DNA from: Halocatena marina
GTDB taxonomy: Archaea; Halobacteriota; Halobacteria; Halobacteriales; Haloarculaceae
Assembly: GCF_025913575.1 (NCBI RefSeq)
Contig: NZ_CP109785.1
Span: 248,001 to 312,000 of the forward strand
Length of the DNA stretch: 64,000 bases
Direction of reading: 5' to 3'
Part shown: positions 1 through 64,000 of the stretch, piece by piece
How positions within the stretch are numbered: the stretch's first letter is position 1
Layout of the letters: each line of letters starts with the position of its first letter
Notes under the pieces: generated by a model
Told to the model about the DNA's origin: nothing
Databases searched by the model: none
The model's input: the letters and a program-made list of their open reading frames with translations, nothing else
Position numbers and translations under genes: made by a program

Positions 1-751
1 CTCCCAACTGTGCCTTTTCGCGTGTATATCGAGAGAGGTTGGTAATGTACTCTCGAATGGCGTCTTCAACACGCACACGAGAGACAGTCTGTCGAGCCGA
101 CCGGAGATCCTCGATGGCCGCAACAGGCGTCAACGAATCGATCGGATGGTCACCGACAACGCGGGCAAGTACCTGTGACTCTTCATCCTCGCCCGGATAT
201 CCGAGGTGAAGCTTTTTCATGAACCGATCGATTTCGGCGATCGGAAGATCATAGGTACGGTTACGCTCGACCGAGTTTTGTGTGGCGATGACAGTGAACG
301 GATCCGGCATCCGGCGTGTCTTGCCATCGACTGTCACCTGCTTTTCTTCCATCGCCTCCAGCAGCGCGCTCTGTGTCTTTGGAGGCGCACGGTTGATCTC
401 GTCGGCGAGCACAACGTTTGCGAATATCGGCCCGTTTCGGAAGTCGAACTCTCGTGTCTTCTGATTGAAGACGTTCACGCCGGTCACGTCGCTCGGAAGA
501 AGGTCTGGCGTGAACTGAATCCGCTTGAATATCCCGTCGATCGACCGGGCAATGGACCGTGCGAGCATCGTCTTTCCAACGCCCGGTACGTCTTCAAGGA
601 GCACATTCCCCTGTGCTAATAACGACGTTACAAGATGCTCGACGGTATCGTGGTGACCAACGATAACTCGCTCTACGTTCGTCATCACGCTCTGTGCTAA
701 CTCCTTTGGCTGCTCTACGTCGATAGTCTCTGCAGTGATATTGTCTGTCAT
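1..751 (-). CDS. MoxR-family AAA+ ATPase (3' part beyond window)
   Basis: The N-terminal 250 residues of a MoxR-type AAA+ ATPase are present and the gene runs off the window start. Translation from the ATG whose first base is 751 begins MTDNITAETIDVEQ. It contains a Walker A loop (EDVPGVGKTMLAR) and a Walker B with the MoxR signature (LADEINRAPPKTQSALLEAM), followed by a sensor 1 segment (VIATQNSVE). MoxR ATPases act as chaperone-like partners of neighbouring DUF58 and von Willebrand A proteins; such a partner would lie outside the window and cannot be checked. Family assignment is firm. The substrate is unknown. Confidence 0.93.
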   Translation of the reverse strand, partial: MTDNITAETIDVEQPKELAQSVMTNVERVIVGHHDTVEHLVTSLLAQGNVLLEDVPGVGKTMLARSIARSIDGIFKRIQFTPDLLPSDVTGVNVFNQKTREFDFRNGPIFANVVLADEINRAPPKTQSALLEAMEEKQVTVDGKTRRMPDPFTVIATQNSVERNRTYDLPIAEIDRFMKKLHLGYPGEDEESQVLARVVGDHPIDSLTPVAAIEDLRSARQTVSRVRVEDAIREYITNLSRYTREKAQLG

Positions 752-945
752 AACTCGCGCCTACTACAAGTGACTCTCACAAGCGTACATACGGCTTCTC
801 GATGCAGAGTATAGGTCGAGCTCACATTCCGCTTGTCGGGCCGAAGCGTAGTAACTCTGCTGGGTTACATTGTCGGTAAAAAACACGGATTCGAACATCC
901 TTGCCACAGTATTATCGGTAAAAAATAATGATAAAAGGCTAAAAA

Positions 946-966
946 CGTTCGAATAATCGTTCGAAC
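946..966. repeat. Direct repeat cgttcgaa, 12-bp period
   Basis: Two copies of cgttcgaa start at 946 and 958, one helical turn or slightly more apart, each containing the palindrome ttcgaa. They lie in the divergent promoter region between moxR and the winged-helix gene. An operator is possible but unproven. Confidence 0.4.
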
Positions 967-1038
967 TGTTCAATCCCTATACTGCAGTCGCCTCTAAAAC
1001 AGTGAAACCCACTGAAAACCACCGGAACTATTCTCCCC

Positions 1039-1046
1039 TTTTATGA
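1039..1046 (+). promoter_or_regulatory. TATA-like element for the gene at 1071
   Basis: The sequence ttttatga lies 25-32 bases before the ATG at 1071. This is the usual distance for a haloarchaeal leaderless transcript and supports 1071 rather than the upstream TTG at 1050 as the start. Confidence 0.5.
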
Positions 1047-1070
1047 GATTTGCTGTGTTCTTTCGGTTCG

Positions 1071-1733
1071 ATGAGTACACGTGCATCCCCATCGGAACAG
1101 TCTGGGATTTCCCCGCCCGCCTCCGCTGAAGAAATCACACCACCAACACTTGAACGAGATGACGTCTTCCATCTGCTACAGAACCAGCGGCGGCGGTCGG
1201 TACTCCGGTATCTTTTCGAAAATCCAGCGATCGACTCCGTCGAAATGCGAGTCGTCACAGAACAAGTTGCAGCATGGGAGAATAACACGACAGTCACGAA
1301 GCTAACATCGAACGCACGGCAGCGAGTCTACATCGCACTGTATCAGTCTCATCTCCCCAAACTCGACGATGCTGGCGTCATTGCGTACGATCAAAACCGT
1401 GGGACGATCGAGCCTTGTTCGCTACTGGACGAACTCGAACCGTATCTTTTCACAGATACGACGCCCGACAGTGGTGCTTCTGAGACAGTCGAAGAGTCAG
1501 CAGACGAAACAACACAACAGGAGACCGAATCAGAGATGACGTCCGAAACAGAGAGCGAAGCTGGCTGGTCCGTTTCGTGGAACGACTACTATCTCGGTTT
1601 ATCGGTACTCAGTCTTCTCTTGGTCGTTGCAGTAACACTACTTTTCCCGACTCTGAGTGCAGGCCCGTGGCCGTTGCTCAGCGCTATTATCGGGAGTGTC
1701 TTCGGTCTGAGCGCGCTAATTCAGCGGTCCTAA
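1071..1733 (+). CDS. Winged-helix (DUF7344-like) protein with C-terminal membrane hairpin
   Basis: A 220-residue protein. Residues about 25-125 (DDVFHLLQNQRRRSVLRYL to the acidic LLDELEPYL) match the pattern of the haloarchaeal DUF7344 winged-helix domain: RRRxVLxYL, EQVAAWEN, RVYIALYQSHLPKLDDAGVI. An acidic, Ser/Thr-rich linker follows. Two hydrophobic segments close the protein (LGLSVLSLLLVVAVTLLF and PLLSAIIGSVFGLSALI). This suggests a membrane-anchored DNA-binding protein. Target genes cannot be read from the sequence. The ATG at 1071 is preferred because of the TATA element at 1039; an in-frame TTG at 1050 would add seven residues. It is transcribed divergently from moxR. Confidence 0.8.
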   Translation: MSTRASPSEQSGISPPASAEEITPPTLERDDVFHLLQNQRRRSVLRYLFENPAIDSVEMRVVTEQVAAWENNTTVTKLTSNARQRVYIALYQSHLPKLDDAGVIAYDQNRGTIEPCSLLDELEPYLFTDTTPDSGASETVEESADETTQQETESEMTSETESEAGWSVSWNDYYLGLSVLSLLLVVAVTLLFPTLSAGPWPLLSAIIGSVFGLSALIQRS

Positions 1734-1777
1734 AGGAATAGTGTGTAATACGTTCGGGGGAGCGTCGTTCTGCTCCG

Positions 1778-2797
1778 CTACTCCAACCCGAGCGGTTTCG
1801 ACATCTTCTCATCGACATGCATATTCATCATCACGTCCGCATCCGCGGTTACCACGTTTGCGTTCGTGCTTGATTGTGTAGTCGTCGATTCCGTAGGTGT
1901 GTTCGTTGTGTCTGTGCTACTTGCCGTTTCGTTCACCGAGTCGCTCGCTGTCTGAGTGCTACTTGTCTGCGTTTCCGCCGGTTCCGTCGAATTAGAAGTA
2001 GTCTGGGTTTCCGTACCAGTTGCTTCTGACGTGTTTGTGGCGGATTCAGGCGTTTGGGTAGAGTTGTTCGCTACAGTGTCTGTGGGTGTGGGCGTGGCTG
2101 TGTCGTTAGCCGTCGTGTTGTTGATTGTCGGGGCCTCGTTATCGCTGACGACCCACTCTCCCGAACTGTTGTTCAACAGACTGTCAGTGAGATCTGACGA
2201 GTTGTTGTAACCGATATCTTGGGGAGATGTGTTGGTCGTTTCGAGTACCGTCTTGAGCGACGGACCATCCGCTTCTGGTGGGTCTCCACCGGATGTAACC
2301 CTCGTACCCTGTGTTTCTAAGTTATCGACACCAAGCCAGTAGGCTTCGAGTGTCGTTGGCATCGGGTTCGGGACTCCTGGTGGGAGACAGACTCCCAGCA
2401 GCGAAAGCGTGTTGACCAACATGTTTTCACCGTTTGTGTACAACACGAGTGCGCCGTTCACTTCGCCGGAGGGGAAACTAACGTGGGCTTTGACACCACC
2501 CTCCTTACCGAGGTATATATCGACGTCCTTCAGTTTCGAATCCGTGACGGTGACTTTGTTCACACCACCGTCGATCTTTTCGGCACAGATCTGCCCACCA
2601 TCAGTCGCGTGTGGGAAGATCCCGCCAGTTCGGACCGTAAACGTCGCTTCATCATCGATACCGTCAGGCGCAGCAGCGGCGGGATTGAATAGTGCGAGAC
2701 TGCCGCTCGACACGACCAGTAACGCAAGCACACACGTGAGTGCTGCTCGCATCGTCAATAGTGCCCTCAATCGTCGACGGAGTCGATATTTCGACAT
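1778..2797 (-). CDS. Secreted protein with Ser/Thr-rich stalk, third gene of DUF6230/DUF6114-like operon
   Basis: A 339-residue protein. It has a basic N-terminus and a hydrophobic signal segment (ALTCVLALLVVSSGSLALF) ending in an AAAAP cleavage-like site. Residues about 45-170 form a compact Gly/Val-rich domain with three cysteines (ICAEKI, GVCLPPG). About 140 residues rich in Thr, Ser, Asn and Glu follow, with many N-x-S/T sequons, like a glycosylated stalk. The last 25 residues (DADVMMNMHVDEKMSKPLGLE) are not a typical PGF-CTERM anchor. The gene starts 4 bases after the preceding membrane-protein gene, so the two are co-transcribed. The domain resembles the secreted DUF6230 protein two genes upstream in general style. 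Function unknown. Confidence 0.75.
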   Translation of the reverse strand: MSKYRLRRRLRALLTMRAALTCVLALLVVSSGSLALFNPAAAAPDGIDDEATFTVRTGGIFPHATDGGQICAEKIDGGVNKVTVTDSKLKDVDIYLGKEGGVKAHVSFPSGEVNGALVLYTNGENMLVNTLSLLGVCLPPGVPNPMPTTLEAYWLGVDNLETQGTRVTSGGDPPEADGPSLKTVLETTNTSPQDIGYNNSSDLTDSLLNNSSGEWVVSDNEAPTINNTTANDTATPTPTDTVANNSTQTPESATNTSEATGTETQTTSNSTEPAETQTSSTQTASDSVNETASSTDTTNTPTESTTTQSSTNANVVTADADVMMNMHVDEKMSKPLGLE

Positions 2798-2801
2798 TCT
2801 T

Positions 2802-3275
2802 TTATCGCCACTTACTCACAAGCCCAGAGACACCATCGTCGTCTGATTCGTCCGAATCTGCATTGGGACCCCAGTCGAACGGGTTTGTCTCCTCTACCTC
2901 ATCTGATTCCCACGCGATACAGAGATTTGAGCCGATCAGACCCAGCAACATCCCGATGAACAGACCACCAAGTGTTCCCATGAGAGAGATGATCGACAGT
3001 GCCCCGCCGACGTAACCGATCATCGTCGAGAACTCGGGCTTCGTGAGCGCGAATACGCCAGTCAGGAAGACGAGCGATGAACTCACAAGGCCGAGGAAGG
3101 CAGTTGAACTTCCGACAAGGATGAGGTCCTTCCCGTAGCTGATCGCCACGTAGGCCATGAACACGCTTCCAAGGAGCAGTAACGAGCCGCCAAGGAACGG
3201 ACGACGGGCTCGCCAGTCTCCGAACCGCTGTCGACGTTCGCTCATGAAACCGCGATTTGAATTTGACATATTCAC
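2802..3275 (-). CDS. DUF6114-like four-helix membrane protein
   Basis: A 157-residue protein. After an Arg-rich N-terminus (SERRQRFGDWRARRPF) come the motif FLGGSLLLLGSVFMAYVAI and three further hydrophobic segments, ending in an acidic tail. The order WRxxRPFxGGxLL, then a helix, then SSLVFLTG, then IGYVGGALSIISLMGTLGG matches the DUF6114 family as I recall it from actinobacteria, where it also sits beside DUF6230. It lies between two genes for secreted proteins on the same strand (gaps of 47 and 4 bases). An alternative start is the Met three residues in. Role unknown; a membrane partner for the exported proteins is an inference. Confidence 0.75.
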   Translation of the reverse strand: MNMSNSNRGFMSERRQRFGDWRARRPFLGGSLLLLGSVFMAYVAISYGKDLILVGSSTAFLGLVSSSLVFLTGVFALTKPEFSTMIGYVGGALSIISLMGTLGGLFIGMLLGLIGSNLCIAWESDEVEETNPFDWGPNADSDESDDDGVSGLVSKWR

Positions 3276-3322
3276 TTCCAGGGATGCAATTGTGTCTTAA
3301 TAGAGGTTCCTACTCGTCCCCT

Positions 3323-3970
3323 CTACTCGCTGTAATTCCCGTCGCCGTCGTTATCGTATTGGACTTGAAGATGAAGTCCTGGAATACTGATTGAACTCGA
3401 CGCGAGATAGTGTGCCGTAATGTTGGCGTTCTCCAAGTTCTGGGCCGGACCATCGTTGCTCGTGTCAACGAGCCGTCCGTCCTCTAGCTTCTTTTGTGAC
3501 TCAGATGCATCACCCGACCAAATACCGAATGACTCGGACGGATTGTCCGAGTTGGATTCATCGATAACCTGCTGGTTGAAGGTGGCTTTGTCAGCCTTCA
3601 GGTCACTGATTTTGACCATCTGCTGATCCGCCGTGACATCTCCATTAGATGTCATGACGATCCGAGCGTTCCCGTTGAGTCCGGGCATGCTGGCGACGTT
3701 GATCTCCTTCATGAGCTTCATGCCTTTGATCGTGACGCCTTTCTGTTCGACAACGGCCATGGGGTAAGCATCCTCACTGCTGGTATCATCAGCACCTGGG
3801 TAGATGAGGGCTGATTCAGCGGTGAGCTGGTCAGCCTGGATGGTGAATCCTCCAATCCCGGCGAGAGGGACGGCGTATGCGGTTCCCGTTGAAAGAACGA
3901 GTAACCCAATTGCCGCCAATACCGCGAACGATGCACCCATGCCCTTTCCGAATGTGCGCTTGTTGTACAT
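3323..3970 (-). CDS. DUF6230-like secreted protein
   Basis: A 215-residue protein. The N-terminus MYNKRTFGKGMGASFAVLA leads into a signal peptide ending TAYAVPLAG. The body is a repetitive Gly/Val/Ile pattern (GIGGFTIQADQL, GVTIKGMKLMKEINV, VMTSNGDVTADQ, ITAHYLASSSISIPGLHLQV) that resembles DUF6230 proteins, often misannotated as cholesterol esterase in Streptomyces. No catalytic triad is visible. The protein ends with an Asp-rich loop (YDNDGDGNYSE), possibly calcium-binding. It is the first gene of the three-gene operon. Family call by pattern memory, function unknown. Confidence 0.75.
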   Translation of the reverse strand: MYNKRTFGKGMGASFAVLAAIGLLVLSTGTAYAVPLAGIGGFTIQADQLTAESALIYPGADDTSSEDAYPMAVVEQKGVTIKGMKLMKEINVASMPGLNGNARIVMTSNGDVTADQQMVKISDLKADKATFNQQVIDESNSDNPSESFGIWSGDASESQKKLEDGRLVDTSNDGPAQNLENANITAHYLASSSISIPGLHLQVQYDNDGDGNYSE

Positions 3971-4562
3971 AGCTACCGTATTAAGTCCGCGTACGATTAC
4001 GGTCGATGTAGTCTAGCCCTATATGTTTACCGAATTGCATGCATGTCGTACAATATGCCTGTTGTGTTCGAATAAGGACTATACGTACCGCTTACGAGGG
4101 AAATGCTTTCCCGTTGTCCCGCTTCGCTACCGAATGCTCACGGGCTTTCATCGACCTGGTCTCTGTTGCGTGTCTCTCTGTTAGAGTTTTTGCCCCGGAT
4201 ATACGTGGCTATTTAATAGAATTGTTAGCTGTAGTGGATGTAATATCTATTGTCATTTTTGTCCTGTCGTTCTCTTCTGACGTTCGATGATCAAGTGCGA
4301 AACATAAGTATAGGGGGAACAATAACGTGGAAATAGCGAAACTATCGATAGCCGCTCTATTGACTCTCTAGAACGTGCTTTCGCTTGGTCGGCATTCTCT
4401 GAACGGGTCGCAATTCGGTGATCATCACGACGCAGTCGATCGTGATCACACGATGATGAGCTTCCCACGTATCGAACGGATCGAAAACACAATCATACAG
4501 TCTCGAAAAGAGTCCGGAAATTCTCAGTTGTTCGGATAGCGTCCTTGATTGTAACCGAACAC
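3971..4562. other. Gene-free region
   Basis: About 590 bases between the DUF6230-like gene and a small membrane-protein gene. Short open frames occur on both strands, but their composition does not look coding. The middle (about 4200-4330) is AT-rich. I see no tRNA, no long inverted repeat and no transposase remnant. Confidence 0.4.
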
Positions 4563-5108
4563 TCACCGTTCCATAATCACGCCGTAAACGAGACCCATCA
4601 TTCCACCGTAGGTCATCCAGGCAAACAGGGGGATCAGTCCAAGAGAGGGAAGCGCGTATGCACCGCTGTAACCAATGAGCGAGAGCCACAGGGGAACTCC
4701 GAATCCGTAGAAGACGACCCCAACGGCGAGACCATAGACCTGCCCGAGAGCGAAAAGAGTCACACCGAGCGCAGAAATGTTGAGGAGTGGAACGAGAAGC
4801 TTCTGCAACAGTGTGCTCTTACTCGACAGCGCGATGATTGTCGTAACGAACGAGTTGACTGATCCGGAGGCAAACGCGAGAAATGGAAGTCCAAGCAGTA
4901 CTCCACATACGAAAAGCAGTAGTGCTCCTCCGGTCAGTGTCGGCTCACGCACCGTCGCACCGAGCATCTTGACTGCTTCGAGACCATCGGGATGAAAATG
5001 GAGGATAAGGTTGGCTTGCAACGCTCCGAACAGGCTGGCCCCGATTATTCCTTCGATCTCGTCGATACCGATATCGAACGAGAACAGCGACCGTATGTTA
5101 CGTTCCAT
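4563..5108 (-). CDS. Polytopic membrane protein, unknown
   Basis: A 181-residue protein with about five hydrophobic segments: GIIGASLFGALQANLIL, TGGALLLFVCGVLLGLPFLA, LLVPLLNISALGVTLFALG, YGLAVGVVFYGFGVPLWLSL and LPSLGLIPLFAWMTYGGMMGL. A ggtaaaag element (TATA-like on the minus strand) lies at 5130-5137, 22-29 bases before the Met at 5108. That favours this start over an in-frame ATG at 5120. I do not recognise the family. The next gene upstream on the same strand is another small membrane protein, separated by about 130 bases. Confidence 0.65.
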   Translation of the reverse strand: MERNIRSLFSFDIGIDEIEGIIGASLFGALQANLILHFHPDGLEAVKMLGATVREPTLTGGALLLFVCGVLLGLPFLAFASGSVNSFVTTIIALSSKSTLLQKLLVPLLNISALGVTLFALGQVYGLAVGVVFYGFGVPLWLSLIGYSGAYALPSLGLIPLFAWMTYGGMMGLVYGVIMER

Positions 5109-5237
5109 ATCCTCTCCCATTCCTCATGTGGTAAAAGTCTCTTGCAGGAATGGCTGGGTGATTTATTATGGCTGGTCGCTGAGGAACCTGCCACGCCGAC
5201 AGCTCATTCGGCACGCACTCTGAATCCTGAAACATGA

Positions 5238-5708
5238 TCAGCGTCTGAACGCGGAATTGACGACTGTCCGTAGCAGGGCGCCAATCATCCCGCCGATAAT
5301 GCTATCGACAACGATGAAACCGGCAATCCCGAGGATAATGAGCAGCGAGCCTATCGTCCCCATCCCGCTGAACTGCGGAGCGATGATCCCGACAGCGTCC
5401 TGCATCAGCGATGGAGGTTCGATGATACCGAATAACTGACCGACGAGTACAGCGTTCGTCCCGCCGACGAGCCCCGCGATGATCCCGGCGATAATTCCGT
5501 GCAGCCATCCACGCGGCCCACCGACGATGTACGCAGCTACGAAGCCTGCGATGACGCCGCCACCGACGTAGTTGAGGACTGGAATCAACAGTGCGCTCAT
5601 ATTGACAAGGATCCCGAGCGTCGCCCCTGCAAGAATTGCCCTTTTGCTTATCGAGAGATCGAGTAAGTCGATCTTCGTTTCAAATACTGTCGTGTTACTC
5701 CCGCTCAT
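5238..5708 (-). CDS. DUF5518-like membrane protein
   Basis: A 156-residue protein with four hydrophobic segments rich in Gly, Ile and Ala. It shows the motif GGPRGWLHGIIAGIIAGLVGG, typical of haloarchaeal DUF5518 proteins in general character. The start MSGSNTTVF at 5708 is chosen because an aataaat element lies about 27-33 bases upstream (5735-5741). The frame stays open further upstream to 5789, but that part reads like non-coding sequence. Function unknown. Confidence 0.65.
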   Translation of the reverse strand: MSGSNTTVFETKIDLLDLSISKRAILAGATLGILVNMSALLIPVLNYVGGGVIAGFVAAYIVGGPRGWLHGIIAGIIAGLVGGTNAVLVGQLFGIIEPPSLMQDAVGIIAPQFSGMGTIGSLLIILGIAGFIVVDSIIGGMIGALLRTVVNSAFRR

Positions 5709-5856
5709 ACGTCGTGTTATTACCCCAACCCCGTAATAAATCCTCGGAGATATATCTTCGTATCCTATGTGATCGTGCCTCAAAAACACTGCAGTCTCAC
5801 GATTAGCGGTGGTTCCTCAGACAACAGTAACGACGATATGTGAAGTGTTTCTATCG

Positions 5857-8445
5857 TTATGTGTACTCGCTCCCAACGATTTCCCTGATCCGGTCCGCAG
5901 TCACTTCTCCAACACCTGATACGTCCATGAGCTCTTCTTCGGAAGCACTCATGACGGTCTCAACACTGCCGAAGTGCTCAAGCAGCGCACGCGCCGTCAC
6001 CGGACCGATCTCTGCGACCGAGCTAACCACGTACTCCTGCTGTTCTGCGAGCGTCTTCGCGCTTTTTTCCCCGTGAACACTCACTTCACGGTCCGAATCC
6101 GTTTGCTCACGGCGCGCAATGACCTCAAGCATCTCTGTCGTCTCTTGCTCATCACGCGTTTGAAGAACGCTTGCGCCAAAATCGGTGGCGAGCGACGCCA
6201 ACGCACCCCGGATTGCGTTCGGGTGTACGTTCCGTCGTTCGTACAGTCTGTCACCTTCGAGGACGACGACTGGTCGGGAGTAGTTTCGCGCGGCGTCTCG
6301 GACCTGCTCAAACAACGAACGGTCGCTCCCCACGAGCGTGTCGAGGAAATCCTCAACGGTTTTACGCTCCACGACGGCCCGATCCGAAAGGACGTAATCG
6401 CCCACGGAGAGCGTTTCGAGTCGTGTCGTGATATCCTCGCGTTTCGAAAGTTCACGAGCGATGGTCGCATCGAGCTCTCGCTGATCGATAACGATTTCGA
6501 CCGCATCGGCCTCTCCAGCGGATGGGACAGGGGTCTCTGTTTCACTCCCTTTGGCGTCCGACTCGTCATCCGGACCCGACGAGACGAATGCGTCTAACCC
6601 GGATTGTCCCGCTTGTTGTGCGTTGTTTTGTGTGGTCTCTCTTTGCTCGCTTTCGCCATTTCGTCCGGCGCTTTCTTTCTCACGCTTTGCAGCAGCGTGG
6701 TCGGATTCTGAGCCAGTCATTTCGTCCGTTTGTTCTTCCTCCGTGCCATCGAGCGCCGATTGTCCGAGTTCGCTGTTCACCTCGTTGACGACGCCTTTGA
6801 GCGCCCGTAACTCCTCTTCCATTCGTTTTTCTTCCCGTCGGGAGATCCAGAAGAACGCCTCATCACGTGTGTCTTCTGCGAGGAGCACCACCACGTGTCC
6901 CTCGCGTCCGCGTCCAGTTCGTCCCTTGCGTTGAATGGAGCGAATGCCCTTTGGCACCGGCTCGTAGAACAACACGAGATCGACCTCTGGAACGTCAAGA
7001 CCTTCTTCTGCGACCGATGTCGAGACGAGCACCTCGAACTCTCCAGCGCGGAACGCATCGAGCGTTTCCTGCTGTTCGGTCTGTGTCATCCCGTCCGATC
7101 CCTCCGTGTCGCTCTGTCCGACGAACTTCCGGGTCGAAAAGTGATCAGAGAAGAAATCGGTCAGCGTCTCTGCTGTGTCACGAGATTCGGTGAAGACGAT
7201 GATACGCTCACCATCCTCGACGCCGAGCGTCTGTGCCAGGAGAATACGTGCACGCCGGAACTTCGGGTGCAGATCGTCGTACTCCTCGACGCGACGCATT
7301 GACTCTTTCACTTTGGGATCACTAACAAATCGCTGTGCGGCTTTCGACGCTCCAGACGAGCGCGCAGCGTTGCGCTGTCGTTCGAAGTACCGCCGAAGCG
7401 ACTCGACGCTCTGAGTCTCGACAAGTTCGACCGCACGCCGGAGTTTCATGATCTCCGCGTGGGCGGACATCCCTTTGTATCCCTCAGACTTTCCCGAATC
7501 GATCAGTCGCTGGAGTTTCGCTCGTATCCGGTTCAAGTCTTTCTGTGACATCCCCGGTCTGGTCGTGTCCGTCACACCGAGCTGTTTCAGCCGTTCGAGA
7601 CGGTCGCCGATCACCGATTTCAACGAATCACGAATCGTGAGTATCTCTTCGGGGAGTTCGATATGCTCCCACTCCACCTCAGTCTGATACGTGAATGTAC
7701 TCACGTCCGAGTCCGTCTCAGTCATTACCTCGACCTCTCTGAGACCGAGATTCGAACACACAGTCAGAATCTCCGCTTTGTCGCCACCGGGTGAGGCACT
7801 CATCCCTGTCACGAGCGGGTCCGCAGCATCCTGATGATACCGCTCTGCAATGTAGTTGTACGAGTAATCACCAGTCGCACGGTGACACTCATCGAATGTG
7901 AGGTGGACAACGTCATGAAGAGAGATTCGGCTGCCGACGAGATCGTTTTCAACGACTTGCGGCGTTGCAACGACAATTCGCGCTTGGTCCCAGAGCTCCG
8001 AACGATCATCCGGGCTGACCGCTCCTGTGAAGACGACAATCTCGTCGTCAGGAACGCCGAGTGCCTCGCGGTAGAACGTTGCGTGCTGCTGGACGAGTGG
8101 CTTCGTCGGAGCGAGCAACAACGACTTGCGTTTTTGCCCCGATTCAGAATCCTCGGCTACGGCATCCGACCGAGAGTCAGACGTAGACGTGGAGGTGGAG
8201 GTGGACGTAGAATCGGTGGAGGAGTCCAACGCAGCGGGATTTGAAACACGTATCCCACTGTCGTGCAGTCGGTGGGCAGTGACGAGCAGGCTCACTGTTG
8301 TCTTCCCCAGCCCGGTCGGGAGACAGACGAGTGTATGGTCTCCGGTTGCCGTCGCAGCCAGCTGAAGTTGGTATTCGCGGCGCTCAAGCAGTCCGGGCGT
8401 CAGCAACGGGTGATCGAGATTGGGTCCCTCGTCGACAGCCGCCAT
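5857..8445 (-). CDS. hef: Hef: FANCM-like helicase fused to XPF/ERCC4 nuclease
   Basis: An 862-residue protein with the full Hef architecture, which acts on stalled and branched replication forks. The superfamily 2 helicase has Walker A PTGLGKTT (43-50), a DECH box (185-188), MSASPGG and the C-terminal motif QRKGRTGRGREG. A charged linker follows. The ERCC4 nuclease domain has VVERKTVEDFLD, which carries the ERKxxxD catalytic motif. Two helix-hairpin-helix units end the protein (SVAEIGPVTARALL and VSGVGEVTADRI). Odd features are a Ser/Thr/Asp simple-sequence insertion after the first helicase motif (about residues 75-93) and a long Ser/Glu-rich linker before the nuclease. Neither touches catalytic motifs, so the enzyme looks intact. 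Confidence 0.97.
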   Translation of the reverse strand: MAAVDEGPNLDHPLLTPGLLERREYQLQLAATATGDHTLVCLPTGLGKTTVSLLVTAHRLHDSGIRVSNPAALDSSTDSTSTSTSTSTSDSRSDAVAEDSESGQKRKSLLLAPTKPLVQQHATFYREALGVPDDEIVVFTGAVSPDDRSELWDQARIVVATPQVVENDLVGSRISLHDVVHLTFDECHRATGDYSYNYIAERYHQDAADPLVTGMSASPGGDKAEILTVCSNLGLREVEVMTETDSDVSTFTYQTEVEWEHIELPEEILTIRDSLKSVIGDRLERLKQLGVTDTTRPGMSQKDLNRIRAKLQRLIDSGKSEGYKGMSAHAEIMKLRRAVELVETQSVESLRRYFERQRNAARSSGASKAAQRFVSDPKVKESMRRVEEYDDLHPKFRRARILLAQTLGVEDGERIIVFTESRDTAETLTDFFSDHFSTRKFVGQSDTEGSDGMTQTEQQETLDAFRAGEFEVLVSTSVAEEGLDVPEVDLVLFYEPVPKGIRSIQRKGRTGRGREGHVVVLLAEDTRDEAFFWISRREEKRMEEELRALKGVVNEVNSELGQSALDGTEEEQTDEMTGSESDHAAAKREKESAGRNGESEQRETTQNNAQQAGQSGLDAFVSSGPDDESDAKGSETETPVPSAGEADAVEIVIDQRELDATIARELSKREDITTRLETLSVGDYVLSDRAVVERKTVEDFLDTLVGSDRSLFEQVRDAARNYSRPVVVLEGDRLYERRNVHPNAIRGALASLATDFGASVLQTRDEQETTEMLEVIARREQTDSDREVSVHGEKSAKTLAEQQEYVVSSVAEIGPVTARALLEHFGSVETVMSASEEELMDVSGVGEVTADRIREIVGSEYT
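8167..8223. repeat. Degenerate hexanucleotide repeat inside hef
   Basis: The units gtagac/gtggag/gtggac run in tandem on the plus strand and encode alternating Ser/Thr with Asp (residues about 75-93 of Hef). The tract lies between helicase motif I and motif Ia, probably in a surface loop, and looks like a product of replication slippage. Confidence 0.7.
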
Positions 8446-8577
8446 TATCTGTATCCTGTCGTCTCTACCGCATAAACGTTCTCGTACCGGTGTGGAAGTG
8501 AAATAGTATAGTGAATATCTAACATGAATAAAAGCATTGTGTCGAAATGATGCGGATGAAATTTCCAGGGTCGATTC

Positions 8578-9162
8578 TCAGCCAATCGGTGGAAGAGATA
8601 CCAACAGGTGATGGCTCCCGGCGATTGCCAGTGCTGCTACCATTGGGATCGTGAGGTTGTCGTCGATGACGTATCCAGCGATAATTGGCTTTGCCCCGTC
8701 GGCTGCTGTTGCAGCGATAGCTCCACAGACTGCTGGGATAATGTCCACGAACGGGAGAGCAATGAGCGTACAGATGCCGAACATCGAAAACAGGATGTAT
8801 GCCGGTTTCACAGTTGCTGGTTCACTGGAGCTGAGGAGACCGATCACGGGATCAGCAATCATGAGCATCAATAACGCGGGAAGCGCCACAGACGGATGGA
8901 ATATGAGTGCAACGACGGTCGAGCTGAACATGTACAGCGCGTATCCCGCAAGATGGTCGCGTTCGTACTCACGAGTGAGCGTCTCGAAGATGCTCCACTC
9001 GATCAGACCAGAGAGCCGGAGAGCTTCGAGCGTCAGTGTAAGGAGCGTTCCGAGCACAAAACACATCCGTACCTGATCCCACGTGAAAAGTCCAATGACG
9101 TACGCAAGTGGGAGGGACACCCCAGATGCGTGAACGAGACGACGCTCAACCTCCGGCTGCAT
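8578..9162 (-). CDS. Dolichol kinase / CTP-dependent lipid kinase-like membrane protein
   Basis: A 194-residue protein with about six hydrophobic segments. It opens with VERRLVHASGVSLPLAYVIG, the RKxxHxxG-like start of the SEC59/DGK1 family of CTP-dependent polyprenol and diacylglycerol kinases. Other family-like parts are ALRLSGLIEW and LMLMIADPVIGLL (the DPxA/G loop). Archaeal members are thought to phosphorylate dolichol for glycan carriers; the substrate here is inferred only. The gene starts one base after the glyS stop, so it is translated from the same mRNA as GlyRS. Confidence 0.75.
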   Translation of the reverse strand: MQPEVERRLVHASGVSLPLAYVIGLFTWDQVRMCFVLGTLLTLTLEALRLSGLIEWSIFETLTREYERDHLAGYALYMFSSTVVALIFHPSVALPALLMLMIADPVIGLLSSSEPATVKPAYILFSMFGICTLIALPFVDIIPAVCGAIAATAADGAKPIIAGYVIDDNLTIPMVAALAIAGSHHLLVSLPPIG

Positions 9163-10884
9163 CTACGTATCCGTCTGATCGGACAGTCGCGCTGTCAAGT
9201 GCGCGCTTAGTTCATCGACCGAAACACGCTCTTGCTCGGTCGAGTCGCGCTCGCGGACGGTGACGGTGTCATCGTCGAGTGAATCGTAATCCACCGTGAC
9301 GCAGTAGGGCGTACCGATCTCGTCCTGTCGCCGGTAGCGTCGACCGATCGCGCCCGAGTCGTCGTAGGTTACCTCGAATCCAGCGTTGCGAAGGTACTGT
9401 ACGATCTCTTGGGCTCGGTCTGCCAGGCCATCTTTGGCCATCAGTGGGAAGACACCGACTGTGGTCGGTGCGATATCGGGACGAAGCGCCAGCGAGGTCC
9501 GCTCTTCACCGTCGACCTCATCCTCCTGGTATGCGTGCTCAAGCACGGTGTAGATGAGTCGGTCGATACCAAACGACGGCTCGATGACGTGTGGCGTGAT
9601 ATGCTCGCCCGATTCTGTCACCTCTTCGACGGCGAATCCTGTCGCGTCAACTGGAACCGCGTACTCTTCGCCGTCGACAGAGACAGTCACCTGCTCTGTA
9701 TCGAACGCATCGGGGCGTTCCTGTGCGAGCCGTTCCAACTCGTCGGTGATAGCCGCGGCTGCACTACCGAATTCGGGACCGAGAACGCTCATGTCTGGGT
9801 CGACCGTTGGTCGCTCGACAGTAATCGGTTCGTCGTACTGTTTGAAGATGGTGAACTCCTCATCGGAGTACGACCCGTGTTTTGAGAGATCGTAATCACT
9901 TCGGTAGGAAAAGCCGGTGAGTTCGATCCAGTTGCCGTCGAGTTCAACCTCTGCGTCCCAGCAGTCGCTCGAATAGTGCGAAAGCTCGTTCGGTCGGTGC
10001 TGGCGGTAGCGGAAGCGATCCATATCGACACCGATCCGATCGTACCAGTTCGCTGCCACGCCGAGGTAGTAGGCGATCCACTCATCGACAACGCCTTCCT
10101 CGACGGCATCTCCGATCGACCACATTTCGATTTCACCACTACTGTCGCTCTCCTGTGCTGTTGCGGAGTACAACGGTACCTCAACGTCTGCCACTTCGGA
10201 CAACGATGGTTCGTCCGTTTCCGGATCGATGAAATGTTCCAGTTCGGCTTGGGTGAACTCCCGTACTCGAATAATCGATCGTCGCGGACTGATCTCATTT
10301 CTGTATGCTCGTCCGATTTGTGTGACGCCGAACGGTAACTGATTGCGCGCGTACTCCTTCAGGCGGGGGAATTCGACGAAGATGCCTTGTGCTGTCTCGG
10401 GACGGAGGTAGCCCGGTGAGGACGAGCCAGGGCCGATGTTCGTACCGAACATGAGGTTGAACGCCGACACTTCGACGCCTGCGAGTGACGAACCGCAGTT
10501 CGGGCACTGGAGATCGTCCTCGGCGATCAGCTCTTCTATCTCGGGAATCGGGATGCTTTCTGCGTCCTCGATCTCTGTCGCATCCTCGACGAGGTGGTCT
10601 GCGCGGTGGCTCGCTTCGCACTCGGGACACTCGACGATCATATCATCGAAGCCGTCAAGATGGCCAGAGGCTTCGAAGACTGCTTCGGGCATAACCGTCG
10701 GCGCGTCGATCTCCATGTGGCCCTCCTGTGTAACGAAACACTCACGCCACGCATCCGTTAGATTGCGCTTCAGTGCTGCACCCTGTGGGCCGTAGACGTA
10801 GAAGCCAGCTGTACCGCCGTATGCGCCAGAAGCTGGGAAGAAGTAACCACGGCGCTTTGCGAGTTCGACGAGTTCTTTGCTCAT
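9163..10884 (-). CDS. glyS: Glycyl-tRNA synthetase (class II)
   Basis: A 573-residue homodimeric-type GlyRS that charges tRNA-Gly. The N-terminus ELVELAKRRGYFFPASGAYGG is characteristic. Two CxxC pairs (CPECEASHRADH and CPNCGSS, residues about 85-133) form the archaeal zinc-binding insertion. Motif 2 is in GRAYRNEISPRRSIIRVREF and motif 3 in PSFGIDRLIYTVLEH. The anticodon-binding domain is C-terminal (PTTVGVFPLMAKDGLADRAQEI). The start codon overlaps the end of the CBS gene by 4 bases, and the dolichol-kinase-like gene follows directly. Complete and ordinary. Confidence 0.98.
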   Translation of the reverse strand: MSKELVELAKRRGYFFPASGAYGGTAGFYVYGPQGAALKRNLTDAWRECFVTQEGHMEIDAPTVMPEAVFEASGHLDGFDDMIVECPECEASHRADHLVEDATEIEDAESIPIPEIEELIAEDDLQCPNCGSSLAGVEVSAFNLMFGTNIGPGSSSPGYLRPETAQGIFVEFPRLKEYARNQLPFGVTQIGRAYRNEISPRRSIIRVREFTQAELEHFIDPETDEPSLSEVADVEVPLYSATAQESDSSGEIEMWSIGDAVEEGVVDEWIAYYLGVAANWYDRIGVDMDRFRYRQHRPNELSHYSSDCWDAEVELDGNWIELTGFSYRSDYDLSKHGSYSDEEFTIFKQYDEPITVERPTVDPDMSVLGPEFGSAAAAITDELERLAQERPDAFDTEQVTVSVDGEEYAVPVDATGFAVEEVTESGEHITPHVIEPSFGIDRLIYTVLEHAYQEDEVDGEERTSLALRPDIAPTTVGVFPLMAKDGLADRAQEIVQYLRNAGFEVTYDDSGAIGRRYRRQDEIGTPYCVTVDYDSLDDDTVTVRERDSTEQERVSVDELSAHLTARLSDQTDT

Positions 10885-11729
10885 AGTGCACTCAGAAGGT
10901 CCATATCGTGGACGATGCCGACGAGCTCGCCACCACTCACGAGCGGAATCTGTTCGATGTCGTGTCGGAGCATGAGCCGCGCAGCATCGCGCGCTGTCTT
11001 CGCGCGCGAGACTGTGATCAGATCCTCACTCATGAAGTCCGCCGCAGTTCCCTCGGGGAACTCAACGTTCCGCGTCGGATAATAGCGGTTGCCAACCGTC
11101 TTGATGCTCTCCCACATCCATTCTTCGTCGTCGCCCGCAATGGCGCCTCCTGTCTCCTCTTCTCCCTCGACGATTTCAGCGATGGCGATTAGATCCGCGT
11201 CGGTGAGAATGCCGGTGACCTCTGCCTCGTCGTCGAGCACCATCGCGTAGGGAACACCGGCGTAGCGCAACTCTCGCTCTGCGACGTGCAACGGCGTGTC
11301 GCTGTAGATCGCGTTGATCGACTGCGTTGCGAGGTCTCCGACCGACTTCTCGCCATCGACGTTACTCTCAGCAATGGCTCGGATGACATCGGTAATCGTG
11401 ATGATGCCGTTGAGACTGTTGCCGTTGACGACCGGCACTCGTCGCGCGCGCGTCTCGCGCATCAGTGAAGCCAACTCCTCGAGACTCGTCCCAACCGTGG
11501 TCGTCGGACCTTCCTCGACGAGGAGTGCGAGCTGATCTTCATCGGGGTTTTCGATCAATGCCTCTCTGGAAATGAGTCCACGAAACGCTTCATCACCGTC
11601 CTCGTGCTTCACGACGGCAACCGAGGAGAACTCACGACTTCGAAGGTGTTCGAGTGCGTCATCGCGCGTACCCGGAACTGACACCGTGACCAGGTCCTCG
11701 CGCGGTGTCATCACGTCAGTTACGTCCAT
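10881..11729 (-). CDS. Protein of four CBS domains
   Basis: A 282-residue protein made only of CBS modules in two Bateman pairs. Repeats begin near DVMTPREDLVTVSV, EEGPTTTVGTSLEEL, LATQSINAIYSDTPL and FMSEDLITVSRAKTA. Each ends with a GIVHDMDLL- or GIITITDVI-type strand and helix. CBS pairs commonly bind adenine nucleotides and regulate partners. No enzymatic domain is fused. It is the promoter-proximal gene of the CBS-glyS-kinase operon and overlaps glyS by 4 bases. The ligand and the regulated partner are not evident. Confidence 0.93.
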   Translation of the reverse strand: MDVTDVMTPREDLVTVSVPGTRDDALEHLRSREFSSVAVVKHEDGDEAFRGLISREALIENPDEDQLALLVEEGPTTTVGTSLEELASLMRETRARRVPVVNGNSLNGIITITDVIRAIAESNVDGEKSVGDLATQSINAIYSDTPLHVAERELRYAGVPYAMVLDDEAEVTGILTDADLIAIAEIVEGEEETGGAIAGDDEEWMWESIKTVGNRYYPTRNVEFPEGTAADFMSEDLITVSRAKTARDAARLMLRHDIEQIPLVSGGELVGIVHDMDLLSAL

Positions 11730-11845
11730 ATCGCACCGTAGCCGTCAGACTACAAAGGCCTTACACATGCGGGAAGACCGTCCGGCACGCACAGCTCCCA
11801 TCCGGCTTGGGCGTCTTCGCCGTGTTGTGCTATTTAGACTCCGTG

Positions 11846-12391
11846 TTATTCATCCAGCCGTTGTCTCGCGTTCGGGAAGAAGTGTTCCCAGCCTTCGTGT
11901 TGGAAGCTCCCGAGAGCCGTCTGATCGAGTGTTTGGACATGGGTGAACATTGCCCCCTGATCGAGGGCCGCGCGCATCAGATCCTGTGCGTTAATCAGTT
12001 CGTACGATCCAGCGAGCAAGATGGCGTTCGCTGTCGGCTCGTCGTAGAGGACCGTTACTTGGAACACGTGCTCTCCGACTTCAGATCTGTACACCTCGTA
12101 CTCCTGGAATTCGCCTCCTTCTTCGTGTCCTCTATCGAATACGTCTACGAACTGATCAGCGAAATTGTCTGGGATCACGTAAACGAACCCGAATCGATCG
12201 GGGTTACCAACTTCCGGGGAGTTCGGCGCAGTATCCACGGCCGCGATCGCTGTCGTCGACCAGCCTCCCTCTTCGAGCTCTGCTGCCATCCCTTTCATAT
12301 CCTGAATAGTGGCCTCCCACGCGTTCTTGGCCTGCTCGGACGAGCCAGCGAATCTTTCAGCATAGCTTTCGTTTTCACCCATTTCGGTCAT
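11846..12391 (-). CDS. Conserved haloarchaeal protein, unknown
   Basis: A 181-residue soluble acidic protein with no signal peptide. The N-terminal part (SSEQAKNAWEATIQDMKGMAAELEEGGW) is a helix. The body (RFGFVYVIPDNFADQFVDVF, EYEVYRSEVGEHVFQVTVLYDEPTANAILLAGSY) looks like an alpha/beta domain. I recall a family of this look in haloarchaea (possibly DUF7529) but cannot fix the number. It follows the ABC transporter operon after 41 bases on the same strand, so co-transcription is possible. An alternative start lies three residues in (MGENESY). Function unknown. Confidence 0.7.
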   Translation of the reverse strand: MTEMGENESYAERFAGSSEQAKNAWEATIQDMKGMAAELEEGGWSTTAIAAVDTAPNSPEVGNPDRFGFVYVIPDNFADQFVDVFDRGHEEGGEFQEYEVYRSEVGEHVFQVTVLYDEPTANAILLAGSYELINAQDLMRAALDQGAMFTHVQTLDQTALGSFQHEGWEHFFPNARQRLDE

Positions 12392-12432
12392 ACTGACATC
12401 TGTAGTGTTCAGGCACTAAAGTCCTCCCCACT

Positions 12433-12840
12433 TCAGCGCGCAACACTGAAGAAAACCTCAAGCGCGAATGATACAATCAAAATAAGAATGCTTGCAAAAA
12501 GTATCTTCACGCCGTCAGAGATCCGGTCATTCGGCTGAAGGCCGTACTGATCGAGTGGTGGAATCTGTTCGATACGCATCTGTATCCACGACGCTCGATC
12601 GCTGTCTGTCGATACCAGCTCGCTGTCGCGCCACGGCGCTGTCGGTCGGAGTTTGAACGTTCCGACACCAAATAGACCGATCCCAACGATGAATAGGATG
12701 TATTTCACACCAATCCATCCTCCGCCGAGGGTGAAACTGACCACAATCGAACCGATCACGACGATCACCGTGACGACGATCGCGTAGACGATCGCGTCTA
12801 ATGCCTGTCGTCTCCAAAGCACCCCCTCGCCGGTAGTCAT
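12433..12840 (-). CDS. Small membrane protein at the end of the peptide-transporter operon
   Basis: A 135-residue protein with three hydrophobic segments: AIVYAIVVTVIVVIGSIVVSF, VKYILFIVGIGLFGVGTF and the C-terminal KILFASILILIVSFALEVFF. The intervening loop is soluble (PTAPWRDSELVSTDSDRASW). Its ATG overlaps the stop of the oppF-like gene by one base (TGATG), so translation is coupled. I recall similar proteins downstream of oppF in other haloarchaea (possibly DUF7555). Function unknown; a transporter accessory role is inferred from position only. Confidence 0.75.
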   Translation of the reverse strand: MTTGEGVLWRRQALDAIVYAIVVTVIVVIGSIVVSFTLGGGWIGVKYILFIVGIGLFGVGTFKLRPTAPWRDSELVSTDSDRASWIQMRIEQIPPLDQYGLQPNDRISDGVKILFASILILIVSFALEVFFSVAR

Positions 12841-14477
12841 CAGTCGAGTATCCGTTCGAACACCGGTTCTGGTTCTTCGTATTCCGGTTGATGTCGGTGA
12901 CAGAAGCTCGTTCGACCCGTTTCACTCACGGAGTGGTGTTTGGGCTTCTCCTGGGTGCAGCTGGTGTCGAACTCCGAAGCGAGGAGCGCACTGGCTTGTT
13001 GCTCCTTGTCGTTCCTAATGAGTTCGACTGCACGTTCGATGTGTGTTCGAACCTCCGGGGGAACGCCATCAAGCGCAGCATCGAGTCGTTCCGATGTTCC
13101 CATCTCGTTCCCGTCTTGTTCTCCAGCTTCGTCGCTCACTGTGACCTCCGTGTCCCGGACGAACACCTCTTCGACGACCTCGATGATGTCATCAAAGCGC
13201 GTTTTCATCCCCAACAGTTCCTTCGTCCGATCACGAAGCCCTGTCTCTGCCCGCTCGCGCTCACGAAGGATTTCGCGCAGGAGTTCAATTCCCTCCCACA
13301 CGTTGTCATCGATATCTGCGTACGCTTCCGGACGGATCTTCACCGGACATCGCGTACTGAACGGGCAGCCAGTCGGCGGATCGCGCGGACTGGGTGGTGT
13401 TCCTCGCAGCGTAACGCGTCGACGCGTCGATGTTGGATCCGGATCCGGAATTGCCGACAACAGCGAGTACGTGTAGGGGTTTTTCGGGTTTTGGAACAGC
13501 TCTTCGGTCTCTCCGATCTCCATAATATGCCCGAGATACATCACAGCGACTCGGTCACAAATATGACGAACGACAGAAAGATCGTGGGCGATGAACAGAT
13601 ACGTCAGTCCGAACTCTTCTTGGAGATCTTCGAGGAGATTCAGGATTTTCGCCTGAACGGACACATCCAGCGCGCTCACTGGCTCATCGAGCACAACAAA
13701 CTCCGGTTCGAGTGCGAGTGAGCGCGCAATCCCGACGCGTTGGCGCTGTCCTCCCGAAAATTGGTGTGGGTACCGGAAGTAGTGTTCTTCTCGAAGACCG
13801 ACCGTCTGTAACAATTCTCGAACACGCGCGCGTCGGAGTCGATTTTTCGATTTAGTGACAGAGACGGATACTTTCAGTGAGTCATTCGAATCGGTGACCG
13901 AGACCTCCACGTCTTCTTCGGTCATTGGAAGCGCCTCACGAACGCTGACTGTCGGCCCGTCCGGGGTGACAATAATATCGACCGATCGGTCGTCTTCCTC
14001 GGCGAGTGTTCCATCGCCGGTAACGGTCACCGACCGATTACGGCTGTCCTCGACGCTGACAGTGAAGTTCGGCCACCCGTGGACATCGAGCGGCTCTCTG
14101 ATGATCTCACCAATCGTCATCCGGTGATTGAGGCTCGATTCTGGGTCTTGGAAGACGATCTGGGCGTCCCGTCGCCACGTCTTTAGTTCTGTTCCGGAGA
14201 GTGTTGTGACATCGCGCCCATCGAACAGCACGTCTCCCGCTGTTGCGCGTTCGAGTTGGACCAGCGTTCGCCCAAGCGTGGTTTTTCCACAGCCTGATTC
14301 ACCAACAAGGCCGAGTGTCTCGCCGCGGTCGATCGTGAAATCGACCCCGTCGACTGCCTTGACGGGTTGTGAGCCGAGCAATCCACCCGTATCGTAGTAC
14401 GTTTTCAATCCCCGTACCTCGACCAGTGGCTCACCTTCGTCAGTGCGTTGTTGCTGTGTGAGTAGTTCTTCGCTCAT
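12840..14477 (-). CDS. Peptide/nickel-type ABC importer, ATP-binding subunit (OppF/DppF-like)
   Basis: A 545-residue ATPase of the dipeptide/oligopeptide import family. Walker A is [14 protein letters not shown] and the Q-loop is [13 protein letters not shown]. The signature is [15 protein letters not shown], Walker B is [16 protein letters not shown], and the oligopeptide C-terminal domain has [13 protein letters not shown]. Two features make it longer than the usual 320-350 residues. An acidic insertion of about 90 residues sits between the Q-loop and the signature (roughly 125-210), and a C-terminal extension ends in a Cys/His-bearing tail ([20 protein letters not shown]). It overlaps oppD by 4 bases. 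Substrate cannot be told. Confidence 0.93.
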
Positions 14478-15841
14478 TGCTGATCCCCTCCGTTGGCGTC
14501 ACCGTTACCGAGCGTTCGGTGATGTTCGACAGCATCTTCTTTTGACATGTTGTCGGGATAGAGTAGACAGGCTGCCGTATGATCCGCTGTGGTCTCACTT
14601 ACGTCCACGTTCGATGGATGGACGGTATCGCAGGCATCGAATGCCTTCGGGCACCGGGGCGCGAACCGACAGTACGTCGGCTCTTCGTTCGGTGTTGGAA
14701 CGTCGCCCTCGATCGTTCGGAGCCGGTCTTCGTCCGTGTTCCGCCCCGGTATCGATTCGAGCAGCCCCTGCGTGTAGGGATGTTTCGGATTCGCGAACAG
14801 TTCCTCAACGGGTGCTTTCTCGATCAACTCGCCCGCGTACATCACGTTCACGCGGTCTGCGATTTCGGCGATAACACCCATATCGTGCGTGATGAACATG
14901 ATTGCGAGATCACGCTCTTCTTGAATGTCCATCAGGAGTTCAAGTATCTGGGCTTGAATCGTTACATCGAGCGCGGTCGTCGGCTCGTCGCAGATGAGCA
15001 AATCGGGTTTGCACGCGAGCGCCATCGCAATGATAGCGCGCTGGCGCATCCCGCCGGAAAATTCGTGGGGATACTCGCTGACGCGTCGTCGTGCATCAGG
15101 GATCGAAACGTCTTCGAGCAGACGAATGGTCTCTTTGTGCGCTTCGCTTCCTCGCAAGCCCTGATGGAGTCGGAGTGCCTCTTTAATCTGGTTTCCAACC
15201 GTGTACACCGGGTTCAACGAGGTGAGCGGATCCTGAAAGATCATCGCGATTCCGTTCCCTCGGATCATTCTGAGGGCATCTTCGGGCGCGTGTGTCGTAT
15301 CGACGTACCCACCGTCCTCAGAACGAACGATGAAGTCGTTCCCGTCCGTTATCCCGAGCTGTTCGGTGAATCGACGCTCAACGAGGGTGCGCATCGTGAC
15401 TGCGTTCTCTCGCACCAATTCGACTGCATCCACGTCTGCAGTACTCCGATTCCGGTAGTCTTTATCGTTTGTTAGCTTTGCTGGTGAAACGCCCTGATCG
15501 AACAGGCGTTCGATGAGGGTTTCCACGTCGTGCTCGTTTCGGAGTTCGTCGATATCGACCGTCCGTTTTGGAAATCGATTGGCGAGTCGTTCGACTGTCC
15601 GCTCGTGACCGAACCGAACGCTTCCACCGACAACCCGACCGGGTGAATCGATCAGTCCCATGATCGACCGGGCAGTCACGCTCTTTCCCGAGCCAGATTC
15701 ACCGACGATACCGACGGTCTCTCCCCGTTGAATTTCGAAATTGATGGTGTCAACCGCTCGGATCGTCTCCTTGTCAGTGAAAAACGACGTTTGGAGATTC
15801 TCAATGGCGAGTAGTGGTTGCTCTGTGATCTGAACACTCAT
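14474..15841 (-). CDS. Peptide/nickel-type ABC importer, ATP-binding subunit (OppD/DppD-like)
   Basis: A 455-residue ATPase. Walker A is [20 protein letters not shown], the Q-loop is [20 protein letters not shown], the signature is [15 protein letters not shown], and Walker B is [16 protein letters not shown]. The oligopeptide C-terminal domain has [15 protein letters not shown]. Compared with bacterial OppD it carries an insertion of about 120 residues between Walker A and the Q-loop (about 78-195), with repeated references to aspartate and arginine rather than any known fold. The gene starts 2 bases after the permease gene and overlaps the second ATPase gene by 4 bases. Partner of the OppF-like ATPase in one importer. 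Confidence 0.93.
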
Positions 15842-15843
15842 GC

Positions 15844-17367
15844 TTACGCACCTCCTCCAGCTGCTGCGGCTGCTTCATTGGCCGAGTCTTCGCCCTCGCT
15901 CTCCGGATCGAGCACGTCACGGATTCCGTCACCGAGTGCGTTGAATCCCGTCACGACGATCACGATGAGGACTCCCGGAATGAGTGCCATGTGCCACGCT
16001 GGGCCTGTTACATAGTCCTGTCCTGCAGCGATAGCGCGTCCCCACTCCGGTGTTGGTGGGTTGATACCGAGGCCGAGATACGACAGCGCAGCAACGCCGA
16101 TGATGATGCCACCAATCGTCATCGATCCGTAGATCAAGAGATAGCCGAGGATGTATGGGAGCATGTGCTTTCGCATTGTCGTCGTCGAACGCTGACCGTA
16201 GCTCTTTGCGGCGTCGACCCATTCTTGTTCTGACACTTGGAATGCCGGACCACGAATCGATCGCCACAGGCTCGGCCAGTAGATCACTCCGAACGCGACC
16301 GCGATCACGAATCCGCCGTTGTAAATCTGCCCTAACCAGTGGCTCTGAAACACCACTGAGACGAGGATGAGCAGGAGAATCCCCGGGAGCGACTGGATCG
16401 AGTCGCTCACGAGGACGACCGAGAGATCGATCGCACCCTTGTAGTACGCTGTGAGCATCCCGAAGCCAGCGGCCATAACACCACTAATACTGACGGCAAG
16501 CAACCCGATAACCAGCGATAGCCGCGCACCGTATGCCATGAAGGTGAATAAGTCCGCACCGGGATTCGACAGTGTTCCGAACGGATGGAATCGATCGTAC
16601 TCATCGTACTGCCAGAATCCGATGTTCGTCGAACCGGCTCCCTGAGATGCCGACGCAAGATTCGCGTTGAGCACGGAGATCTCGTCTACTTCTCCATCAT
16701 CGGCATCGTAGTACTCGATTTGATGGGAGGTCATCTCGTAGATGTTCTGTTCGGCCGTCGCTGGACTAATCGTCGGGGCGAAAATCGCCATCCCGACGAA
16801 CAGCAAGACGATAACCAGCCCGAACTGACCCCAGCGATGGGTCCGCATCCGACGAACCATATCGTCGCGCGGCGTCCAGTCTGCGAGTCGATAGGCGTTG
16901 ACGTAGGTGTCAAACCCTCTCCAGATCCACCAAAGAAGGACGAACATGTAGGTATACACTAATACGACACGGATGAGCCACGCAAGCATCGGCTCCAGTC
17001 CGAGGAACGTTCCATGCCACGCGCCATTGGGCGTCTGGTATCCTTGATTCGGAATGAAATTCCGAGACAGTAGTGATGGGAGACTGTCAGCAGCACCTGC
17101 CGCTGCGTTGAGCGAACCTGCGATGGCGCTCCCGACTGAGGGGAGGACCGGACCGCCCAACAACCCGTTTGCAACGCCCGCGATACTCCCTGTAAGACCA
17201 GAAAGCGCCATGACGGTCACCGACGCAATCGCACCGATCTGCAGTGCGAGTAGCGCGATCAGCACGACTCCCCAGACGAGTGCTGGCTGAGGGTTCGCCC
17301 GAACACGCTGTACGAATGGGACCTCTTCAGTTACGGTCGCAGTCGTTGATGTAGATGTGTCACTCAT
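15844..17367 (-). CDS. Peptide/nickel-type ABC importer, permease (DppC-like)
   Basis: A 507-residue inner-membrane permease. The N-terminal third holds an extra hydrophobic region (LVWGVVLIALLALQIGAIASV and a Gly/Ala-rich stretch) not present in bacterial DppC, whose usual length is near 300. The core then follows (FGLVIVLLFVGMAIFAPTIS), and an ABC permease loop (EQEWVDAAKSYGQRSTTTMRKHMLPY) supplies the EAA-type contact with the ATPases. It closes with GGIIIGVAALSYLGLGINPPTPEWG, typical of DppC. Gaps of 2 and 4 bases to its neighbours put it in the operon. Confidence 0.93.
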   Translation of the reverse strand: MSDTSTSTTATVTEEVPFVQRVRANPQPALVWGVVLIALLALQIGAIASVTVMALSGLTGSIAGVANGLLGGPVLPSVGSAIAGSLNAAAGAADSLPSLLSRNFIPNQGYQTPNGAWHGTFLGLEPMLAWLIRVVLVYTYMFVLLWWIWRGFDTYVNAYRLADWTPRDDMVRRMRTHRWGQFGLVIVLLFVGMAIFAPTISPATAEQNIYEMTSHQIEYYDADDGEVDEISVLNANLASASQGAGSTNIGFWQYDEYDRFHPFGTLSNPGADLFTFMAYGARLSLVIGLLAVSISGVMAAGFGMLTAYYKGAIDLSVVLVSDSIQSLPGILLLILVSVVFQSHWLGQIYNGGFVIAVAFGVIYWPSLWRSIRGPAFQVSEQEWVDAAKSYGQRSTTTMRKHMLPYILGYLLIYGSMTIGGIIIGVAALSYLGLGINPPTPEWGRAIAAGQDYVTGPAWHMALIPGVLIVIVVTGFNALGDGIRDVLDPESEGEDSANEAAAAAGGGA

Positions 17368-17371
17368 TATT

Positions 17372-18415
17372 CTAACTCTCGTACCCGATTCGTGGATCGA
17401 TCACTGTGTACAGGAAGTCTTGTAGGATGTTCACTATCTGTAAGAAGACGGCGAAGATGAACAGGAGCGCCCCCGCCAAGGGCATATCTCCTTGGTTGAT
17501 CGCTTGGAACGAGAGCTTCCCGAGTCCGTTGAGACCGAACACGTACTCTACGAGCACAGAGCCACCGATGAGGAGGAACGCTTCGGCCGAAATGACCGGC
17601 ACGAGTGGGATGAGTGCGTTCCGGAAGATGTGCTTCCAGACGATGACCCTGTTCGTCAGTCCCTTTGCGCGTGCCGTTTCGACGTAGTTTGAGTTGATCG
17701 TTTCGAGGACTGCCGTCCGCCCGATCCGCATCTCGTTCCCCATCGACGCCGATCCGAGCACGATCGCGGCTGGAAGAATCCACTTGATCGCCGCGATCAG
17801 CCGGGTCGGATCGCCCAAATCAGTGAGCTCTGGCGTCCCAATGACGCCCGTTTCGACGATAAACGTCTGCCACGTGAACGTGATACCGAGTATCTCTTGA
17901 GATAGCTGTGTCGAGTTCGCGAGAACGCTCGCCAGGATGACTGCGAGCCAGAAGTTCGGCATCGCTCGCCAGATGATACCACTGAACGACGCGGTGTAAT
18001 CAGACAGCGTGTTGGGATTCAATCCCGCGTAGAATCCTAGTGGAATCCCGACGAATAGTGCAATGAGGATCGACCAGAACCCGAGCCAGATCGTCACCGG
18101 AGCGCGCGCCGCGATCAGATCGAGCGCATTCGTACCGCGGTTGATGACCCACGTTTGGCCGAAGTTGAATGTAACGAGGTCAGTCATAAATTTAATATAC
18201 TGCTCCCAGAGTGGCACTGGGGTCCCGTCGGGACGGACGAGACCGATCTGGACCCTCATTTGGTGTGCTACCTGTGGGTCTTGATTCTGTCCGAGGATCG
18301 CCGCGACGGGATCGAGCGGCCCGGCGCGAATGATCAGGAAGATGATCGACATCGCAAAGAAAAGCACTGGGATGGCGAGCACCAACCGTCGAAGGAAGTA
18401 ACTCCACCGACTCAC
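17372..18415 (-). CDS. Peptide/nickel-type ABC importer, permease (DppB-like)
   Basis: A 347-residue permease with the DppB opening (FLRRLVLAIPVLFFAMSIIFL) and six hydrophobic segments. The EAA loop is NYVETARAKGLTNRVIVWKH, and the C-terminus has VEYVFGLNGLGKLSFQAI, the family hallmark. It pairs with the DppC-like permease downstream, separated by 4 bases. The binding-protein gene lies 142 bases upstream on the same strand. Length and motifs are normal. Confidence 0.95.
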   Translation of the reverse strand: MSRWSYFLRRLVLAIPVLFFAMSIIFLIIRAGPLDPVAAILGQNQDPQVAHQMRVQIGLVRPDGTPVPLWEQYIKFMTDLVTFNFGQTWVINRGTNALDLIAARAPVTIWLGFWSILIALFVGIPLGFYAGLNPNTLSDYTASFSGIIWRAMPNFWLAVILASVLANSTQLSQEILGITFTWQTFIVETGVIGTPELTDLGDPTRLIAAIKWILPAAIVLGSASMGNEMRIGRTAVLETINSNYVETARAKGLTNRVIVWKHIFRNALIPLVPVISAEAFLLIGGSVLVEYVFGLNGLGKLSFQAINQGDMPLAGALLFIFAVFLQIVNILQDFLYTVIDPRIGYES

Positions 18416-18557
18416 GGGCGTTCACCCTTCAGTGCGCGTGGGAGTCTCAAAGTCATACGTTGCAGCATTTCTGTTTGTGGCAATTGTCTCTTTCGTTTAG
18501 GTGGTTATCCGCACTTCGAAAAACGACCGGAAGCGATGCGTTAGAACGCTACCGTGT

Positions 18558-20402
18558 CTAGCTTTGTTCTTTCCAAGTATCGTTGAATTTACCACGCGAC
18601 CGACCCATTCCACCGAACTTCTTGTAGTTGGTGTTGTCGTAGTAGAACTGCTCTGTCGCGCTGTGATGCGTCATGAGAACCATCGCATCCTCCCAGTTCG
18701 CCTCCTCCATCTTGACGTACGCTTGCTCTCGTTTCTTCGTAGCTTGCTCGGTCGGTTGGAGATTATTCTGAACCGTTTCGAACGCCGTTTTGGCCTTCTT
18801 CGAGGCCTTCGTTGGTGAATCACGGCCCCAGTTCAGGTACGTATAGGAAGCTGGGTTACCGGTGTGGGTGTTCGGTGGGTACAGAAGCTTCATGAAGTTG
18901 TCTGGTCTCGGCCAGTCGGCGATCCATCCGAGCGAATACAGCTCGTTGTTGCCGTTTTCTGCGCTCTGGATCAGCGTCTGGAACTTCGCTTGCTTGATTG
19001 ACAGATCGATGAACGCACCTTTGAGCTGCTGTTGGAGGATTTTCCCAATCTGGCTGTACACTTCCGACTCGTAGTGGGTGAACTTGAGCTTGAAACGCTT
19101 GTTCGAGCCGTATCCAGCCTCCTTCATCACCTTCTTTGCGTTTTCGATATCGCTCTCTCCGGCGCTGTAGGGGTACTTATTTTCGACGTGCTTATCGTAC
19201 GCCTCCTTCCCACCGGGATAGATGAGTTCCGGCATGAGATGGTAGGCTGCTGGCGATCGCTTTTTCCTGACCTGCTCGCGAATCGCTTCCGGATTTAGGA
19301 CGTATGCGACCGCTTGTCGGACAGGCTTTGGCACGTTCCGTGCGTTGAACGCAATGTAGAAGGTCCCGACTTCTGGGATCTTCATGTAGTTGACCGTCTC
19401 GCCGTTCTGAATCGGTCCGTACGTTCCGGTTTTTCGCTGTTTATCGTCCGTGTTTTCGACGGAAACCTTCCCTGGGTCGTACTTTGCAGTCGGAATACTG
19501 AAAATGTCGGCCTTCTTCTCAATCGCGTAATTGAATGCCGCCGAGTCCTTCTCGATTACCTGCCAGTGGACGCCATCGACGTACGGACCTTCCCCGTAGT
19601 AGTCTTCGAACCGAGTGACTGCTGCGTCCTCCTGTTTGTTCCAGTGTTTGAATTTGAAGGGGCCAGCACCAACCGGATTGTTGTTGGCGAATTCATTGTA
19701 CTGCTTGCTCGGTTTGTCCACCGTCCCTTCTTCCTTAAGCGAGCCGACGATACCCTCTGGTACCACAGAAAATGAACTGTACGCGAGGAGCTCGAGTGCC
19801 GCGTGGAACGGCCGTTCGAGCTTCATTTCGACCGTTTTGTCGTCTTTCGCGCTGACACCGAGCGATCCCGGTTTGTAGTTGTCTTCGGAGTCGGTTTCGT
19901 GGGTCACACCCATCGAACCGAGAATGAAGTCTGCGCGGACAGTGTGTGGCGATCCGGCGAGCCGTTCGAAGGAGTAGACAACGTCCTTCGCAGTGACGTC
20001 GCTGCCGTCGTGGAACTTCGCTCCCTCCCGGAGCGTGAACGTGTATGTCGTGTTGTCTTCGTTCGTTTCCACCTTTTCGGCGAGCAGTGGTTTCGTTTCG
20101 ACTTGCCCGTTGGGGTAGTTAATCAGTGGGTCGAAAACCTGCTGAATGACTTCTCCGGACGCGGTATCGGCAGCTGCAACCGGATCGAACGTATCAATCG
20201 TTCCCGTGCTGATTAGGTTCAGGGTCCCACCCTTCTGCGGTTCTTGGTTACCGCCACCGTCGGTCCCACCGTCAGTCCCGCTTTCGTTCCCGTCACCCGA
20301 ACCGCCGTCTCCGCCGAGACATCCTGCAAATGAAACCGCAGCGGCGGCTCCACCGGTTGCCTGCAAAAACTTCCGTCGTGAAAGCCCGGTATCGTCTGTC
20401 AT
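18558..20402 (-). CDS. ABC importer substrate-binding lipoprotein (SBP family 5)
   Basis: A 614-residue extracellular solute-binding protein. The N-terminus has a twin-arginine motif (SRRKFLQATGG) and a lipobox (FAGC, Cys about residue 28). This predicts Tat export and lipid anchoring on the outer face, followed by a Gly/Asp/Asn-rich linker. The family 5 body starts at GGTLNLISTGTIDTFDPV and includes NTTYTFTLREGAKFHDG and FYIAFNARNVPKPVRQAVAY. It is the first gene of the importer operon. Family 5 binds peptides, nickel or other small ligands; the ligand here is unknown. Confidence 0.95.
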   Translation of the reverse strand: MTDDTGLSRRKFLQATGGAAAAVSFAGCLGGDGGSGDGNESGTDGGTDGGGNQEPQKGGTLNLISTGTIDTFDPVAAADTASGEVIQQVFDPLINYPNGQVETKPLLAEKVETNEDNTTYTFTLREGAKFHDGSDVTAKDVVYSFERLAGSPHTVRADFILGSMGVTHETDSEDNYKPGSLGVSAKDDKTVEMKLERPFHAALELLAYSSFSVVPEGIVGSLKEEGTVDKPSKQYNEFANNNPVGAGPFKFKHWNKQEDAAVTRFEDYYGEGPYVDGVHWQVIEKDSAAFNYAIEKKADIFSIPTAKYDPGKVSVENTDDKQRKTGTYGPIQNGETVNYMKIPEVGTFYIAFNARNVPKPVRQAVAYVLNPEAIREQVRKKRSPAAYHLMPELIYPGGKEAYDKHVENKYPYSAGESDIENAKKVMKEAGYGSNKRFKLKFTHYESEVYSQIGKILQQQLKGAFIDLSIKQAKFQTLIQSAENGNNELYSLGWIADWPRPDNFMKLLYPPNTHTGNPASYTYLNWGRDSPTKASKKAKTAFETVQNNLQPTEQATKKREQAYVKMEEANWEDAMVLMTHHSATEQFYYDNTNYKKFGGMGRSRGKFNDTWKEQS

Positions 20403-20816
20403 TCCACCACCATCTCAATGATCCTTGGTGATAAATTTGCCGTTGTTCTTCTGACATTGTGTCTGGTATGTGATTTTTCCATTGTAGTCCTCTTTCGGCG
20501 ATGCAGGGATGCTACACAGAGTTCTCTCGATATGTGTGGCATATACATGCACATCCCATCAATAAACCAGCATCCAGTTAATAACTAGCTATAAGTGAAA
20601 ATGCCGTTTCACTCACACACTAATGGGCTGTAAACACCTTGGTGCTGCGTGACGTGGACAGGAGAGACACACACAATGTGTCTATATTAATCCACTATCT
20701 TCGGTCAATCGTGGTCTCGTGCGGACCGACAACCGTCGGCCCAATGGCTTCACGTCGTGCGACCATGGACGGCCCGTTTCGTTACGTTTATATCGTTGTG
20801 GTAACAATTACTCGAC
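20403..20816. other. Divergent promoter region of the ABC importer operon
   Basis: About 410 bases with no supported gene. The region must carry the leftward promoter of the importer operon; a minus-strand aaatttatca about 35 bases before the lipoprotein start is a candidate. It also carries the rightward promoter of the small gene at 20817. The middle (20540-20620) is AT-rich. Confidence 0.45.
20787..20793 (+). promoter_or_regulatory. TATA-like element for the small gene at 20817
   Basis: The sequence tttatat lies 24-30 bases before the ATG at 20817, as expected for a leaderless transcript. It is one of the reasons to accept this 52-codon gene. Confidence 0.55.
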
Positions 20817-20975
20817 ATGGTTCCAGACTCGGCCCCGGCGTCGGATACGCGCGGCGACAGTGAGGTGATGGTGTCTGTCGATTCTGACCAGCTCGTCATT
20901 GCCGACGTTTCCCGGGATGGAGCTTGGCTTACGATGCCAGTTTCCGAGGCAGCGGTTCTTCAAGACTGGCGATAA
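20817..20975 (+). CDS. Small conserved haloarchaeal protein (52 aa)
   Basis: A 52-residue acidic protein: MVPDSAPASDTRG, then EVMVSVDSDQLVIADVSRDG, then AWLTMPVSEAAVLQDWR. The core pattern (VIADVSRDxAWLxMxxxEAxxLxxW) resembles a short haloarchaeal family I recall (possibly DUF7556). A well-placed TATA element (20787) supports expression without a leader. It stands alone between the ABC importer and the aminotransferase gene. Function unknown. Confidence 0.7.
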   Translation: MVPDSAPASDTRGDSEVMVSVDSDQLVIADVSRDGAWLTMPVSEAAVLQDWR

Positions 20976-21079
20976 CTTCCGCGATCTCTTTGAGCAGGGA
21001 GCGTACGCTCAATTGATAACAGTACGTTCATAGTTGGTGAGAATCCGTATATACGGATGTTTTTCTACTCCTTCAACGA

Positions 21080-22162
21080 ATGGCCAGCATGGATATCGAG
21101 CCATTCACGCTGGAGCGTTGGTTTGCCGCCCACGAGCACGAAGCCGACATTATGCTTGCCGAAAGCGGTATCCGAAGTCTTCCTGCATCTCGATTTGACC
21201 TCGATCCCGGTAATCTCGGATATGTGATACCGACCAACGGCGAGCCTAAACTCCGTGCTGAGGTTGGGGCACGGTACGGCCGTACTGCGGACGAGGTGTT
21301 GTTCACGTGCGGAGCACAAGAAGCCAACTTCCTCGTGTTTCTCTCCCTTTTGAACGATGACGATCACGCTGTCGTCGTCACGCCGACCTACCAGTCGCTT
21401 CACTCGGTGCCGGAGTCACTTGCCGATGTCACGTGCGTCGACTTGGAACCACCAGAATGGACGCTCGATCCGGACGCAGTCGCCAAAGCCATACGTCCTG
21501 ACACATCGCTTATCGTCGTAAACAATCCAAACAATCCGACAGGACGATATCACTCTCAAGAGACCATCGAAGCACTGTATGAGATTGCAGCCGACCACGG
21601 CGCGTATCTGCTGTGTGATGAGGTGTATCGACTGCTCGCGGAGGATCCAATTCCCCCAGTAGCCAGTATGGGTCAGTACGGAATTTCGACGACGAGTTTG
21701 ACGAAGGCCTATGGCTTGGCCGGTCTCCGGTTCGGGTGGCTCGCTGGGCCACCGGAGATCATCAACGCAGCGTGGAACTGGAAAGACTACACCACGATCT
21801 CACCATCGCCCCTCAGTCAACACATCGCCCAGCAGGCACTCGACACCGAGAACGAACGCGAGATCCTCACCACGAACCGTACACTTGCCCATAAGAATAG
21901 GCAAACCACGCGCGCGTTTCTGGACCGACACGGCCTCGACTGGTATGATCCCGTCGGTGTAAACGGATTCGTGACCGTCCCAGACGGATTTGCGACGGGG
22001 ATGTCGTTCTGTGAGCGCGTCGTCCGCGAGGAAAGCGTGGTCCTCGCGCCGGGTGATGCATTCGGCTATCCCAATCGCTTCCGTATCGGATTTGGATTAC
22101 CGAGCGAAGCATTGACTGCGGGGCTCTCACGGCTCGATACATTCTTCGATCGGCACTCATAG
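21080..22162 (+). CDS. PLP-dependent aminotransferase, class I/II
   Basis: A 360-residue fold-type I aminotransferase. The PLP lysine is in [17 protein letters not shown]. The cofactor-binding Asn and Asp are in [15 protein letters not shown] and [10 protein letters not shown], and the substrate Arg is in [10 protein letters not shown]. The element gtatatac at 21048-21055 lies 25-32 bases before the ATG, supporting 21080 as a leaderless start. A second Met is four codons in. Substrate specificity is not readable. The gene lies just upstream of eIF5A, but that gene has its own TATA element, so they may be separately transcribed. Confidence 0.92.
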
Positions 22163-22180
22163 CCTCCGTGTTCCAAACCG

Positions 22181-22187
22181 TTTATAC
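22181..22187 (+). promoter_or_regulatory. TATA-like element for eIF5A
   Basis: The sequence tttatac lies 23-29 bases before the ATG at 22210. It decides for MARQQTEV as the N-terminus; the frame is open further upstream only by chance. Confidence 0.6.
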
Positions 22188-22209
22188 CAGCACACCTGAT
22201 ACACGCGAT

Positions 22210-22584
22210 ATGGCGAGACAACAGACCGAAGTTCGTGATCTACAGGAAGGTAGCTACGTGATGATCGACGATACGCCGTGTCAAATCAACGCGTACAGCA
22301 CGGCAAAACCAGGCAAACACGGGAGTGCGAAAGCACGTGTCGAGGGTCGTGGTGTCTTCGATGAGCGAAAGCGCAATTTCACCCAGCCCGTCGACGCGAA
22401 GGTGTGGGTGCCGATCGTCGACCGCAAGCAAGGACAAGTCATCAATATTGACGGCAGTGACATGCAGGTCATGGACCTCGAGACCTACGAGACGTTCCCG
22501 ATGCGCATTCCTGATGGGATGGACCCATCACCAGACGACGAGATCGAGTATCTCGAATACGAAGACCAGCGGAAGGTCGTCTAA
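22210..22584 (+). CDS. eif5A: Translation initiation factor 5A (hypusine-containing)
   Basis: A 124-residue aIF5A. It assists peptide-bond formation at difficult sequences such as proline runs. The N-terminal SH3-like domain carries the modification loop [14 protein letters not shown]; the Lys after Gly in PGKHG is the site that receives deoxyhypusine or hypusine. The C-terminal OB domain ends [11 protein letters not shown]. The neighbours are agmatinase (16 bases downstream) and, 2 kb on, deoxyhypusine synthase, so the window holds protein, modifying enzyme and a polyamine-pathway enzyme together. Complete and normal in length. Confidence 0.98.
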
Positions 22585-22600
22585 ACCGGTTCGATCTCCG

Positions 22601-23554
22601 ATGTTTCCTGGCGCAGCAGCCGATCGGAACGTTGCGGATTACGTACTCCTTGGTGCGCCACTCGACGTTTCGACGACGTTCCAGCCCGGTACTCGATTTG
22701 GGCCGGATCGTATTCGACAGCATGCCCGAACGTTCGATGACTTTGATCACCACACAGGACTCCGGTTTTCTGATCTTGGTGTGCACGACGGCGGAGACCT
22801 CCACGCGTGGGATGACGCTGCCGAATACATCGGATTCCTCGAAGGAATGCTCTCTGACGTGCGTGACGACGGAGCACTCGGAATACCCATCGGTGGTGAA
22901 CACACAGTCTCACTCGCTGGGGTGCGCGCGTTCGATCCGGACGTTTTCGTCTGTCTCGACGCCCACCTCGATCTCCGATCGGAGTACGACGGTAACCCGA
23001 TGAGCCACGCGACCATTACGCGTCAGGCTCTCGACGTTGCCGACAGAGCGATCATCGTGGGCGCACGCACCGGAAGCGAAGACGAATGGGAACGAGCGAG
23101 TGAGAACGATGTAACAGTCATCCCACCCGACGAAGTGACAGCATGGACATCTGAACTACAAGTACAATCCAACCGTATACTGGATCAAAAGCCAGCCCCA
23201 GCGTCAAATCCGGTGTCAACATCAGACTTAGACTTAGACTCAGACTCCGATTCCGACTCAGATTCAAATTCCGATTTAAATTTGAATTTTGATTGGGGGT
23301 CGGTATTTGGCGGTGATGTCTACTTGAGTGTCGATATTGACGGTGCAGATCCCGCATTTGCGCCAGGGACAGGGACGATGGAGCCGTTCGGTCTCATGCC
23401 ACGGGAAATGCATGACGTGGTACGAGCACTTGCGCCCCACTGCACTGGCTTTGATGTGGTTGAGGTAAACGACCGTGATGATGGGCAGGCAGCAGCGCTC
23501 GCTGGGAAACTCCTTCGGGCGTTCGTCTACGAACACGCTGCACGCTCAGAGTGA
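22601..23554 (+). CDS. speB: Agmatinase / ureohydrolase with low-complexity insertion
   Basis: A 317-residue arginase-family enzyme, most likely agmatinase, which makes putrescine and urea from agmatine. Manganese-binding motifs are GGEH (98-101), DAHLD (120-124) and SVDIDGADP (243-251). The start at 22601 is chosen because it lies 16 bases after the eIF5A stop; the frame is open through the eIF5A gene but that part is a shadow. The odd feature is an insertion of about 50 residues (187-236) just before the last metal motif. It includes a tract of alternating Asp and Ser, Asn and Leu encoded by a degenerate hexanucleotide repeat. The position next to eIF5A supports a role in supplying polyamine for hypusine formation. 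Confidence 0.93.
   Translation: MFPGAAADRNVADYVLLGAPLDVSTTFQPGTRFGPDRIRQHARTFDDFDHHTGLRFSDLGVHDGGDLHAWDDAAEYIGFLEGMLSDVRDDGALGIPIGGEHTVSLAGVRAFDPDVFVCLDAHLDLRSEYDGNPMSHATITRQALDVADRAIIVGARTGSEDEWERASENDVTVIPPDEVTAWTSELQVQSNRILDQKPAPASNPVSTSDLDLDSDSDSDSDSNSDLNLNFDWGSVFGGDVYLSVDIDGADPAFAPGTGTMEPFGLMPREMHDVVRALAPHCTGFDVVEVNDRDDGQAAALAGKLLRAFVYEHAARSE
23219..23290. repeat. Degenerate hexanucleotide repeat inside agmatinase gene
   Basis: Tandem units close to gactca/gattcc/aattta encode about residues 207-230 (Asp/Ser, then Asn/Leu alternation). The tract is AT-rich at its 3' end and clearly unlike the flanking coding sequence. It is consistent with slippage expansion in a surface loop. Confidence 0.7.
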
Positions 23555-23574
23555 CGTGAAACGCCCTGTCACAT

Positions 23575-23673
23575 CTACCGTCGGATCAGTTTTCGTGCTT
23601 TCTTGATGATGCGTCGTTTTACGCTCGATGGCAACTTGTGCCACACGCGACGAGCTGTTTTCAGTTTACTCAT
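23575..23673 (-). CDS. Possible 32-residue highly basic peptide
   Basis: A short open frame on the minus strand encodes MSKLKTARRVWHKLP followed by SSVKRRIIKKARKLIRR. Fourteen of its 32 residues are Lys or Arg, in a heptad-like amphipathic pattern, which is remarkable in an acidic haloarchaeal proteome. It sits alone between agmatinase (plus strand) and the Nif3-like gene (plus strand). I see no clear TATA element before it. It could be a small nucleic-acid-binding protein or chance; conservation in relatives would decide. Confidence 0.45.
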   Translation of the reverse strand: MSKLKTARRVWHKLPSSVKRRIIKKARKLIRR

Positions 23674-23745
23674 GGGTTATCTGTCTGATAGACACCCGCA
23701 TTTCGATCGCAGTGGTTGTTAGTCTGGTGGTCAATACAGCCATAC

Positions 23746-24507
23746 ATGGATCTCTGTGAGCTTTGTTCACGACTCGACACTCGTCTCCGAACGACTGCGT
23801 ACGCCGACCTCGATGCGAGCGCGAACGGTCTTCAGGTTGGCCCGCGCGAACAGGAAATCGAACGGGCGGCATTCGCGGTTGATGGCGCTGTTGCAACGAT
23901 TGAACGAGCGGCTGCGTTCGATGCTGATCTCCTTCTCGTCCACCATGGTCTCTCGTGGGGCGGATTCGAGCGAGTAACCGGTCAGGACTACGATCGTATC
24001 GCACCGCTCATCGAGGATGACATCGCGCTATACGTCTCGCATCTCCCACTCGACGGGCATCAGGAACTCGGCAACGCGGCGGGACTTGCCGATCATCTCG
24101 CGCTCGATGATCGTGTTCCGTTCGGGACACTCGGAAGCGAGCATATCGGCCAGCGTGGGCGGCTTTCGACCCCGCTTGCGACCGAGAAACTGGCGAAACG
24201 GCTCACAACACTCGAGGGTGAATCCGAAGTACAGACCCTTCCATTCGGTCCCGAGACGATCGAGGATGTGGCGATCGTTACTGGGAGCGGTGTCGACTGG
24301 CTCGATGAAGCGCGCGCTGCTGGTGTGGACGCGTTCATCACCGGTGAAGGAAAACAACAGGCGTACCACGAGGCGCGCGAGGCAGGTATCAACGTCTATC
24401 TCGCCGGGCACTACGCAACGGAGACGTTCGGTGTGCGAGCGCTCAAGACGCTCGTCGAAGAGTGGGGGATTGAGACGACGTACATCAGCCATCCGACCGG
24501 GTTGTGA
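23746..24507 (+). CDS. Nif3-like dinuclear metal-centre protein
   Basis: A 253-residue member of the Nif3/YbgI (GTP cyclohydrolase I type 2-like) family. It has the start MDLCELCSRLDTRL, the metal-binding LLLVHHGLSWGG, the LYVSHLPLDGH loop and the C-terminal YLAGHYATETFGVRAL, with His and Glu ligands. The ATG at 23746 gives the family's normal N-terminus. The role of the family is unsettled. It lies between agmatinase and deoxyhypusine synthase on the plus strand, 87 bases before the latter start. Confidence 0.93.
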   Translation: MDLCELCSRLDTRLRTTAYADLDASANGLQVGPREQEIERAAFAVDGAVATIERAAAFDADLLLVHHGLSWGGFERVTGQDYDRIAPLIEDDIALYVSHLPLDGHQELGNAAGLADHLALDDRVPFGTLGSEHIGQRGRLSTPLATEKLAKRLTTLEGESEVQTLPFGPETIEDVAIVTGSGVDWLDEARAAGVDAFITGEGKQQAYHEAREAGINVYLAGHYATETFGVRALKTLVEEWGIETTYISHPTGL

Positions 24508-24594
24508 GCGTGGTTGAGCCGGCTCCGAGAGCGTCGCATCCGAACGAGTATCGTAGATCGCGTCGTTCAAACCCTCGCCACCCACAGGGTACGC

Positions 24595-25608
24595 ATGAGC
24601 GAGGATTCCAGTCACGGGCACGACACTCCCCGAGAGGAGTTTCAGCACGATCCTATCGGACACACGACGGTTGGCGCTGGAATGACGGTTGCAGATCTAA
24701 TCGATGAGTACGGGAAGGCGGGCATTGGAGCGGCAGATCTCCACAAAACTGTCGATGTCGCCGCGGAGATGTTTGCGGACGATGTCACCGTTTTCTTCGG
24801 TCTCGCGGGCGCGATGGTCCCCACTGGGATGCGCGCCATCGTCACGGATCTCATTCGACGCGGGCATATCGACGTGCTCGTCACCACAGGCGCGAACCTC
24901 ACTCACGATGCTATCGAGGCAATCGGCGGTAAACACCACCACGGCCGAGTCTGTGACGACCAGCGCACAGAGCGAGAACACGACGAGCAGCTTCGTGACG
25001 AGGGAGTTGACCGGATCTACAACGTCTATCTTCCACAGGAACATTTCGCTCAGTTCGAGTCACACCTTCGTGATGAGGTGTTTCCAGCGTTCGACGAACC
25101 AGTGAGCATTCGCGCGTTCACAGCGGAACTCGGGCGTGCAAACGCCGACGTCAATGAACGCGAGGCGATCGAGGAAGATGCGGGTATCGCTGCTGCTGCC
25201 TACGCGAACGATGTACCTGTCTATGTACCAGCGATTCAAGATTCTGTGCTCGGTCTCCAAGCGTGGCTTCGTTCACAGGTTCAACCGTTCTCATTGGACG
25301 CACTCTCGGATATGTCTGAGTTAAATGATTTTGCATATGACGCTGACAGCTCCGGCGCGTTTGTCGTCGGTGGAGGCGTTCCGAAGAACTTCGTTCTACA
25401 GACGATGCTCGTCGCACCAGACGCCTACGACTATGCGGTCCAACTGACGATGGACCCTCCACAAACTGGCGGTCTGTCCGGTGCAACGCTCGATGAAGCC
25501 CGCTCGTGGGGTAAATTGGAGAAAGACGCGCGTAACGCATCGATCTATGCCGACGCGACGATAACACTGCCGCTCGTCGTTGCAGGTGCATTGGATCGAA
25601 TCGAGTGA
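24595..25608 (+). CDS. dhs: Deoxyhypusine synthase
   Basis: A 337-residue enzyme that moves the aminobutyl group of spermidine (or in archaea a related amine) to the eIF5A lysine. Diagnostic parts are GHTTVGAGMTVADLIDEYG near the N-terminus, VTTGANLTHDAIEA (NAD binding) and FVVGGGVPKNFVLQ. The C-terminal GLSGATLDEARSWGKL carries the catalytic lysine of the SWGK motif. The Met at 24595 is used because the preceding in-frame codons do not resemble the family. It sits in the same neighbourhood as its substrate eIF5A. Complete. Confidence 0.96.
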   Translation: MSEDSSHGHDTPREEFQHDPIGHTTVGAGMTVADLIDEYGKAGIGAADLHKTVDVAAEMFADDVTVFFGLAGAMVPTGMRAIVTDLIRRGHIDVLVTTGANLTHDAIEAIGGKHHHGRVCDDQRTEREHDEQLRDEGVDRIYNVYLPQEHFAQFESHLRDEVFPAFDEPVSIRAFTAELGRANADVNEREAIEEDAGIAAAAYANDVPVYVPAIQDSVLGLQAWLRSQVQPFSLDALSDMSELNDFAYDADSSGAFVVGGGVPKNFVLQTMLVAPDAYDYAVQLTMDPPQTGGLSGATLDEARSWGKLEKDARNASIYADATITLPLVVAGALDRIE

Positions 25609-25719
25609 GCTGCTGTCTGACATACTGTTAGTATTCAAGTCTCTCCAGTGACTTGTTAGCGATTGAAGGGGACCACGTGGGAATCCACGGTCTCAGTAGT
25701 AGTCGTGAGGAGCGTGCGT

Positions 25720-26808
25720 TCAGTAGGATTCTTCTTCGACGAAACGTTCTGCGATGCGTTGTGCACCCCGTGCAGCGGCCGTAACGGGTTCTTCAGGCGC
25801 TGTGACTTTGACTTCATGTTGGAGTTCCTCACTGAGTCGATCTTCGAACTCTTCGACCAGTCCGGGGATGCACGCCATTCCTCCGGTCAGGACGATCGGT
25901 TCATCTAAGGTCTGTTTGTAGATCTTGATGTAACGGTTCGCCAGTTGTGGCAGGAAGTTGTTGGCGATTTCATCGACTGCGTCATCGACATATCGGTCGA
26001 GTGCGTCCGTCACACTGCGTTCGATGGTGAATTCGTGAGTGCCGCCACCAGGCTGTTGGATAATATCGGTGAACGGCTCGAAGTCGTTGAAGTCACCGTG
26101 TTGCTCTTTGTACTCTCGTGCAGTCGTCTGATCGATGTTTACCCGACCTTGTGTCTCTTCTTCGACGTAGTTAGAGATCCAGCGATCGACTTCATTACCT
26201 GTGACAGCACCGGTCGAAAAGCGCGAGAGTTGTTCACCCCGGCGGTACGCACAGGCTTCGAGATTCGTCGAACCCATGTTGATCGCGATGAAGATGCGTC
26301 CGATTGCGTCCAACCCGGTACCGATCGCCGGAATCGAACCACAGAGTGACTCGGGATAGCTCCGGATAAGCTTTGTACCAATGCCACTCTCTTCGATGAC
26401 GTTCGCCAGATTTGACAGCCCACGCTCGTTGTCAATCGTTGGGATTGCATAGACAACGACGCTGTCCTCCGAAACATCATTCGCTTGGATGAATTTATTG
26501 AAGAACGTCGCAGCTGCTTCTGCCCGCTCGTCGTCTTCTGGGAGGCCAGAACGGAGCATGAATTGGACTCGCTCGGGATACTCGTTCGCTGCCTCCTCTC
26601 CGTAGATGGCGCGTCGCTTACCGGTCAAAACGTCCTGATAGGTTGCGAGACACGTGAGTGCCTCGTGTGTTCGTATAACACTTCCCTGTGGTTGAACAAC
26701 AACCGTTCGGGTACTGCCAAGCTTAACGCCCACTGGAGAGAGGTTCGTTTCAGTTGTTTCCTCCTCCTCCTCCAATTCCTCATCGAGCATATCGTGCGAC
26801 TGTTTCAT
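25720..26808 (-). CDS. Actin/MreB-like cytoskeletal protein (salactin type)
   Basis: A 362-residue actin-superfamily ATPase. Phosphate-1 motif is in GVKLGSTRTVV, phosphate-2 in IAINMGSTNLEACAY, and the adenosine motif in PIVLTGGMACIPGLVEEF. An acidic N-terminal extension (EELEEEEETTE) precedes the core. Sequence style matches the haloarchaeal actin homologues described as salactin and volactin, which form dynamic filaments linked to cell growth or shape. The start is uncertain: the Met at 26808 has a purine-rich cagggag-type stretch directly against it, and a second Met lies six codons in. It is followed upstream on the same strand by an archaellar FlaD/E-like gene. Confidence 0.85.
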   Translation of the reverse strand: MKQSHDMLDEELEEEEETTETNLSPVGVKLGSTRTVVVQPQGSVIRTHEALTCLATYQDVLTGKRRAIYGEEAANEYPERVQFMLRSGLPEDDERAEAAATFFNKFIQANDVSEDSVVVYAIPTIDNERGLSNLANVIEESGIGTKLIRSYPESLCGSIPAIGTGLDAIGRIFIAINMGSTNLEACAYRRGEQLSRFSTGAVTGNEVDRWISNYVEEETQGRVNIDQTTAREYKEQHGDFNDFEPFTDIIQQPGGGTHEFTIERSVTDALDRYVDDAVDEIANNFLPQLANRYIKIYKQTLDEPIVLTGGMACIPGLVEEFEDRLSEELQHEVKVTAPEEPVTAAARGAQRIAERFVEEESY

Positions 26809-26978
26809 CTCCTGGTACTTAGCATCATCCGTCTAGTTCTGAATTTTTCGATCTTTTACACATACAGGTGTATGTATGAGAAATGCATCTATAACTATGA
26901 AAACAATAAAATTTCATATAGTATTAGAATGTGTGAGTAACGTACAATAACGTAAGAAAACCCCCGCGGATCGACCCG

Positions 26979-28151
26979 TCAGTAGAAGACCATCCCCTCG
27001 GAGTTGACTGAGGCGATCTTAGCGATGTAAGCAAAACTCAGTAGGTGGTCACCACGGTCGAATACTTTGTATCCGTTGCCGTCGTAGTGGTCGTTCCAGC
27101 GTATTCGGTTTTGGAGGTCCTCTTCGACGCTTTTAGTGAACCAACCAATTTCGTGGTAGCGTTCGATTGCGTTGATCGCTCCTTCAGTTCCAGCTTCGTG
27201 TGTGAGAAACTCGAGCCAATCGCTGATAAACGCTCCTGCTGCCTCGGTCGAAATTCGCGTAAGGTAGGGCTTCTCACCGACCATCTCTGGGTCGATTCCT
27301 TCGAGTGTAAGCAATCGTTGATGTTGTTCTGGGGTCGGGTCCTCTATGCGTGACCGATGTTCTTCGGGGGGGTCGGACCAAACGAATCCGTGGACTTCGG
27401 TCTCTAACTCGTTCGAGAGATGATCGACGATATCACAATCAGAAATCGCTTGAAGCTCCGATATATCATAGTTAATCGGATCGATAGCAGTTTTGGCGTA
27501 CTGTTGTTCCTGTCCTCCATCATCCCCGTTTACGACGGATTGTTTGCCGGTTGTGTTTTCAGCAGATTGCCCATCAGCTGTGGTTTCAGTGTGTTGTTGT
27601 GTTGAACTGTCGCTGTTATGCGTTTCTGTATCCGATTGGATATCGTTGTTCAAGCCATTGTCATCCCACTTTTCGAACTTCGAGTCATTACTGTCCCACC
27701 CTTCGAACGATTCTGTTGGCTTTTCCTGCAATTGTGACTCTGATTCAGTCTCGGACAACGACTGTGACTGGGCTTCCGAGGCGGATTCATTGGTTGTGTT
27801 ACTCCACTGGAACCCAGGGCCGTTGTCTCCTGTCTGTTCCGATCTCTGATATGTAAACCCGCCATCAGAACTGTGTGTCGTTTGGTTCGATGCAGTATTT
27901 TTATCTAAATCAGTAATTTTCTCACCAGTGTTTTGAGATTGTGGCTTTTCTTTCGATTGTGTGTCTGATTGAGAAGATGTTGTGTTCTTGGTATCCTGCT
28001 GATGATCGGCGTCGTCTCCCTGACTTTCTGCCTCTGTCTCGTTTCTCACCCAAACGAATCCATGATTGTCGTCTCCGCTGTTCGACGTATCATCGATGCT
28101 CCTTTCACGGAGGTCCGACACGTCGTATCTGCTCGGATCGACGACCATCAC
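26979..28151 (-). CDS. FlaD/FlaE-domain protein with long disordered linker
   Basis: A 390-residue acidic protein. Residues about 296-350 (YLTRISTEAAGAFISDWLEF, then INAIERYHEIGWFTKSV) match the archaellar FlaD/FlaE domain, which ends in a YxxIGWIxxxV motif. The N-terminus (VDPSRYDVSDLRERS, then HGFVWVRNE) is echoed near residue 220 (IDPINYDISELQAIS, then HGFVWSDPP), so one short module occurs twice. Between them lie about 180 residues rich in Gln, Ser, Asn, Thr and Asp, probably disordered. It is not next to archaellum genes here; its nearest same-strand neighbour is the actin-like gene. Role unknown; a polar or motility-linked accessory protein is an inference. Confidence 0.75.
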   Translation of the reverse strand: MMVVDPSRYDVSDLRERSIDDTSNSGDDNHGFVWVRNETEAESQGDDADHQQDTKNTTSSQSDTQSKEKPQSQNTGEKITDLDKNTASNQTTHSSDGGFTYQRSEQTGDNGPGFQWSNTTNESASEAQSQSLSETESESQLQEKPTESFEGWDSNDSKFEKWDDNGLNNDIQSDTETHNSDSSTQQHTETTADGQSAENTTGKQSVVNGDDGGQEQQYAKTAIDPINYDISELQAISDCDIVDHLSNELETEVHGFVWSDPPEEHRSRIEDPTPEQHQRLLTLEGIDPEMVGEKPYLTRISTEAAGAFISDWLEFLTHEAGTEGAINAIERYHEIGWFTKSVEEDLQNRIRWNDHYDGNGYKVFDRGDHLLSFAYIAKIASVNSEGMVFY

Positions 28152-28285
28152 CTTTCAAAGATAGTGGGTAACAACAGCACAACAATCTTTCTCCATCGAC
28201 TGACGAAGAATCCTTCATATCACAACTAATTAGTCAGTGGCTGTTATAATCTTACACCACCTTCGTATCGTGCCGAGTACTGTAG

Positions 28286-28387
28286 ATGATGGCTGATGAC
28301 GATGAATACGACCCGAGCCGGATTCGGCACCCGGTGATGACGAACCCTATGAGTGCCGAGGCCATACCCCATGCTTTGATAGACTAA
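28286..28387 (+). CDS. Possible 33-residue protein
   Basis: Two adjacent ATG codons (28286 and 28289) open a frame reading MMADDDEYDPSRIRHP then VMTNPMSAEAIPHALID. It is acidic at the start and haloarchaeal in composition. It stands divergent from the FlaD/E-like gene, and its YDPSR recalls the DPSRYD of that protein. No clear TATA element was placed. It may be a real small protein, a gene remnant or chance. Confidence 0.35.
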   Translation: MMADDDEYDPSRIRHPVMTNPMSAEAIPHALID

Positions 28388-28856
28388 TCGATTGTTCTCA
28401 ATTGATAATATGTATCCGTTCTTCTATAGGAGGATATATATCGTATCTATTTTGTATTTGTTCATTTTATTGTCAAATCAGTTCTGATGTCTTTGGTGAA
28501 TGTCTGGTCCGGAGTGGAAACGATCGAATCGGTGGATGTGTGGTTCTGGACACCGGAGGCGTTACTCACTGGATATACAGATACGACAAAAAACGGATCC
28601 GTCACAGCCTGCCAACACAGCTTTGAGGAGGGCTACGGATCATCACTATCGAACTGTTCGGTAAAAGTCCCGCGAACGTACTCGTTTTTCATTTCTATAT
28701 TCTCTATTGACCGAAGCTGACAGCCAGTACACGCCGCGATCCCCACTCACAACAGAAGATCGTCTCGTCGGCACTAGTGATTTGAACTGAGCTGTATCGT
28801 AGCAATTGAAAAAACAGTAACTATCGAACAATCCACAGACCGTTCGAATTTGGAAC
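28388..28856. other. Gene-free region before the repeat protein
   Basis: About 470 bases, AT-rich at 28390-28480. One plus-strand frame reads plausibly near 28490-28626 (GGCVVLDTGGVTHWIYRY) but has no good start and ends at TGA. It could be a relic. Nothing else is supported. Confidence 0.4.
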
Positions 28857-29819
28857 CTAACAGTCTTCCTTATCTCGCTTTTTGTCGTGTTTCCGGTCGT
28901 CGTGTTTTTTGTCCCGCTTTTTGTCGTGTTTCCAATCGTCGTGTTTTTCGTCCCGCTTTTTGTCGTGTTTCCAATCGTCGTGTTTTTCGTCCCGCTTTTT
29001 GTCGTGTTTCCAATCGTCGTGTTTTTCGTCCCGCTTTTTGTCGTGTTTCCAATCGTCGTGTTTTTCGTCCCGCTTTTTGTCGTGTTTCCAATCGTCGTGT
29101 TTTTCGTCCCGCTTTTTGTCGTGTTTCCAATCGTCGTGTTTTTCGTCCCGCTTTTTGTCGTGTTTCCAATCGTCGTGTTTTTCGTCTCGCTTCTCGTCGT
29201 GTCTCACGTCAAGCTCTTCATTGCTTGCGTCGTGATCTTTGCCGTCTTTGCTGTCCCACTTCTTATCGTGTTCCCGGTCGTGTTTTTTGTCGTGCTTCCA
29301 GTCGCGATTACCGCTATCGCTGTTCGGACACCGGATGCGGAACCAGCAGATTCTCTTCTTTTCTCGCTTGTCTGCTTTAATTGTAGCACAGTAGGTACTA
29401 TCGACTGGCTCAGCGACGACTGGCTTGCGCTTTTTACAATGTTTGAACTTATCGCGCCAATCGTGGTCTGATTCTTCATCGTGTCGCTTCTTCTTGTGGG
29501 TCGCATACGAGACAGCGAATGGGAAATGTGCGTAGATTTTTACTTTCTTTTTATCTCCTTTGATCCGGAATCTGTCCGGTTTGGAATCATTGGTATCATT
29601 CCCGTTATCGTTGAGCACGTGATGGTTCCATTCCCCATCTTTGCGCACGTAAACGATGTCGAGATCCTTTGGGCACTTTTTCGTGTTAGTATCGTTGTCG
29701 TTATCCTCGCCATCGGTTGCAACGGTGACGCCTGTACCAATGCCACCGAGAGTAATGCCGGATACACCGAGCGCCTTTATCAAGTCTCTACGACTAACAG
29801 ATCGTTTGATACCCCTCAT
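28857..29819 (-). CDS. Tat-exported protein with eight 13-residue Asp/Lys/His repeats
   Basis: A 320-residue protein. The N-terminus has a twin-arginine signal (SVSRRDLIKALGVSGITLGG). Residues about 45-150 form a small basic and acidic domain (DIVYVRKDGEWNHHVLN, KVKIYAHFPFAVSYATHKKK) with several cysteines (ending KRICWFRIRCPNS). The rest is charged repeat sequence, first irregular and then eight tandem copies of DEKHDDWKHDKKR, the last one diverged (DKKHDDRKHDKKR). It ends in DKEDC, with a terminal cysteine. Repeats are balanced in charge and contain three His and usually one Trp per two-part unit. Function unknown; metal or polyanion binding at the cell surface is possible. Confidence 0.8.
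   Translation of the reverse strand: MRGIKRSVSRRDLIKALGVSGITLGGIGTGVTVATDGEDNDNDTNTKKCPKDLDIVYVRKDGEWNHHVLNDNGNDTNDSKPDRFRIKGDKKKVKIYAHFPFAVSYATHKKKRHDEESDHDWRDKFKHCKKRKPVVAEPVDSTYCATIKADKREKKRICWFRIRCPNSDSGNRDWKHDKKHDREHDKKWDSKDGKDHDASNEELDVRHDEKRDEKHDDWKHDKKRDEKHDDWKHDKKRDEKHDDWKHDKKRDEKHDDWKHDKKRDEKHDDWKHDKKRDEKHDDWKHDKKRDEKHDDWKHDKKRDKKHDDRKHDKKRDKEDC
28875..29186 (-). repeat. Eight 39-bp tandem repeats encoding 13-residue units
   Basis: The unit is 39 bp, in frame, and seven copies are identical or nearly so at the DNA level; the eighth (gene 3' end) differs at a few bases. Because no unit contains a stop in most frames, several long false frames appear on both strands here. Near-identity implies recent expansion or gene-conversion homogenisation. 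Confidence 0.93.
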
Positions 29820-30156
29820 GGTACACCGTCACACAAAATGCCGTTTCGACTTTGTTATGGATAACTTTAAACTGATACTATATCGTAGGAACATATTATT
29901 GAATACGGGCGATGAATATTGTCAAAATATGTATGTTAACGTTATATATGTTAGAATATATTATTTTATAGTTGTGACTATTTGCACGAGAGTGTAGCTA
30001 TAGTTATTTTCTATTTGTGGCTTCCATAGCGATTGCCACGCTAAAGACAATTCACAACGAATCTCCAGTACTCGCTTTTGCTAAAATCCTCAAAGGAAAC
30101 AGGTCTGGGGGATGCTAGTGGTAGTAGACTTCGACTGATCACCGTGACGTTCACTG
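29820..30156. other. AT-rich gene-free region
   Basis: About 340 bases, strongly AT-rich at 29870-30010. It separates two minus-strand genes and carries the upstream region of the repeat-protein gene. No TATA element could be placed with confidence, and no gene is supported. Confidence 0.4.
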
Positions 30157-30552
30157 TTAAGTGGACGATTCGAGATCGTGGTGGTCTGTCCAGACACCCA
30201 AATACCAGAACATCGGCGCAAGATCCTGTGCTTTGTCTGTTGATTCGTACTCCACCCGTGGTGGTATCTCATCGTACGATTGGCGGGTTAGTAACCCTGC
30301 TTCGGTCAGTTCCCGCAGACGGTTTGAGAGTGTGTTCGGTGCGATGTCGATCATCTCCTCAAGATCGGAGAATCGTAGAGGATCGTCAGCACATGAAAAC
30401 CGATGGAGAATAGCAATCGTGTGCTTTTTTCCGAGCAAATTGAGAAGCACAGCCATCGTTTTATTTGTTTCTCGTGCGAGGTCACTCCCTGGTTCCCTCG
30501 TCGAATCGTCAGCGAGGATCGTCTCGGCAAACTCCTCGGCAATAGGCTTCAC
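30157..30552 (-). CDS. HxlR-type winged-helix transcriptional regulator
   Basis: A 131-residue protein with a GTG start (MKPIAEEFAETI) and the HxlR winged helix: LLGKKHTIAILHRFSCADDP, then LRFSDLEEMIDIAPNTLSNR, then LRELTEAGLLTRQSYDEIPP and VEYESTDKAQDLAPMF. The element tataaaa at 30576-30582 is 24-30 bases before the GTG and supports it. HxlR regulators often respond to oxidative or aldehyde stress. No ligand or target can be named here. It is a single-gene unit. Confidence 0.9.
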   Translation of the reverse strand: MKPIAEEFAETILADDSTREPGSDLARETNKTMAVLLNLLGKKHTIAILHRFSCADDPLRFSDLEEMIDIAPNTLSNRLRELTEAGLLTRQSYDEIPPRVEYESTDKAQDLAPMFWYLGVWTDHHDLESST

Positions 30553-30575
30553 GTGTTCTGCTATCGTTTCTGAAG

Positions 30576-30582
30576 TATAAAA
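30576..30582 (-). promoter_or_regulatory. TATA-like element for the HxlR-type regulator
   Basis: The plus-strand sequence tataaaa (ttttata on the coding strand) lies 24-30 bases before the GTG at 30552 and supports a leaderless transcript. Confidence 0.55.
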
Positions 30583-30730
30583 CTTGTTTTGGCGAAGCTA
30601 AAGATGGAGTACAGTTCTAGAGGTGGTGTGACTAATTCGTAGCAACAACTAAGAAACCGTCCAGAAACCGAACAGATGATCTGACTGAGCTGCGTTCCGG
30701 ATGCTAACACCCAACGTGATAGAGGTATCG

Positions 30731-32488
30731 TCAGGAGTCGTTCGTGTTTCGAAAGAATACCACGAGCGTTCTGTCACCAATTTCGTCAAGTCGGTACCGT
30801 TTGGCGGTGTAGCTCTGTCCAAGCTTCTGTGCAACAGCGGAACGATTGGCCGCTGTTGTAATCACCACCGGCGGTGGTTCGGATCCAATGTCATCAGCAA
30901 CGGCCACACTTGTCACATCGGCACCGATCGTTTCGGTATACCATGGGACTGGGATCCGACGGAACCACGCTGCTGTTGCTGGTGGAGCAGTACGGGAAGA
31001 CTCGTTCGACACGAGCGAACGGCCAACGTACAGCACATCCGTATCGTTTCCGCCAGTTGCAGCCGCGTGGTCGATGGCGGTGATGACGGTCTGCAGTTCT
31101 TCCGGTGCCTGTGCATAGTAGACGATCTCGTTGCCGTCTCCTCCGTTTCTTGGGCTGTCGTATGGATTGAGATAGCTCGTCTCTATAGCTGTGAGGCCAG
31201 AAGAGACCACCAGAGTCCCCAGTAGCACAGTCGCACCACCTGCTTTGACCATCGCTCGCGTGCGCTCGCTTGCGATGGTACTCCCGTCGGAACGTGCAGT
31301 CTCCTGTGAAGACAGCTGGCTCTGCCCCCATCGATAGACGACGCCGACACCAACCGCTGCTGGAATCGAAAGTGCCACGACAGCGTGCACCGTTGACCAC
31401 GGCACCGGAACGCTGTTTGCGAGTGGATATCCAACCGTTGCGGCAACTCCGCAGTAGAAACTGAACTCCACCAGATCGCGGGTACTACCAGCGTAGCGAT
31501 CATAAAGAAAGCCAACGATTGCTAACAAGCAGACGCCCATCGCGCCCATTGCCAATGTCCAGAGGGTGTCCAGAAGATATGGAAGATACGGATGACTCTG
31601 AATTGACCCACCAGCCCAGTGTTCAATGGCCTTTTGGTAGGAGCCAAGCGTCGCTCGCTCGATGACAGCGGGAAGCATCTCAAACTTACCACCCACCGCT
31701 TTCCAGAGACCGGGCGCTCTCGCCTCGGGACTACGAGGTGCATAAAAGAAGATCACAATAAGAAAAAAGAGCAGGATCGCTCCCACCAAATGAGTCGCCC
31801 ACGTACGAAAGCCAGCCACAGCGTGCACAGTGAGCGACCGGACAAACGAGACCGGTCCGGATCCCTCCTCACGGACTCGAAGCAACCGACGATCGAACAC
31901 GAGCAAGGCCGCACCGCCCCACGTCAGCAACCACAGCAGGACGCTCTCTTTGGTGGTAAACGCGATTCCGAGCGCGATCGTCATTCCGTAGAGATACCGC
32001 GGCGCACGCGTATCGTACGCCCGAACCAACAACCCGAGTGCGACGAGCATGAACGCCGCAAGCGGAAGGTCGTTTCGCATAAAGCGCGAGTAGTAGAGCA
32101 ACAGCGGATTGATCGCAAGGATGAATGCGAGCGCAACGATCTCCTCGTTTCGGAGACGGTCGCGGAACAACCACGCTGATAAGGGAAGTAACCCACCAAT
32201 GACTGCCACGACCAACCGAGCAGTAAACTCGGTCGCTCCGAACACCGAGAAGACTACCGAATTAACTCGCATAAAAAACGGCCCGTGGAGAATCGGACGA
32301 TACTGCCAGCTACCGTGTTCAAGAAATTTCAGCACCCAATAGCCGACCCACGCCTCATCGTAGTAGAACACTCGATGCCCAAGAGCGTACAAACGGAGGA
32401 TGAGAGCACCGAACGCGGTCGCGATAACTGCAAGCGGTACCCACCGATCAGCGAGTAATGCACGGAAATCAGCCGCTGTGGAAGGCAT
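30731..32488 (-). CDS. Agl23-like polytopic membrane protein (glycosyltransferase 39-like)
   Basis: A 585-residue protein with about eleven to twelve hydrophobic segments. The opening FYYDEAWVGYWVLKFLEHG and the HGPFFMRVNSVVFSVFG segment match the family known as Agl23 or TIGR03663 (flippase-activity-associated). YYSRFMRNDLPLAAFMLVALG and AFTTKESVLLW are also typical. These proteins resemble dolichyl-phosphate-sugar-dependent glycosyltransferases with the acidic catalytic loop (YDEAWVG). The C-terminal 130 residues form an outside domain (ETSYLNPYDSPRNGGDGNE). A TATA element at 32512 supports the start. It may act in surface glycan assembly; the asparagine-synthetase-like genes nearby may or may not belong to it. 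Confidence 0.88.
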   Translation of the reverse strand: MPSTAADFRALLADRWVPLAVIATAFGALILRLYALGHRVFYYDEAWVGYWVLKFLEHGSWQYRPILHGPFFMRVNSVVFSVFGATEFTARLVVAVIGGLLPLSAWLFRDRLRNEEIVALAFILAINPLLLYYSRFMRNDLPLAAFMLVALGLLVRAYDTRAPRYLYGMTIALGIAFTTKESVLLWLLTWGGAALLVFDRRLLRVREEGSGPVSFVRSLTVHAVAGFRTWATHLVGAILLFFLIVIFFYAPRSPEARAPGLWKAVGGKFEMLPAVIERATLGSYQKAIEHWAGGSIQSHPYLPYLLDTLWTLAMGAMGVCLLAIVGFLYDRYAGSTRDLVEFSFYCGVAATVGYPLANSVPVPWSTVHAVVALSIPAAVGVGVVYRWGQSQLSSQETARSDGSTIASERTRAMVKAGGATVLLGTLVVSSGLTAIETSYLNPYDSPRNGGDGNEIVYYAQAPEELQTVITAIDHAAATGGNDTDVLYVGRSLVSNESSRTAPPATAAWFRRIPVPWYTETIGADVTSVAVADDIGSEPPPVVITTAANRSAVAQKLGQSYTAKRYRLDEIGDRTLVVFFRNTNDS

Positions 32489-32511
32489 GTCGGGGCTGGT
32501 TTGCTGATCGT

Positions 32512-32518
32512 AATATAT
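32512..32518 (-). promoter_or_regulatory. TATA-like element for the Agl23-like gene
   Basis: The sequence aatatat (atatatt on the coding strand) lies 24-30 bases before the ATG at 32488. Confidence 0.5.
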
Positions 32519-32757
32519 CTTTTGTCAGAAGTGGAATTGTTTACGGACAAAATATACCCGCGAGGTATCAGCTGCGGTTCCAACTTGCCTGCTGCGTTAC
32601 GGTGACATTCAATCTTTGAACCCATCAATGAGCGATCGATTGGGCGTGAGACGCGTGTATCCCCGCCTGTGTCCCTCACTGAGACGAAAAGCCACAAAAT
32701 CTATGGCATCGCCGCGTGAATAAGCAGTTCCGGAACACGTTCAGACCCATCCACGCT

Positions 32758-33528
32758 ATGTTTGAGGCTACCATCGAAATTGTACTTGAAAACCCCGTGA
32801 CGGTTATCGCGCTGTTGCCAGCCCTCTACTTCACAGCCACGACGCTCTGGGGCGTCCGAAAGCCATTGGTGTCGATCCTTATGGCCACCACCGCGATTGG
32901 GTTATCTCCCATCTTCCTTCTCTTTGTGGTCGGTGAATTCACCGGATCATCCGTATGGATGTCGCTCGGAAACAGTGTCTTTCAAATCGAGGCGTCAGTG
33001 GTGGCTGGTGTCGTGCGGGTGTACGATGGGTTGATAGCGGCGTGGCTCCGCCTCTTCGCGTTGGTGTTCGATAGCCTGCTCTCGATTCGACTCCTCCCAG
33101 CGGATATGAGTGTCCGAGGGGTACCGGTAAACGAGGTGCTTCCGGTGTGGGTATCGGTGTTTGTGCTCCACGTAGCTGGCGGAGTGATGCTAGTGTATGG
33201 ACTATACCGAGGAAACGAGAGTTCGTCTATGGATACGCTGTTGCGCGGCGGCGGTGTCGCGTTCTTGATCGCGGGGTTGTTCGTGGTTGTGCTCCAGTCC
33301 CGTGTTGTCGCATTCGACGCTTCCGCTATTGGTGTGTTGTTGATGGCGGTAGTCGGACTAGAGATCGGTGTTGCCGTCGTGCTGTTAGGCGTCCGCCCGG
33401 ACTTTTCTGGTGGAGACAATGATGAGTTCGACGATGCTAGCTCCGCTATGAAAGACGTTCGTGATTCATTGCTGTCTCGTCTCACGATGTATATGAATCG
33501 GCTCCAGTCGGACGTGAACGAAGAGTGA
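32758..33528 (+). CDS. Polytopic membrane protein, unknown
   Basis: A 256-residue protein with about six hydrophobic segments: ENPVTVIALLPALYFTA, LMATTAIGLSPIFLLFVVG, AWLRLFALVFDSLLSI, WVSVFVLHVAGGVMLVYGL, GVAFLIAGLFVVVLQ and IGVLLMAVVGLEIGVAVVLLG. An acidic cytoplasmic-like tail follows (NDEFDDASSAMKDVRD). The ATG at 32758 is chosen; an in-frame GTG at 32716 would add 14 basic residues. It is divergent from the Agl23-like gene. I do not recognise the family. A long open frame on the opposite strand through this gene is a shadow. Confidence 0.65.
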   Translation: MFEATIEIVLENPVTVIALLPALYFTATTLWGVRKPLVSILMATTAIGLSPIFLLFVVGEFTGSSVWMSLGNSVFQIEASVVAGVVRVYDGLIAAWLRLFALVFDSLLSIRLLPADMSVRGVPVNEVLPVWVSVFVLHVAGGVMLVYGLYRGNESSSMDTLLRGGGVAFLIAGLFVVVLQSRVVAFDASAIGVLLMAVVGLEIGVAVVLLGVRPDFSGGDNDEFDDASSAMKDVRDSLLSRLTMYMNRLQSDVNEE

Positions 33529-34290
33529 ACTGTGGCTGTTGACGAGAACTCTGAATCGTCCACCGTGTCGCTGGTCGAACCGAGGACAAAGCCTGCGACG
33601 CGAGAATGCTCGTTCGATTCGTGAATCCTGCATACATCAGCAAAACTGAGACTTCCCTCGTAGGAAGCCCCTCCTTTTAGGGTGAGGATGTCACAACTTG
33701 TGAGCACCGCCAATAGCTCGTCGGCCTCGTGCTTTCGTTCGATATCACGAACCGTCTCGGGACACACCGATTCAGCGCTGCACAGGACTGTCAAAAGCCT
33801 CGTCCGCTGTCATGCTGTCGCCGTTCGTTCCATAGACGCCGCTCCCTATCCGTCGATCTGGCTCACTACTCTATCGACTGACCGCCGAGAGAAGAGTCGT
33901 CTTGCAATATCCATAAGTAACCTCCAATCATACGCGTTTTCTATGAGCAGTTTTCGTGATCTGTCGTGTGCACGATTCCCGAATCACCCGTCCCAAATCA
34001 ATCCGAGAAAGCGAGGCTCGTAGCATGCAGAACGTCTTGGCTTCCGGTACGGTCCGAACTTCGGGTCTGATTTCGTCGTTCGGTTCGGCCACAATGGATA
34101 GTTCGGCTTCGCTCGTGATGACGAACATGCCATCGAGCGAGTATCAAAAGACACCGAGACATCGATCGAACTGTGCGCTTGTTCCTGTGATCGGAACACG
34201 ATCGACCGACAGTCCAGTCTCAATCCCCGGTCGTCGTTGCCGAGCTAGATTGCTCGAACGAGACCAACAGAACACGAGGAAACTCTGAAC
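33529..34290. other. Gene-poor region, possible relics
   Basis: About 760 bases without a confident gene. On the minus strand a frame from 33794 downward reads CSAESVCPETVRDIERKHEA and continues antisense into the neighbouring gene. Another from 34128 downward reads MFVITSEAELSIVAEPNDEI before losing coding character. Both have protein-like openings, so decayed genes are possible. No transposase motifs or terminal repeats were recognised. Confidence 0.4.
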
Positions 34291-36213
34291 ATGGTTGGTC
34301 TCTGTGGCTCGATCGGACAAGACGCTCTCCCCGAGGCAATGGCTGAGTACATCAGCTGGGGCGACGATGAGGAGACCGTCTCATACAGCGATGATCGCAT
34401 TGATCTGCAGGCGTCATTGCATTCGTTGATCGCTGGCGATCAGCCGGTTGCAGTTGAGGATGAGGATGTCCTCCTCTGGATTTGGGGTGACGTGTACGGC
34501 TACGGATCGAGATCGAACTACGTCCCACGGCGGGGGCCACCCGACGGAAGCGCGGAGTTCTGTGCGCATCTCTATGAGGTGTTCGGGATGGATTTCGTCT
34601 CTGGACTGAACGGCAATTTCGCGCTCGTCATCTACGATCAAACGGAAAACGCCGTGTCGTTTGTGACTGACCGGTTCGCGACCCGGCCGCTCTACTACGC
34701 ACAACCGACCGACGACACTCTCATCGTTTCCTCACAGTCTCAATCGCTCACGCTTCATCCCGACATCGAACCAGCGTTCGATCTCCCATATCTTTACGAG
34801 TATCTCGATCTCAGGCGCGTGTTCGGTGTGAAAACGCCGATTGCAGGTGTCGAACAGTTCCCACCTGGATCGATTATCACGGTCGATCTCGACGACCTGA
34901 CGATGACAACGACCAGCTACTGGTCTCCCACGTACGATCCAATCGATAAGCCGTACTCGTACTTCCAAGAGCAGTTTGTCGAGACAATCCAACAGGTGTT
35001 CTCGGACTGGACGTATGATGATCTCTCGTATGGCCTGCTCCTGTCGGGTGGAAGCGACTCGCGGCTCGGGCTCGCAGCGATTGACCAACCGGTCACGACA
35101 TTCCATAATGCTGACTGGATGAGCCGAGAGGCGAAGATCGCACGGCGTGCGGCAAATGCGACAGATAATACGTTCAAGCTGCTGGAACGCGGACCAGATT
35201 ACGACGCCGGACTCCTCGAAAACGCGTCACCGTTGTCGAATTTCAGTGGCTGGTTCGATCAGGCATACTTCCTTGGATTCGAAGAGGAGGTCACAGCAGA
35301 AGTCGACGTTCTCGTCTCAGGGTTGTATGCCGATACGCTGCTCGGTGGCGGACAGCTCGAAACACCCACCGTCTCTCTCGATCCGCTCGGGAACCTCACG
35401 ATACCCACTGCACAGTCGGTCAATTCGATCGATGAGTACATCGACTCTCAGATAAGTGAGGGAATCGAACCGCTTCCGTATTTCTCTGATGACTGGTCTC
35501 TTTCGAGCGTTTTATCCGACAACATTCACGAGACACGTGACGGTATTGTCAGCCACGGTATCCATTACGATTCGATCGAAGATCTGGTGATGTACGGCGG
35601 CTACTACCCGCTAAGCTCGGACACCGACGCTATCTTTTCGGAGAGTCTGGCACAAATGCGGCCGTACCGAACGCCGTTCCTTGACAATCGGATCGTCGAT
35701 CTCCAACAACAGATCCCGAAGCGGTTCTTCCTTCGCCGTAACTTCGTCAATAAGGCAGTCGAACAGATCGATCCAGCACTCGCTGAGATACCACACGCCC
35801 ACACCGGCGTCCCACTCAAGTACCCGTTCATTGTCGAGTATCTCGGGACGAATCTCAATGGACTCTGGTGGAAACACGTCGCCGATACCAGTGTACCAGA
35901 ACCGTACCTCGACCACACACCATGGCCAAACAGAGAGGAACTCATCCGTGCTCGACCGTTCACCACCGAGACGCTGAACGAATGCAGTGAATATCTATCG
36001 GATCTGTCATTCCTCGATGTCGATGGCGCATGGCAATGCTATCACGAACATCTCGACGGAGAGGACAATACGACGATATTATATTCTTTGTTGACGTTCC
36101 TCCGAATGCGGGCCACAGAAGCGGTCCATCATTCATCTCAAACAGAGAATACCGACCGGTCCACGCCGGTCATCGAACCAAATTCGACCGCATCAGAAGG
36201 AAAAACGCGATGA
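34291..36213 (+). CDS. Asparagine-synthetase-like protein, glutaminase Cys replaced by Val
   Basis: A 640-residue protein with the two-domain layout of AsnB. The N-terminal class II amidotransferase-like domain (about 1-200) has GLNGNFALVIYDQ and VTDRFATRPLYYA, but begins MVGLCGSIG where active enzymes begin MCGI; the nucleophile position holds Val. The synthetase domain has the PP-loop LLLSGGSDSRLG (252-257) and the closing RTPFLDNRIVDLQQ. It can probably adenylate a carboxylate, with ammonia or another amine as nucleophile, as in beta-lactam synthetases that also lost the Cys; this is inference. It overlaps the second homologue by 4 bases (ATGA). Confidence 0.85.
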   Translation: MVGLCGSIGQDALPEAMAEYISWGDDEETVSYSDDRIDLQASLHSLIAGDQPVAVEDEDVLLWIWGDVYGYGSRSNYVPRRGPPDGSAEFCAHLYEVFGMDFVSGLNGNFALVIYDQTENAVSFVTDRFATRPLYYAQPTDDTLIVSSQSQSLTLHPDIEPAFDLPYLYEYLDLRRVFGVKTPIAGVEQFPPGSIITVDLDDLTMTTTSYWSPTYDPIDKPYSYFQEQFVETIQQVFSDWTYDDLSYGLLLSGGSDSRLGLAAIDQPVTTFHNADWMSREAKIARRAANATDNTFKLLERGPDYDAGLLENASPLSNFSGWFDQAYFLGFEEEVTAEVDVLVSGLYADTLLGGGQLETPTVSLDPLGNLTIPTAQSVNSIDEYIDSQISEGIEPLPYFSDDWSLSSVLSDNIHETRDGIVSHGIHYDSIEDLVMYGGYYPLSSDTDAIFSESLAQMRPYRTPFLDNRIVDLQQQIPKRFFLRRNFVNKAVEQIDPALAEIPHAHTGVPLKYPFIVEYLGTNLNGLWWKHVADTSVPEPYLDHTPWPNREELIRARPFTTETLNECSEYLSDLSFLDVDGAWQCYHEHLDGEDNTTILYSLLTFLRMRATEAVHHSSQTENTDRSTPVIEPNSTASEGKTR

Positions 36214-37925
36214 GCCATACTCTCGAAAAGTATCAAAGTAGTGAACTATCGAGTCGACAGATGAACAAAGAGTTGTTTGGTATCTTCGGTGACAGAGATC
36301 AGTTCGACGAGTGTCGATCTGAGGACGAATTTGATGAAATACTTTCAGGTGATCAGGTTACTGTTGGTATTCGTGATCCGGGCCTCGGTGTGAAAGGACG
36401 GAGTGCGAGTCATTCGGACGATCATGGTCTCTGTTTCATCTGGGGTGAGGTGTACGCTGCGGACAGTAACGCGACGAATGAAGCTGATAATAATATCGCA
36501 CAGTGGCTCTTTGAGGAGTATACGAGTCGCGGCGTAGCTGCTCTCTCTGATCTAAATGGATCGTATGTCGTTGCTCTCGAACACGATGGTGAAGCGATCG
36601 TTTCGACAGATCAAATCCGTTCGTGGGAATGCTTTTACGCTAATTCAAACGGCTGTAGGGTGTTCAGCACGGACTTTTCTGTAATCCACAGTTTTCTCGA
36701 TGATCCACAGTATCATCGACCATCGTTGCTTGAATATATCCACCTCGGAACGGTGCTCGGTGATCGAACGATTATTAAGAATGTTCATCGAGTCCCGTTC
36801 GACGCCTATCTGACGTCGGACTCCGTCGAGTCGTTGTCTCGATTTGTATACAAACCGCGACCGTTCGATTACGTCACCGAACTGACACAGCGACTCTTAC
36901 GAGCTGTTGATCGTCGAGCAAACCTCCCCGGCCCGAAGGGACTACTCCTTTCAGGTGGGAACGACTCTCGGATCTTTCTTTCTCGGATACCTGATATCGA
37001 GCAGTGTTATACGATCGGCAATCCGAACTCGCGGGAAGTCAAGGTCGCCCAAAAGGTAGCAGCGCAGTACGGGTCGAAACACACGGTATTGCTTCCGGAC
37101 GATGGCTATCTCATGCCGACCGATGAGAAAAGTCGGTACTCACAAGGAATCAAGGAATCATTGCACATCCACCACGCCGGTTTCGATGATGCATTCGAGA
37201 TGAAGACTATCTATCACGGAACGCTGTTCGATACGCTCCTTAAAGGCTACTTTCTCGAACGTGATGGTCTCGAACTGTTTGGAACGAAGCTTCCTTCGAC
37301 GAAGCTCGTTTCGAACCCACGTCCGATCAAATCGTTGCTCGGGACGCTCGGGTTTTTCCCTGAAGACAGCGAGTCAGTCGGCGTGGCGACTGAAGAGCTC
37401 TTTGAGGAGGATCTCACCCTCGACTCACCGTACGAATTCCTTCGTGGACAGTTCGAGAAAGAACTGGAGACGTGTTGGGAACGCACCGATTCGGTTCACA
37501 ACGCTATGGACCTCCTCGTCATCAAAAACCAACCCGTCTTACCATCGCATACACACCTCGCGGACAACTACTACGAGGCGTTCGTCGCCGCTGACCGCGA
37601 ACTCGTCGAATGGCACCTGATGACGCCGCCAGAATATCGACGGTATGAGACATTCCGGAAGGCAATCGAACGGATCGATTCCGATATCCTCAAACATCGG
37701 CCACAGAGCCAGCCACTCCCCTCCGTCCGGCTGAATCAGATCGAACGGTTCCTCCGACGCAAGCTCCCATTTCTCGAACCGTTCGAACCGGCATGGCCCG
37801 ATCGAGACGAGATTTACGACCAACATGCCATGGACCAAAGACTGTTCCCCGATGAGTACGCAATCCGGCGACTCCCCGCACGACTGAAGCTCCGAATCCA
37901 CGACGCCCGCTGGTGGCTATCGTAG
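36210..37925 (+). CDS. Second asparagine-synthetase-like protein, no N-terminal Cys
   Basis: A 571-residue diverged paralogue of the preceding gene. Its N-terminal domain reads KELFGIFGDRDQ, so Phe stands where AsnB has its catalytic Cys. It keeps SDLNGSYVVALEHDGEAIVS and then a PP-loop LLLSGGNDSRIF (248-253). The start at 36210 overlaps the upstream stop (ATGA), which couples translation; a later Met at 36261 (MNKELFG) is the alternative. The C-terminal third is Arg-rich and differs from the first protein. Two coupled, Cys-less homologues suggest a heteromeric or two-step amide-forming system, perhaps for a glycan or small molecule. Not a housekeeping asparagine synthetase, in my reading. 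Confidence 0.82.
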   Translation: MSHTLEKYQSSELSSRQMNKELFGIFGDRDQFDECRSEDEFDEILSGDQVTVGIRDPGLGVKGRSASHSDDHGLCFIWGEVYAADSNATNEADNNIAQWLFEEYTSRGVAALSDLNGSYVVALEHDGEAIVSTDQIRSWECFYANSNGCRVFSTDFSVIHSFLDDPQYHRPSLLEYIHLGTVLGDRTIIKNVHRVPFDAYLTSDSVESLSRFVYKPRPFDYVTELTQRLLRAVDRRANLPGPKGLLLSGGNDSRIFLSRIPDIEQCYTIGNPNSREVKVAQKVAAQYGSKHTVLLPDDGYLMPTDEKSRYSQGIKESLHIHHAGFDDAFEMKTIYHGTLFDTLLKGYFLERDGLELFGTKLPSTKLVSNPRPIKSLLGTLGFFPEDSESVGVATEELFEEDLTLDSPYEFLRGQFEKELETCWERTDSVHNAMDLLVIKNQPVLPSHTHLADNYYEAFVAADRELVEWHLMTPPEYRRYETFRKAIERIDSDILKHRPQSQPLPSVRLNQIERFLRRKLPFLEPFEPAWPDRDEIYDQHAMDQRLFPDEYAIRRLPARLKLRIHDARWWLS

Positions 37926-38060
37926 CTGTCATGGCCCGTCGTCGGTGATCAGAGCCGCCCTCGCATCAATTCGATAGTAACACACAATTCGGAGGTATTC
38001 AAACACATTAGGTAATTAATCGTATCTTATCTATTTTGCGAATAATACCGATTCCCACAG

Positions 38061-38068
38061 TATTTAAC
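38061..38068 (+). promoter_or_regulatory. TATA-like element for the FAD/Fe-S dehydrogenase
   Basis: The sequence tatttaac lies 24-31 bases before the ATG at 38092, in a short AT-rich stretch, and fits a leaderless transcript. Confidence 0.55.
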
Positions 38069-38091
38069 ATCAACAATCGCTCAGAGAGAAT

Positions 38092-41000
38092 ATGGCCGTC
38101 GAGGACAACTATCACGAAGCCGAGAGTCTCGACACATCGGTGGATTCACTCGGGTACGACCATCCGGACGCATCCCAATACCGAGAGCTGGCTGTCGACT
38201 TGCGCAGCCGACTCGATGGCGGCGTACAGTTCGATGAATACGCACAGATTCTGTACGCAACTGATGGCAGTATCTATCAGGCCCGACCGGCGGGTGTCGT
38301 CTTCCCAAAACACACAGCAGATGTGCAAGCAGCTGTGCGGACTGCTGCAGAGCACGATGTTCCGGTGCTTCCTCGTGGGGCTGGTTCGTCACTCGCCGGA
38401 CAGGCCGTCGGTCCGGGGTGTGTCGTTCTCGATCTCTCTCGGCACATGGACGCCATCCAGGACGTCGATCCCGACGCTCAGACAGTATCTGTCCAACCGG
38501 GTGTCGTTCAGGATCATCTCGACGCCCACCTCGAACAGTGGGGGTTGAAGTTCGCTCCCGACCCCGCATCCTCAAACCGGGCGACGATAGGCGGTGGCAT
38601 TGGCAACAACTCCACAGGGGCACACTCCGTTCGGTACGGCATCACCGATGCTTACACTGAGGAACTTTCGGTCGTTCTCTCGGACGGCTCGTACATTCAC
38701 ACCCGAGAGATCGTCCTCGACAGCGAGGAGTGGGACGATATCGTCTCGAACGACGACCTCGAAGCCGAGATTTACCGCACTGTTCGTCAGCTCGTCGAGG
38801 AGCACGAAGCGGAGATCGAACACCGGTATCCAACGCTAAAACGCAGCGTTAGTGGATACAATCTCCACAAGGCTATCTACGAGAACAGCGAGGGAGAGAC
38901 GGTCATCAACCTCTCGAAGCTCTTTGTTGGCGCCGAGGGCACGCTTGGTGTCGTCGTCGAAGCCACGCTCGAACTGGTTTCTGTCCCCGAGCAAACAGCA
39001 CTCGCGCTGTACTGCTTCGATGATCTCGTTCAAGCGATGGAAGCCGTTCCAGAGGCGCTCTCGTTCGACGTGAGCGCGGTCGAATTGATGGATGACGAGG
39101 TCATCCGACTGGCGCTCGAATCGACACAGTACGCCCAGTACGCCGAACCGATCCCGGACGGCACCGAGGCAGCACTCATGTTGGAGTTCGATTCTGAACT
39201 CCACAGCGACTTCGAGGCGGCCATCGAAGAGACGAACGGTCATTTTGTCGATTCCGGAGCAGCGTTCGATGTGCTCAAAGCGTACAGTTCTGAGGCACAG
39301 GCGAAGCTCTGGAAGCTCCGAAAGGCAGCGATTCCGCTGTTGATGAGCCTTGAGGGCGACCCGAAGCCGTATCCGTTCATCGAGGACGCGACGGTTCCAC
39401 CAGAGGAATTGGCCGAATACGTCCAACAGTTCGAGACCGTTCTCGACGAACACGATACATCCGCTGCGTACTTCGCGCACGCGGGGAGCGGAACACTCCA
39501 CATCCGCCCGATCCTCAACCTCAAAACCGAACAGGAAATCGAGACGATGCACTCCATCACAGAGGACGTGACCGATCTCGTGCTCGAACATCACGGGTCG
39601 TTCTCGGGCGAGCACGGTGACGGAATGGCCCGGACGGAGTTCACTCCGAAGATGTACGGCCCGAAGCTGTGGCACGCATTCAAAACGCTCAAGACCGCGT
39701 TCGATCCCGAGTGGCTCATGCACCCGGGAAACGTCGTCTATCGGGATACATCGGAGGATATTGGGCCAGACACGAAGCGAGGAACGGGTGCGGACATGCG
39801 CGAACACCTCCGGTACGGAGCTGCCTACTCGTCGGTCGAACCACAGACCGAACTCGATTATTCCGACGGATTCTCACATCTCGTCGAGCTGTGTAACGGG
39901 TGTGGCACCTGTCGACAGACCGACTCGGCCACAATGTGTCCGACGTACCGCGCATCACGCGAGGAAATTCAAGCCACCAGAGGACGGGCAAACATGCTCC
40001 GGGCGGCGATCAGTGGTGAGCTCTCCGAAGATGAGTTGTACTCCGAACGGTTCCAAGAAGAGGTGCTCGATTTGTGCGTCGGCTGTAAGGGATGTGCGAG
40101 TGACTGCCCGACTGGTGTCGACATGGCGAAGCTCAAAACCGAGCTGAAACATCACTACCATCAGAAGGAGGGAGTTTCGCTGCGCGAGCACCTGTTCGCG
40201 GATATCGACCGTCTGTTCGCGCTCGGGAGTACGTTTGCTCCGCTTTCGAACTGGCTGACGCAGATTCCTGGTGCACGACGTGTCTTAGAGCAGATCGGAA
40301 TCGCGCCTGATCGAGCGCTTCCACCGTTCACCAGAGAATCATTCGAAGACTGGTTTGAAGCTCGCGGTGGGTCGCACGTCCCACCCTCTCAGGCCGACGC
40401 GAGGGTCGTGCTGTTTCCCGATACGTACACGAACTACTGCTATCCCGAACCGGGGATTGCAGCTGTCAAAACCCTTGAGGCGGCGGCTGTCCACATCGAG
40501 CTTTTCAGTGACAATCCGAGTGGTCGTCCATCGTACTCGAAAGGACTGCTCGATGTGGCAAAACGGCGGGCCGATCGCAACGTCGATGCGCTGCTCCCGT
40601 ACGTCGAAGACGGATATGACGTTGTGTTCATCGAACCGTCGGACGCCGTGATGTTCCAAGACGAGTATCTCGATTTACTCTCTGGAACTGCTGTCGAACG
40701 CGTGAGTGAAAACGCGTACGGCGTGCTGGAGTACCTCGACAAACAGCGACTCGACGATGTCTTGAACGTTGAGCCGACAGATGAGCAGCTCACGTACCAC
40801 GGTCACTGCAACCAGAAAGCAATGAATAAGGATCACCACGCAGTGGGCGTGCTGCGGCGGGTGGGTTACACTGTCGATCCGCTCGACAGCGGCTGCTGTG
40901 GAATGGCCGGTAGTTTCGGCTACGAAGCAGAGCACTACGATATCTCACAAGCCATTGGTCGCATTCTCTTCGGACAAGTCGAAAACAGTCCCGGTGAGCA

Positions 41001-41103
41001 GGTAACTGCCCCTGGTGCATCCTGTCGATCGCAGCTCGGAGATCGTGATGGAGGTGAACGACCACCACACCCAATCGAAAAGGTCGTCGAAGTGCTCGAA
41101 TGA
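38092..41103 (+). CDS. FAD-linked and Fe-S 2-hydroxyacid dehydrogenase (GlcD-GlpC fusion)
   Basis: A 1003-residue fusion. The FAD-binding domain (about 70-260) has VLPRGAGSSLAGQAVGPG and NNSTGAHSVRYG. An FAD oxidase C-terminal domain follows (to about 550; SGEHGDGMARTEF). Two Fe-S motifs come next, CNGCGTC with a trailing CP near 600 and CVGCKGCASDCPTG near 663. The C-terminal CCG domain has GHCNQKAMNK and LDSGCCGMAGSFG. This layout is that of membrane-linked D-lactate, glycolate or D-2-hydroxyglutarate dehydrogenases. The substrate is not fixed by sequence. It is a single-gene unit with its own TATA element. All metal-binding cysteines are present. Confidence 0.93.
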   Translation: MAVEDNYHEAESLDTSVDSLGYDHPDASQYRELAVDLRSRLDGGVQFDEYAQILYATDGSIYQARPAGVVFPKHTADVQAAVRTAAEHDVPVLPRGAGSSLAGQAVGPGCVVLDLSRHMDAIQDVDPDAQTVSVQPGVVQDHLDAHLEQWGLKFAPDPASSNRATIGGGIGNNSTGAHSVRYGITDAYTEELSVVLSDGSYIHTREIVLDSEEWDDIVSNDDLEAEIYRTVRQLVEEHEAEIEHRYPTLKRSVSGYNLHKAIYENSEGETVINLSKLFVGAEGTLGVVVEATLELVSVPEQTALALYCFDDLVQAMEAVPEALSFDVSAVELMDDEVIRLALESTQYAQYAEPIPDGTEAALMLEFDSELHSDFEAAIEETNGHFVDSGAAFDVLKAYSSEAQAKLWKLRKAAIPLLMSLEGDPKPYPFIEDATVPPEELAEYVQQFETVLDEHDTSAAYFAHAGSGTLHIRPILNLKTEQEIETMHSITEDVTDLVLEHHGSFSGEHGDGMARTEFTPKMYGPKLWHAFKTLKTAFDPEWLMHPGNVVYRDTSEDIGPDTKRGTGADMREHLRYGAAYSSVEPQTELDYSDGFSHLVELCNGCGTCRQTDSATMCPTYRASREEIQATRGRANMLRAAISGELSEDELYSERFQEEVLDLCVGCKGCASDCPTGVDMAKLKTELKHHYHQKEGVSLREHLFADIDRLFALGSTFAPLSNWLTQIPGARRVLEQIGIAPDRALPPFTRESFEDWFEARGGSHVPPSQADARVVLFPDTYTNYCYPEPGIAAVKTLEAAAVHIELFSDNPSGRPSYSKGLLDVAKRRADRNVDALLPYVEDGYDVVFIEPSDAVMFQDEYLDLLSGTAVERVSENAYGVLEYLDKQRLDDVLNVEPTDEQLTYHGHCNQKAMNKDHHAVGVLRRVGYTVDPLDSGCCGMAGSFGYEAEHYDISQAIGRILFGQVENSPGEQVTAPGASCRSQLGDRDGGERPPHPIEKVVEVLE

Positions 41104-41130
41104 ACTGAGTTCGAACAGTGGCGACAGCAC

Positions 41131-42300
41131 TCAGACCCCCCCGGGAATATCGGTTTCATCAGCTGCTTTAGACCACAATCCCTGAGACACGTCCATAAAG
41201 AGCACCACAATAACATGTGGGAGTGTAAGTATAGATATAAATACAAGATACATCGAAATGAGTTCTAATGTAGATGTCAGGGTCACAGGAACGAGTATGA
41301 CGACCACTGAGAGTAATCCAAACGATAGTATCGTAAGTGGGGCTGCTTCTCGTCCAAACCGGATCAGAACCTGTACTGTATCACCTCGGACGAGTGCGGC
41401 TTGAGCGCCTGTATCGACAGCCAATAACCGAATAATGTGCCGAAGAGAATGCCAGAAGCAAAAATATACGCCAACTGCTATGAGGGGAGGTACGACAAGG
41501 AAATATACATAGAGAAGAACTGTTTCACCGACATCTATCCACCAAACATCGACGGGATGAATGTCTAGTTTCTCGTCGGCGGTTTGACTGACCTTGCCAT
41601 TCCAAGCTGTTCGAGTACCGGACGCTGCTTCGGATGCGCTCCAGTAGTCGGATACCATGGTCACGAGAATGAGAAGCGAGAATACCATTCCAAACCCTGC
41701 ACGAACAGGAGCTGAAAAGAGCCACATGAGCTCGAAATTCGACCCGAATAACGCTACCCACGCTGAGACGATAGTTCGATAGTCATCTGGAAAGGCGAGC
41801 AGTGGGACCAGCATCGGTAGACCGCCCCGGATCACGACGGTAGCTACCCGTCGCAAACGCGAATCGAGATATTGAGCACCCAGCAGTGCCAGTGCGTAGA
41901 GATCTCCCTGTCCCCAATGAAACCACGTGAGCGCGATAAACATCACTGCCGAGGTCTCTGGATAAAACGACCAAAGTATCCCATATACTCCACCAAAGAT
42001 GGTGTACAGGAGGCCAATCGCTATGAGTCCCCGATATGTTACTTGTAGGCCCGCTGTTCGAGCAGGAGCGAGGTGGTCGACAGCGCCGTGGGGCAACCCG
42101 AGGATAACGACGCTTGAGAGTAGGGGGATGTATTGTACCCATACCGGAACTGCCAGATTGAGCTCACTACTAGCGAGCGTTACTGTAATGAGACCAACGA
42201 GGAGTATCCAAACTGGCCGAGCTGCAACTCGACAGTAAAACCGTCGAACTGCTTGTGATGCTGTGGGTGCATCGATCACGCCCACCGAGTGATCACCCAT
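41131..42300 (-). CDS. blh: Brp/Blh-family beta-carotene 15,15'-dioxygenase
   Basis: A 389-residue polytopic membrane enzyme that cleaves beta-carotene into two molecules of retinal. Iron-ligand histidines are in VILGLPHGAVDHLAPAR, ALTWFHWGQGDLYAL and YFCFWHSLRHIIRLLA; about nine hydrophobic segments are visible. Its start overlaps the crtY 3' end by 25 bases, so the two are translated together. It supplies the chromophore for the two rhodopsins upstream. A soluble charged loop (SEAASGTRTAWNGKV) between helices is somewhat long. Complete. Confidence 0.94.
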   Translation of the reverse strand: MGDHSVGVIDAPTASQAVRRFYCRVAARPVWILLVGLITVTLASSELNLAVPVWVQYIPLLSSVVILGLPHGAVDHLAPARTAGLQVTYRGLIAIGLLYTIFGGVYGILWSFYPETSAVMFIALTWFHWGQGDLYALALLGAQYLDSRLRRVATVVIRGGLPMLVPLLAFPDDYRTIVSAWVALFGSNFELMWLFSAPVRAGFGMVFSLLILVTMVSDYWSASEAASGTRTAWNGKVSQTADEKLDIHPVDVWWIDVGETVLLYVYFLVVPPLIAVGVYFCFWHSLRHIIRLLAVDTGAQAALVRGDTVQVLIRFGREAAPLTILSFGLLSVVVILVPVTLTSTLELISMYLVFISILTLPHVIVVLFMDVSQGLWSKAADETDIPGGV

Positions 42301-43031
42301 CGGTAGAGTATGAGGCCTTGTACGACAAAGAGATTCGTGACAAAAAAGAAAATAGCCTCTTCGATCGGCAGTCCGGCCAGCGTTATCCCGGTTGTGTACG
42401 TATCAGCTAGTGTCCAAATGCCGACCGCAATCGCAACGCGATCAGCACCCCACAGGTAGATTGTTGGAACTAATGTTCCGAAGAGGACGACTCGGTAGTG
42501 GTACAACAGCTGACAGGGTCCAACTGTCCACTGGAGGGTCAGAACAGGTGCAGCCCAAACGAGAATCGCTCCGAGATAGAACGTATCGAGGCCCTGTAGA
42601 CAATACAATCCAATACAACCAACAAGCACACCGGTCGTGCAGCCAATAAGTCGTGGAACCGGTCGTAACTGTTGAGAAACATTCGGCCATCCTTCCCGAA
42701 GAGGCAGCTGTGCGAGCCAAAATGCGGTCATGAGCGGTTGGACGAGGATAAACAAGTACTCCTCAATTGGGGCATGCCCAACAGTTCTCAGCACTCGTCC
42801 TTCTCCGTACTCCCAAACTCCGCGTGCGATAAGGTAGTTATCCCACGGCGTCGTGTACAACAGCGCTACGAGCATGAGGGCCACAACGACGAGCCAATAG
42901 ATGTGCCCACGATCGTTCGACCTAACTGAATTCCCTTCTGGTCTAATTGCCATCGCTGAGGCTGCTAACACGAGAGTAGCTGGTAGGAGAAATACAATAT
43001 GAAACTGTAAGTAAGAAATTTGTGGCAACAT
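42276..43031 (-). CDS. crtY: Lycopene beta-cyclase (two-domain CarR/CrtYcd type)
   Basis: A 251-residue membrane enzyme that turns lycopene into beta-carotene, the precursor of retinal. Each half carries the cyclase signature: TTPWDNYLIARGVWEYG and HAPIEEYLFILVQPLM in the first, GLPIEEAIFFFVTNLFVVQG in the second. About six to seven hydrophobic segments. It starts 6 bases after the end of the open bop frame and overlaps blh by 25 bases. If bop instead ends at 43705, there is a gap of about 670 bases before this gene. Complete. Confidence 0.94.
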   Translation of the reverse strand: MLPQISYLQFHIVFLLPATLVLAASAMAIRPEGNSVRSNDRGHIYWLVVVALMLVALLYTTPWDNYLIARGVWEYGEGRVLRTVGHAPIEEYLFILVQPLMTAFWLAQLPLREGWPNVSQQLRPVPRLIGCTTGVLVGCIGLYCLQGLDTFYLGAILVWAAPVLTLQWTVGPCQLLYHYRVVLFGTLVPTIYLWGADRVAIAVGIWTLADTYTTGITLAGLPIEEAIFFFVTNLFVVQGLILYRWVITRWA

Positions 43032-43037
43032 CGGTAG

Positions 43038-44462
43038 TTAGGTACCAACCGGGGGTGATCGCATCGTATTCAGTGGCGCTGTCTTGAAACCACGCATCCA
43101 GCTGAACAGACACCGTCTCAAGTGAGACGACTTACTGAAGGCTACTACTGGTTTTGTTCGGTACGCCCCTCGGCAACACATCCGAAATAAGAACGATGGT
43201 TTCTGAGAGGACGTCGGTGGTGATCTCTCCGAATATGTCGTCGCATCGCTAGACGGTAGACGTTCGCATGATTCCACGGACGATTCGTGACTGAAACAGA
43301 TATTCACGCGAGTGGCAAATGCCGCTATGTCGCTTTCATCGAAATCGTCTGCCCGAAACACCGTTTGCAAACTGGCGAGCAAGGACTGTTCTGTTCTGTG
43401 GGTATCAATTACTCTCCTCAAGACGAGCGAGGAATCCGTGAGTTGTGTATCTCGGGAGGAGATATCCGGATCACTGCCTTCCGTCTTATCAGGCTGGAAA
43501 GTGGTACTGACGCTTCGCGCTTTTCCCGTTATAATTCCAATAAGATGTCTGCTCGTAGAAGCTAATATTCGACAAATTTGTTTCTGGTGGGTATGGCTGT
43601 CGGTGCTATCGTAGTTAGGCATCGTTGAGTATACTGTTTTGTTTGTACATTGGAATGATGTGGTAGAGAGGGCCGAAAGCTGACGACACTCTTGCCGCGA
43701 TATATTAGATGTGTGGGTCGGTGGGCTGTGCACCTGTTTTGATTGCTTCAGTTGCCGCATCAAGCACGTCATGGCTCGACAGAAGATGAGACCGATCCCG
43801 ACTTTCGCTATCAGGTCCAGTACCGTGAAGCCAGCTGTCTCGATGTAGAGACTGACTGTCCCAAGACCTTCCGTTCCGAACAGCCACCAGATTGGATAAA
43901 TGAGCCAGACGATTATCAGTAGCGTCCGAAGAGTCTCGAATGTGGATTTTGTATCACTGCTAAGACGCTGTGATTCCTCTTCAAGCGTTCTGTAGAGAAT
44001 ATAAAGCAGGACGAGGAGAAAACCTGTGGATATTCCCCACCAAATGAGGCGGTGGGCATCCGCCGAGAGGAATCCGCTCCCGCTGAACAGCGTGGCCAAT
44101 GCACCAGCCCCAAGCATAAGCATGTCTACCCCAACAAGGGTTGTCAACTGAGTCCAATTCGCGCCCACGAGCAGTCCAAGGTCAATCAGTAGTAGGGGGA
44201 TGGTAAAGAACCAATCTGTGTATCGGGCCCAATAAATAGGCATTTGTCCCCCACCGACCGTCACTATCGCCAACACAAATTCTATTGATATCAAAAGATA
44301 ATTGATAAATACGGTGGTGATGACGAATATTGTCACAATATCGAACTTCTGTCGGTGGTTGTTTTTTACACCCCATCCGCGAGCGATGAAATACAGCATA
44401 CCCAGTAGCATCCCCGTTGTCCCGGTCCAAAGCCATATCTGCTCTCTGATTGGTGCTGGCAT
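43038..44462 (-). CDS. bop: Bacteriorhodopsin-type proton pump with 240-residue C-terminal extension or frameshift
   Basis: The frame encodes 474 residues. Residues 1-230 are a seven-helix opsin with all proton-pump positions: R80, D83, T87 and D94 in ARYTDWFFTIPLLLIDL (bacteriorhodopsin R82, D85, T89, D96), E198 and E208 (E194, E204), and D216 and K220 in VLDLIAKVG (D212, K216). The retinal lysine is thus present. After residue 230 the frame runs on through a Ser/Thr-rich segment without recognisable domain to 6 bases before crtY. In the -1 frame from about 43773 the sequence instead reads HDVLDAATEAIKTGAQPTDPHI and stops at 43705, which looks like a normal opsin tail. So the extension may reflect a one-base loss, an assembly error or recoding. 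A TATA element at 44486 supports the start. Confidence 0.88.
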   Translation of the reverse strand: MPAPIREQIWLWTGTTGMLLGMLYFIARGWGVKNNHRQKFDIVTIFVITTVFINYLLISIEFVLAIVTVGGGQMPIYWARYTDWFFTIPLLLIDLGLLVGANWTQLTTLVGVDMLMLGAGALATLFSGSGFLSADAHRLIWWGISTGFLLVLLYILYRTLEEESQRLSSDTKSTFETLRTLLIIVWLIYPIWWLFGTEGLGTVSLYIETAGFTVLDLIAKVGIGLIFCRAMTCLMRQLKQSKQVHSPPTHTSNISRQECRQLSALSTTSFQCTNKTVYSTMPNYDSTDSHTHQKQICRILASTSRHLIGIITGKARSVSTTFQPDKTEGSDPDISSRDTQLTDSSLVLRRVIDTHRTEQSLLASLQTVFRADDFDESDIAAFATRVNICFSHESSVESCERLPSSDATTYSERSPPTSSQKPSFLFRMCCRGAYRTKPVVAFSKSSHLRRCLFSWMRGFKTAPLNTMRSPPVGT

Positions 44463-44485
44463 AAAAATGAGATCGAGTCGGATGG

Positions 44486-44492
44486 TAATAAA
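44486..44492 (-). promoter_or_regulatory. TATA-like element for bop
   Basis: The plus-strand taataaa (tttatta on the coding strand) lies 24-30 bases before the bop ATG at 44462. bop therefore probably has its own leaderless promoter in the 267-base gap after hop. Confidence 0.55.
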
Positions 44493-44729
44493 CAGCGTAC
44501 ACAGCTAGTAGGGCTTGCTGCTCGAGAGGCACAATTTTGTAAGATAGATGACTTGACTATAGAAGTATTTATGAATAGTCAAAAATTCATCCCCTCAATC
44601 CTCAGCAGTAGTAGGTATTCGACATCTCGAAGCATTATTTCCAAGACTCACACGCATTTAGAATAGTGGCAGATGGCAGCCACGCTAGCAATGTTTTTCC
44701 GCTCACCCTCAAGAAATTCAAATCGGTGA

Positions 44730-45566
44730 TCAGTCGTCAACTGTTGCCGACTCGGTGGCCAACTCCCGCCCTGTCATAGACACTATCCGCTCGTTCGAAG
44801 CAATCCACCGGAGAAGTAGGAATGCAAACACGTACTTTGCAAGAATATCGAGGACAGAGTAGCCCCACGAGGTAAGTCCTGGCGACTGGACGAGTGCGAG
44901 TCCTTCAACACCAACTGCCCAGATAATCGGGTAGCCGAGCCACAGGACGATTGTTAGCGTGCGGAGGAGTCTAAAGATATCACTGGTACCTGCTTCGACT
45001 GCAAACGTTGGCCACTCAATCACCAACGCATAGAGGACGACGATAAAGAACGTGCAGCCGACAGCGTAGAATAGCCAGCGGAACAGATAGGAGGACGTAA
45101 CTAAGGCTGCCGCGAGCCCTGTCATACACATTCCTATATCAGCCGTAATAACGGTGAAGAGACTTCCCAAGTTGGCGTCAGCGAGGAGCCCAAGCGCAAG
45201 CAAAATCAAAGGCGTTGAGAGTGTCCACGTGAGGTATCGTCCCCACTGGCTCATTACTTCCTCTCCCGCCAATGCGTGGCCCGCTGGCATCTCGATAAAA
45301 CTGGCTGTCAGTCCAGAAGCCAGCCCGAGATAGCTCGAGATTGAGACGAGCGGTATCATCAGTGTCGCTCCCCAAATGAGGCGAGCGCGGTTGCTCGCAA
45401 TTCCTCGACCCATGTATACGAATAGCAGTGCCGACAGACCAGCCAGCGCGATATTGACCCACAATGAGGAACTCAACAACACATCGTTCTGTATCTGCGA
45501 GAATGCGTCAGCTTGCGTTGCTTGGAGTAGAATCCCGCTCACGACAATTTGACCAATCGGTGACAT
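44730..45566 (-). CDS. hop: Halorhodopsin (light-driven chloride pump)
   Basis: A 278-residue opsin. The helix C motif WGRYLTWTLSTPLILLALG has Thr113, Ser117 and Ala124, the TSA triad of chloride pumps in place of the aspartates of proton pumps. ASFIEMPAGHALAGEEV is the long B-C loop of halorhodopsins. Helix G carries Asp240 and the retinal Lys244 in SVLDILAKYVFAFLL. The ATG at 45566 is chosen because a TATA element lies 25-32 bases upstream (45591); an ATG at 45614 would lie upstream of that TATA. It is the first gene of the phototrophy cluster, co-oriented with bop, crtY and blh. Confidence 0.95.
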   Translation of the reverse strand: MSPIGQIVVSGILLQATQADAFSQIQNDVLLSSSLWVNIALAGLSALLFVYMGRGIASNRARLIWGATLMIPLVSISSYLGLASGLTASFIEMPAGHALAGEEVMSQWGRYLTWTLSTPLILLALGLLADANLGSLFTVITADIGMCMTGLAAALVTSSYLFRWLFYAVGCTFFIVVLYALVIEWPTFAVEAGTSDIFRLLRTLTIVLWLGYPIIWAVGVEGLALVQSPGLTSWGYSVLDILAKYVFAFLLLRWIASNERIVSMTGRELATESATVDD

Positions 45567-45966
45567 ACGTATCCGGTTTGGTGCGCTGAGTATATAAAAT
45601 ACATCCGAGACCATAATACAATAAATTAATGATCTTATTGAATATTACAAACTCACCGTCTGTGTCGAGTTTTTATTGGTTTCTTCGTGTGCTCGATTTG
45701 TCGTATCCGTATCGATTATCGAGCAGTTCTGAGACACAGCAACCTCATCAAATAAATGAAATTTATATATTGGTCATATATAAGTTGAATCATTGGTCTT
45801 TTGTGGTATTGTACGGCCAAAGCCATCCACTCCAAACATTCTATCGGTTATTTGAAGATATATCTTGCTCCATTGGCGTTTGAATATTTGTAATTATGAC
45901 CGAAAACAATATTATGTGTGATGTTAAATCACAACATTATCGGCCCACGAGTGGTCGAGAGGATCA
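45567..45966. other. AT-rich divergent region hop / Nramp-like gene
   Basis: About 400 bases, very AT-rich at 45600-45650 and 45750-45930. It holds the hop TATA element and, just before the rightward gene, a purine-rich gagaggatca that could serve as a ribosome-binding site for the ATG at 45967. No gene is supported. Confidence 0.5.
45591..45598 (-). promoter_or_regulatory. TATA-like element for hop
   Basis: The sequence tatataaa (tttatata on the coding strand) lies 25-32 bases before the ATG at 45566. It is the clearest TATA box in the window and decides the hop start. Confidence 0.65.
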
Positions 45967-47712
45967 ATGACAGGACAATCAGAGAAGGGAGCGGAGACAG
46001 AGTCTGACGGCGGTGTCGTCGACGACGTCTACGCTAGTGCAGAGGTTGGAGAACAGTATCGAGATTCGATGTATCGAGAGGTGAATTACGAGGTTCTTGA
46101 AACAGCTCCCGACACCACGGATTATCCGAAAGCCGATGGGAAAGGCGGTTACAAGCTGACCGATTTACCGAAGGTACCGAAGGTTAGTCACATCGTCGGA
46201 CCGAGTGCGATCATGCTCGGAGCGGCACTCGGTAGCGGTGAGACGATGTTCTGGCCGGCAATCATCGCTCAGGATGGGTGGGCGCTCTATTGGGCGTTCT
46301 GGGTCGGCGTACTCACGCAGTTTTTCATTAACACCGAGCTTCAGCGGTGGGCGATGGCCACCGGAGAAAGCATTTTTCGTGGATTCGATCGCTTGAATGG
46401 GCTTTGGCCGTGGTTTTTCCTATTTGCCGGATTCGTCCAGCTCGGCTGGCCGGGCTGGGCTGCAAGCGGCGGAAAGGTGTTTGCCGCATGGACAGGTCTC
46501 ATTCCACTGAATCAATGGTATTGGGTCGGACTTGCAACGATGATCGTCATCTGGCTGTCGTATCAGGCGGGTCCGGTGGTGTACAACATCATCGAAAAGG
46601 CTCAACTCGTAATGATGGTCCTCGCGATCGTCGGTGCCGTCGTGTTGGTTTTCCTCGTCGGTTCGATCGGTGAACTGGCGAACTTGCCTGCTGGCGCAGT
46701 GAGTTTCGGGACGCTCCCTGCCGACGTTGAGATTGCGACGTTCCTCGGTGGGTTGGCGTACGCCGGTGCTGGCGGATACACCAATCTCTCACAGGGGGTT
46801 TGGGCCCGTGAGAAGGGCTTCGGAATGGGTATCTATCAGGGCCGTGTGAAAAATCCTCTCCGTGGGGATAGTGAGCCCGAGACGGTTCACGACGGATATT
46901 CGTTCGAGCCGACCGAAACGAATCTGAAACGCTGGAAAGCGTGGTGGAAAGTGACCCAACAGGAGCACTTTTTGACGTTTGTGGTTGGACTGCTTGTCAT
47001 TGCAACTGGTGCAATGACAATTACGGCACAGTACGTCCCAAGCGGGCAGACCGTAACAGGCAACGCTGTTTCCATGTGGCTCAACATCGTTATTCCACAG
47101 TTGGGGAGCGCCAACGCGTTCTTGATGTATATGGTGTTGTTCATCGCGCTGTTTAGCACCCAGTACGCCATCGTTGAGGCGTTCACCCGCAACACCGTCG
47201 ACATCATCTATCAGGTCTACGGACGAGAACACGGTATGAACGTGAGTCGCGTCTTCCTTGGAGCACTTACTGTGTTCGTGCTGTGGGGGATGGCGATCAT
47301 CGGAGCGAACGCCGTAACCAATATCACGACGCCGTGGATCTTCTTGGTGCTCGGTGCAGCGATGGCCGGCGTGATGATGTGGCCGTACAACGCACTCACA
47401 ATCATCCTCAACACCACCCGACTGCCCGAACACACCCAACCGGGATGGGTCCGCGTCATCGCCATGTGGTGGGCAACCGGCTTCTTCGGGTACTTCAGCA
47501 TCCTGTTGATCGGGGATCTCCTGTCAAGCAGCTTCGGGCTAAGTGTCTTCAGCACGACTGTAGATATCGTGAGTAGTGGTGTTGGCGGCTACGTCCTGTG
47601 GCTGATCGCGCTTGCTGTTCAGGTGTACACGATGTACCGGTCGGGCCAAGCGAAGCTCGAAACGAACGATACAGTCGAGAACGCCGAGGAAGCAGCAGGA
47701 TTCCTCGCCTAA
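45967..47712 (+). CDS. Nramp-related transporter without the canonical metal motif
   Basis: A 581-residue membrane protein with an acidic soluble N-terminus of about 65 residues and about eleven hydrophobic segments. The first helix reads GPSAIMLGAALGSGETMFWPA, which aligns with Nramp TM1, but the metal-binding DPGN is replaced by a Gly/Ser/Glu sequence. The TM6 region (FGTLPADVEIATFLGGLAYA) also lacks the usual MPHN. A hydrophilic insertion near residues 275-325 (REKGFGMGIYQGRV to RWKAWWKV) is unusual. The family is called Nramp-like in haloarchaea; the substrate may not be a divalent metal. It is a single gene, divergent from hop. Confidence 0.8.
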   Translation: MTGQSEKGAETESDGGVVDDVYASAEVGEQYRDSMYREVNYEVLETAPDTTDYPKADGKGGYKLTDLPKVPKVSHIVGPSAIMLGAALGSGETMFWPAIIAQDGWALYWAFWVGVLTQFFINTELQRWAMATGESIFRGFDRLNGLWPWFFLFAGFVQLGWPGWAASGGKVFAAWTGLIPLNQWYWVGLATMIVIWLSYQAGPVVYNIIEKAQLVMMVLAIVGAVVLVFLVGSIGELANLPAGAVSFGTLPADVEIATFLGGLAYAGAGGYTNLSQGVWAREKGFGMGIYQGRVKNPLRGDSEPETVHDGYSFEPTETNLKRWKAWWKVTQQEHFLTFVVGLLVIATGAMTITAQYVPSGQTVTGNAVSMWLNIVIPQLGSANAFLMYMVLFIALFSTQYAIVEAFTRNTVDIIYQVYGREHGMNVSRVFLGALTVFVLWGMAIIGANAVTNITTPWIFLVLGAAMAGVMMWPYNALTIILNTTRLPEHTQPGWVRVIAMWWATGFFGYFSILLIGDLLSSSFGLSVFSTTVDIVSSGVGGYVLWLIALAVQVYTMYRSGQAKLETNDTVENAEEAAGFLA

Positions 47713-47819
47713 GAGTATTCAGGTGCAGAATCGCATCTCACATCGCATTATTTCCTCTTCGTGCGGTACTGTATTGGTATTCCAAAACACAACAGTACAA
47801 TCGCATTCCCCATCATTCC

Positions 47820-48221
47820 ATGATTCAGACGATTCAAAACTCCGGTGCGGTCCAATCACTGTTGGTTCGCTATCGATTGGCGATCTACATCCTCGGACTG
47901 TTCGCTATATCGGCTCCAATCGTACTCGATCGGTTTGGTATCTCGGTATCGTCCGAAATTCGAACAGTCATTGTTCTCGCAAGCCTCTTCGTGATGGTAC
48001 TCACCTACGTCGCCGAGCGACAGTCCTTCGAACGTGCGGATGAGGAGCCCACGCGAAAGCAGAACTACTCTCGACAAGCACGCACCGCCATCGCGTTTGC
48101 ACTCATCGGCGTCGCAATCGGTGGTTACGTCTGGTTTACGATCGACCCAGTGACTGGATTACTGTTCGTCCTCGGTGCGTTGTTGTTCGTCCGAATCGCT
48201 TACGCGGGGTCAATTCGATGA
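47820..48221 (+). CDS. Small membrane protein, unknown
   Basis: A 133-residue protein with four hydrophobic segments: RLAIYILGLFAISAPIVL, IRTVIVLASLFVMVLTYVA, ARTAIAFALIGVAIGGYVWF and VTGLLFVLGALLFVRIAY. A charged middle loop (ERQSFERADEEPTRKQN) separates the pairs. The ATG at 47820 is used; the frame is open upstream only into the tail of the transporter gene. Its last four bases overlap the start of the next gene (ATGA), so the two are co-translated. Family not recognised. Confidence 0.75.
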   Translation: MIQTIQNSGAVQSLLVRYRLAIYILGLFAISAPIVLDRFGISVSSEIRTVIVLASLFVMVLTYVAERQSFERADEEPTRKQNYSRQARTAIAFALIGVAIGGYVWFTIDPVTGLLFVLGALLFVRIAYAGSIR

Positions 48222-48736
48222 GCGAAAACATCGATTCCGACGCGTTCGATGATCTACCGAGCACGGATATCGAGGTTGAGGCTCACGTTCATTTTGGCAT
48301 GACGGGTTCATTCCCGCTCCGTATCGCGGAACTGTTTTTTGCCAGTGACGGTCTCCACATCGTCGAATACGCGTATATCACGCCGCTGTTCGGCCTGGGA
48401 ACGCGAAAACACAAGCGAGAGGCAAAGACGATGCGGTCGATCTACGACGTTCACGGTCTCGATGAAGTGTTGCTTCACGGTGACTCGGTGACTTGGCTCA
48501 ACTACGACACCCTCGATCGGATCGCCGTTCACGATGGTGGATGGATGGGACGTCCGAAAATCACCATCTCGACTGATGGGCCGACGTACGCCTACCGACT
48601 TCATGGTGACCCAGATACTGAATCACTCATCGCAGACATAGATGACTCCGCCGAGCGTCACGGATTCTCGGTTGAGTTGGTTTCTGGTGTCGGATTCGCT
48701 CCGCGCGAGAACATCCGTCAATTTTTTAGTCGGTAA
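48218..48736 (+). CDS. Conserved haloarchaeal soluble protein, unknown
   Basis: A 172-residue acidic protein (DIEVEAHVHFGMTGSFPLRI, then SDGLHIVEYAYITPLFGLG, and TLDRIAVHDGGWMGRPKITI). The alternating pattern suggests a PH-like or other beta-sandwich domain, with the phrase LDRIAVHDGGWMGRPKI like the bPH-type strand and turn. It overlaps the small membrane-protein gene by 4 bases, and the pair may act together. It converges on the CFI-box gene with an 11-base overlap. Function unknown. Confidence 0.72.
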   Translation: MSENIDSDAFDDLPSTDIEVEAHVHFGMTGSFPLRIAELFFASDGLHIVEYAYITPLFGLGTRKHKREAKTMRSIYDVHGLDEVLLHGDSVTWLNYDTLDRIAVHDGGWMGRPKITISTDGPTYAYRLHGDPDTESLIADIDDSAERHGFSVELVSGVGFAPRENIRQFFSR

Positions 48737-49328
48737 CAGAACCAGAAGACTCGGAGAGACGGATCCAACCGTGACTGAGTGCTGCACAGCAAAGACCGAT
48801 GATGTACAGCGCAGTCAGTACGATCGATAGCACTGACTGCACGATGGATGAATGGCTCGCCGTCCGGTGGTGAGCCAGAGACGCACAGCGTTCGATCAAC
48901 CAACGGACGAATCGGGTAGTCCTCGCGTGGGGATGCCGGGCCAGCGTCGCTGCAATGGGAGGACTCACAATTTCGTAGAGATGAACCAGCGCACGCCCCG
49001 GTGGTGATCGGATGAGTGCGTCGTCTCGAAACGCTCGAAGCGCATCGAGCGTCGGACCGTCACCCGCCGTTGCCGTCGTGATGAAACACGCCGAATGGTG
49101 CTGGGTTACTTCCACCCGTCTAGTAGTATCTTTCGCGTATCGCTCTGTCTCCTCGTCCGGAAAGGCTGAATCCGAAGAAACGACGAACGCTGTTTCGGAG
49201 TGACGGAGGTAGACGTTCCCGTGATCTCTGTGTTCGCCCTCGTTCGTAATGGCTGTCACGTGCTTCTCTCTGTTATCACCGATTTCGACTGGCGTATCGC
49301 TGTCCTCGTCACGTTCCATGATCGGCAA
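48726..49328 (-). CDS. CFI-box protein with C-terminal membrane segment
   Basis: A 200-residue protein. The middle part (CFITTATAGDGPTLDALRAF, then RDDALIRSPPGRALVHLYEI, then VSPPIAATLARHP) is a good match to the CFI-box domain, whose pattern is CFIATAAYG, LxxLRxFRDxxL, SxxGxxLVxxYxxxSP. Here the box is internal and is followed by about 85 residues with a hydrophobic segment (LSIVLTALYIIGLCCAALSHG). The N-terminal 80 residues are acidic and variable. The domain's role is unknown in general. It overlaps the preceding plus-strand gene by 11 bases, tail to tail. Confidence 0.78.
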   Translation of the reverse strand: MPIMERDEDSDTPVEIGDNREKHVTAITNEGEHRDHGNVYLRHSETAFVVSSDSAFPDEETERYAKDTTRRVEVTQHHSACFITTATAGDGPTLDALRAFRDDALIRSPPGRALVHLYEIVSPPIAATLARHPHARTTRFVRWLIERCASLAHHRTASHSSIVQSVLSIVLTALYIIGLCCAALSHGWIRLSESSGSVTD

Positions 49329-49440
49329 TCGAAGTCAATCCGGTTAAAACACACCGTAGAATAACGATTTCCGAAGTGGTTACCCCTGTCGAGACGATAG
49401 TACCGGTGGTGATTGAGCTATCCTTTCACTCGGAGGCATC

Positions 49441-49581
49441 TTGTTCTGGACGATTCTCGTCAGTGCTGTCCTCCTCGTCGTAGCCTTCATCATCAGCGGG
49501 CAGTACCTCCTCGCACTTTCTCTTGTTGTCCCTTTATTGCTGTTTGCCTATCTCGTGGATAATGCTGCGCCGTTACAGTAG
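49441..49581 (+). CDS. Possible 46-residue membrane protein (TTG start)
   Basis: The frame reads MFWTILVSAVLLVVAFIISG, then QYLLALSLVVPLLLFAYLVD, then NAAPLQ and a stop, which is two clean transmembrane helices. It has no ATG; a TTG at 49441 follows a ggagg sequence by four bases, a good Shine-Dalgarno spacing. An in-frame stop lies just upstream. The pattern fits small haloarchaeal membrane proteins. Not recognised as a family. Confidence 0.5.
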   Translation: MFWTILVSAVLLVVAFIISGQYLLALSLVVPLLLFAYLVDNAAPLQ

Positions 49582-50341
49582 CTCCCATGAGCGCTGCTCA
49601 ATACATCCTGCCGTTCAATTTTGAAAACTGAGGCAGCTTTGCTAGTGAGAGTGACAGTCCAAAGTCCGTAATGATGTGAGTGTGTTTCAGTCCGATCGCA
49701 ACGGACACGGACTATGTCATTTCTAATGGATATCGATATTTAATAATTGAATAGAACTGTTGCAACAGAGTGTCAGTGACAAATTCTTATGTGCAAATAC
49801 TTTGGCTGATCGCGACCACCAATCTCGACCAGTATTGTCCACTTACTGGGTAGGAAAGCAACTTCCTCACAACACCGTTTTTGGTTTGTTTGTGTGTGTG
49901 GATCCCCCAGAAACAGGAGTCAGATACGGGATAGGCAAGACTCTGTTAATAGCCGGTTACCCCGGTAAGAGACGCGTATCCGTACAGAGCAAGCATCTCG
50001 CCGAGGTCGTCAATAAGGGAGGCAAAGAACGAGTAACTGTAGTCTAACCGACGAACGAACAGTTACTCTAACAAAAAAGAAACTCGAAATCGAGTTTCCT
50101 GAAAACATATCTGTTCAATCAATCAACTGTTTCCTCCCTGATCAGTTACCAGATCCTAGGATAGATATAACCGCTATCGACATAATTTAGGAACATCCTT
50201 ATAACCGTTCGAACTAGTAATGTACACAAGGAACCGGACGACCGTTGGATGGGTAGTTAGAATGACGGTTTCGAAGAAGCGTTCCAGTCGTCGTGTATCG
50301 AGCGTGGCTGGTTGTTCGTCCGGTCGCCACAACGATACTCC
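49582..50341. other. Gene-poor region with hairpin
   Basis: About 760 bases without a confident gene. Both strands have a fragment of protein-like sequence near 49920-50050. The minus strand reads RLDYSYSFFASLIDDLGEML with no start codon, and the plus strand reads GIGKTLLIAGYPGKRRVSV, so a decayed gene is possible. A perfect hairpin lies at 50079-50098. No tRNA or RNase P signature was seen. Confidence 0.4.
50079..50098 (-). terminator. Hairpin followed by T-run on the minus strand
   Basis: The sequence gaaactcgaaatcgagtttc forms a 9-bp perfect stem with a 2-base loop (or 8 bp with 4). On the minus strand it is followed by six T. It resembles an intrinsic terminator for leftward transcription, but the nearest leftward gene ends 490 bases upstream. 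Confidence 0.45.
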
Positions 50342-50488
50342 ATGGAAGAAAAATCACGCACACGGACTGATGGTCGGTACGACAAATACGGACTCTTCGA
50401 AACCCGTGATGGACGCCTCGTCGTGTACGAGCGTGAAAATCCGAACGCGTGGATCCGTTCGGATGCCATCTCGGTGCTGGAAGAGTAA
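50342..50488 (+). CDS. Small conserved haloarchaeal protein (48 aa)
   Basis: A 48-residue protein: MEEKSRTRTDGRYDKYGLFE, then TRDGRLVVYERENPNAWIRS, then DAISVLEE. The pattern RYDxYxxFETxDGxxVVYxRENxxAWxxSD is one I recall from a short haloarchaeal family (possibly DUF7331). This coding frame is distinct from the longer but non-coding frames around it. Function unknown. It is convergent with the HAD hydrolase gene, with about 100 bases between them. Confidence 0.75.
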   Translation: MEEKSRTRTDGRYDKYGLFETRDGRLVVYERENPNAWIRSDAISVLEE

Positions 50489-50591
50489 ACCGATACGGCA
50501 GCTGTGATGGGTGTAATCGATTCGGTTACATCCTCCAACTCCCACTTTTGTTGACCGAAGTGGTGGATGATGAGGGCGTTGTGTCTATCGA

Positions 50592-51245
50592 TTATGAGAC
50601 GAGTGCTTCGAGTTCCCACAGATCGTCGATCTCGTACGTCGGCTCGGTCGAGAGGAGAGTATCGCTCCGGTGTGAACGACGGATGAACGCCGAATCAATA
50701 CCAGAGTTTTCCGCCGCTCTGATATCGCTCTCGCTGTCTCCGACGTACAGTGCGTTTTCGCTTTCCAGATCGGCCATTGCCCGCTCGATGAAGTACGGAT
50801 TTGGTTTTTTCTTCCTAACGTGTTCAATCGTCGGCTTTCTCCCGTAGTACGTCTCGAATCGCCCATCGAGTTCGAAATGATCGATGATACACTCGATCGT
50901 CGCGTGCTGATTCGAACTAACGATGCCACGCGGATGTTCGAGCGACCAGACAGCTTCGATGTCGTCGTACAGCGGCTTTCGCCCTGCACGGATTTCGGCT
51001 TGCTGTGCGCGTGAACTGTTCGTGTCCCGCTGCTCCCAGAACGCAGTCGGAGACAGATCATATTCGCTGCAGACACGCTCGAGGCGATCGATGGTAACGC
51101 CGATCGACAACGCTGCAACGTGTTCGTCGGAGGGATTCGTCACATCGAACGCTTCGAACGCCTTACAGACCGCATCCCGAATGACGGTTCGGTCGGTCAA
51201 CTCAGTCAGCACGCCATCGTTATCGAAAATAATCGCGTCATACAT
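50592..51245 (-). CDS. HAD-superfamily hydrolase, phosphatase-like
   Basis: A 217-residue HAD enzyme. Motif I is IIFDNDGVLTEL with both catalytic aspartates, motif II is RGIVSSNQ, motif III's Lys is in RKKKPNPYF, and motif IV is ALYVGDSESDIRAAENSGID. The cap is the helical insertion between motifs I and II, as in phosphoglycolate phosphatases. The substrate is not predictable. Its start overlaps the end of the M24 gene by 8 bases on the same strand, so the two are co-transcribed. Confidence 0.93.
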   Translation of the reverse strand: MYDAIIFDNDGVLTELTDRTVIRDAVCKAFEAFDVTNPSDEHVAALSIGVTIDRLERVCSEYDLSPTAFWEQRDTNSSRAQQAEIRAGRKPLYDDIEAVWSLEHPRGIVSSNQHATIECIIDHFELDGRFETYYGRKPTIEHVRKKKPNPYFIERAMADLESENALYVGDSESDIRAAENSGIDSAFIRRSHRSDTLLSTEPTYEIDDLWELEALVS

Positions 51246-52410
51246 CGAATCGGATCACGTTATCGTCCAGTTCACGCGGAAAATACGTGAGCTGTTCGGT
51301 CCCATCGTCAGTGATTGCGACGGTGTCGGAGTGACGATAGCCGGCTGTTTCCGTGTAGAGTCCAGGTTCGATGGTGTAGACGTGGCCCGGTTCCATCTCG
51401 CTTTCTTCGTCCCACCCACGGTCGATGTACGGTGGCTCGTGGGCTCCGAGACCAATGTTATGTCCAACGTGGTGTTGGGCGAGATCAGCGACGCCTTGCT
51501 CTTCGAAGTAGTTCCACACCGCCTGATCGACGGATGCGACTGTCACGCCGGGTCCAAGCGCATCGATAGCGATGGACTGGGCTTCGAGCATGAGTTCGAA
51601 GTAGTGGATCTGTTCGTCTGTCGGTTCTCCCACGAACATCGTTCGTTCGAGTTCCGAAAAATAGCCATCGACGTTTGCTGTCGCACCAGTGATCAGCACG
51701 TCTCCCTCCGTCAATCGACGGTTGGCTGTGTGTCCGTGCGGGAGTGCGGTCTGCTGTCCGCTGATGAACCCTGCCGATACAGGCCCGTCGCCCCGAACAC
51801 GCGCCACGTAGCGCTCACCGAGTGTATCGAGCATCGCCCGGGATGCGTCCATTGACGCACGCTGACTCACCGTTGCTGGGTGCGCGCCCGGCTCTGTGTA
51901 TTCAGTGAGATATCGGTGACCGAGATTAGCCCACCGCGCTGATTCACGGATGAGATCGACCTCGGCAGCCGATTTCGCCCACCGCATTCGATCGACCCAG
52001 TGTTGTGTGTCTACTTCAAGGAACTCTGATAGCTCCGGGCCGTCGTATCCCATCGTGGCAGGTGCCCCATCACTGTCGGCGACAACTGAATCCGCATCGA
52101 GGTCACGCAACATCGTAACCGCTGTTTCGATCGGAGCACCGCCTGGATAGTCGAAATAATCGTATACGGCGTCGATGCGTGGATTGGACGTGACACGCTC
52201 GACTTCCAGTCGGGGGACAGTGATCGAACAGCGATCGTTCGTGACTGCGAGGACGACCGGTCGCTCGGTCTGGATGTGGTCGAAGCCGCTCACGTACTCG
52301 ATACTCGTCGCACCAAACCAGACAGCAGCGTCTGCGTCGGTTTCTGTAAGCCGATCGCGGACAGCCGCGAGTCTCGATCGATACTCCGAGGGAGGAAGTG
52401 TGGTCGCCAT
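51238..52410 (-). CDS. M24-family (Xaa-Pro peptidase-like) protein
   Basis: A 390-residue protein with an N-terminal creatinase-like domain (about 1-125) and a pita-bread fold. The second half has HGHTANRRLTEGDVLITGAT, HHVGHNIGLGAHEPPYIDRG, and TIEPGLYTETAGYRHSDTVA. The metal-site region reads GDVLITGATANVDGYFSELE, where canonical enzymes have a DxG and SDxTRT. The first Asp ligand thus appears to be Thr and the second Glu, so activity may differ from Xaa-Pro dipeptidase. I recall similar haloarchaeal sequences, so this may be a subfamily. It overlaps the HAD gene by 8 bases. Confidence 0.88.
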   Translation of the reverse strand: MATTLPPSEYRSRLAAVRDRLTETDADAAVWFGATSIEYVSGFDHIQTERPVVLAVTNDRCSITVPRLEVERVTSNPRIDAVYDYFDYPGGAPIETAVTMLRDLDADSVVADSDGAPATMGYDGPELSEFLEVDTQHWVDRMRWAKSAAEVDLIRESARWANLGHRYLTEYTEPGAHPATVSQRASMDASRAMLDTLGERYVARVRGDGPVSAGFISGQQTALPHGHTANRRLTEGDVLITGATANVDGYFSELERTMFVGEPTDEQIHYFELMLEAQSIAIDALGPGVTVASVDQAVWNYFEEQGVADLAQHHVGHNIGLGAHEPPYIDRGWDEESEMEPGHVYTIEPGLYTETAGYRHSDTVAITDDGTEQLTYFPRELDDNVIRFDV

Positions 52411-52492
52411 GGAATCTGCTTGTGCGGATGAATCAAAAGCGTTCGCCTCATCGAAAACTGATCACGACGCCACGAACTGGTCGATACGTGGT

Positions 52493-53209
52493 CTATGACA
52501 CGTCGCCAACTGTGTTCCGGAGCGTTCCAATTCCCTCGTAGGTAATTTCGATCGTATCACCTGATTCGAGGAGCCCGGGATTTGCGGGGCTACCGAATGA
52601 GATGACATCGCCCGGACGGAAGGTAAACCGTTCGGAGAGGAAGGAGACGACTGCATCGGGTTTGATGAACATCTGATCGGTGTTGTCGGATTGTCGTCGG
52701 TCGCCATTGATGAGCGTCTCCATCTCGATTCCGACAGGATCGATATCGGTTTCGATCCACGGACCGAGTGGTGCGCTCCCGTCGAAGGCTTTTCGTGCCG
52801 TACGCCGAGGCTGATCGAGCGCATCGAGATCATTCAGGATTGTGTATCCGCGCACGACGTCCTCGACCTCGTCTCTCGAGACGTGTGAGCACTCTCGATC
52901 GATGACTGCCGCCAGTTCGCCAGCGTACGTGAGTTCTTCGGTGAATCCGGGATACCGAATCGGTGTTTCTGGCGGATGCACCGAAATGGGTGGTTTGATG
53001 AAAAAGTCAGGTTCGTCAGGCACGTCATAATCCATCTGTGAGACCTTCTCGCCGAAGTTACGCCCGACGCAGAAACACGCCGAGGGTTCGCAAGGTGCGA
53101 GAAGCTCGTACTCATCCGGTTCGTACTGATCGGTGTCTGTGGTGACCGTCCCGTCGACGTACTCACCGGTTTGGATGCCCGCAGCCGTTTCGATGCGCGC
53201 GATCTTCAT
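52493..53209 (-). CDS. Fumarylacetoacetate hydrolase family protein
   Basis: A 238-residue FAH-fold protein. The start MKIARIETAAGIQTGEY at 53209 is the normal N-terminus; the frame is open further upstream but that part is not coding-like. Motifs are FCVGRNFGEKVSQM, PDFFIKPPIS and TYAGELAAVIDREC (the metal Glu), FDGSAPLGPWIETDID and ISFGSPANPGLLESGDTIEI. Family members are hydratases, isomerases or decarboxylases of ketoacids; the reaction is not determined. It lies on the same strand as the M24 gene with about 80 bases between. Confidence 0.92.
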   Translation of the reverse strand: MKIARIETAAGIQTGEYVDGTVTTDTDQYEPDEYELLAPCEPSACFCVGRNFGEKVSQMDYDVPDEPDFFIKPPISVHPPETPIRYPGFTEELTYAGELAAVIDRECSHVSRDEVEDVVRGYTILNDLDALDQPRRTARKAFDGSAPLGPWIETDIDPVGIEMETLINGDRRQSDNTDQMFIKPDAVVSFLSERFTFRPGDVISFGSPANPGLLESGDTIEITYEGIGTLRNTVGDVS

Positions 53210-53444
53210 ACTGACGGGAGTTGCGCGCGTGGAATAGTCGTTGTTATTTGAGAAAGATTCGAGGAGCGAGAGAGAACACGAATCCCTGGCTATTCTGTGA
53301 TCAGACTTGGGGGACATCCTGAATAATCGACACTCATTTTTCTTATGCACACGGTAATATTATCGTGTGCACAAACGTCGTCAATCGAGAACGAGAATTT
53401 GAATCCCTTGATAACCGATTTACAACCTCTCTGTTCGTGAACTG

Positions 53445-53669
53445 ATGGTCCGCGCCTCCCTCGTCGAACGGTATATAGAATTAGAACAATGGGTTCAAAA
53501 TCTCTCCCCTGCTCGGAATGCGTTCTTGCACGGACTCATGTGGGCCGTAATGTGGACGACGCTTACGGCGGTGTTCGGTTCGCAGTCGATTCTGAGGGCA
53601 GTGGGTATCGGGGTCGCTGGTGGGGTTTTCTACGGCTGGCTGTGTTACTCGTGGGGAATTCCTTCGTAA
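53445..53669 (+). CDS. Small membrane protein, unknown
   Basis: A 74-residue protein. A short charged N-terminus (VERYIELEQWVQNLSPARNA) precedes two hydrophobic segments (FLHGLMWAVMWTTLTAVFG and LRAVGIGVAGGVFYGWLCYS). It stands between two minus-strand genes, 8 bases from the 3' end of the SRAP gene. Codon composition fits the neighbours. Family not recognised. Confidence 0.65.
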   Translation: MVRASLVERYIELEQWVQNLSPARNAFLHGLMWAVMWTTLTAVFGSQSILRAVGIGVAGGVFYGWLCYSWGIPS

Positions 53670-53677
53670 GCCGATCT

Positions 53678-54379
53678 CTACCCAGCCAGATCGATCTCTT
53701 CGACCACGCTCGGCGAGTCGTTCGAGGGGTTGTTCACAGCTGTCGAGACTGGATACCCGCGCAGTGCATCCGCCGGTGTCGGTTCGAGCTCGTCCACCTC
53801 CACGCCGTCTAACCACGCTGATTCCGCTTCTCGTGAAAGCATGACCGCCATCCGGTCGTGATACTCGCGCACAGTAGCGTTCGGCTCGCGGGTCAGGATG
53901 GTGAACGTCACCAGTGGTTCGGGCTTCGAATCGTCGACGCTCCCTTCTTCTGTGAAATCTCCCAACCCAGTCTGGGTCTGTGGTGGCGTCCACGTCTCCC
54001 ACAATCCAGCGAGGGCAAACGGCTCTCCATCCGTTCGGGTGATCCGATACGGCTGTTTGGAGCCATTCGTTGTGGCCCATTCGTAAAATCCGTCGGCGGG
54101 AACGAGACACCGCCGATTGTGGTAGGCATCGCGGAACGCAGACTTCTCATCGACCGTCTCCGAACGGGCGTTGATCAGATTCGTGCTCGCTTCGTCGGCC
54201 CACGACGGGACCAACCCCCACCGGCTCTGGGTGATCGAGTCGCGCGAATCGTCGCGGACGACCGGAAGCTGCTGTCCCGGCGCAGCGTTGTACCGAGGCT
54301 CGAAATCAAACGCGAACCGAGCCCCAAAGCGCTCCTCGACCTCGTCGGGCTGAATGAACAGGCTATAACGTCCGCACAT
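53678..54379 (-). CDS. SOS-response-associated peptidase (SRAP / HMCES-YedK family)
   Basis: A 233-residue SRAP protein that would form a stable adduct with abasic sites in single-stranded DNA through its N-terminal cysteine. Key residues are visible: Cys2 in MCGRYSLF, Asn in YNAAPGQQLPVV, Glu in PADGFYEWATTNG and His in EYHDRMAVML. A loop near residues 135-150 (PQTQTGLGDFTEEGSVDDS) is an acidic haloarchaeal insertion. It faces a plus-strand gene of unknown function. Confidence 0.95.
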   Translation of the reverse strand: MCGRYSLFIQPDEVEERFGARFAFDFEPRYNAAPGQQLPVVRDDSRDSITQSRWGLVPSWADEASTNLINARSETVDEKSAFRDAYHNRRCLVPADGFYEWATTNGSKQPYRITRTDGEPFALAGLWETWTPPQTQTGLGDFTEEGSVDDSKPEPLVTFTILTREPNATVREYHDRMAVMLSREAESAWLDGVEVDELEPTPADALRGYPVSTAVNNPSNDSPSVVEEIDLAG

Positions 54380-54467
54380 ACCTTACAGACGGTCTCCAAC
54401 GCGATAAAGTCAACCTCTCTGTCCCGACGGACAATGATTTAAACCACATGGCGAACAACCCACCGTC

Positions 54468-54848
54468 GTGGCAGACGACCCGTCGTTCGAGATCCCCGAA
54501 CGCCCAAAGCGTCAGTACTCTCGACGAACGGTTCAGTACGACGGTGATGTGAATTTCACACTCACACCGGCACACGACCGGGACACCGACCAACTCGAAG
54601 CCCTCGTCATCGACGTGCTCGACACCGGTCCGTACCGATACGGCGAGTGGTTCGATCTCCCGATGACACTGTTTCTGGTTCACGACGACCAGACCAACGA
54701 CACCTTTCGCGTGTCGATCCGTGACGGGTCGGTCACGCTACACGTCCTTCCAAAAACCGACTCGGCGGGGCTGAAAGCGCTTTATGAACGGATCGTTGCG
54801 GCGAGCAACTGTGGCTGGTCTGTCGATCGGCACGTCGAGGTAGCGTGA
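54468..54848 (+). CDS. Conserved haloarchaeal protein, unknown (GTG start)
   Basis: A 126-residue soluble acidic protein starting at GTG (MADDPSFEIPERPKRQYSRR). The body (DVNFTLTPAHDRDTDQLEAL, then DLPMTLFLVHDDQTNDTFRV and LHVLPKTDSAGLKALYERIV) looks like a small alpha/beta domain. No ATG is in a suitable place. It is followed after 73 bases by the ornithine cyclodeaminase-family gene on the same strand, and is divergent from the SRAP gene. Family not recognised. Confidence 0.7.
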   Translation: MADDPSFEIPERPKRQYSRRTVQYDGDVNFTLTPAHDRDTDQLEALVIDVLDTGPYRYGEWFDLPMTLFLVHDDQTNDTFRVSIRDGSVTLHVLPKTDSAGLKALYERIVAASNCGWSVDRHVEVA

Positions 54849-54921
54849 AGCATCTTTCGCGTCGGTAACTCGAACACATCCGAGACAAAACCGATTTCTC
54901 TCGGCCACTCGATCCAGATGT

Positions 54922-56163
54922 ATGACAGTCTCTCGCGCAGTTGAATTGGAGGGCCACATCATCGACTCGGGGATGATGCAGTCGTGCTTTGGCGTCATCA
55001 TGGACATGGGCGGATCGTTCGAGGTCGAAGCGTTCGACATCGGTCGTTCGAAGACCGATGCGTCGTACGCTCGGCTTGTCGTGAGCGCGGACACCCAGAG
55101 TGATCTCGAAACGATCATTCACGAACTCCACCAGAACGGTGCAAATCCTGTCGACCCGAGGGACGCAACGCTCGATCCTGCGCCTGCTGATCGAGTCGTC
55201 CCAACAGGATTTTACTCGACAACGAACCATCCGACGGATATCAGATTCGAGGGGGAGTGGGTACCGGTCGAGAAGATCGAGATGGACTGTGCTGTGGTCG
55301 TTGAGCTCGACGGCAACGACCAACCGGTTCACGCCCAGGCGAAAGTGCTGACCGCCATCGAGGAGGGGGATCTCGTTGTCACGGGCGAGACCGGAATCCG
55401 TGTACGCCCGCCCGAGCGTCCGCGGGAGAGTGCTGGTGCGTTCGGATTCATGCAAGGTGGCGTCTCCAGCGAACGGCCATCACAATCGACGATTTCGACG
55501 ATTGCGGATGCGATCGTTGAAACGAAGAGCGAAGGCGGGTCGGTCCTTGCCGTTTGTGGCCCTGCGCTTGTCCACTCCGGTGCGCGTGAGGACCTCGCGC
55601 GGCTCGTTCGAGACGGCTATATCGATATGCTTTCGGCTGGTAACGGCTTTGCCGTTCACGACATTGAACGTGACCTCTACGGCACCTCACTCGGAATGAA
55701 CACCGAAACCCTCGATCACCCTCGACGAGGTCACAAACACCACATCTACGCGATCAGTGAAGTCATCCGCGCGGGTAGTATCGAGCAGGCCGTCGAGAAT
55801 GGTCTCATCGAATCGGGTGTGATGTACGAATGCATCAAAAACGATGTGCCATTCGTTCTCGCGGGCTCGATCCGTGACGATGGACCGTTACCCGATACGA
55901 TCACCGACACCCTCGAAGCCCAGAACGCCATCCGAGAACAAGCTCACGAAGCCGATATGGTGCTCATGCTCTCGACGCTGTTACATTCGGTCGCTGTCGG
56001 TAACTGTCTCCCATCGACAACACGCGTTGTCTGTGTTGATATCAATCCGGCGACCGTCACACAACTACTGGACCGTGGTAGCGCACAAGCTGTCGGAATG
56101 GTCACCGACATCGGCACCTTCATCCCAATGCTCGCAGAGCAAATCCTCGATAGCGACGAGTAA
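54922..56163 (+). CDS. Archaeal ornithine cyclodeaminase family (LOR/SDH region, TIGR00300)
   Basis: A 413-residue protein. The start MTVSRAVELEGHIIDSGMMQ and the first 100 residues match the LOR/SDH bifunctional-enzyme conserved region. The second half is a Rossmann-like domain (VLAVCGPALVHSGAREDLAR, then MLSAGNGFAVHDIERDLYGT and GHKHHIYAISEVI). Characterised archaeal homologues make proline from ornithine with release of ammonia. Members are near 400 residues, as here. The assignment to the family is firm and the activity inferred. Confidence 0.9.
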   Translation: MTVSRAVELEGHIIDSGMMQSCFGVIMDMGGSFEVEAFDIGRSKTDASYARLVVSADTQSDLETIIHELHQNGANPVDPRDATLDPAPADRVVPTGFYSTTNHPTDIRFEGEWVPVEKIEMDCAVVVELDGNDQPVHAQAKVLTAIEEGDLVVTGETGIRVRPPERPRESAGAFGFMQGGVSSERPSQSTISTIADAIVETKSEGGSVLAVCGPALVHSGAREDLARLVRDGYIDMLSAGNGFAVHDIERDLYGTSLGMNTETLDHPRRGHKHHIYAISEVIRAGSIEQAVENGLIESGVMYECIKNDVPFVLAGSIRDDGPLPDTITDTLEAQNAIREQAHEADMVLMLSTLLHSVAVGNCLPSTTRVVCVDINPATVTQLLDRGSAQAVGMVTDIGTFIPMLAEQILDSDE

Positions 56164-56251
56164 CAGAGGACACTCGGACGCTGCACCCGAAACAGTAACA
56201 AACTAATCGAATCGGTGGGTTAATAATACTCTAGAAAATTTTATTAATAAG

Positions 56252-57112
56252 ATGGGTCTCACGGATTCAATGCAGATTCGAGAGCGTTTTAGTCGGTCAT
56301 CACCGGTCGGTGTCGGCGCCTTGCTCGTGTTGGTCTGTCTTTCGGTGATCGGCGTGGCAGGTGGCTATTGGAAAATATTCATCATCTCGTGGGTCGGGTT
56401 CATGGCGATGGCTGGTGGGGCAATCCCTGGTGCGCGGGCTGAGACGATCAGTGCTGATCGGTTGGTTTGGGGGTACGGACTCGCCAGCGGTGCAATGATA
56501 ATGAGCGCCGCTATTTTTCTCGTTCCGGAAGCCATCGGATATTCGCCGACAATCGGTGGAGTTGGGATCGCCGCCGGTATCCTCGTGGGCTACGGTGCTC
56601 ACACAATTGGCCATCGACTCTCACACATCGAGTCATTCGATTCGACCTCCATTCAACTCAGTGCTCATTCGTTGGCCGACGGTGCAATCATTGGACTCGT
56701 CTATGCGACGCTCCCCGATCTTGGACTGTTACTCGGGTTGGGTATCGTCTCACACAAGGGGCCAGCAGGGTACGCTGCTGCTCGTCAGCTCTCTCAGACT
56801 GGAAAACCGGTGTCCCTTCTGCTTCTCCCAGCTGCTGGCGTCGGGCTGGCAGCCTTCCCAATAGCGTTGGTGGACCTGGGCGGGTCATCTAGCATCAACG
56901 CAGTGATCTTTGGATTCGCCACCGGGACGTTTCTTCACGTTGCTATGGACTTTCTCCCGCAGTGTGAGATCGGAAACGAGATCGGTGATGCGGTCGGACA
57001 GAACGAAAGCGACGATGTCCACGCCGAACTCGATCGACTCCGGGTGCACGCCGTCGTGAGCACAATCCTCGGTGCGGGTGCGGTCGCCATTGCGTGGGCA
57101 CTACTCGCGTAA
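56252..57112 (+). CDS. ZIP-family metal transporter
   Basis: A 286-residue membrane protein with about eight hydrophobic segments. The metal-pathway motifs of ZIP proteins are present but modified: HSLADGAIIGL in the fourth helix (usual HNxxDG or HSxxDG) and VSHKGPAGYAAA in the fifth (usual HExPxE). GFATGTFLHVAMDFLPQCE contributes further His and Glu. It probably moves zinc or another divalent ion. It is a single-gene unit 88 bases after the ornithine cyclodeaminase-family gene. Confidence 0.87.
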   Translation: MGLTDSMQIRERFSRSSPVGVGALLVLVCLSVIGVAGGYWKIFIISWVGFMAMAGGAIPGARAETISADRLVWGYGLASGAMIMSAAIFLVPEAIGYSPTIGGVGIAAGILVGYGAHTIGHRLSHIESFDSTSIQLSAHSLADGAIIGLVYATLPDLGLLLGLGIVSHKGPAGYAAARQLSQTGKPVSLLLLPAAGVGLAAFPIALVDLGGSSSINAVIFGFATGTFLHVAMDFLPQCEIGNEIGDAVGQNESDDVHAELDRLRVHAVVSTILGAGAVAIAWALLA

Positions 57113-57407
57113 TGATCGAAATTGAGAAAAGTAAGGAAAGGAGGAAGAACGATCCTCAATGTAACATTGCTTCGCAGTGGGGACAGATTTTCATCCGAAT
57201 TGGAATTTCCCTGTTGCACCACGGGCACCGCATCTCGTCTGATGATCCTTCATCAATGAATACGACCATCTGTGTGCGATTTCTGTATGCGTGGTGTTAA
57301 CTATACCGCCATTACTTCGAATTCGATTCGGTTAGTGTGATGAATTCAGCACCTGAGTCTTCAGTTCCGTACTGTTCGAAAAAAGCCACGTCTAGACTAG
57401 GAAGATG

Positions 57408-57914
57408 TCAAAGCTCGACTTTCGTCGTTGGATCATCGAGATTCCAGAGCACACGGGGGAGAAACGCATCAAGATGGTCGATGACGTGCCGATCGGAGAC
57501 ATTCAGCCCTTCGCAGTATGTGTGTGCCTCATCACGGACAGAGACGTGGATATCATCGTCTTCGACGTGGACTTCGAGCGGGAACACAGAGCATCGCGTT
57601 GGCTTCCAGTCGTGTTCGGCGTGGAGCGAACAGCGACCGTCGTCACGGAGGAAATAGCAGGCGTGTTCGTCGATATCGATGTGTTCGTCCCGGTCTTTTT
57701 CCTCGCGTCGGACGAAATCACGTCCACGAATCTGCTTGACGGACTCGTTGATATTCTCACGCTGTGCAAGTTCAAGGAGGTCTTTACCATACAAAAGCAC
57801 GCCGTGGTGACAACACCACGTGCATTCGGGAACGCACTCGAACGTGAGGTCCGGATCGAACTCGACAACGGCCTCACAGCCGGGATACACTTCGATGCGT
57901 TGGTCGTCGGTCAC
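57408..57914 (-). CDS. YkgJ-family cysteine-cluster protein
   Basis: A 168-residue protein of the YkgJ/UPF0153 family, thought to bind zinc or an iron centre. The cluster residues are in FECVPECTWCCHHGVLLYGK, then HACYFLRDDGRCSLHAEHDW, KPTRCSVFPLEVHV and HTYCEGLNVSD. Between them is a charged helix. The C-terminus is acidic. Exact function unknown. It lies 60 bases after the transcription factor S gene on the same strand. A long frame on the opposite strand here is a shadow. Confidence 0.9.
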   Translation of the reverse strand: MTDDQRIEVYPGCEAVVEFDPDLTFECVPECTWCCHHGVLLYGKDLLELAQRENINESVKQIRGRDFVRREEKDRDEHIDIDEHACYFLRDDGRCSLHAEHDWKPTRCSVFPLEVHVEDDDIHVSVRDEAHTYCEGLNVSDRHVIDHLDAFLPRVLWNLDDPTTKVEL

Positions 57915-57974
57915 GGTAACACATCACGGCGCGTGGCGTGATACGTCCTTCGTCCCTCACACATTGATGGCAGC

Positions 57975-58298
57975 TTAGCTGTATCCACGCCAGCGATGTC
58001 CACACTCCATACATTTGAAAAAGCGCGTTGGTGGCTCGTCAGCCGACGCTGTTTGTTTGATCGTATACCACGCTCGGTCGTGGCCGCAGTCCTCGCAGAT
58101 CGCTTCGGTGGTAGGGAGTCCCTCTTCGGCGGCTCCTTCTTCGGTTTCGATCACATCATCGAACGTCTGTGATTCAGTGCTGACGAATTCCGCAGCGCGT
58201 TCTTCGTCCTTCTGGACGCGAGCGTCACAGTTCGAACAGACCATCTCGCTGTCGCTATCAGTGTGCATCAGCGAACCGCACTCATCGCAAAATTGCAT
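57975..58298 (-). CDS. tfs: Transcription factor S (TFS, TFIIS-like)
   Basis: A 107-residue two-zinc-ribbon protein that stimulates RNA cleavage by stalled archaeal RNA polymerase. The N-terminal ribbon is MQFCDECGSLMHTDSDSEMV with a following CSNCDARV. The C-terminal ribbon is CEDCGHDRAWYTI and FKCMECGHRWRGYS, with the catalytic Asp-Glu in ADEPPTRFF. The Met at 58298 gives the normal start; an upstream Met would add five residues. It lies between the beta-RFAP synthase and YkgJ genes on the same strand. Confidence 0.94.
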   Translation of the reverse strand: MQFCDECGSLMHTDSDSEMVCSNCDARVQKDEERAAEFVSTESQTFDDVIETEEGAAEEGLPTTEAICEDCGHDRAWYTIKQTASADEPPTRFFKCMECGHRWRGYS

Positions 58299-58356
58299 GC
58301 TTGATGTAGTCACTCGATGCCTAAAAGCGGATCACCTCTGTCCGATCACAAGACAG

Positions 58357-59316
58357 TTAGAGGATCTCCATGCCGTGATTTCGAGGCGTGCTCACGTGGA
58401 CAGTGCCGTCGATGTCGAGTGCATCGAGTGCGTCTCTGGCTGTCGCTCGGGCTGACTCTATGTGGTCTTTGTCGGTTACCCCATACACAGCAGGACCCCA
58501 CGAAGACTGTCCGGTCCCCATGATCGCAGACGACTCTCGTAGTCGTTCGATGAGCTCACCAGCTGGTGGCCGGTAAACGCCACCCTGCTCGTCAGCGTAC
58601 CACGCCCCATTGAGTCGGCCAAGCGTTTCGATTGCGCGGCCGAACGGTTCGAGTCGCTCCTCGACGACTGCTGGCAGCAGTTGGTGGGTGAGGACGACTG
58701 CGAGTTCGTCACTGATGGAGGGGTCAGCCCGCTCGACGACCGAGCGTATCTGCTCATCCTCACGCTCGCCGTGTTCGCCGGTGATGTCTGCAGGAACAAC
58801 GACGACAAACCGCCACTCGTCGGGAACAGCGTGTCGAGCGACGACAGGCGGGACAGTCCACTCGCCGGTCGCGGGCGGTGCGGTTGTGAACCGGTCTGTG
58901 GGATGTCCGGCGTCGACCACGAACCCACCGGATTCGAACGTCGCAACGCCGATTCCACTACGACCGCCCCGACCGAGCGCGGGTGCGTACTCACGGACAG
59001 TCGCGGTGCTATCGTACGCCCGTGCAATCGCCGCAAACGTTGCGAGCGCGTGCTGGGTGCCGCTGCCAAGCCCGACGTGTCGGGGCAACGATTCGAGAAG
59101 ACGCACTTTCGCACCGGGAACGTCGAGCAGCGAGACAGCTCGCTGTGCAGAGGCGCGAATCATCGGATCGGCCGAAAGATCATCGGCTCGTTCTGCCTCG
59201 ACGACGACGCGCGGCTCAGTCAATGCCACCCCAACACCACCATAGAGGCGCTCACGAGCCAACGAGAGGTTCTGAAAACCGATGTGAAGGCGTGCCCCCG
59301 TACATACCCGAACCAT
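58357..59316 (-). CDS. Beta-ribofuranosylaminobenzene 5'-phosphate synthase (GHMP-like)
   Basis: A 319-residue protein that matches beta-RFAP synthase, the enzyme that joins PRPP and 4-aminobenzoate (or hydroxybenzoate) in the first step of methanopterin-type pterin synthesis. Clues are TGARLHIGFQNLSLARERLYGGVGVAL, in pieces TGARLHIGFQNL and RLYGGVGVAL. The Gly-rich LPRHVGLGSGTQHALATFA, GRGGRSGIGVATFESGGFVV and GTGQSSWGPAVYG also fit the family. The pathway in haloarchaea, which use folate-like carriers, is not settled. It is one gene upstream of tfs, same strand. Confidence 0.87.
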   Translation of the reverse strand: MVRVCTGARLHIGFQNLSLARERLYGGVGVALTEPRVVVEAERADDLSADPMIRASAQRAVSLLDVPGAKVRLLESLPRHVGLGSGTQHALATFAAIARAYDSTATVREYAPALGRGGRSGIGVATFESGGFVVDAGHPTDRFTTAPPATGEWTVPPVVARHAVPDEWRFVVVVPADITGEHGEREDEQIRSVVERADPSISDELAVVLTHQLLPAVVEERLEPFGRAIETLGRLNGAWYADEQGGVYRPPAGELIERLRESSAIMGTGQSSWGPAVYGVTDKDHIESARATARDALDALDIDGTVHVSTPRNHGMEIL

Positions 59317-59458
59317 ATGCTATTCTGTCGAGGTACGAGTATCCCGGTTTCGACACCGGAGATGTCTACCAAACCAGCAACTCAAGCTTACGAATACAGC
59401 CGCTCGAAAAGCTCGACAGAGAGCGAACCAACGCGGTGTCGTCAAGCGACCAGTAACG

Positions 59459-59659
59459 TCATCCGATGCTTTTCCAGAGCGTGTACAGAACGAACGTCGA
59501 GAGATACCCGACCGCGAGCGCAGTCGTCAGTGGCGAGCGCCCGAGCAGGGCAATCACGACAATCAGCAGGGGACCGCACAGGATGAGGGTGTCGTAGACA
59601 GTGTCACGACCATCGAACTGAAAGAGCGTCCCGACGATCGGGAGGTCTGCCGGTGTCAC
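59459..59659 (-). CDS. Small membrane protein coupled to trkH
   Basis: A 66-residue protein with two hydrophobic segments (YDTLILCGPLLIVVIALLG and LTTALAVGYLSTFVLYTLWK). Its start overlaps the stop of trkH by 4 bases, so it is translationally coupled to the potassium transporter. It may be a small accessory subunit; no family known to me. Confidence 0.75.
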   Translation of the reverse strand: MTPADLPIVGTLFQFDGRDTVYDTLILCGPLLIVVIALLGRSPLTTALAVGYLSTFVLYTLWKSIG

Positions 59660-61188
59660 GGACGATCACCCCGCAGGAGTATACTCCGGAGCAAAACGAG
59701 CACTGGAATGATTTCGAGCCGACCGATCCACATGTTGAACATGAGCAACACCTTCGCGGCTGTCGACATCGTTGGTCCTGTGATACCGGTCGAGATCCCG
59801 ACATTACCCTGTGCGCTTGCAATTTCGAAAATAACGTTTCCGAGCGTGAACCGTTGTGGCACGAGGAGCAACAGCCCAACGAGACCGATGACGAGAAACA
59901 CCAGCCAGAGGAGCGTAATGATGGCTGCCTCCTCGAATTCGCGTGAGAGTTCGACATCCGATAGCGTTCGTCCGTCGATCTCGAACCGACGAACCGCAGA
60001 CGCCGGGTAGAACACACTCATGATTCGGTATGCTGTCCCTTTTCCGAGCGTGAGAAGACGGATGAGTTTGATCCCACCGACAGTCGATCCCGCAGCAGCG
60101 CCGACAAACATCCCGAACGTCATCGTCAACTGAGTGATGGGTGCCCACGTCTGACCGATAGCAGCGGTTTGAAATCCGGTGCAGGATGCCGCAGAGACGA
60201 ACTGAAACAGTCCAGACCGGAACGATTGAAAGAGCGTCTGGTACGGTCCTGTGTGATAGAGTAACACTGTGAGCACGGTGCTCCCGACGCCGAAAAAGAT
60301 GAACACCCACCGGGTCTGGAGATCACGATAGAGATTCCGGAGATCTCCCTGCAGTATGAGGTAGTGGACGGGAAAGGCGATGCTGCCGAGAATCATGACC
60401 GGAATGAGCGCGAATTCGATAACAGCATTTTGATATGTTCCGATGCTGTTGTCGGTGACGCTGAATCCACCGGTTGCGAGCCCTGTCATGGCATGATTGA
60501 TGGCGTCCCATATCGGCATCCCCGCGAGCCAGAGGAGGGCGATCGAGACGAACGTAAAGAGAACGAAGATCCACCAGATGGTCCGCACAGTCGAAACGAT
60601 GCTAGGATGAATTTTCTCTGAGCGTGCTTCACTCTCATAGAGCGTAAGGGAACCACTCCCTGGCCGCGAGAGAATCGCCGTCGTGAGAACGATAACACCG
60701 ACACCACCGACCCACTCTGTGAACGAGCGCCACCACTGGAGCGTACGCGGTAACTCGTTTTCGTGGACCGTCATCGTGAGACCGGTCCCCGTGAATCCGC
60801 TCATACTCTCGAAAACACCGTTGAGCGGGGCACGAAACGCCGCAAGCGTCGCCGTATCAGCATCTGTCGGCACGGCCAGCCACGACGGATCGAGGCGCAC
60901 CGTCCACGCGATAAGCACGAACGGGAGTGAACCAAGCAGCGCAACGAAGAACCATCCCGAAGCGGCGATCATCATCCCGTGGAGCTTTCCCGGCTCACCG
61001 GCTTCGCCGATCCATTCACAGATTACAATCCCAAGACCGAGCGCAAGTCCGCCCGAAATGAGGAGGCTCGGAATGGTGTAGTACTCTCCCCAGACGATCG
61101 GAACGGCTACTGAGAGAAACATCATGCCGGATAAAGCCTGCAAAATGCGTCCGAGATCGAAAAGAATCGTACGGAGCCGGGGATTCAT
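59656..61188 (-). CDS. trkH: TrkH-type potassium transporter subunit
   Basis: A 510-residue membrane protein with four pore-like repeats. The selectivity segments read MSGFTGTGLTMT, GLATGGFSVTDNSIGT, SAASCTGFQTAAIG and ASAQGNVGISTGITG. Each carries the conserved Gly near the filter. It takes up potassium, essential for the salt-in strategy of haloarchaea, in a complex with a TrkA-type NAD-binding protein. That gene lies 128 bases upstream on the same strand, and a small membrane-protein gene overlaps the 3' end. Confidence 0.95.
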   Translation of the reverse strand: MNPRLRTILFDLGRILQALSGMMFLSVAVPIVWGEYYTIPSLLISGGLALGLGIVICEWIGEAGEPGKLHGMMIAASGWFFVALLGSLPFVLIAWTVRLDPSWLAVPTDADTATLAAFRAPLNGVFESMSGFTGTGLTMTVHENELPRTLQWWRSFTEWVGGVGVIVLTTAILSRPGSGSLTLYESEARSEKIHPSIVSTVRTIWWIFVLFTFVSIALLWLAGMPIWDAINHAMTGLATGGFSVTDNSIGTYQNAVIEFALIPVMILGSIAFPVHYLILQGDLRNLYRDLQTRWVFIFFGVGSTVLTVLLYHTGPYQTLFQSFRSGLFQFVSAASCTGFQTAAIGQTWAPITQLTMTFGMFVGAAAGSTVGGIKLIRLLTLGKGTAYRIMSVFYPASAVRRFEIDGRTLSDVELSREFEEAAIITLLWLVFLVIGLVGLLLLVPQRFTLGNVIFEIASAQGNVGISTGITGPTMSTAAKVLLMFNMWIGRLEIIPVLVLLRSILLRGDRP

Positions 61189-61316
61189 CTACGTCGTCAG
61201 TATCCTCGATAGTGCTAAATAAGCCGTGATTTCATAGCGTGAACTCGATTATCGATCGCGTGACACGGATGGCATTGCCTGCGAGCTCCCTCAAAAAGTA
61301 TCAGCTGTGAGGTTCA

Positions 61317-62018
61317 TCACTTCCCTTCTGAGATCGTCCTGTGGTCTTTGAACTGACCGAAAATGTCCGTCACGTTCGGGACAGCGCCTTGTTCTGAATA
61401 GACCGTCACGAGATCACCGGGTTCGATGTGGGTGTTCCCACGCGGTGTGATGGGGTCTTCGTTTCCATTTCGCTCGATCGCAACGATGAGCATATCGTCT
61501 GCGATGATCTCTTCAGATGCCGCCTCAGAGAGCGTCTTCTCGGCGATCGGAGCATCCGTCCCGACGCGAATCTCGAAGACTTCAGCCGTCTCTCCGATGT
61601 GCATGTAATCGACGACACTGGGACGTTCGACGGCTCGATAGAGATTTTCGGCGATGAGTCGCTGTGGGTTCTGCATCGTGTTCGCGCCGATTCGTTCGAA
61701 CACACTCATGTGGTCGGGATCGTGAACGACCGAGACGATGTTTGGAACGTCGAACTCGCCAGCGAGGAGACAGATCATTATATTGGTCGCATCTCGGTCT
61801 GTCGTTGAGATAATCGCATTAGCTTGATCGATACCAGCGTCGACCAACGTATCTTGGACAGTTGCGTCGTCGTTGAGGACGAGACAGTCGAACTGACTAG
61901 CGGCGGTTTCGGCTCGCTCTCGATCGCGTTCGATAACGACGACTTCGTTACCGCTTTGGGTAGCGATGTCTATGAGCTGTGTCCCGATATTTCCCGCGCC
62001 AACGACGATGAGATACAT
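61317..62018 (-). CDS. trkA: TrkA-type potassium-uptake regulator
   Basis: A 233-residue cytoplasmic protein. The RCK-N domain begins MYLIVVGAGNIGTQLIDIAT with the GxGxxG NAD(H)-binding loop, followed by the acidic strand VVVIERD. The RCK-C (TrkA-C) domain covers about 140-222 (EVFEIRVGTDAPIAEKTLSE to IEPGDLVTVYSEQG). It gates TrkH in response to nucleotide. Upstream on the same strand, with about 40 bases between, is a small unknown gene. Confidence 0.95.
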   Translation of the reverse strand: MYLIVVGAGNIGTQLIDIATQSGNEVVVIERDRERAETAASQFDCLVLNDDATVQDTLVDAGIDQANAIISTTDRDATNIMICLLAGEFDVPNIVSVVHDPDHMSVFERIGANTMQNPQRLIAENLYRAVERPSVVDYMHIGETAEVFEIRVGTDAPIAEKTLSEAASEEIIADDMLIVAIERNGNEDPITPRGNTHIEPGDLVTVYSEQGAVPNVTDIFGQFKDHRTISEGK

Positions 62019-62057
62019 ACTGTGAAATTTTCTCAGACGGCACGAAAACCTACCGTT

Positions 62058-62420
62058 CTACACGCGCACAGCTCTCAGTTCGTAATCCTCGTCCAGTTCG
62101 TATATCCGTCGAAAGACGCGTTCGACGAAATCGGCTGTGTGTTTCGGATCGGCGAGAGCCGAGATATGGACGGTTGCATCGGGAGCCTTCCGTGTGGCTG
62201 GCTGCTCAATCTTGAACACCGGGAACGATTCGAAGAGTGATTCGAGGCGCTCGCGCTCCGTATCAGTCAGATCAAGCGTGATCGTTCGGTCGGCGTACGT
62301 GAGTCGTCCGGCATCGGTTTCGAGAACCACGCGCTTGCTGTTACGCGAACGGTGGGCCGTGATCGCCTCGGCAACGAGCGTCAGCCGATCGTGTGCTGTG
62401 TGTGCCTCGAAACGAGTCAT
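62058..62420 (-). CDS. Conserved haloarchaeal protein, unknown (120 aa)
   Basis: A 120-residue soluble protein starting MTRFEAHTAHDRLTLVAEAI at 62420; the frame is open upstream into the methyltransferase gene but that is a shadow. The pattern (AITAHRSRNSKRVVLETDAG, then TERERLESLFESFPVFKIEQ and VERVFRRIYELDEDYELRAV) suggests a small alpha/beta domain. It lies between a methyltransferase gene and trkA on one strand with gaps of about 40 bases. Family not recognised. Confidence 0.7.
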   Translation of the reverse strand: MTRFEAHTAHDRLTLVAEAITAHRSRNSKRVVLETDAGRLTYADRTITLDLTDTERERLESLFESFPVFKIEQPATRKAPDATVHISALADPKHTADFVERVFRRIYELDEDYELRAVRV

Positions 62421-62461
62421 GTGTACGCTGCTGTCGGTGAGCACCGACAAAAAGCGCGCGC

Positions 62462-63052
62462 CTACGCCTTTGCGATGAACTGCAGCCACCCGTCGGTGGT
62501 GACGGATGAATCATCGACGGTGAAGCCAGCGTTTCGCAACCGCTCGTTGAGATCATCGAGAGTGTAGAAAACGAACTGCCGTTCGTCAGATTCGTATACC
62601 GACCCGGTCTGTTCACCTTCTCCCTGTTTGACGGCGAGAGCGAGCGTCCCATCGGAGCGGAGAACGCGCTGAAACTCTCTAAGCGTCGACTGCGCATCGG
62701 ATCGGGGAACGTGCAGAAATGATGCACACGCCCAGAGACCGTCCATCGATTCGTCCGCGAAACCGAGTCGGCGCATATCCATTCGAGCAACGGAGACAGA
62801 CGGTGCGGTGTCTTGTATCATCTGGAGAAACGCCGGTGTGAGATCGATACCGACGGTATCGAAGCCGTGTTCTGAGAACGCTGTCGACTCCCAACCGGGA
62901 CCACAGCCGATGTCGAGCACACGATTGCCCGCAAGCGCGCTGATGAACTGATCGACGAACTCCTCAACGACGCTCCGATCGGCGTTGCGAGTACGGTACT
63001 GTTCGGCGGCGGATTCGTACGTGTCAATGGTTGACGCGACGCAATCGTCCAT
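62462..63052 (-). CDS. SAM-dependent class I methyltransferase
   Basis: A 196-residue methyltransferase. Motif I is NRVLDIGCGPGWESTAF (about 53-69), followed by the acidic strand end TVGIDLTPAF. Motif IV-like DGLWACASFLHVPRSD and the post-motif helix TLREFQRVLRSDGTLALAVK are typical of the Methyltransf_11 type. The substrate is not evident. It is divergent from adk, with 71 bases between the two starts. Confidence 0.92.
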   Translation of the reverse strand: MDDCVASTIDTYESAAEQYRTRNADRSVVEEFVDQFISALAGNRVLDIGCGPGWESTAFSEHGFDTVGIDLTPAFLQMIQDTAPSVSVARMDMRRLGFADESMDGLWACASFLHVPRSDAQSTLREFQRVLRSDGTLALAVKQGEGEQTGSVYESDERQFVFYTLDDLNERLRNAGFTVDDSSVTTDGWLQFIAKA

Positions 63053-63094
63053 AAATGATGATAATTGTAGGTGGAACGAAAGTGTTTCTACAAA

Positions 63095-63102
63095 CTTTTA
63101 GG
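63095..63102 (+). promoter_or_regulatory. TATA-like element for adk
   Basis: The sequence cttttagg lies 22-29 bases before the ATG at 63124 and fits a leaderless transcript. Confidence 0.5.
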
Positions 63103-63123
63103 GATGCACGTTAGGATGAACGT

Positions 63124-63759
63124 ATGGAACGTCCTCGAATCCTCCTGCTCGGCCCACCTGGAGCCGGGAAGGGTACCCAGAGCGAAAATATCGTCGACGA
63201 ATTCGATATCGAGCACGTCACGACCGGCGATGCGCTGCGTGCGAATAAGGACATGGAAACGGAGTACGGCACGCCTCGAGAGTTCATGCAGAAAGGTGAA
63301 CTCGTCCCGGATCCGGTCGTCAACGAAATCGTCGCACAAGCGCTCTCTGATGCCGAGGGATTCGTCTTGGATGGCTATCCACGAAATCTTTCGCAAGCAG
63401 AGTATCTCGATGACATCACTGAGCTCGACTGTGTGCTCTCACTCGCGGTGCCCCGCGATGAACTCATTGCCCGACTGACTGGGCGACGGGTGTGTCCAAA
63501 CTGTGGCGCGACCTACCACGTCGAATTCAATCCACCGGAGACGGACGGCGTCTGTGATGCGTGTGGGAGTGAACTGACCCAGCGCGAAGATGACTCCGAA
63601 TCGGTCGTCAGCGAACGACTGGAAGTGTACGAAGAGACGACAAAACCAGTCATCGAATTCTACCGCGAACGAGGCGAACTCGTCGAGATTGACGGTGAAC
63701 AATCGCCGGATGAGGTTTGGAACGATCTCCAACTCGCGATCGAAGACGAACTGAACTGA
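63124..63759 (+). CDS. adk: Adenylate kinase
   Basis: A 211-residue bacterial-type (long) adenylate kinase, which converts AMP and ATP into two ADP. Walker A is [16 protein letters not shown] at the N-terminus. The AMP-binding segment has [17 protein letters not shown] and [14 protein letters not shown]. The LID domain has four cysteines in two CxxC pairs ([12 protein letters not shown] and [13 protein letters not shown]), so it binds zinc. A TATA element at 63095 supports the start. The following gene starts 109 bases on. Confidence 0.97.
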
Positions 63760-63868
63760 AACGGGCGCAGGGAGACTATTTTTGTCGATCGTAGTAGGGG
63801 GATGGCTGTACGATCACAGTCGTCGATAGAAGACAGGGTTGATAACGAGGGATGGCCTAAACCCATCA

Positions 63869-64000
63869 ATGGCACGTGCAGAACAGAAGGTGAACGATCT
63901 CCTTGCGGAAGATTCCGACATGGACGACGCGTTGTCGACCGTGCTCACTCGGGCGGACGCGAACGATGGCACGGTAGAGTGGTCTGACGTTAAGGGAGAC
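63869..64000 (+). CDS. DUF106 (EMC3/TMCO1-like) membrane protein, 5' part
   Basis: The first 44 residues (MARAEQKVNDLLAEDSDMDD, then ALSTVLTRADANDGTVEWSD) run off the window end. The opening matches the haloarchaeal DUF106 protein usually found next to adk, an archaeal relative of the EMC3/Get1/YidC insertase group. Only the soluble N-terminal part is visible, so the membrane domain cannot be checked. Recognition rests on this short opening and on the adk neighbour. Confidence 0.7.
   Translation, partial: MARAEQKVNDLLAEDSDMDDALSTVLTRADANDGTVEWSDVKGD

Follow-up and report, generated by a model that had tools for sequence, protein, structure and literature searches.

Does the bop gene at this locus encode a proton pump with a large cytoplasmic extension, or a bacteriorhodopsin whose reading frame was lost close to its end? 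The gene lies in a 64,000-nt stretch of DNA (the window; C1:248001-312000) from a 5.3-Mb haloarchaeal genome of 7 contigs. A preliminary description of the window noted that the opsin frame runs on almost to crtY, that another frame resembles a normal haloarchaeal opsin tail with a stop at 43705, and that a missing base (by mutation or assembly error), ribosomal shifting or a functional Ser/Thr-rich extension might explain this arrangement. In this genome and in a second one, bop leaves the family frame at codon 227, and ribosomes would miss its normal tail; we consider it probable that the gene is under relaxed selection and heading toward loss. The features on which this reading is based are collected in Table 1.

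Table 1. Features of the bop locus, in window positions
Feature	Position	Strand	Basis
Opsin ORF, 474 codons	43038-44462	-	ATG start, TAA stop at 43040-43038
Bacteriorhodopsin core, residues 1-226	43785..44462	-	PF01036, cruxrhodopsin-3 match, invariant columns
Codon 227, site of frame loss	43782..43784	-	Comparison with 120 homologues and 29 loci
Displaced 25-residue opsin tail and TAA	43705..43782	-	Translation, tail consensus, codon usage
Run-on extension, residues 227-474 and TAA	43038..43784	-	Open reading frame
crtY, lycopene cyclase	42276..43031	-	PF18916 and TIGR03462
brp/blh-like beta-carotene dioxygenase, retinal synthesis	41131..42300	-	PF15461, E 8.8e-69
Halorhodopsin, comparison gene	44730..45614	-	PF01036; closest database relatives carry the name halorhodopsin

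The opsin core and its neighbours

The microbial rhodopsin domain (PF01036, Pfam) covers residues 7-232 of the opsin frame with an E value of 2.4e-55, and residues 1-231 align with bacteriorhodopsins, the best solved relatives being cruxrhodopsin-3 (PDB 4jr8, E 1.1e-87) and 4pxk. Residues R80, D83, D94, D216 and K220, which we take to be the equivalents of R82, D85, D96, D212 and K216 of bacteriorhodopsin (BR), were invariant in a comparison with 30 homologues; the Arg/Asp set, including the key aspartates D83, D94 and D216, and the retinal lysine K220 are retained, and the core contains no stop. In residues 1-226, in the lysine and aspartates and in the adjoining crtY and blh genes, the locus is like those of haloarchaeal bacteriorhodopsins such as cruxrhodopsin-3 and 4pxk. 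It departs from them after helix G, where haloarchaeal bacteriorhodopsins have a short in-frame tail and end at about 234-263 aa, whereas the window opsin has its tail in another frame, replaced by 248 foreign residues. When residues 1-231 were compared with database proteins of about 127-404 aa, no opsin among the best 120 of 517 was more than 66% identical, so that a close normal-tailed relative was not found.

As the preliminary description had it, the 474-aa frame ends 6 bases before crtY (ATG at 43031). From the stop of the normal tail, the distance to crtY is 673 bases; in 18 of 29 loci from relatives, the next ORF resembles crtY by eye and lies 45-553 bases past the opsin stop. The halorhodopsin, crtY and blh frames are intact beside the broken opsin, so that the cell would continue to produce retinal and a chloride pump. 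The region 41131-47712 (blh, the opsins and on up to the next transporter) had no DNA match in five other genomes of the genus; the 36000-41100 segment does match DNA of other genomes of the genus, and hence 41131-47712 is an accessory region. A second opsin of this genome (G000:C1:3205201-3205881, locus L002) is 32% identical, with its crtY placed divergently, and opsins of similarly low identity are also present in five other genomes of the genus.

Frame change in codon 227

The two frames diverge in codon 227, residues 1-226 being native and residues 227-474 foreign. The preliminary description had placed the shift at 43773, with the opsin intact to residue 230; the domain is indeed present, but the break lies about 10 bases upstream of that position. 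It falls at what we take, by analogy with bacteriorhodopsin, to be the cytoplasmic end of the last helix. The consensus of relatives here is KVGFGIILLSS(R/H)xVLDAA, and the window frame reads KVGIGLI, then FCRAM. One frame off, the sequence reads CTG TCG AGC CAT GAC GTG, giving LSSHDVLDAATEAIKTGAQPTDPHI, with a TAA at 43707-43705. Among 120 homologues, tail positions 1-4 are L (120), L (120), S (116) and S (120), and D occupies position 9 in 116; the alternative frame yields L, S, S and the ninth-position D of this consensus, in agreement with its earlier description as a normal tail, and the open frame (F, C, R, A) yields none of the consensus residues. Codon usage tracks the opsin frame to about 43790 and thereafter the frame of the normal tail.

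Loci from relatives supported the view that one base is missing. Of 59 genomes scanned, 46 matched, and loci were obtained for the best 30, one of which was the genome's own; in the other 29, all opsins end at 234-263 aa with the tail in frame, and the extension is in none. The same end points, again with an in-frame tail, were found in 65 of 67 loci from named genomes, and the extension in 0 of 67. The comparison of tail lengths proposed in the preliminary description thus gave normal tails almost throughout, and a single relative that bears the extension, the sister protein P0001 considered below. The two remaining named loci are both broken early, which indicates that loss of bop recurs. 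In L046 (Halobellus inordinatus YC20), bop, from 6001, has a stop at codon 31 and a frame that is otherwise sound to the normal tail; a database protein named for Halobellus inordinatus (P0003, 248 aa) is whole. In L090 (Natronomonas sp. LN261), where bop also starts from 6001, there is a frame change near codon 33 and then a normal tail, which points either to a further bop gene broken in nature or to an error in sequencing.

When the extension was compared with a protein database (878 candidates of 261-830 aa), the sole match was P0001, a protein of 474 aa that is identical at 464 of 474 residues and shares both the break and the extension. The P0001 cluster comprises two contigs, the longest of 3,934,123 bp; the contig carrying the window has 3,915,224 bp. 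An error of sequencing or assembly would have dropped a base from codon 227 of a gene that is in truth normal-tailed, and the wholeness of the normal tail in the other frame is in keeping with this. However, a second, distinguishable genome that differs at 10 residues encodes the same break and extension on a different contig, and the break is therefore not a random error. The sequence at the break, ATCTTCTGTCG, contains no homopolymer longer than two bases, and the genome is 99.91% complete (contamination estimate 9). A systematic fault of one sequencing method could have affected both genomes; even so, we regard an error as quite unlikely, and the assembly error proposed earlier as largely excluded. 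The preliminary description had also held that a homologous extension in the same frame in relatives would speak against a frameshift. One such case was found; at 98% identity it is a sister, and its break was most simply inherited.

Each of the two frames extends beyond codon 227 and the normal tail is undamaged, as would be the case if programmed frameshifting produced a normal-tailed and a long opsin from one message. Yet CTC ATC TTC TGT at the break allows no tandem re-pairing and provides no slippery site for both tRNAs, the arrangement is carried by 0 of 29 and 0 of 67 loci and shared with the sister P0001 alone, and Rfam elements were absent from 42200-45800 at E values up to 1. Ribosomal shifting, which had been offered as an explanation, is hardly credible at this site. 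A LSSHDVLDAATEAIK peptide, if seen, would indicate frameshifting or an error.

The run-on extension

The run-on frame is without a stop from codon 227 to 43041, about 220 codons past the normal stop. The remark in the preliminary description that this length argues against chance was borne out, in that dinucleotide shuffling left the 43041-43704 segment open in the same frame once in 20,000 shuffles, and in any of six frames in 5 of 20,000, although the surprise is inflated because the finding was chosen for its open frame. In genes of the same genome, a shifted sense frame was open over 663 bases in 16 of 4,032 frame-windows, taken as two frames in each of 2,016 overlapping windows. Simulated loss of frame 78 bases before the stop of sampled genes gave a run-on of at least 660 bases beyond that stop in 10 of 495 cases, counting those that entered downstream genes.

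A real cytoplasmic domain, created when the frameshift fused opsin to a 248-residue tail that is now kept by selection, would be expected to leave an open frame of this kind. The frame is open in the second genome too, with 1 of 243 residues changed as against 9 of 231 in the core, and its end 6 bases ahead of crtY also fits such a domain. Other evidence argues against it. A recognisable or conserved domain after helix G was absent in all searches (Pfam, NCBIfam, PHROGs, PDB, genomes and proteins): no Pfam, NCBIfam or PHROGs family came near cut-off in the extension, no PDB sequence matched it below E 0.48, and a scan of 145 genomes of the family, this one among them, gave matches with E no higher than 1 in 26, the best in the 144 others being at E 0.0023 and interrupted by stops. 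The open frame has a codon z of 0.5 relative to shuffles, as compared with 4.6-6.7 for four surrounding coding regions. Ser makes up 16% of the extension, Thr 11% and Cys 3.6%, and it is basic by 7 charges over 221 residues, in a genome where 248 ORFs drawn from 400 kb have a mean excess of 14 acidic residues per 220. AlphaFold2 predictions (31 sequences) gave block mean pLDDT values that range from about 59 to 80 over the core and fall mostly below 50 from residue 245, with a patch near 55 at residues 351-390; on the extension this is weak evidence, because just two alignment rows span it. We take opsins with a C-terminal signalling domain (enzyme rhodopsins) to have, as the window opsin does, a long part after the seventh helix, but the window extension differs from them in being without a recognisable domain. 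The functional Ser/Thr-rich extension of the preliminary description, unsupported by homology, codon usage or predicted fold, is possible but unlikely, and a selected domain fused by the frameshift is in our judgement unlikely as well. We attach as little probability to its consequence, that intergenic DNA would have given a proton pump a novel domain on its cytoplasmic side, translated, selected and slower-evolving than the opsin itself, a birth of a domain between close strains.

The openness of the frame well past chance might also reflect a separate small gene downstream (for example, from the ATG at 43622) that the frameshift merely joined to bop. Around 43470-43310 the open frame scores close to zero for codon usage, and not below, as such a gene might show; against this, there is no codon signal over the whole open frame, and no homologue or family was found for it. 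We view this possibility as very unlikely.

Several other candidates for the origin of the extension were rejected. A repeat was ruled out, in that the 739-base run-on stretch is present once in its own genome. We make no claim that the extension overlies a decayed gene: the normal-tail frame has a codon z of 3.5 over 43041-43703 despite its stops, but this was also reached by 5 of 27 controls (stop-rich segments of the same genome), and across 145 genomes the translation of this frame had no match below E 0.004. A hand-joined query matched a region at egsA (glycerol-1-phosphate dehydrogenase) in G312 at E 5.4e-4, G312 being one of 2 genomes, besides that of the window, that matched at E up to 0.01 among 292. 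A profile of 29 egsA starts scored 7.4 bits, the first of 1,404 scores listed. We attribute this to chance: one shuffle reached 7.1 bits, the conserved WIRLPRN is missing and there was no DNA match. Among plasmids there was one 66% match, to an ordinary bacteriorhodopsin, and the hand-joined query had no match.

Constraint on the opsin in the two genomes

Under the reading we prefer, loss of frame in bop, one base would have been lost in the common ancestor of the two genomes. Ribosomes would then skip the 25-residue tail and read 248 unrelated residues toward crtY, presumably making a 474-residue protein. With the break placed, by analogy with bacteriorhodopsin, where the last helix meets the cytoplasm, the core may still insert and pump. 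Selection on the opsin would be relaxed.

The two genomes differ at 9 of 231 core residues and at 1 of 243 extension residues (p 0.009, or 0.06 with residues 27-31 taken as one event). The lower change in the extension may reflect recombination that inflates the core count, DNA that is held in place (perhaps as a crtY promoter) or a selected tail. Four of the core differences lie within residues 27-31 (ARGWG in the window, VLEWS in P0001), adjacent changes that look like one event; among homologues, G29 is invariant (120 of 120) and R28 is present in 119 of 120. Halorhodopsin differs at 1 of 278 residues at most between the genomes, if P0122 is the second genome's halorhodopsin, as inferred from the longest contig of its cluster; this cluster holds two sequences, and the difference is therefore 0 or 1. 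The core and halorhodopsin counts differ at p 0.007, or 0.05 with residues 27-31 as one event.

At core positions conserved in at least 95% of 120 homologues, 21 of 128 are changed in the window opsin and 22 of 128 in P0001, as compared with 7 in the next homologue; departures from consensus include G61E, G63V and T88I. For halorhodopsin, 9 of 157 conserved positions are changed in the genome's own protein and 6 in the next outside the lineage, and the core departs from conserved positions more than halorhodopsin does (Fisher p 0.006). Halorhodopsin identity is nevertheless 78-79% for this lineage versus 86-88% among three others, and opsin identity 62-66% versus 74-89%, with the halorhodopsin excess about in proportion (the Haloarcula opsin and halorhodopsin used may not be from one species). 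In a tree, the window opsin and P0001 pair on a stem of 0.9 with no close sister. Because halorhodopsin is divergent too and this stem lacks a close sister, part of the excess is due to lineage and not to decay. In a leave-one-out comparison with named loci, the window opsin had 14 of 87 positions changed, equalled by the distant L109 (14 of 91) and above the other named loci. Relaxed constraint on the opsin is likely from these sequence comparisons, but not proven.

The available text of PMC4500146 describes haloarchaeal genes that have been disrupted by stop codons or small indels, as well as loss of bacteriorhodopsin in Natronomonas pharaonis, and that of PMC1885257 describes patchy gain and loss of rhodopsin pumps; judged by these portions, a disrupted bop is of a known kind. 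The window gene resembles the disrupted genes in the available text of PMC4500146 in that a slight shift of frame sets it off from a conserved family, and differs from them in that its break comes where the last helix ends, lengthens the protein instead of shortening it and is common to two genomes. What sets it apart is that a break so late, at the close of helix seven, would spare the pump core while appending a long foreign stretch, and that two genomes have it; no report of this locus was found in the literature searched. Loss of bacteriorhodopsin in haloarchaea is usually viewed as presence or absence, and this locus looks midway, with the pump core and the retinal-making neighbours remaining and the frame broken in two lineages that have since diverged. 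The locus is also a natural experiment on whether assembly or pumping is stopped when helix G carries a large foreign tail.

The 474-aa opsin should not be read as the first member of a new fusion family. Opsin frames of 824-904 codons in relatives raised a similar suspicion of fusions, and three were examined. L197 had 0 opsins among its ORFs of at least 500 aa. In L198 (3655-5580, minus strand) and L199 (1798-4260, plus strand), the frames run in ahead of ordinary opsins; these long stop-free frames cross overlapping upstream genes and might be mistaken for fusion opsins.
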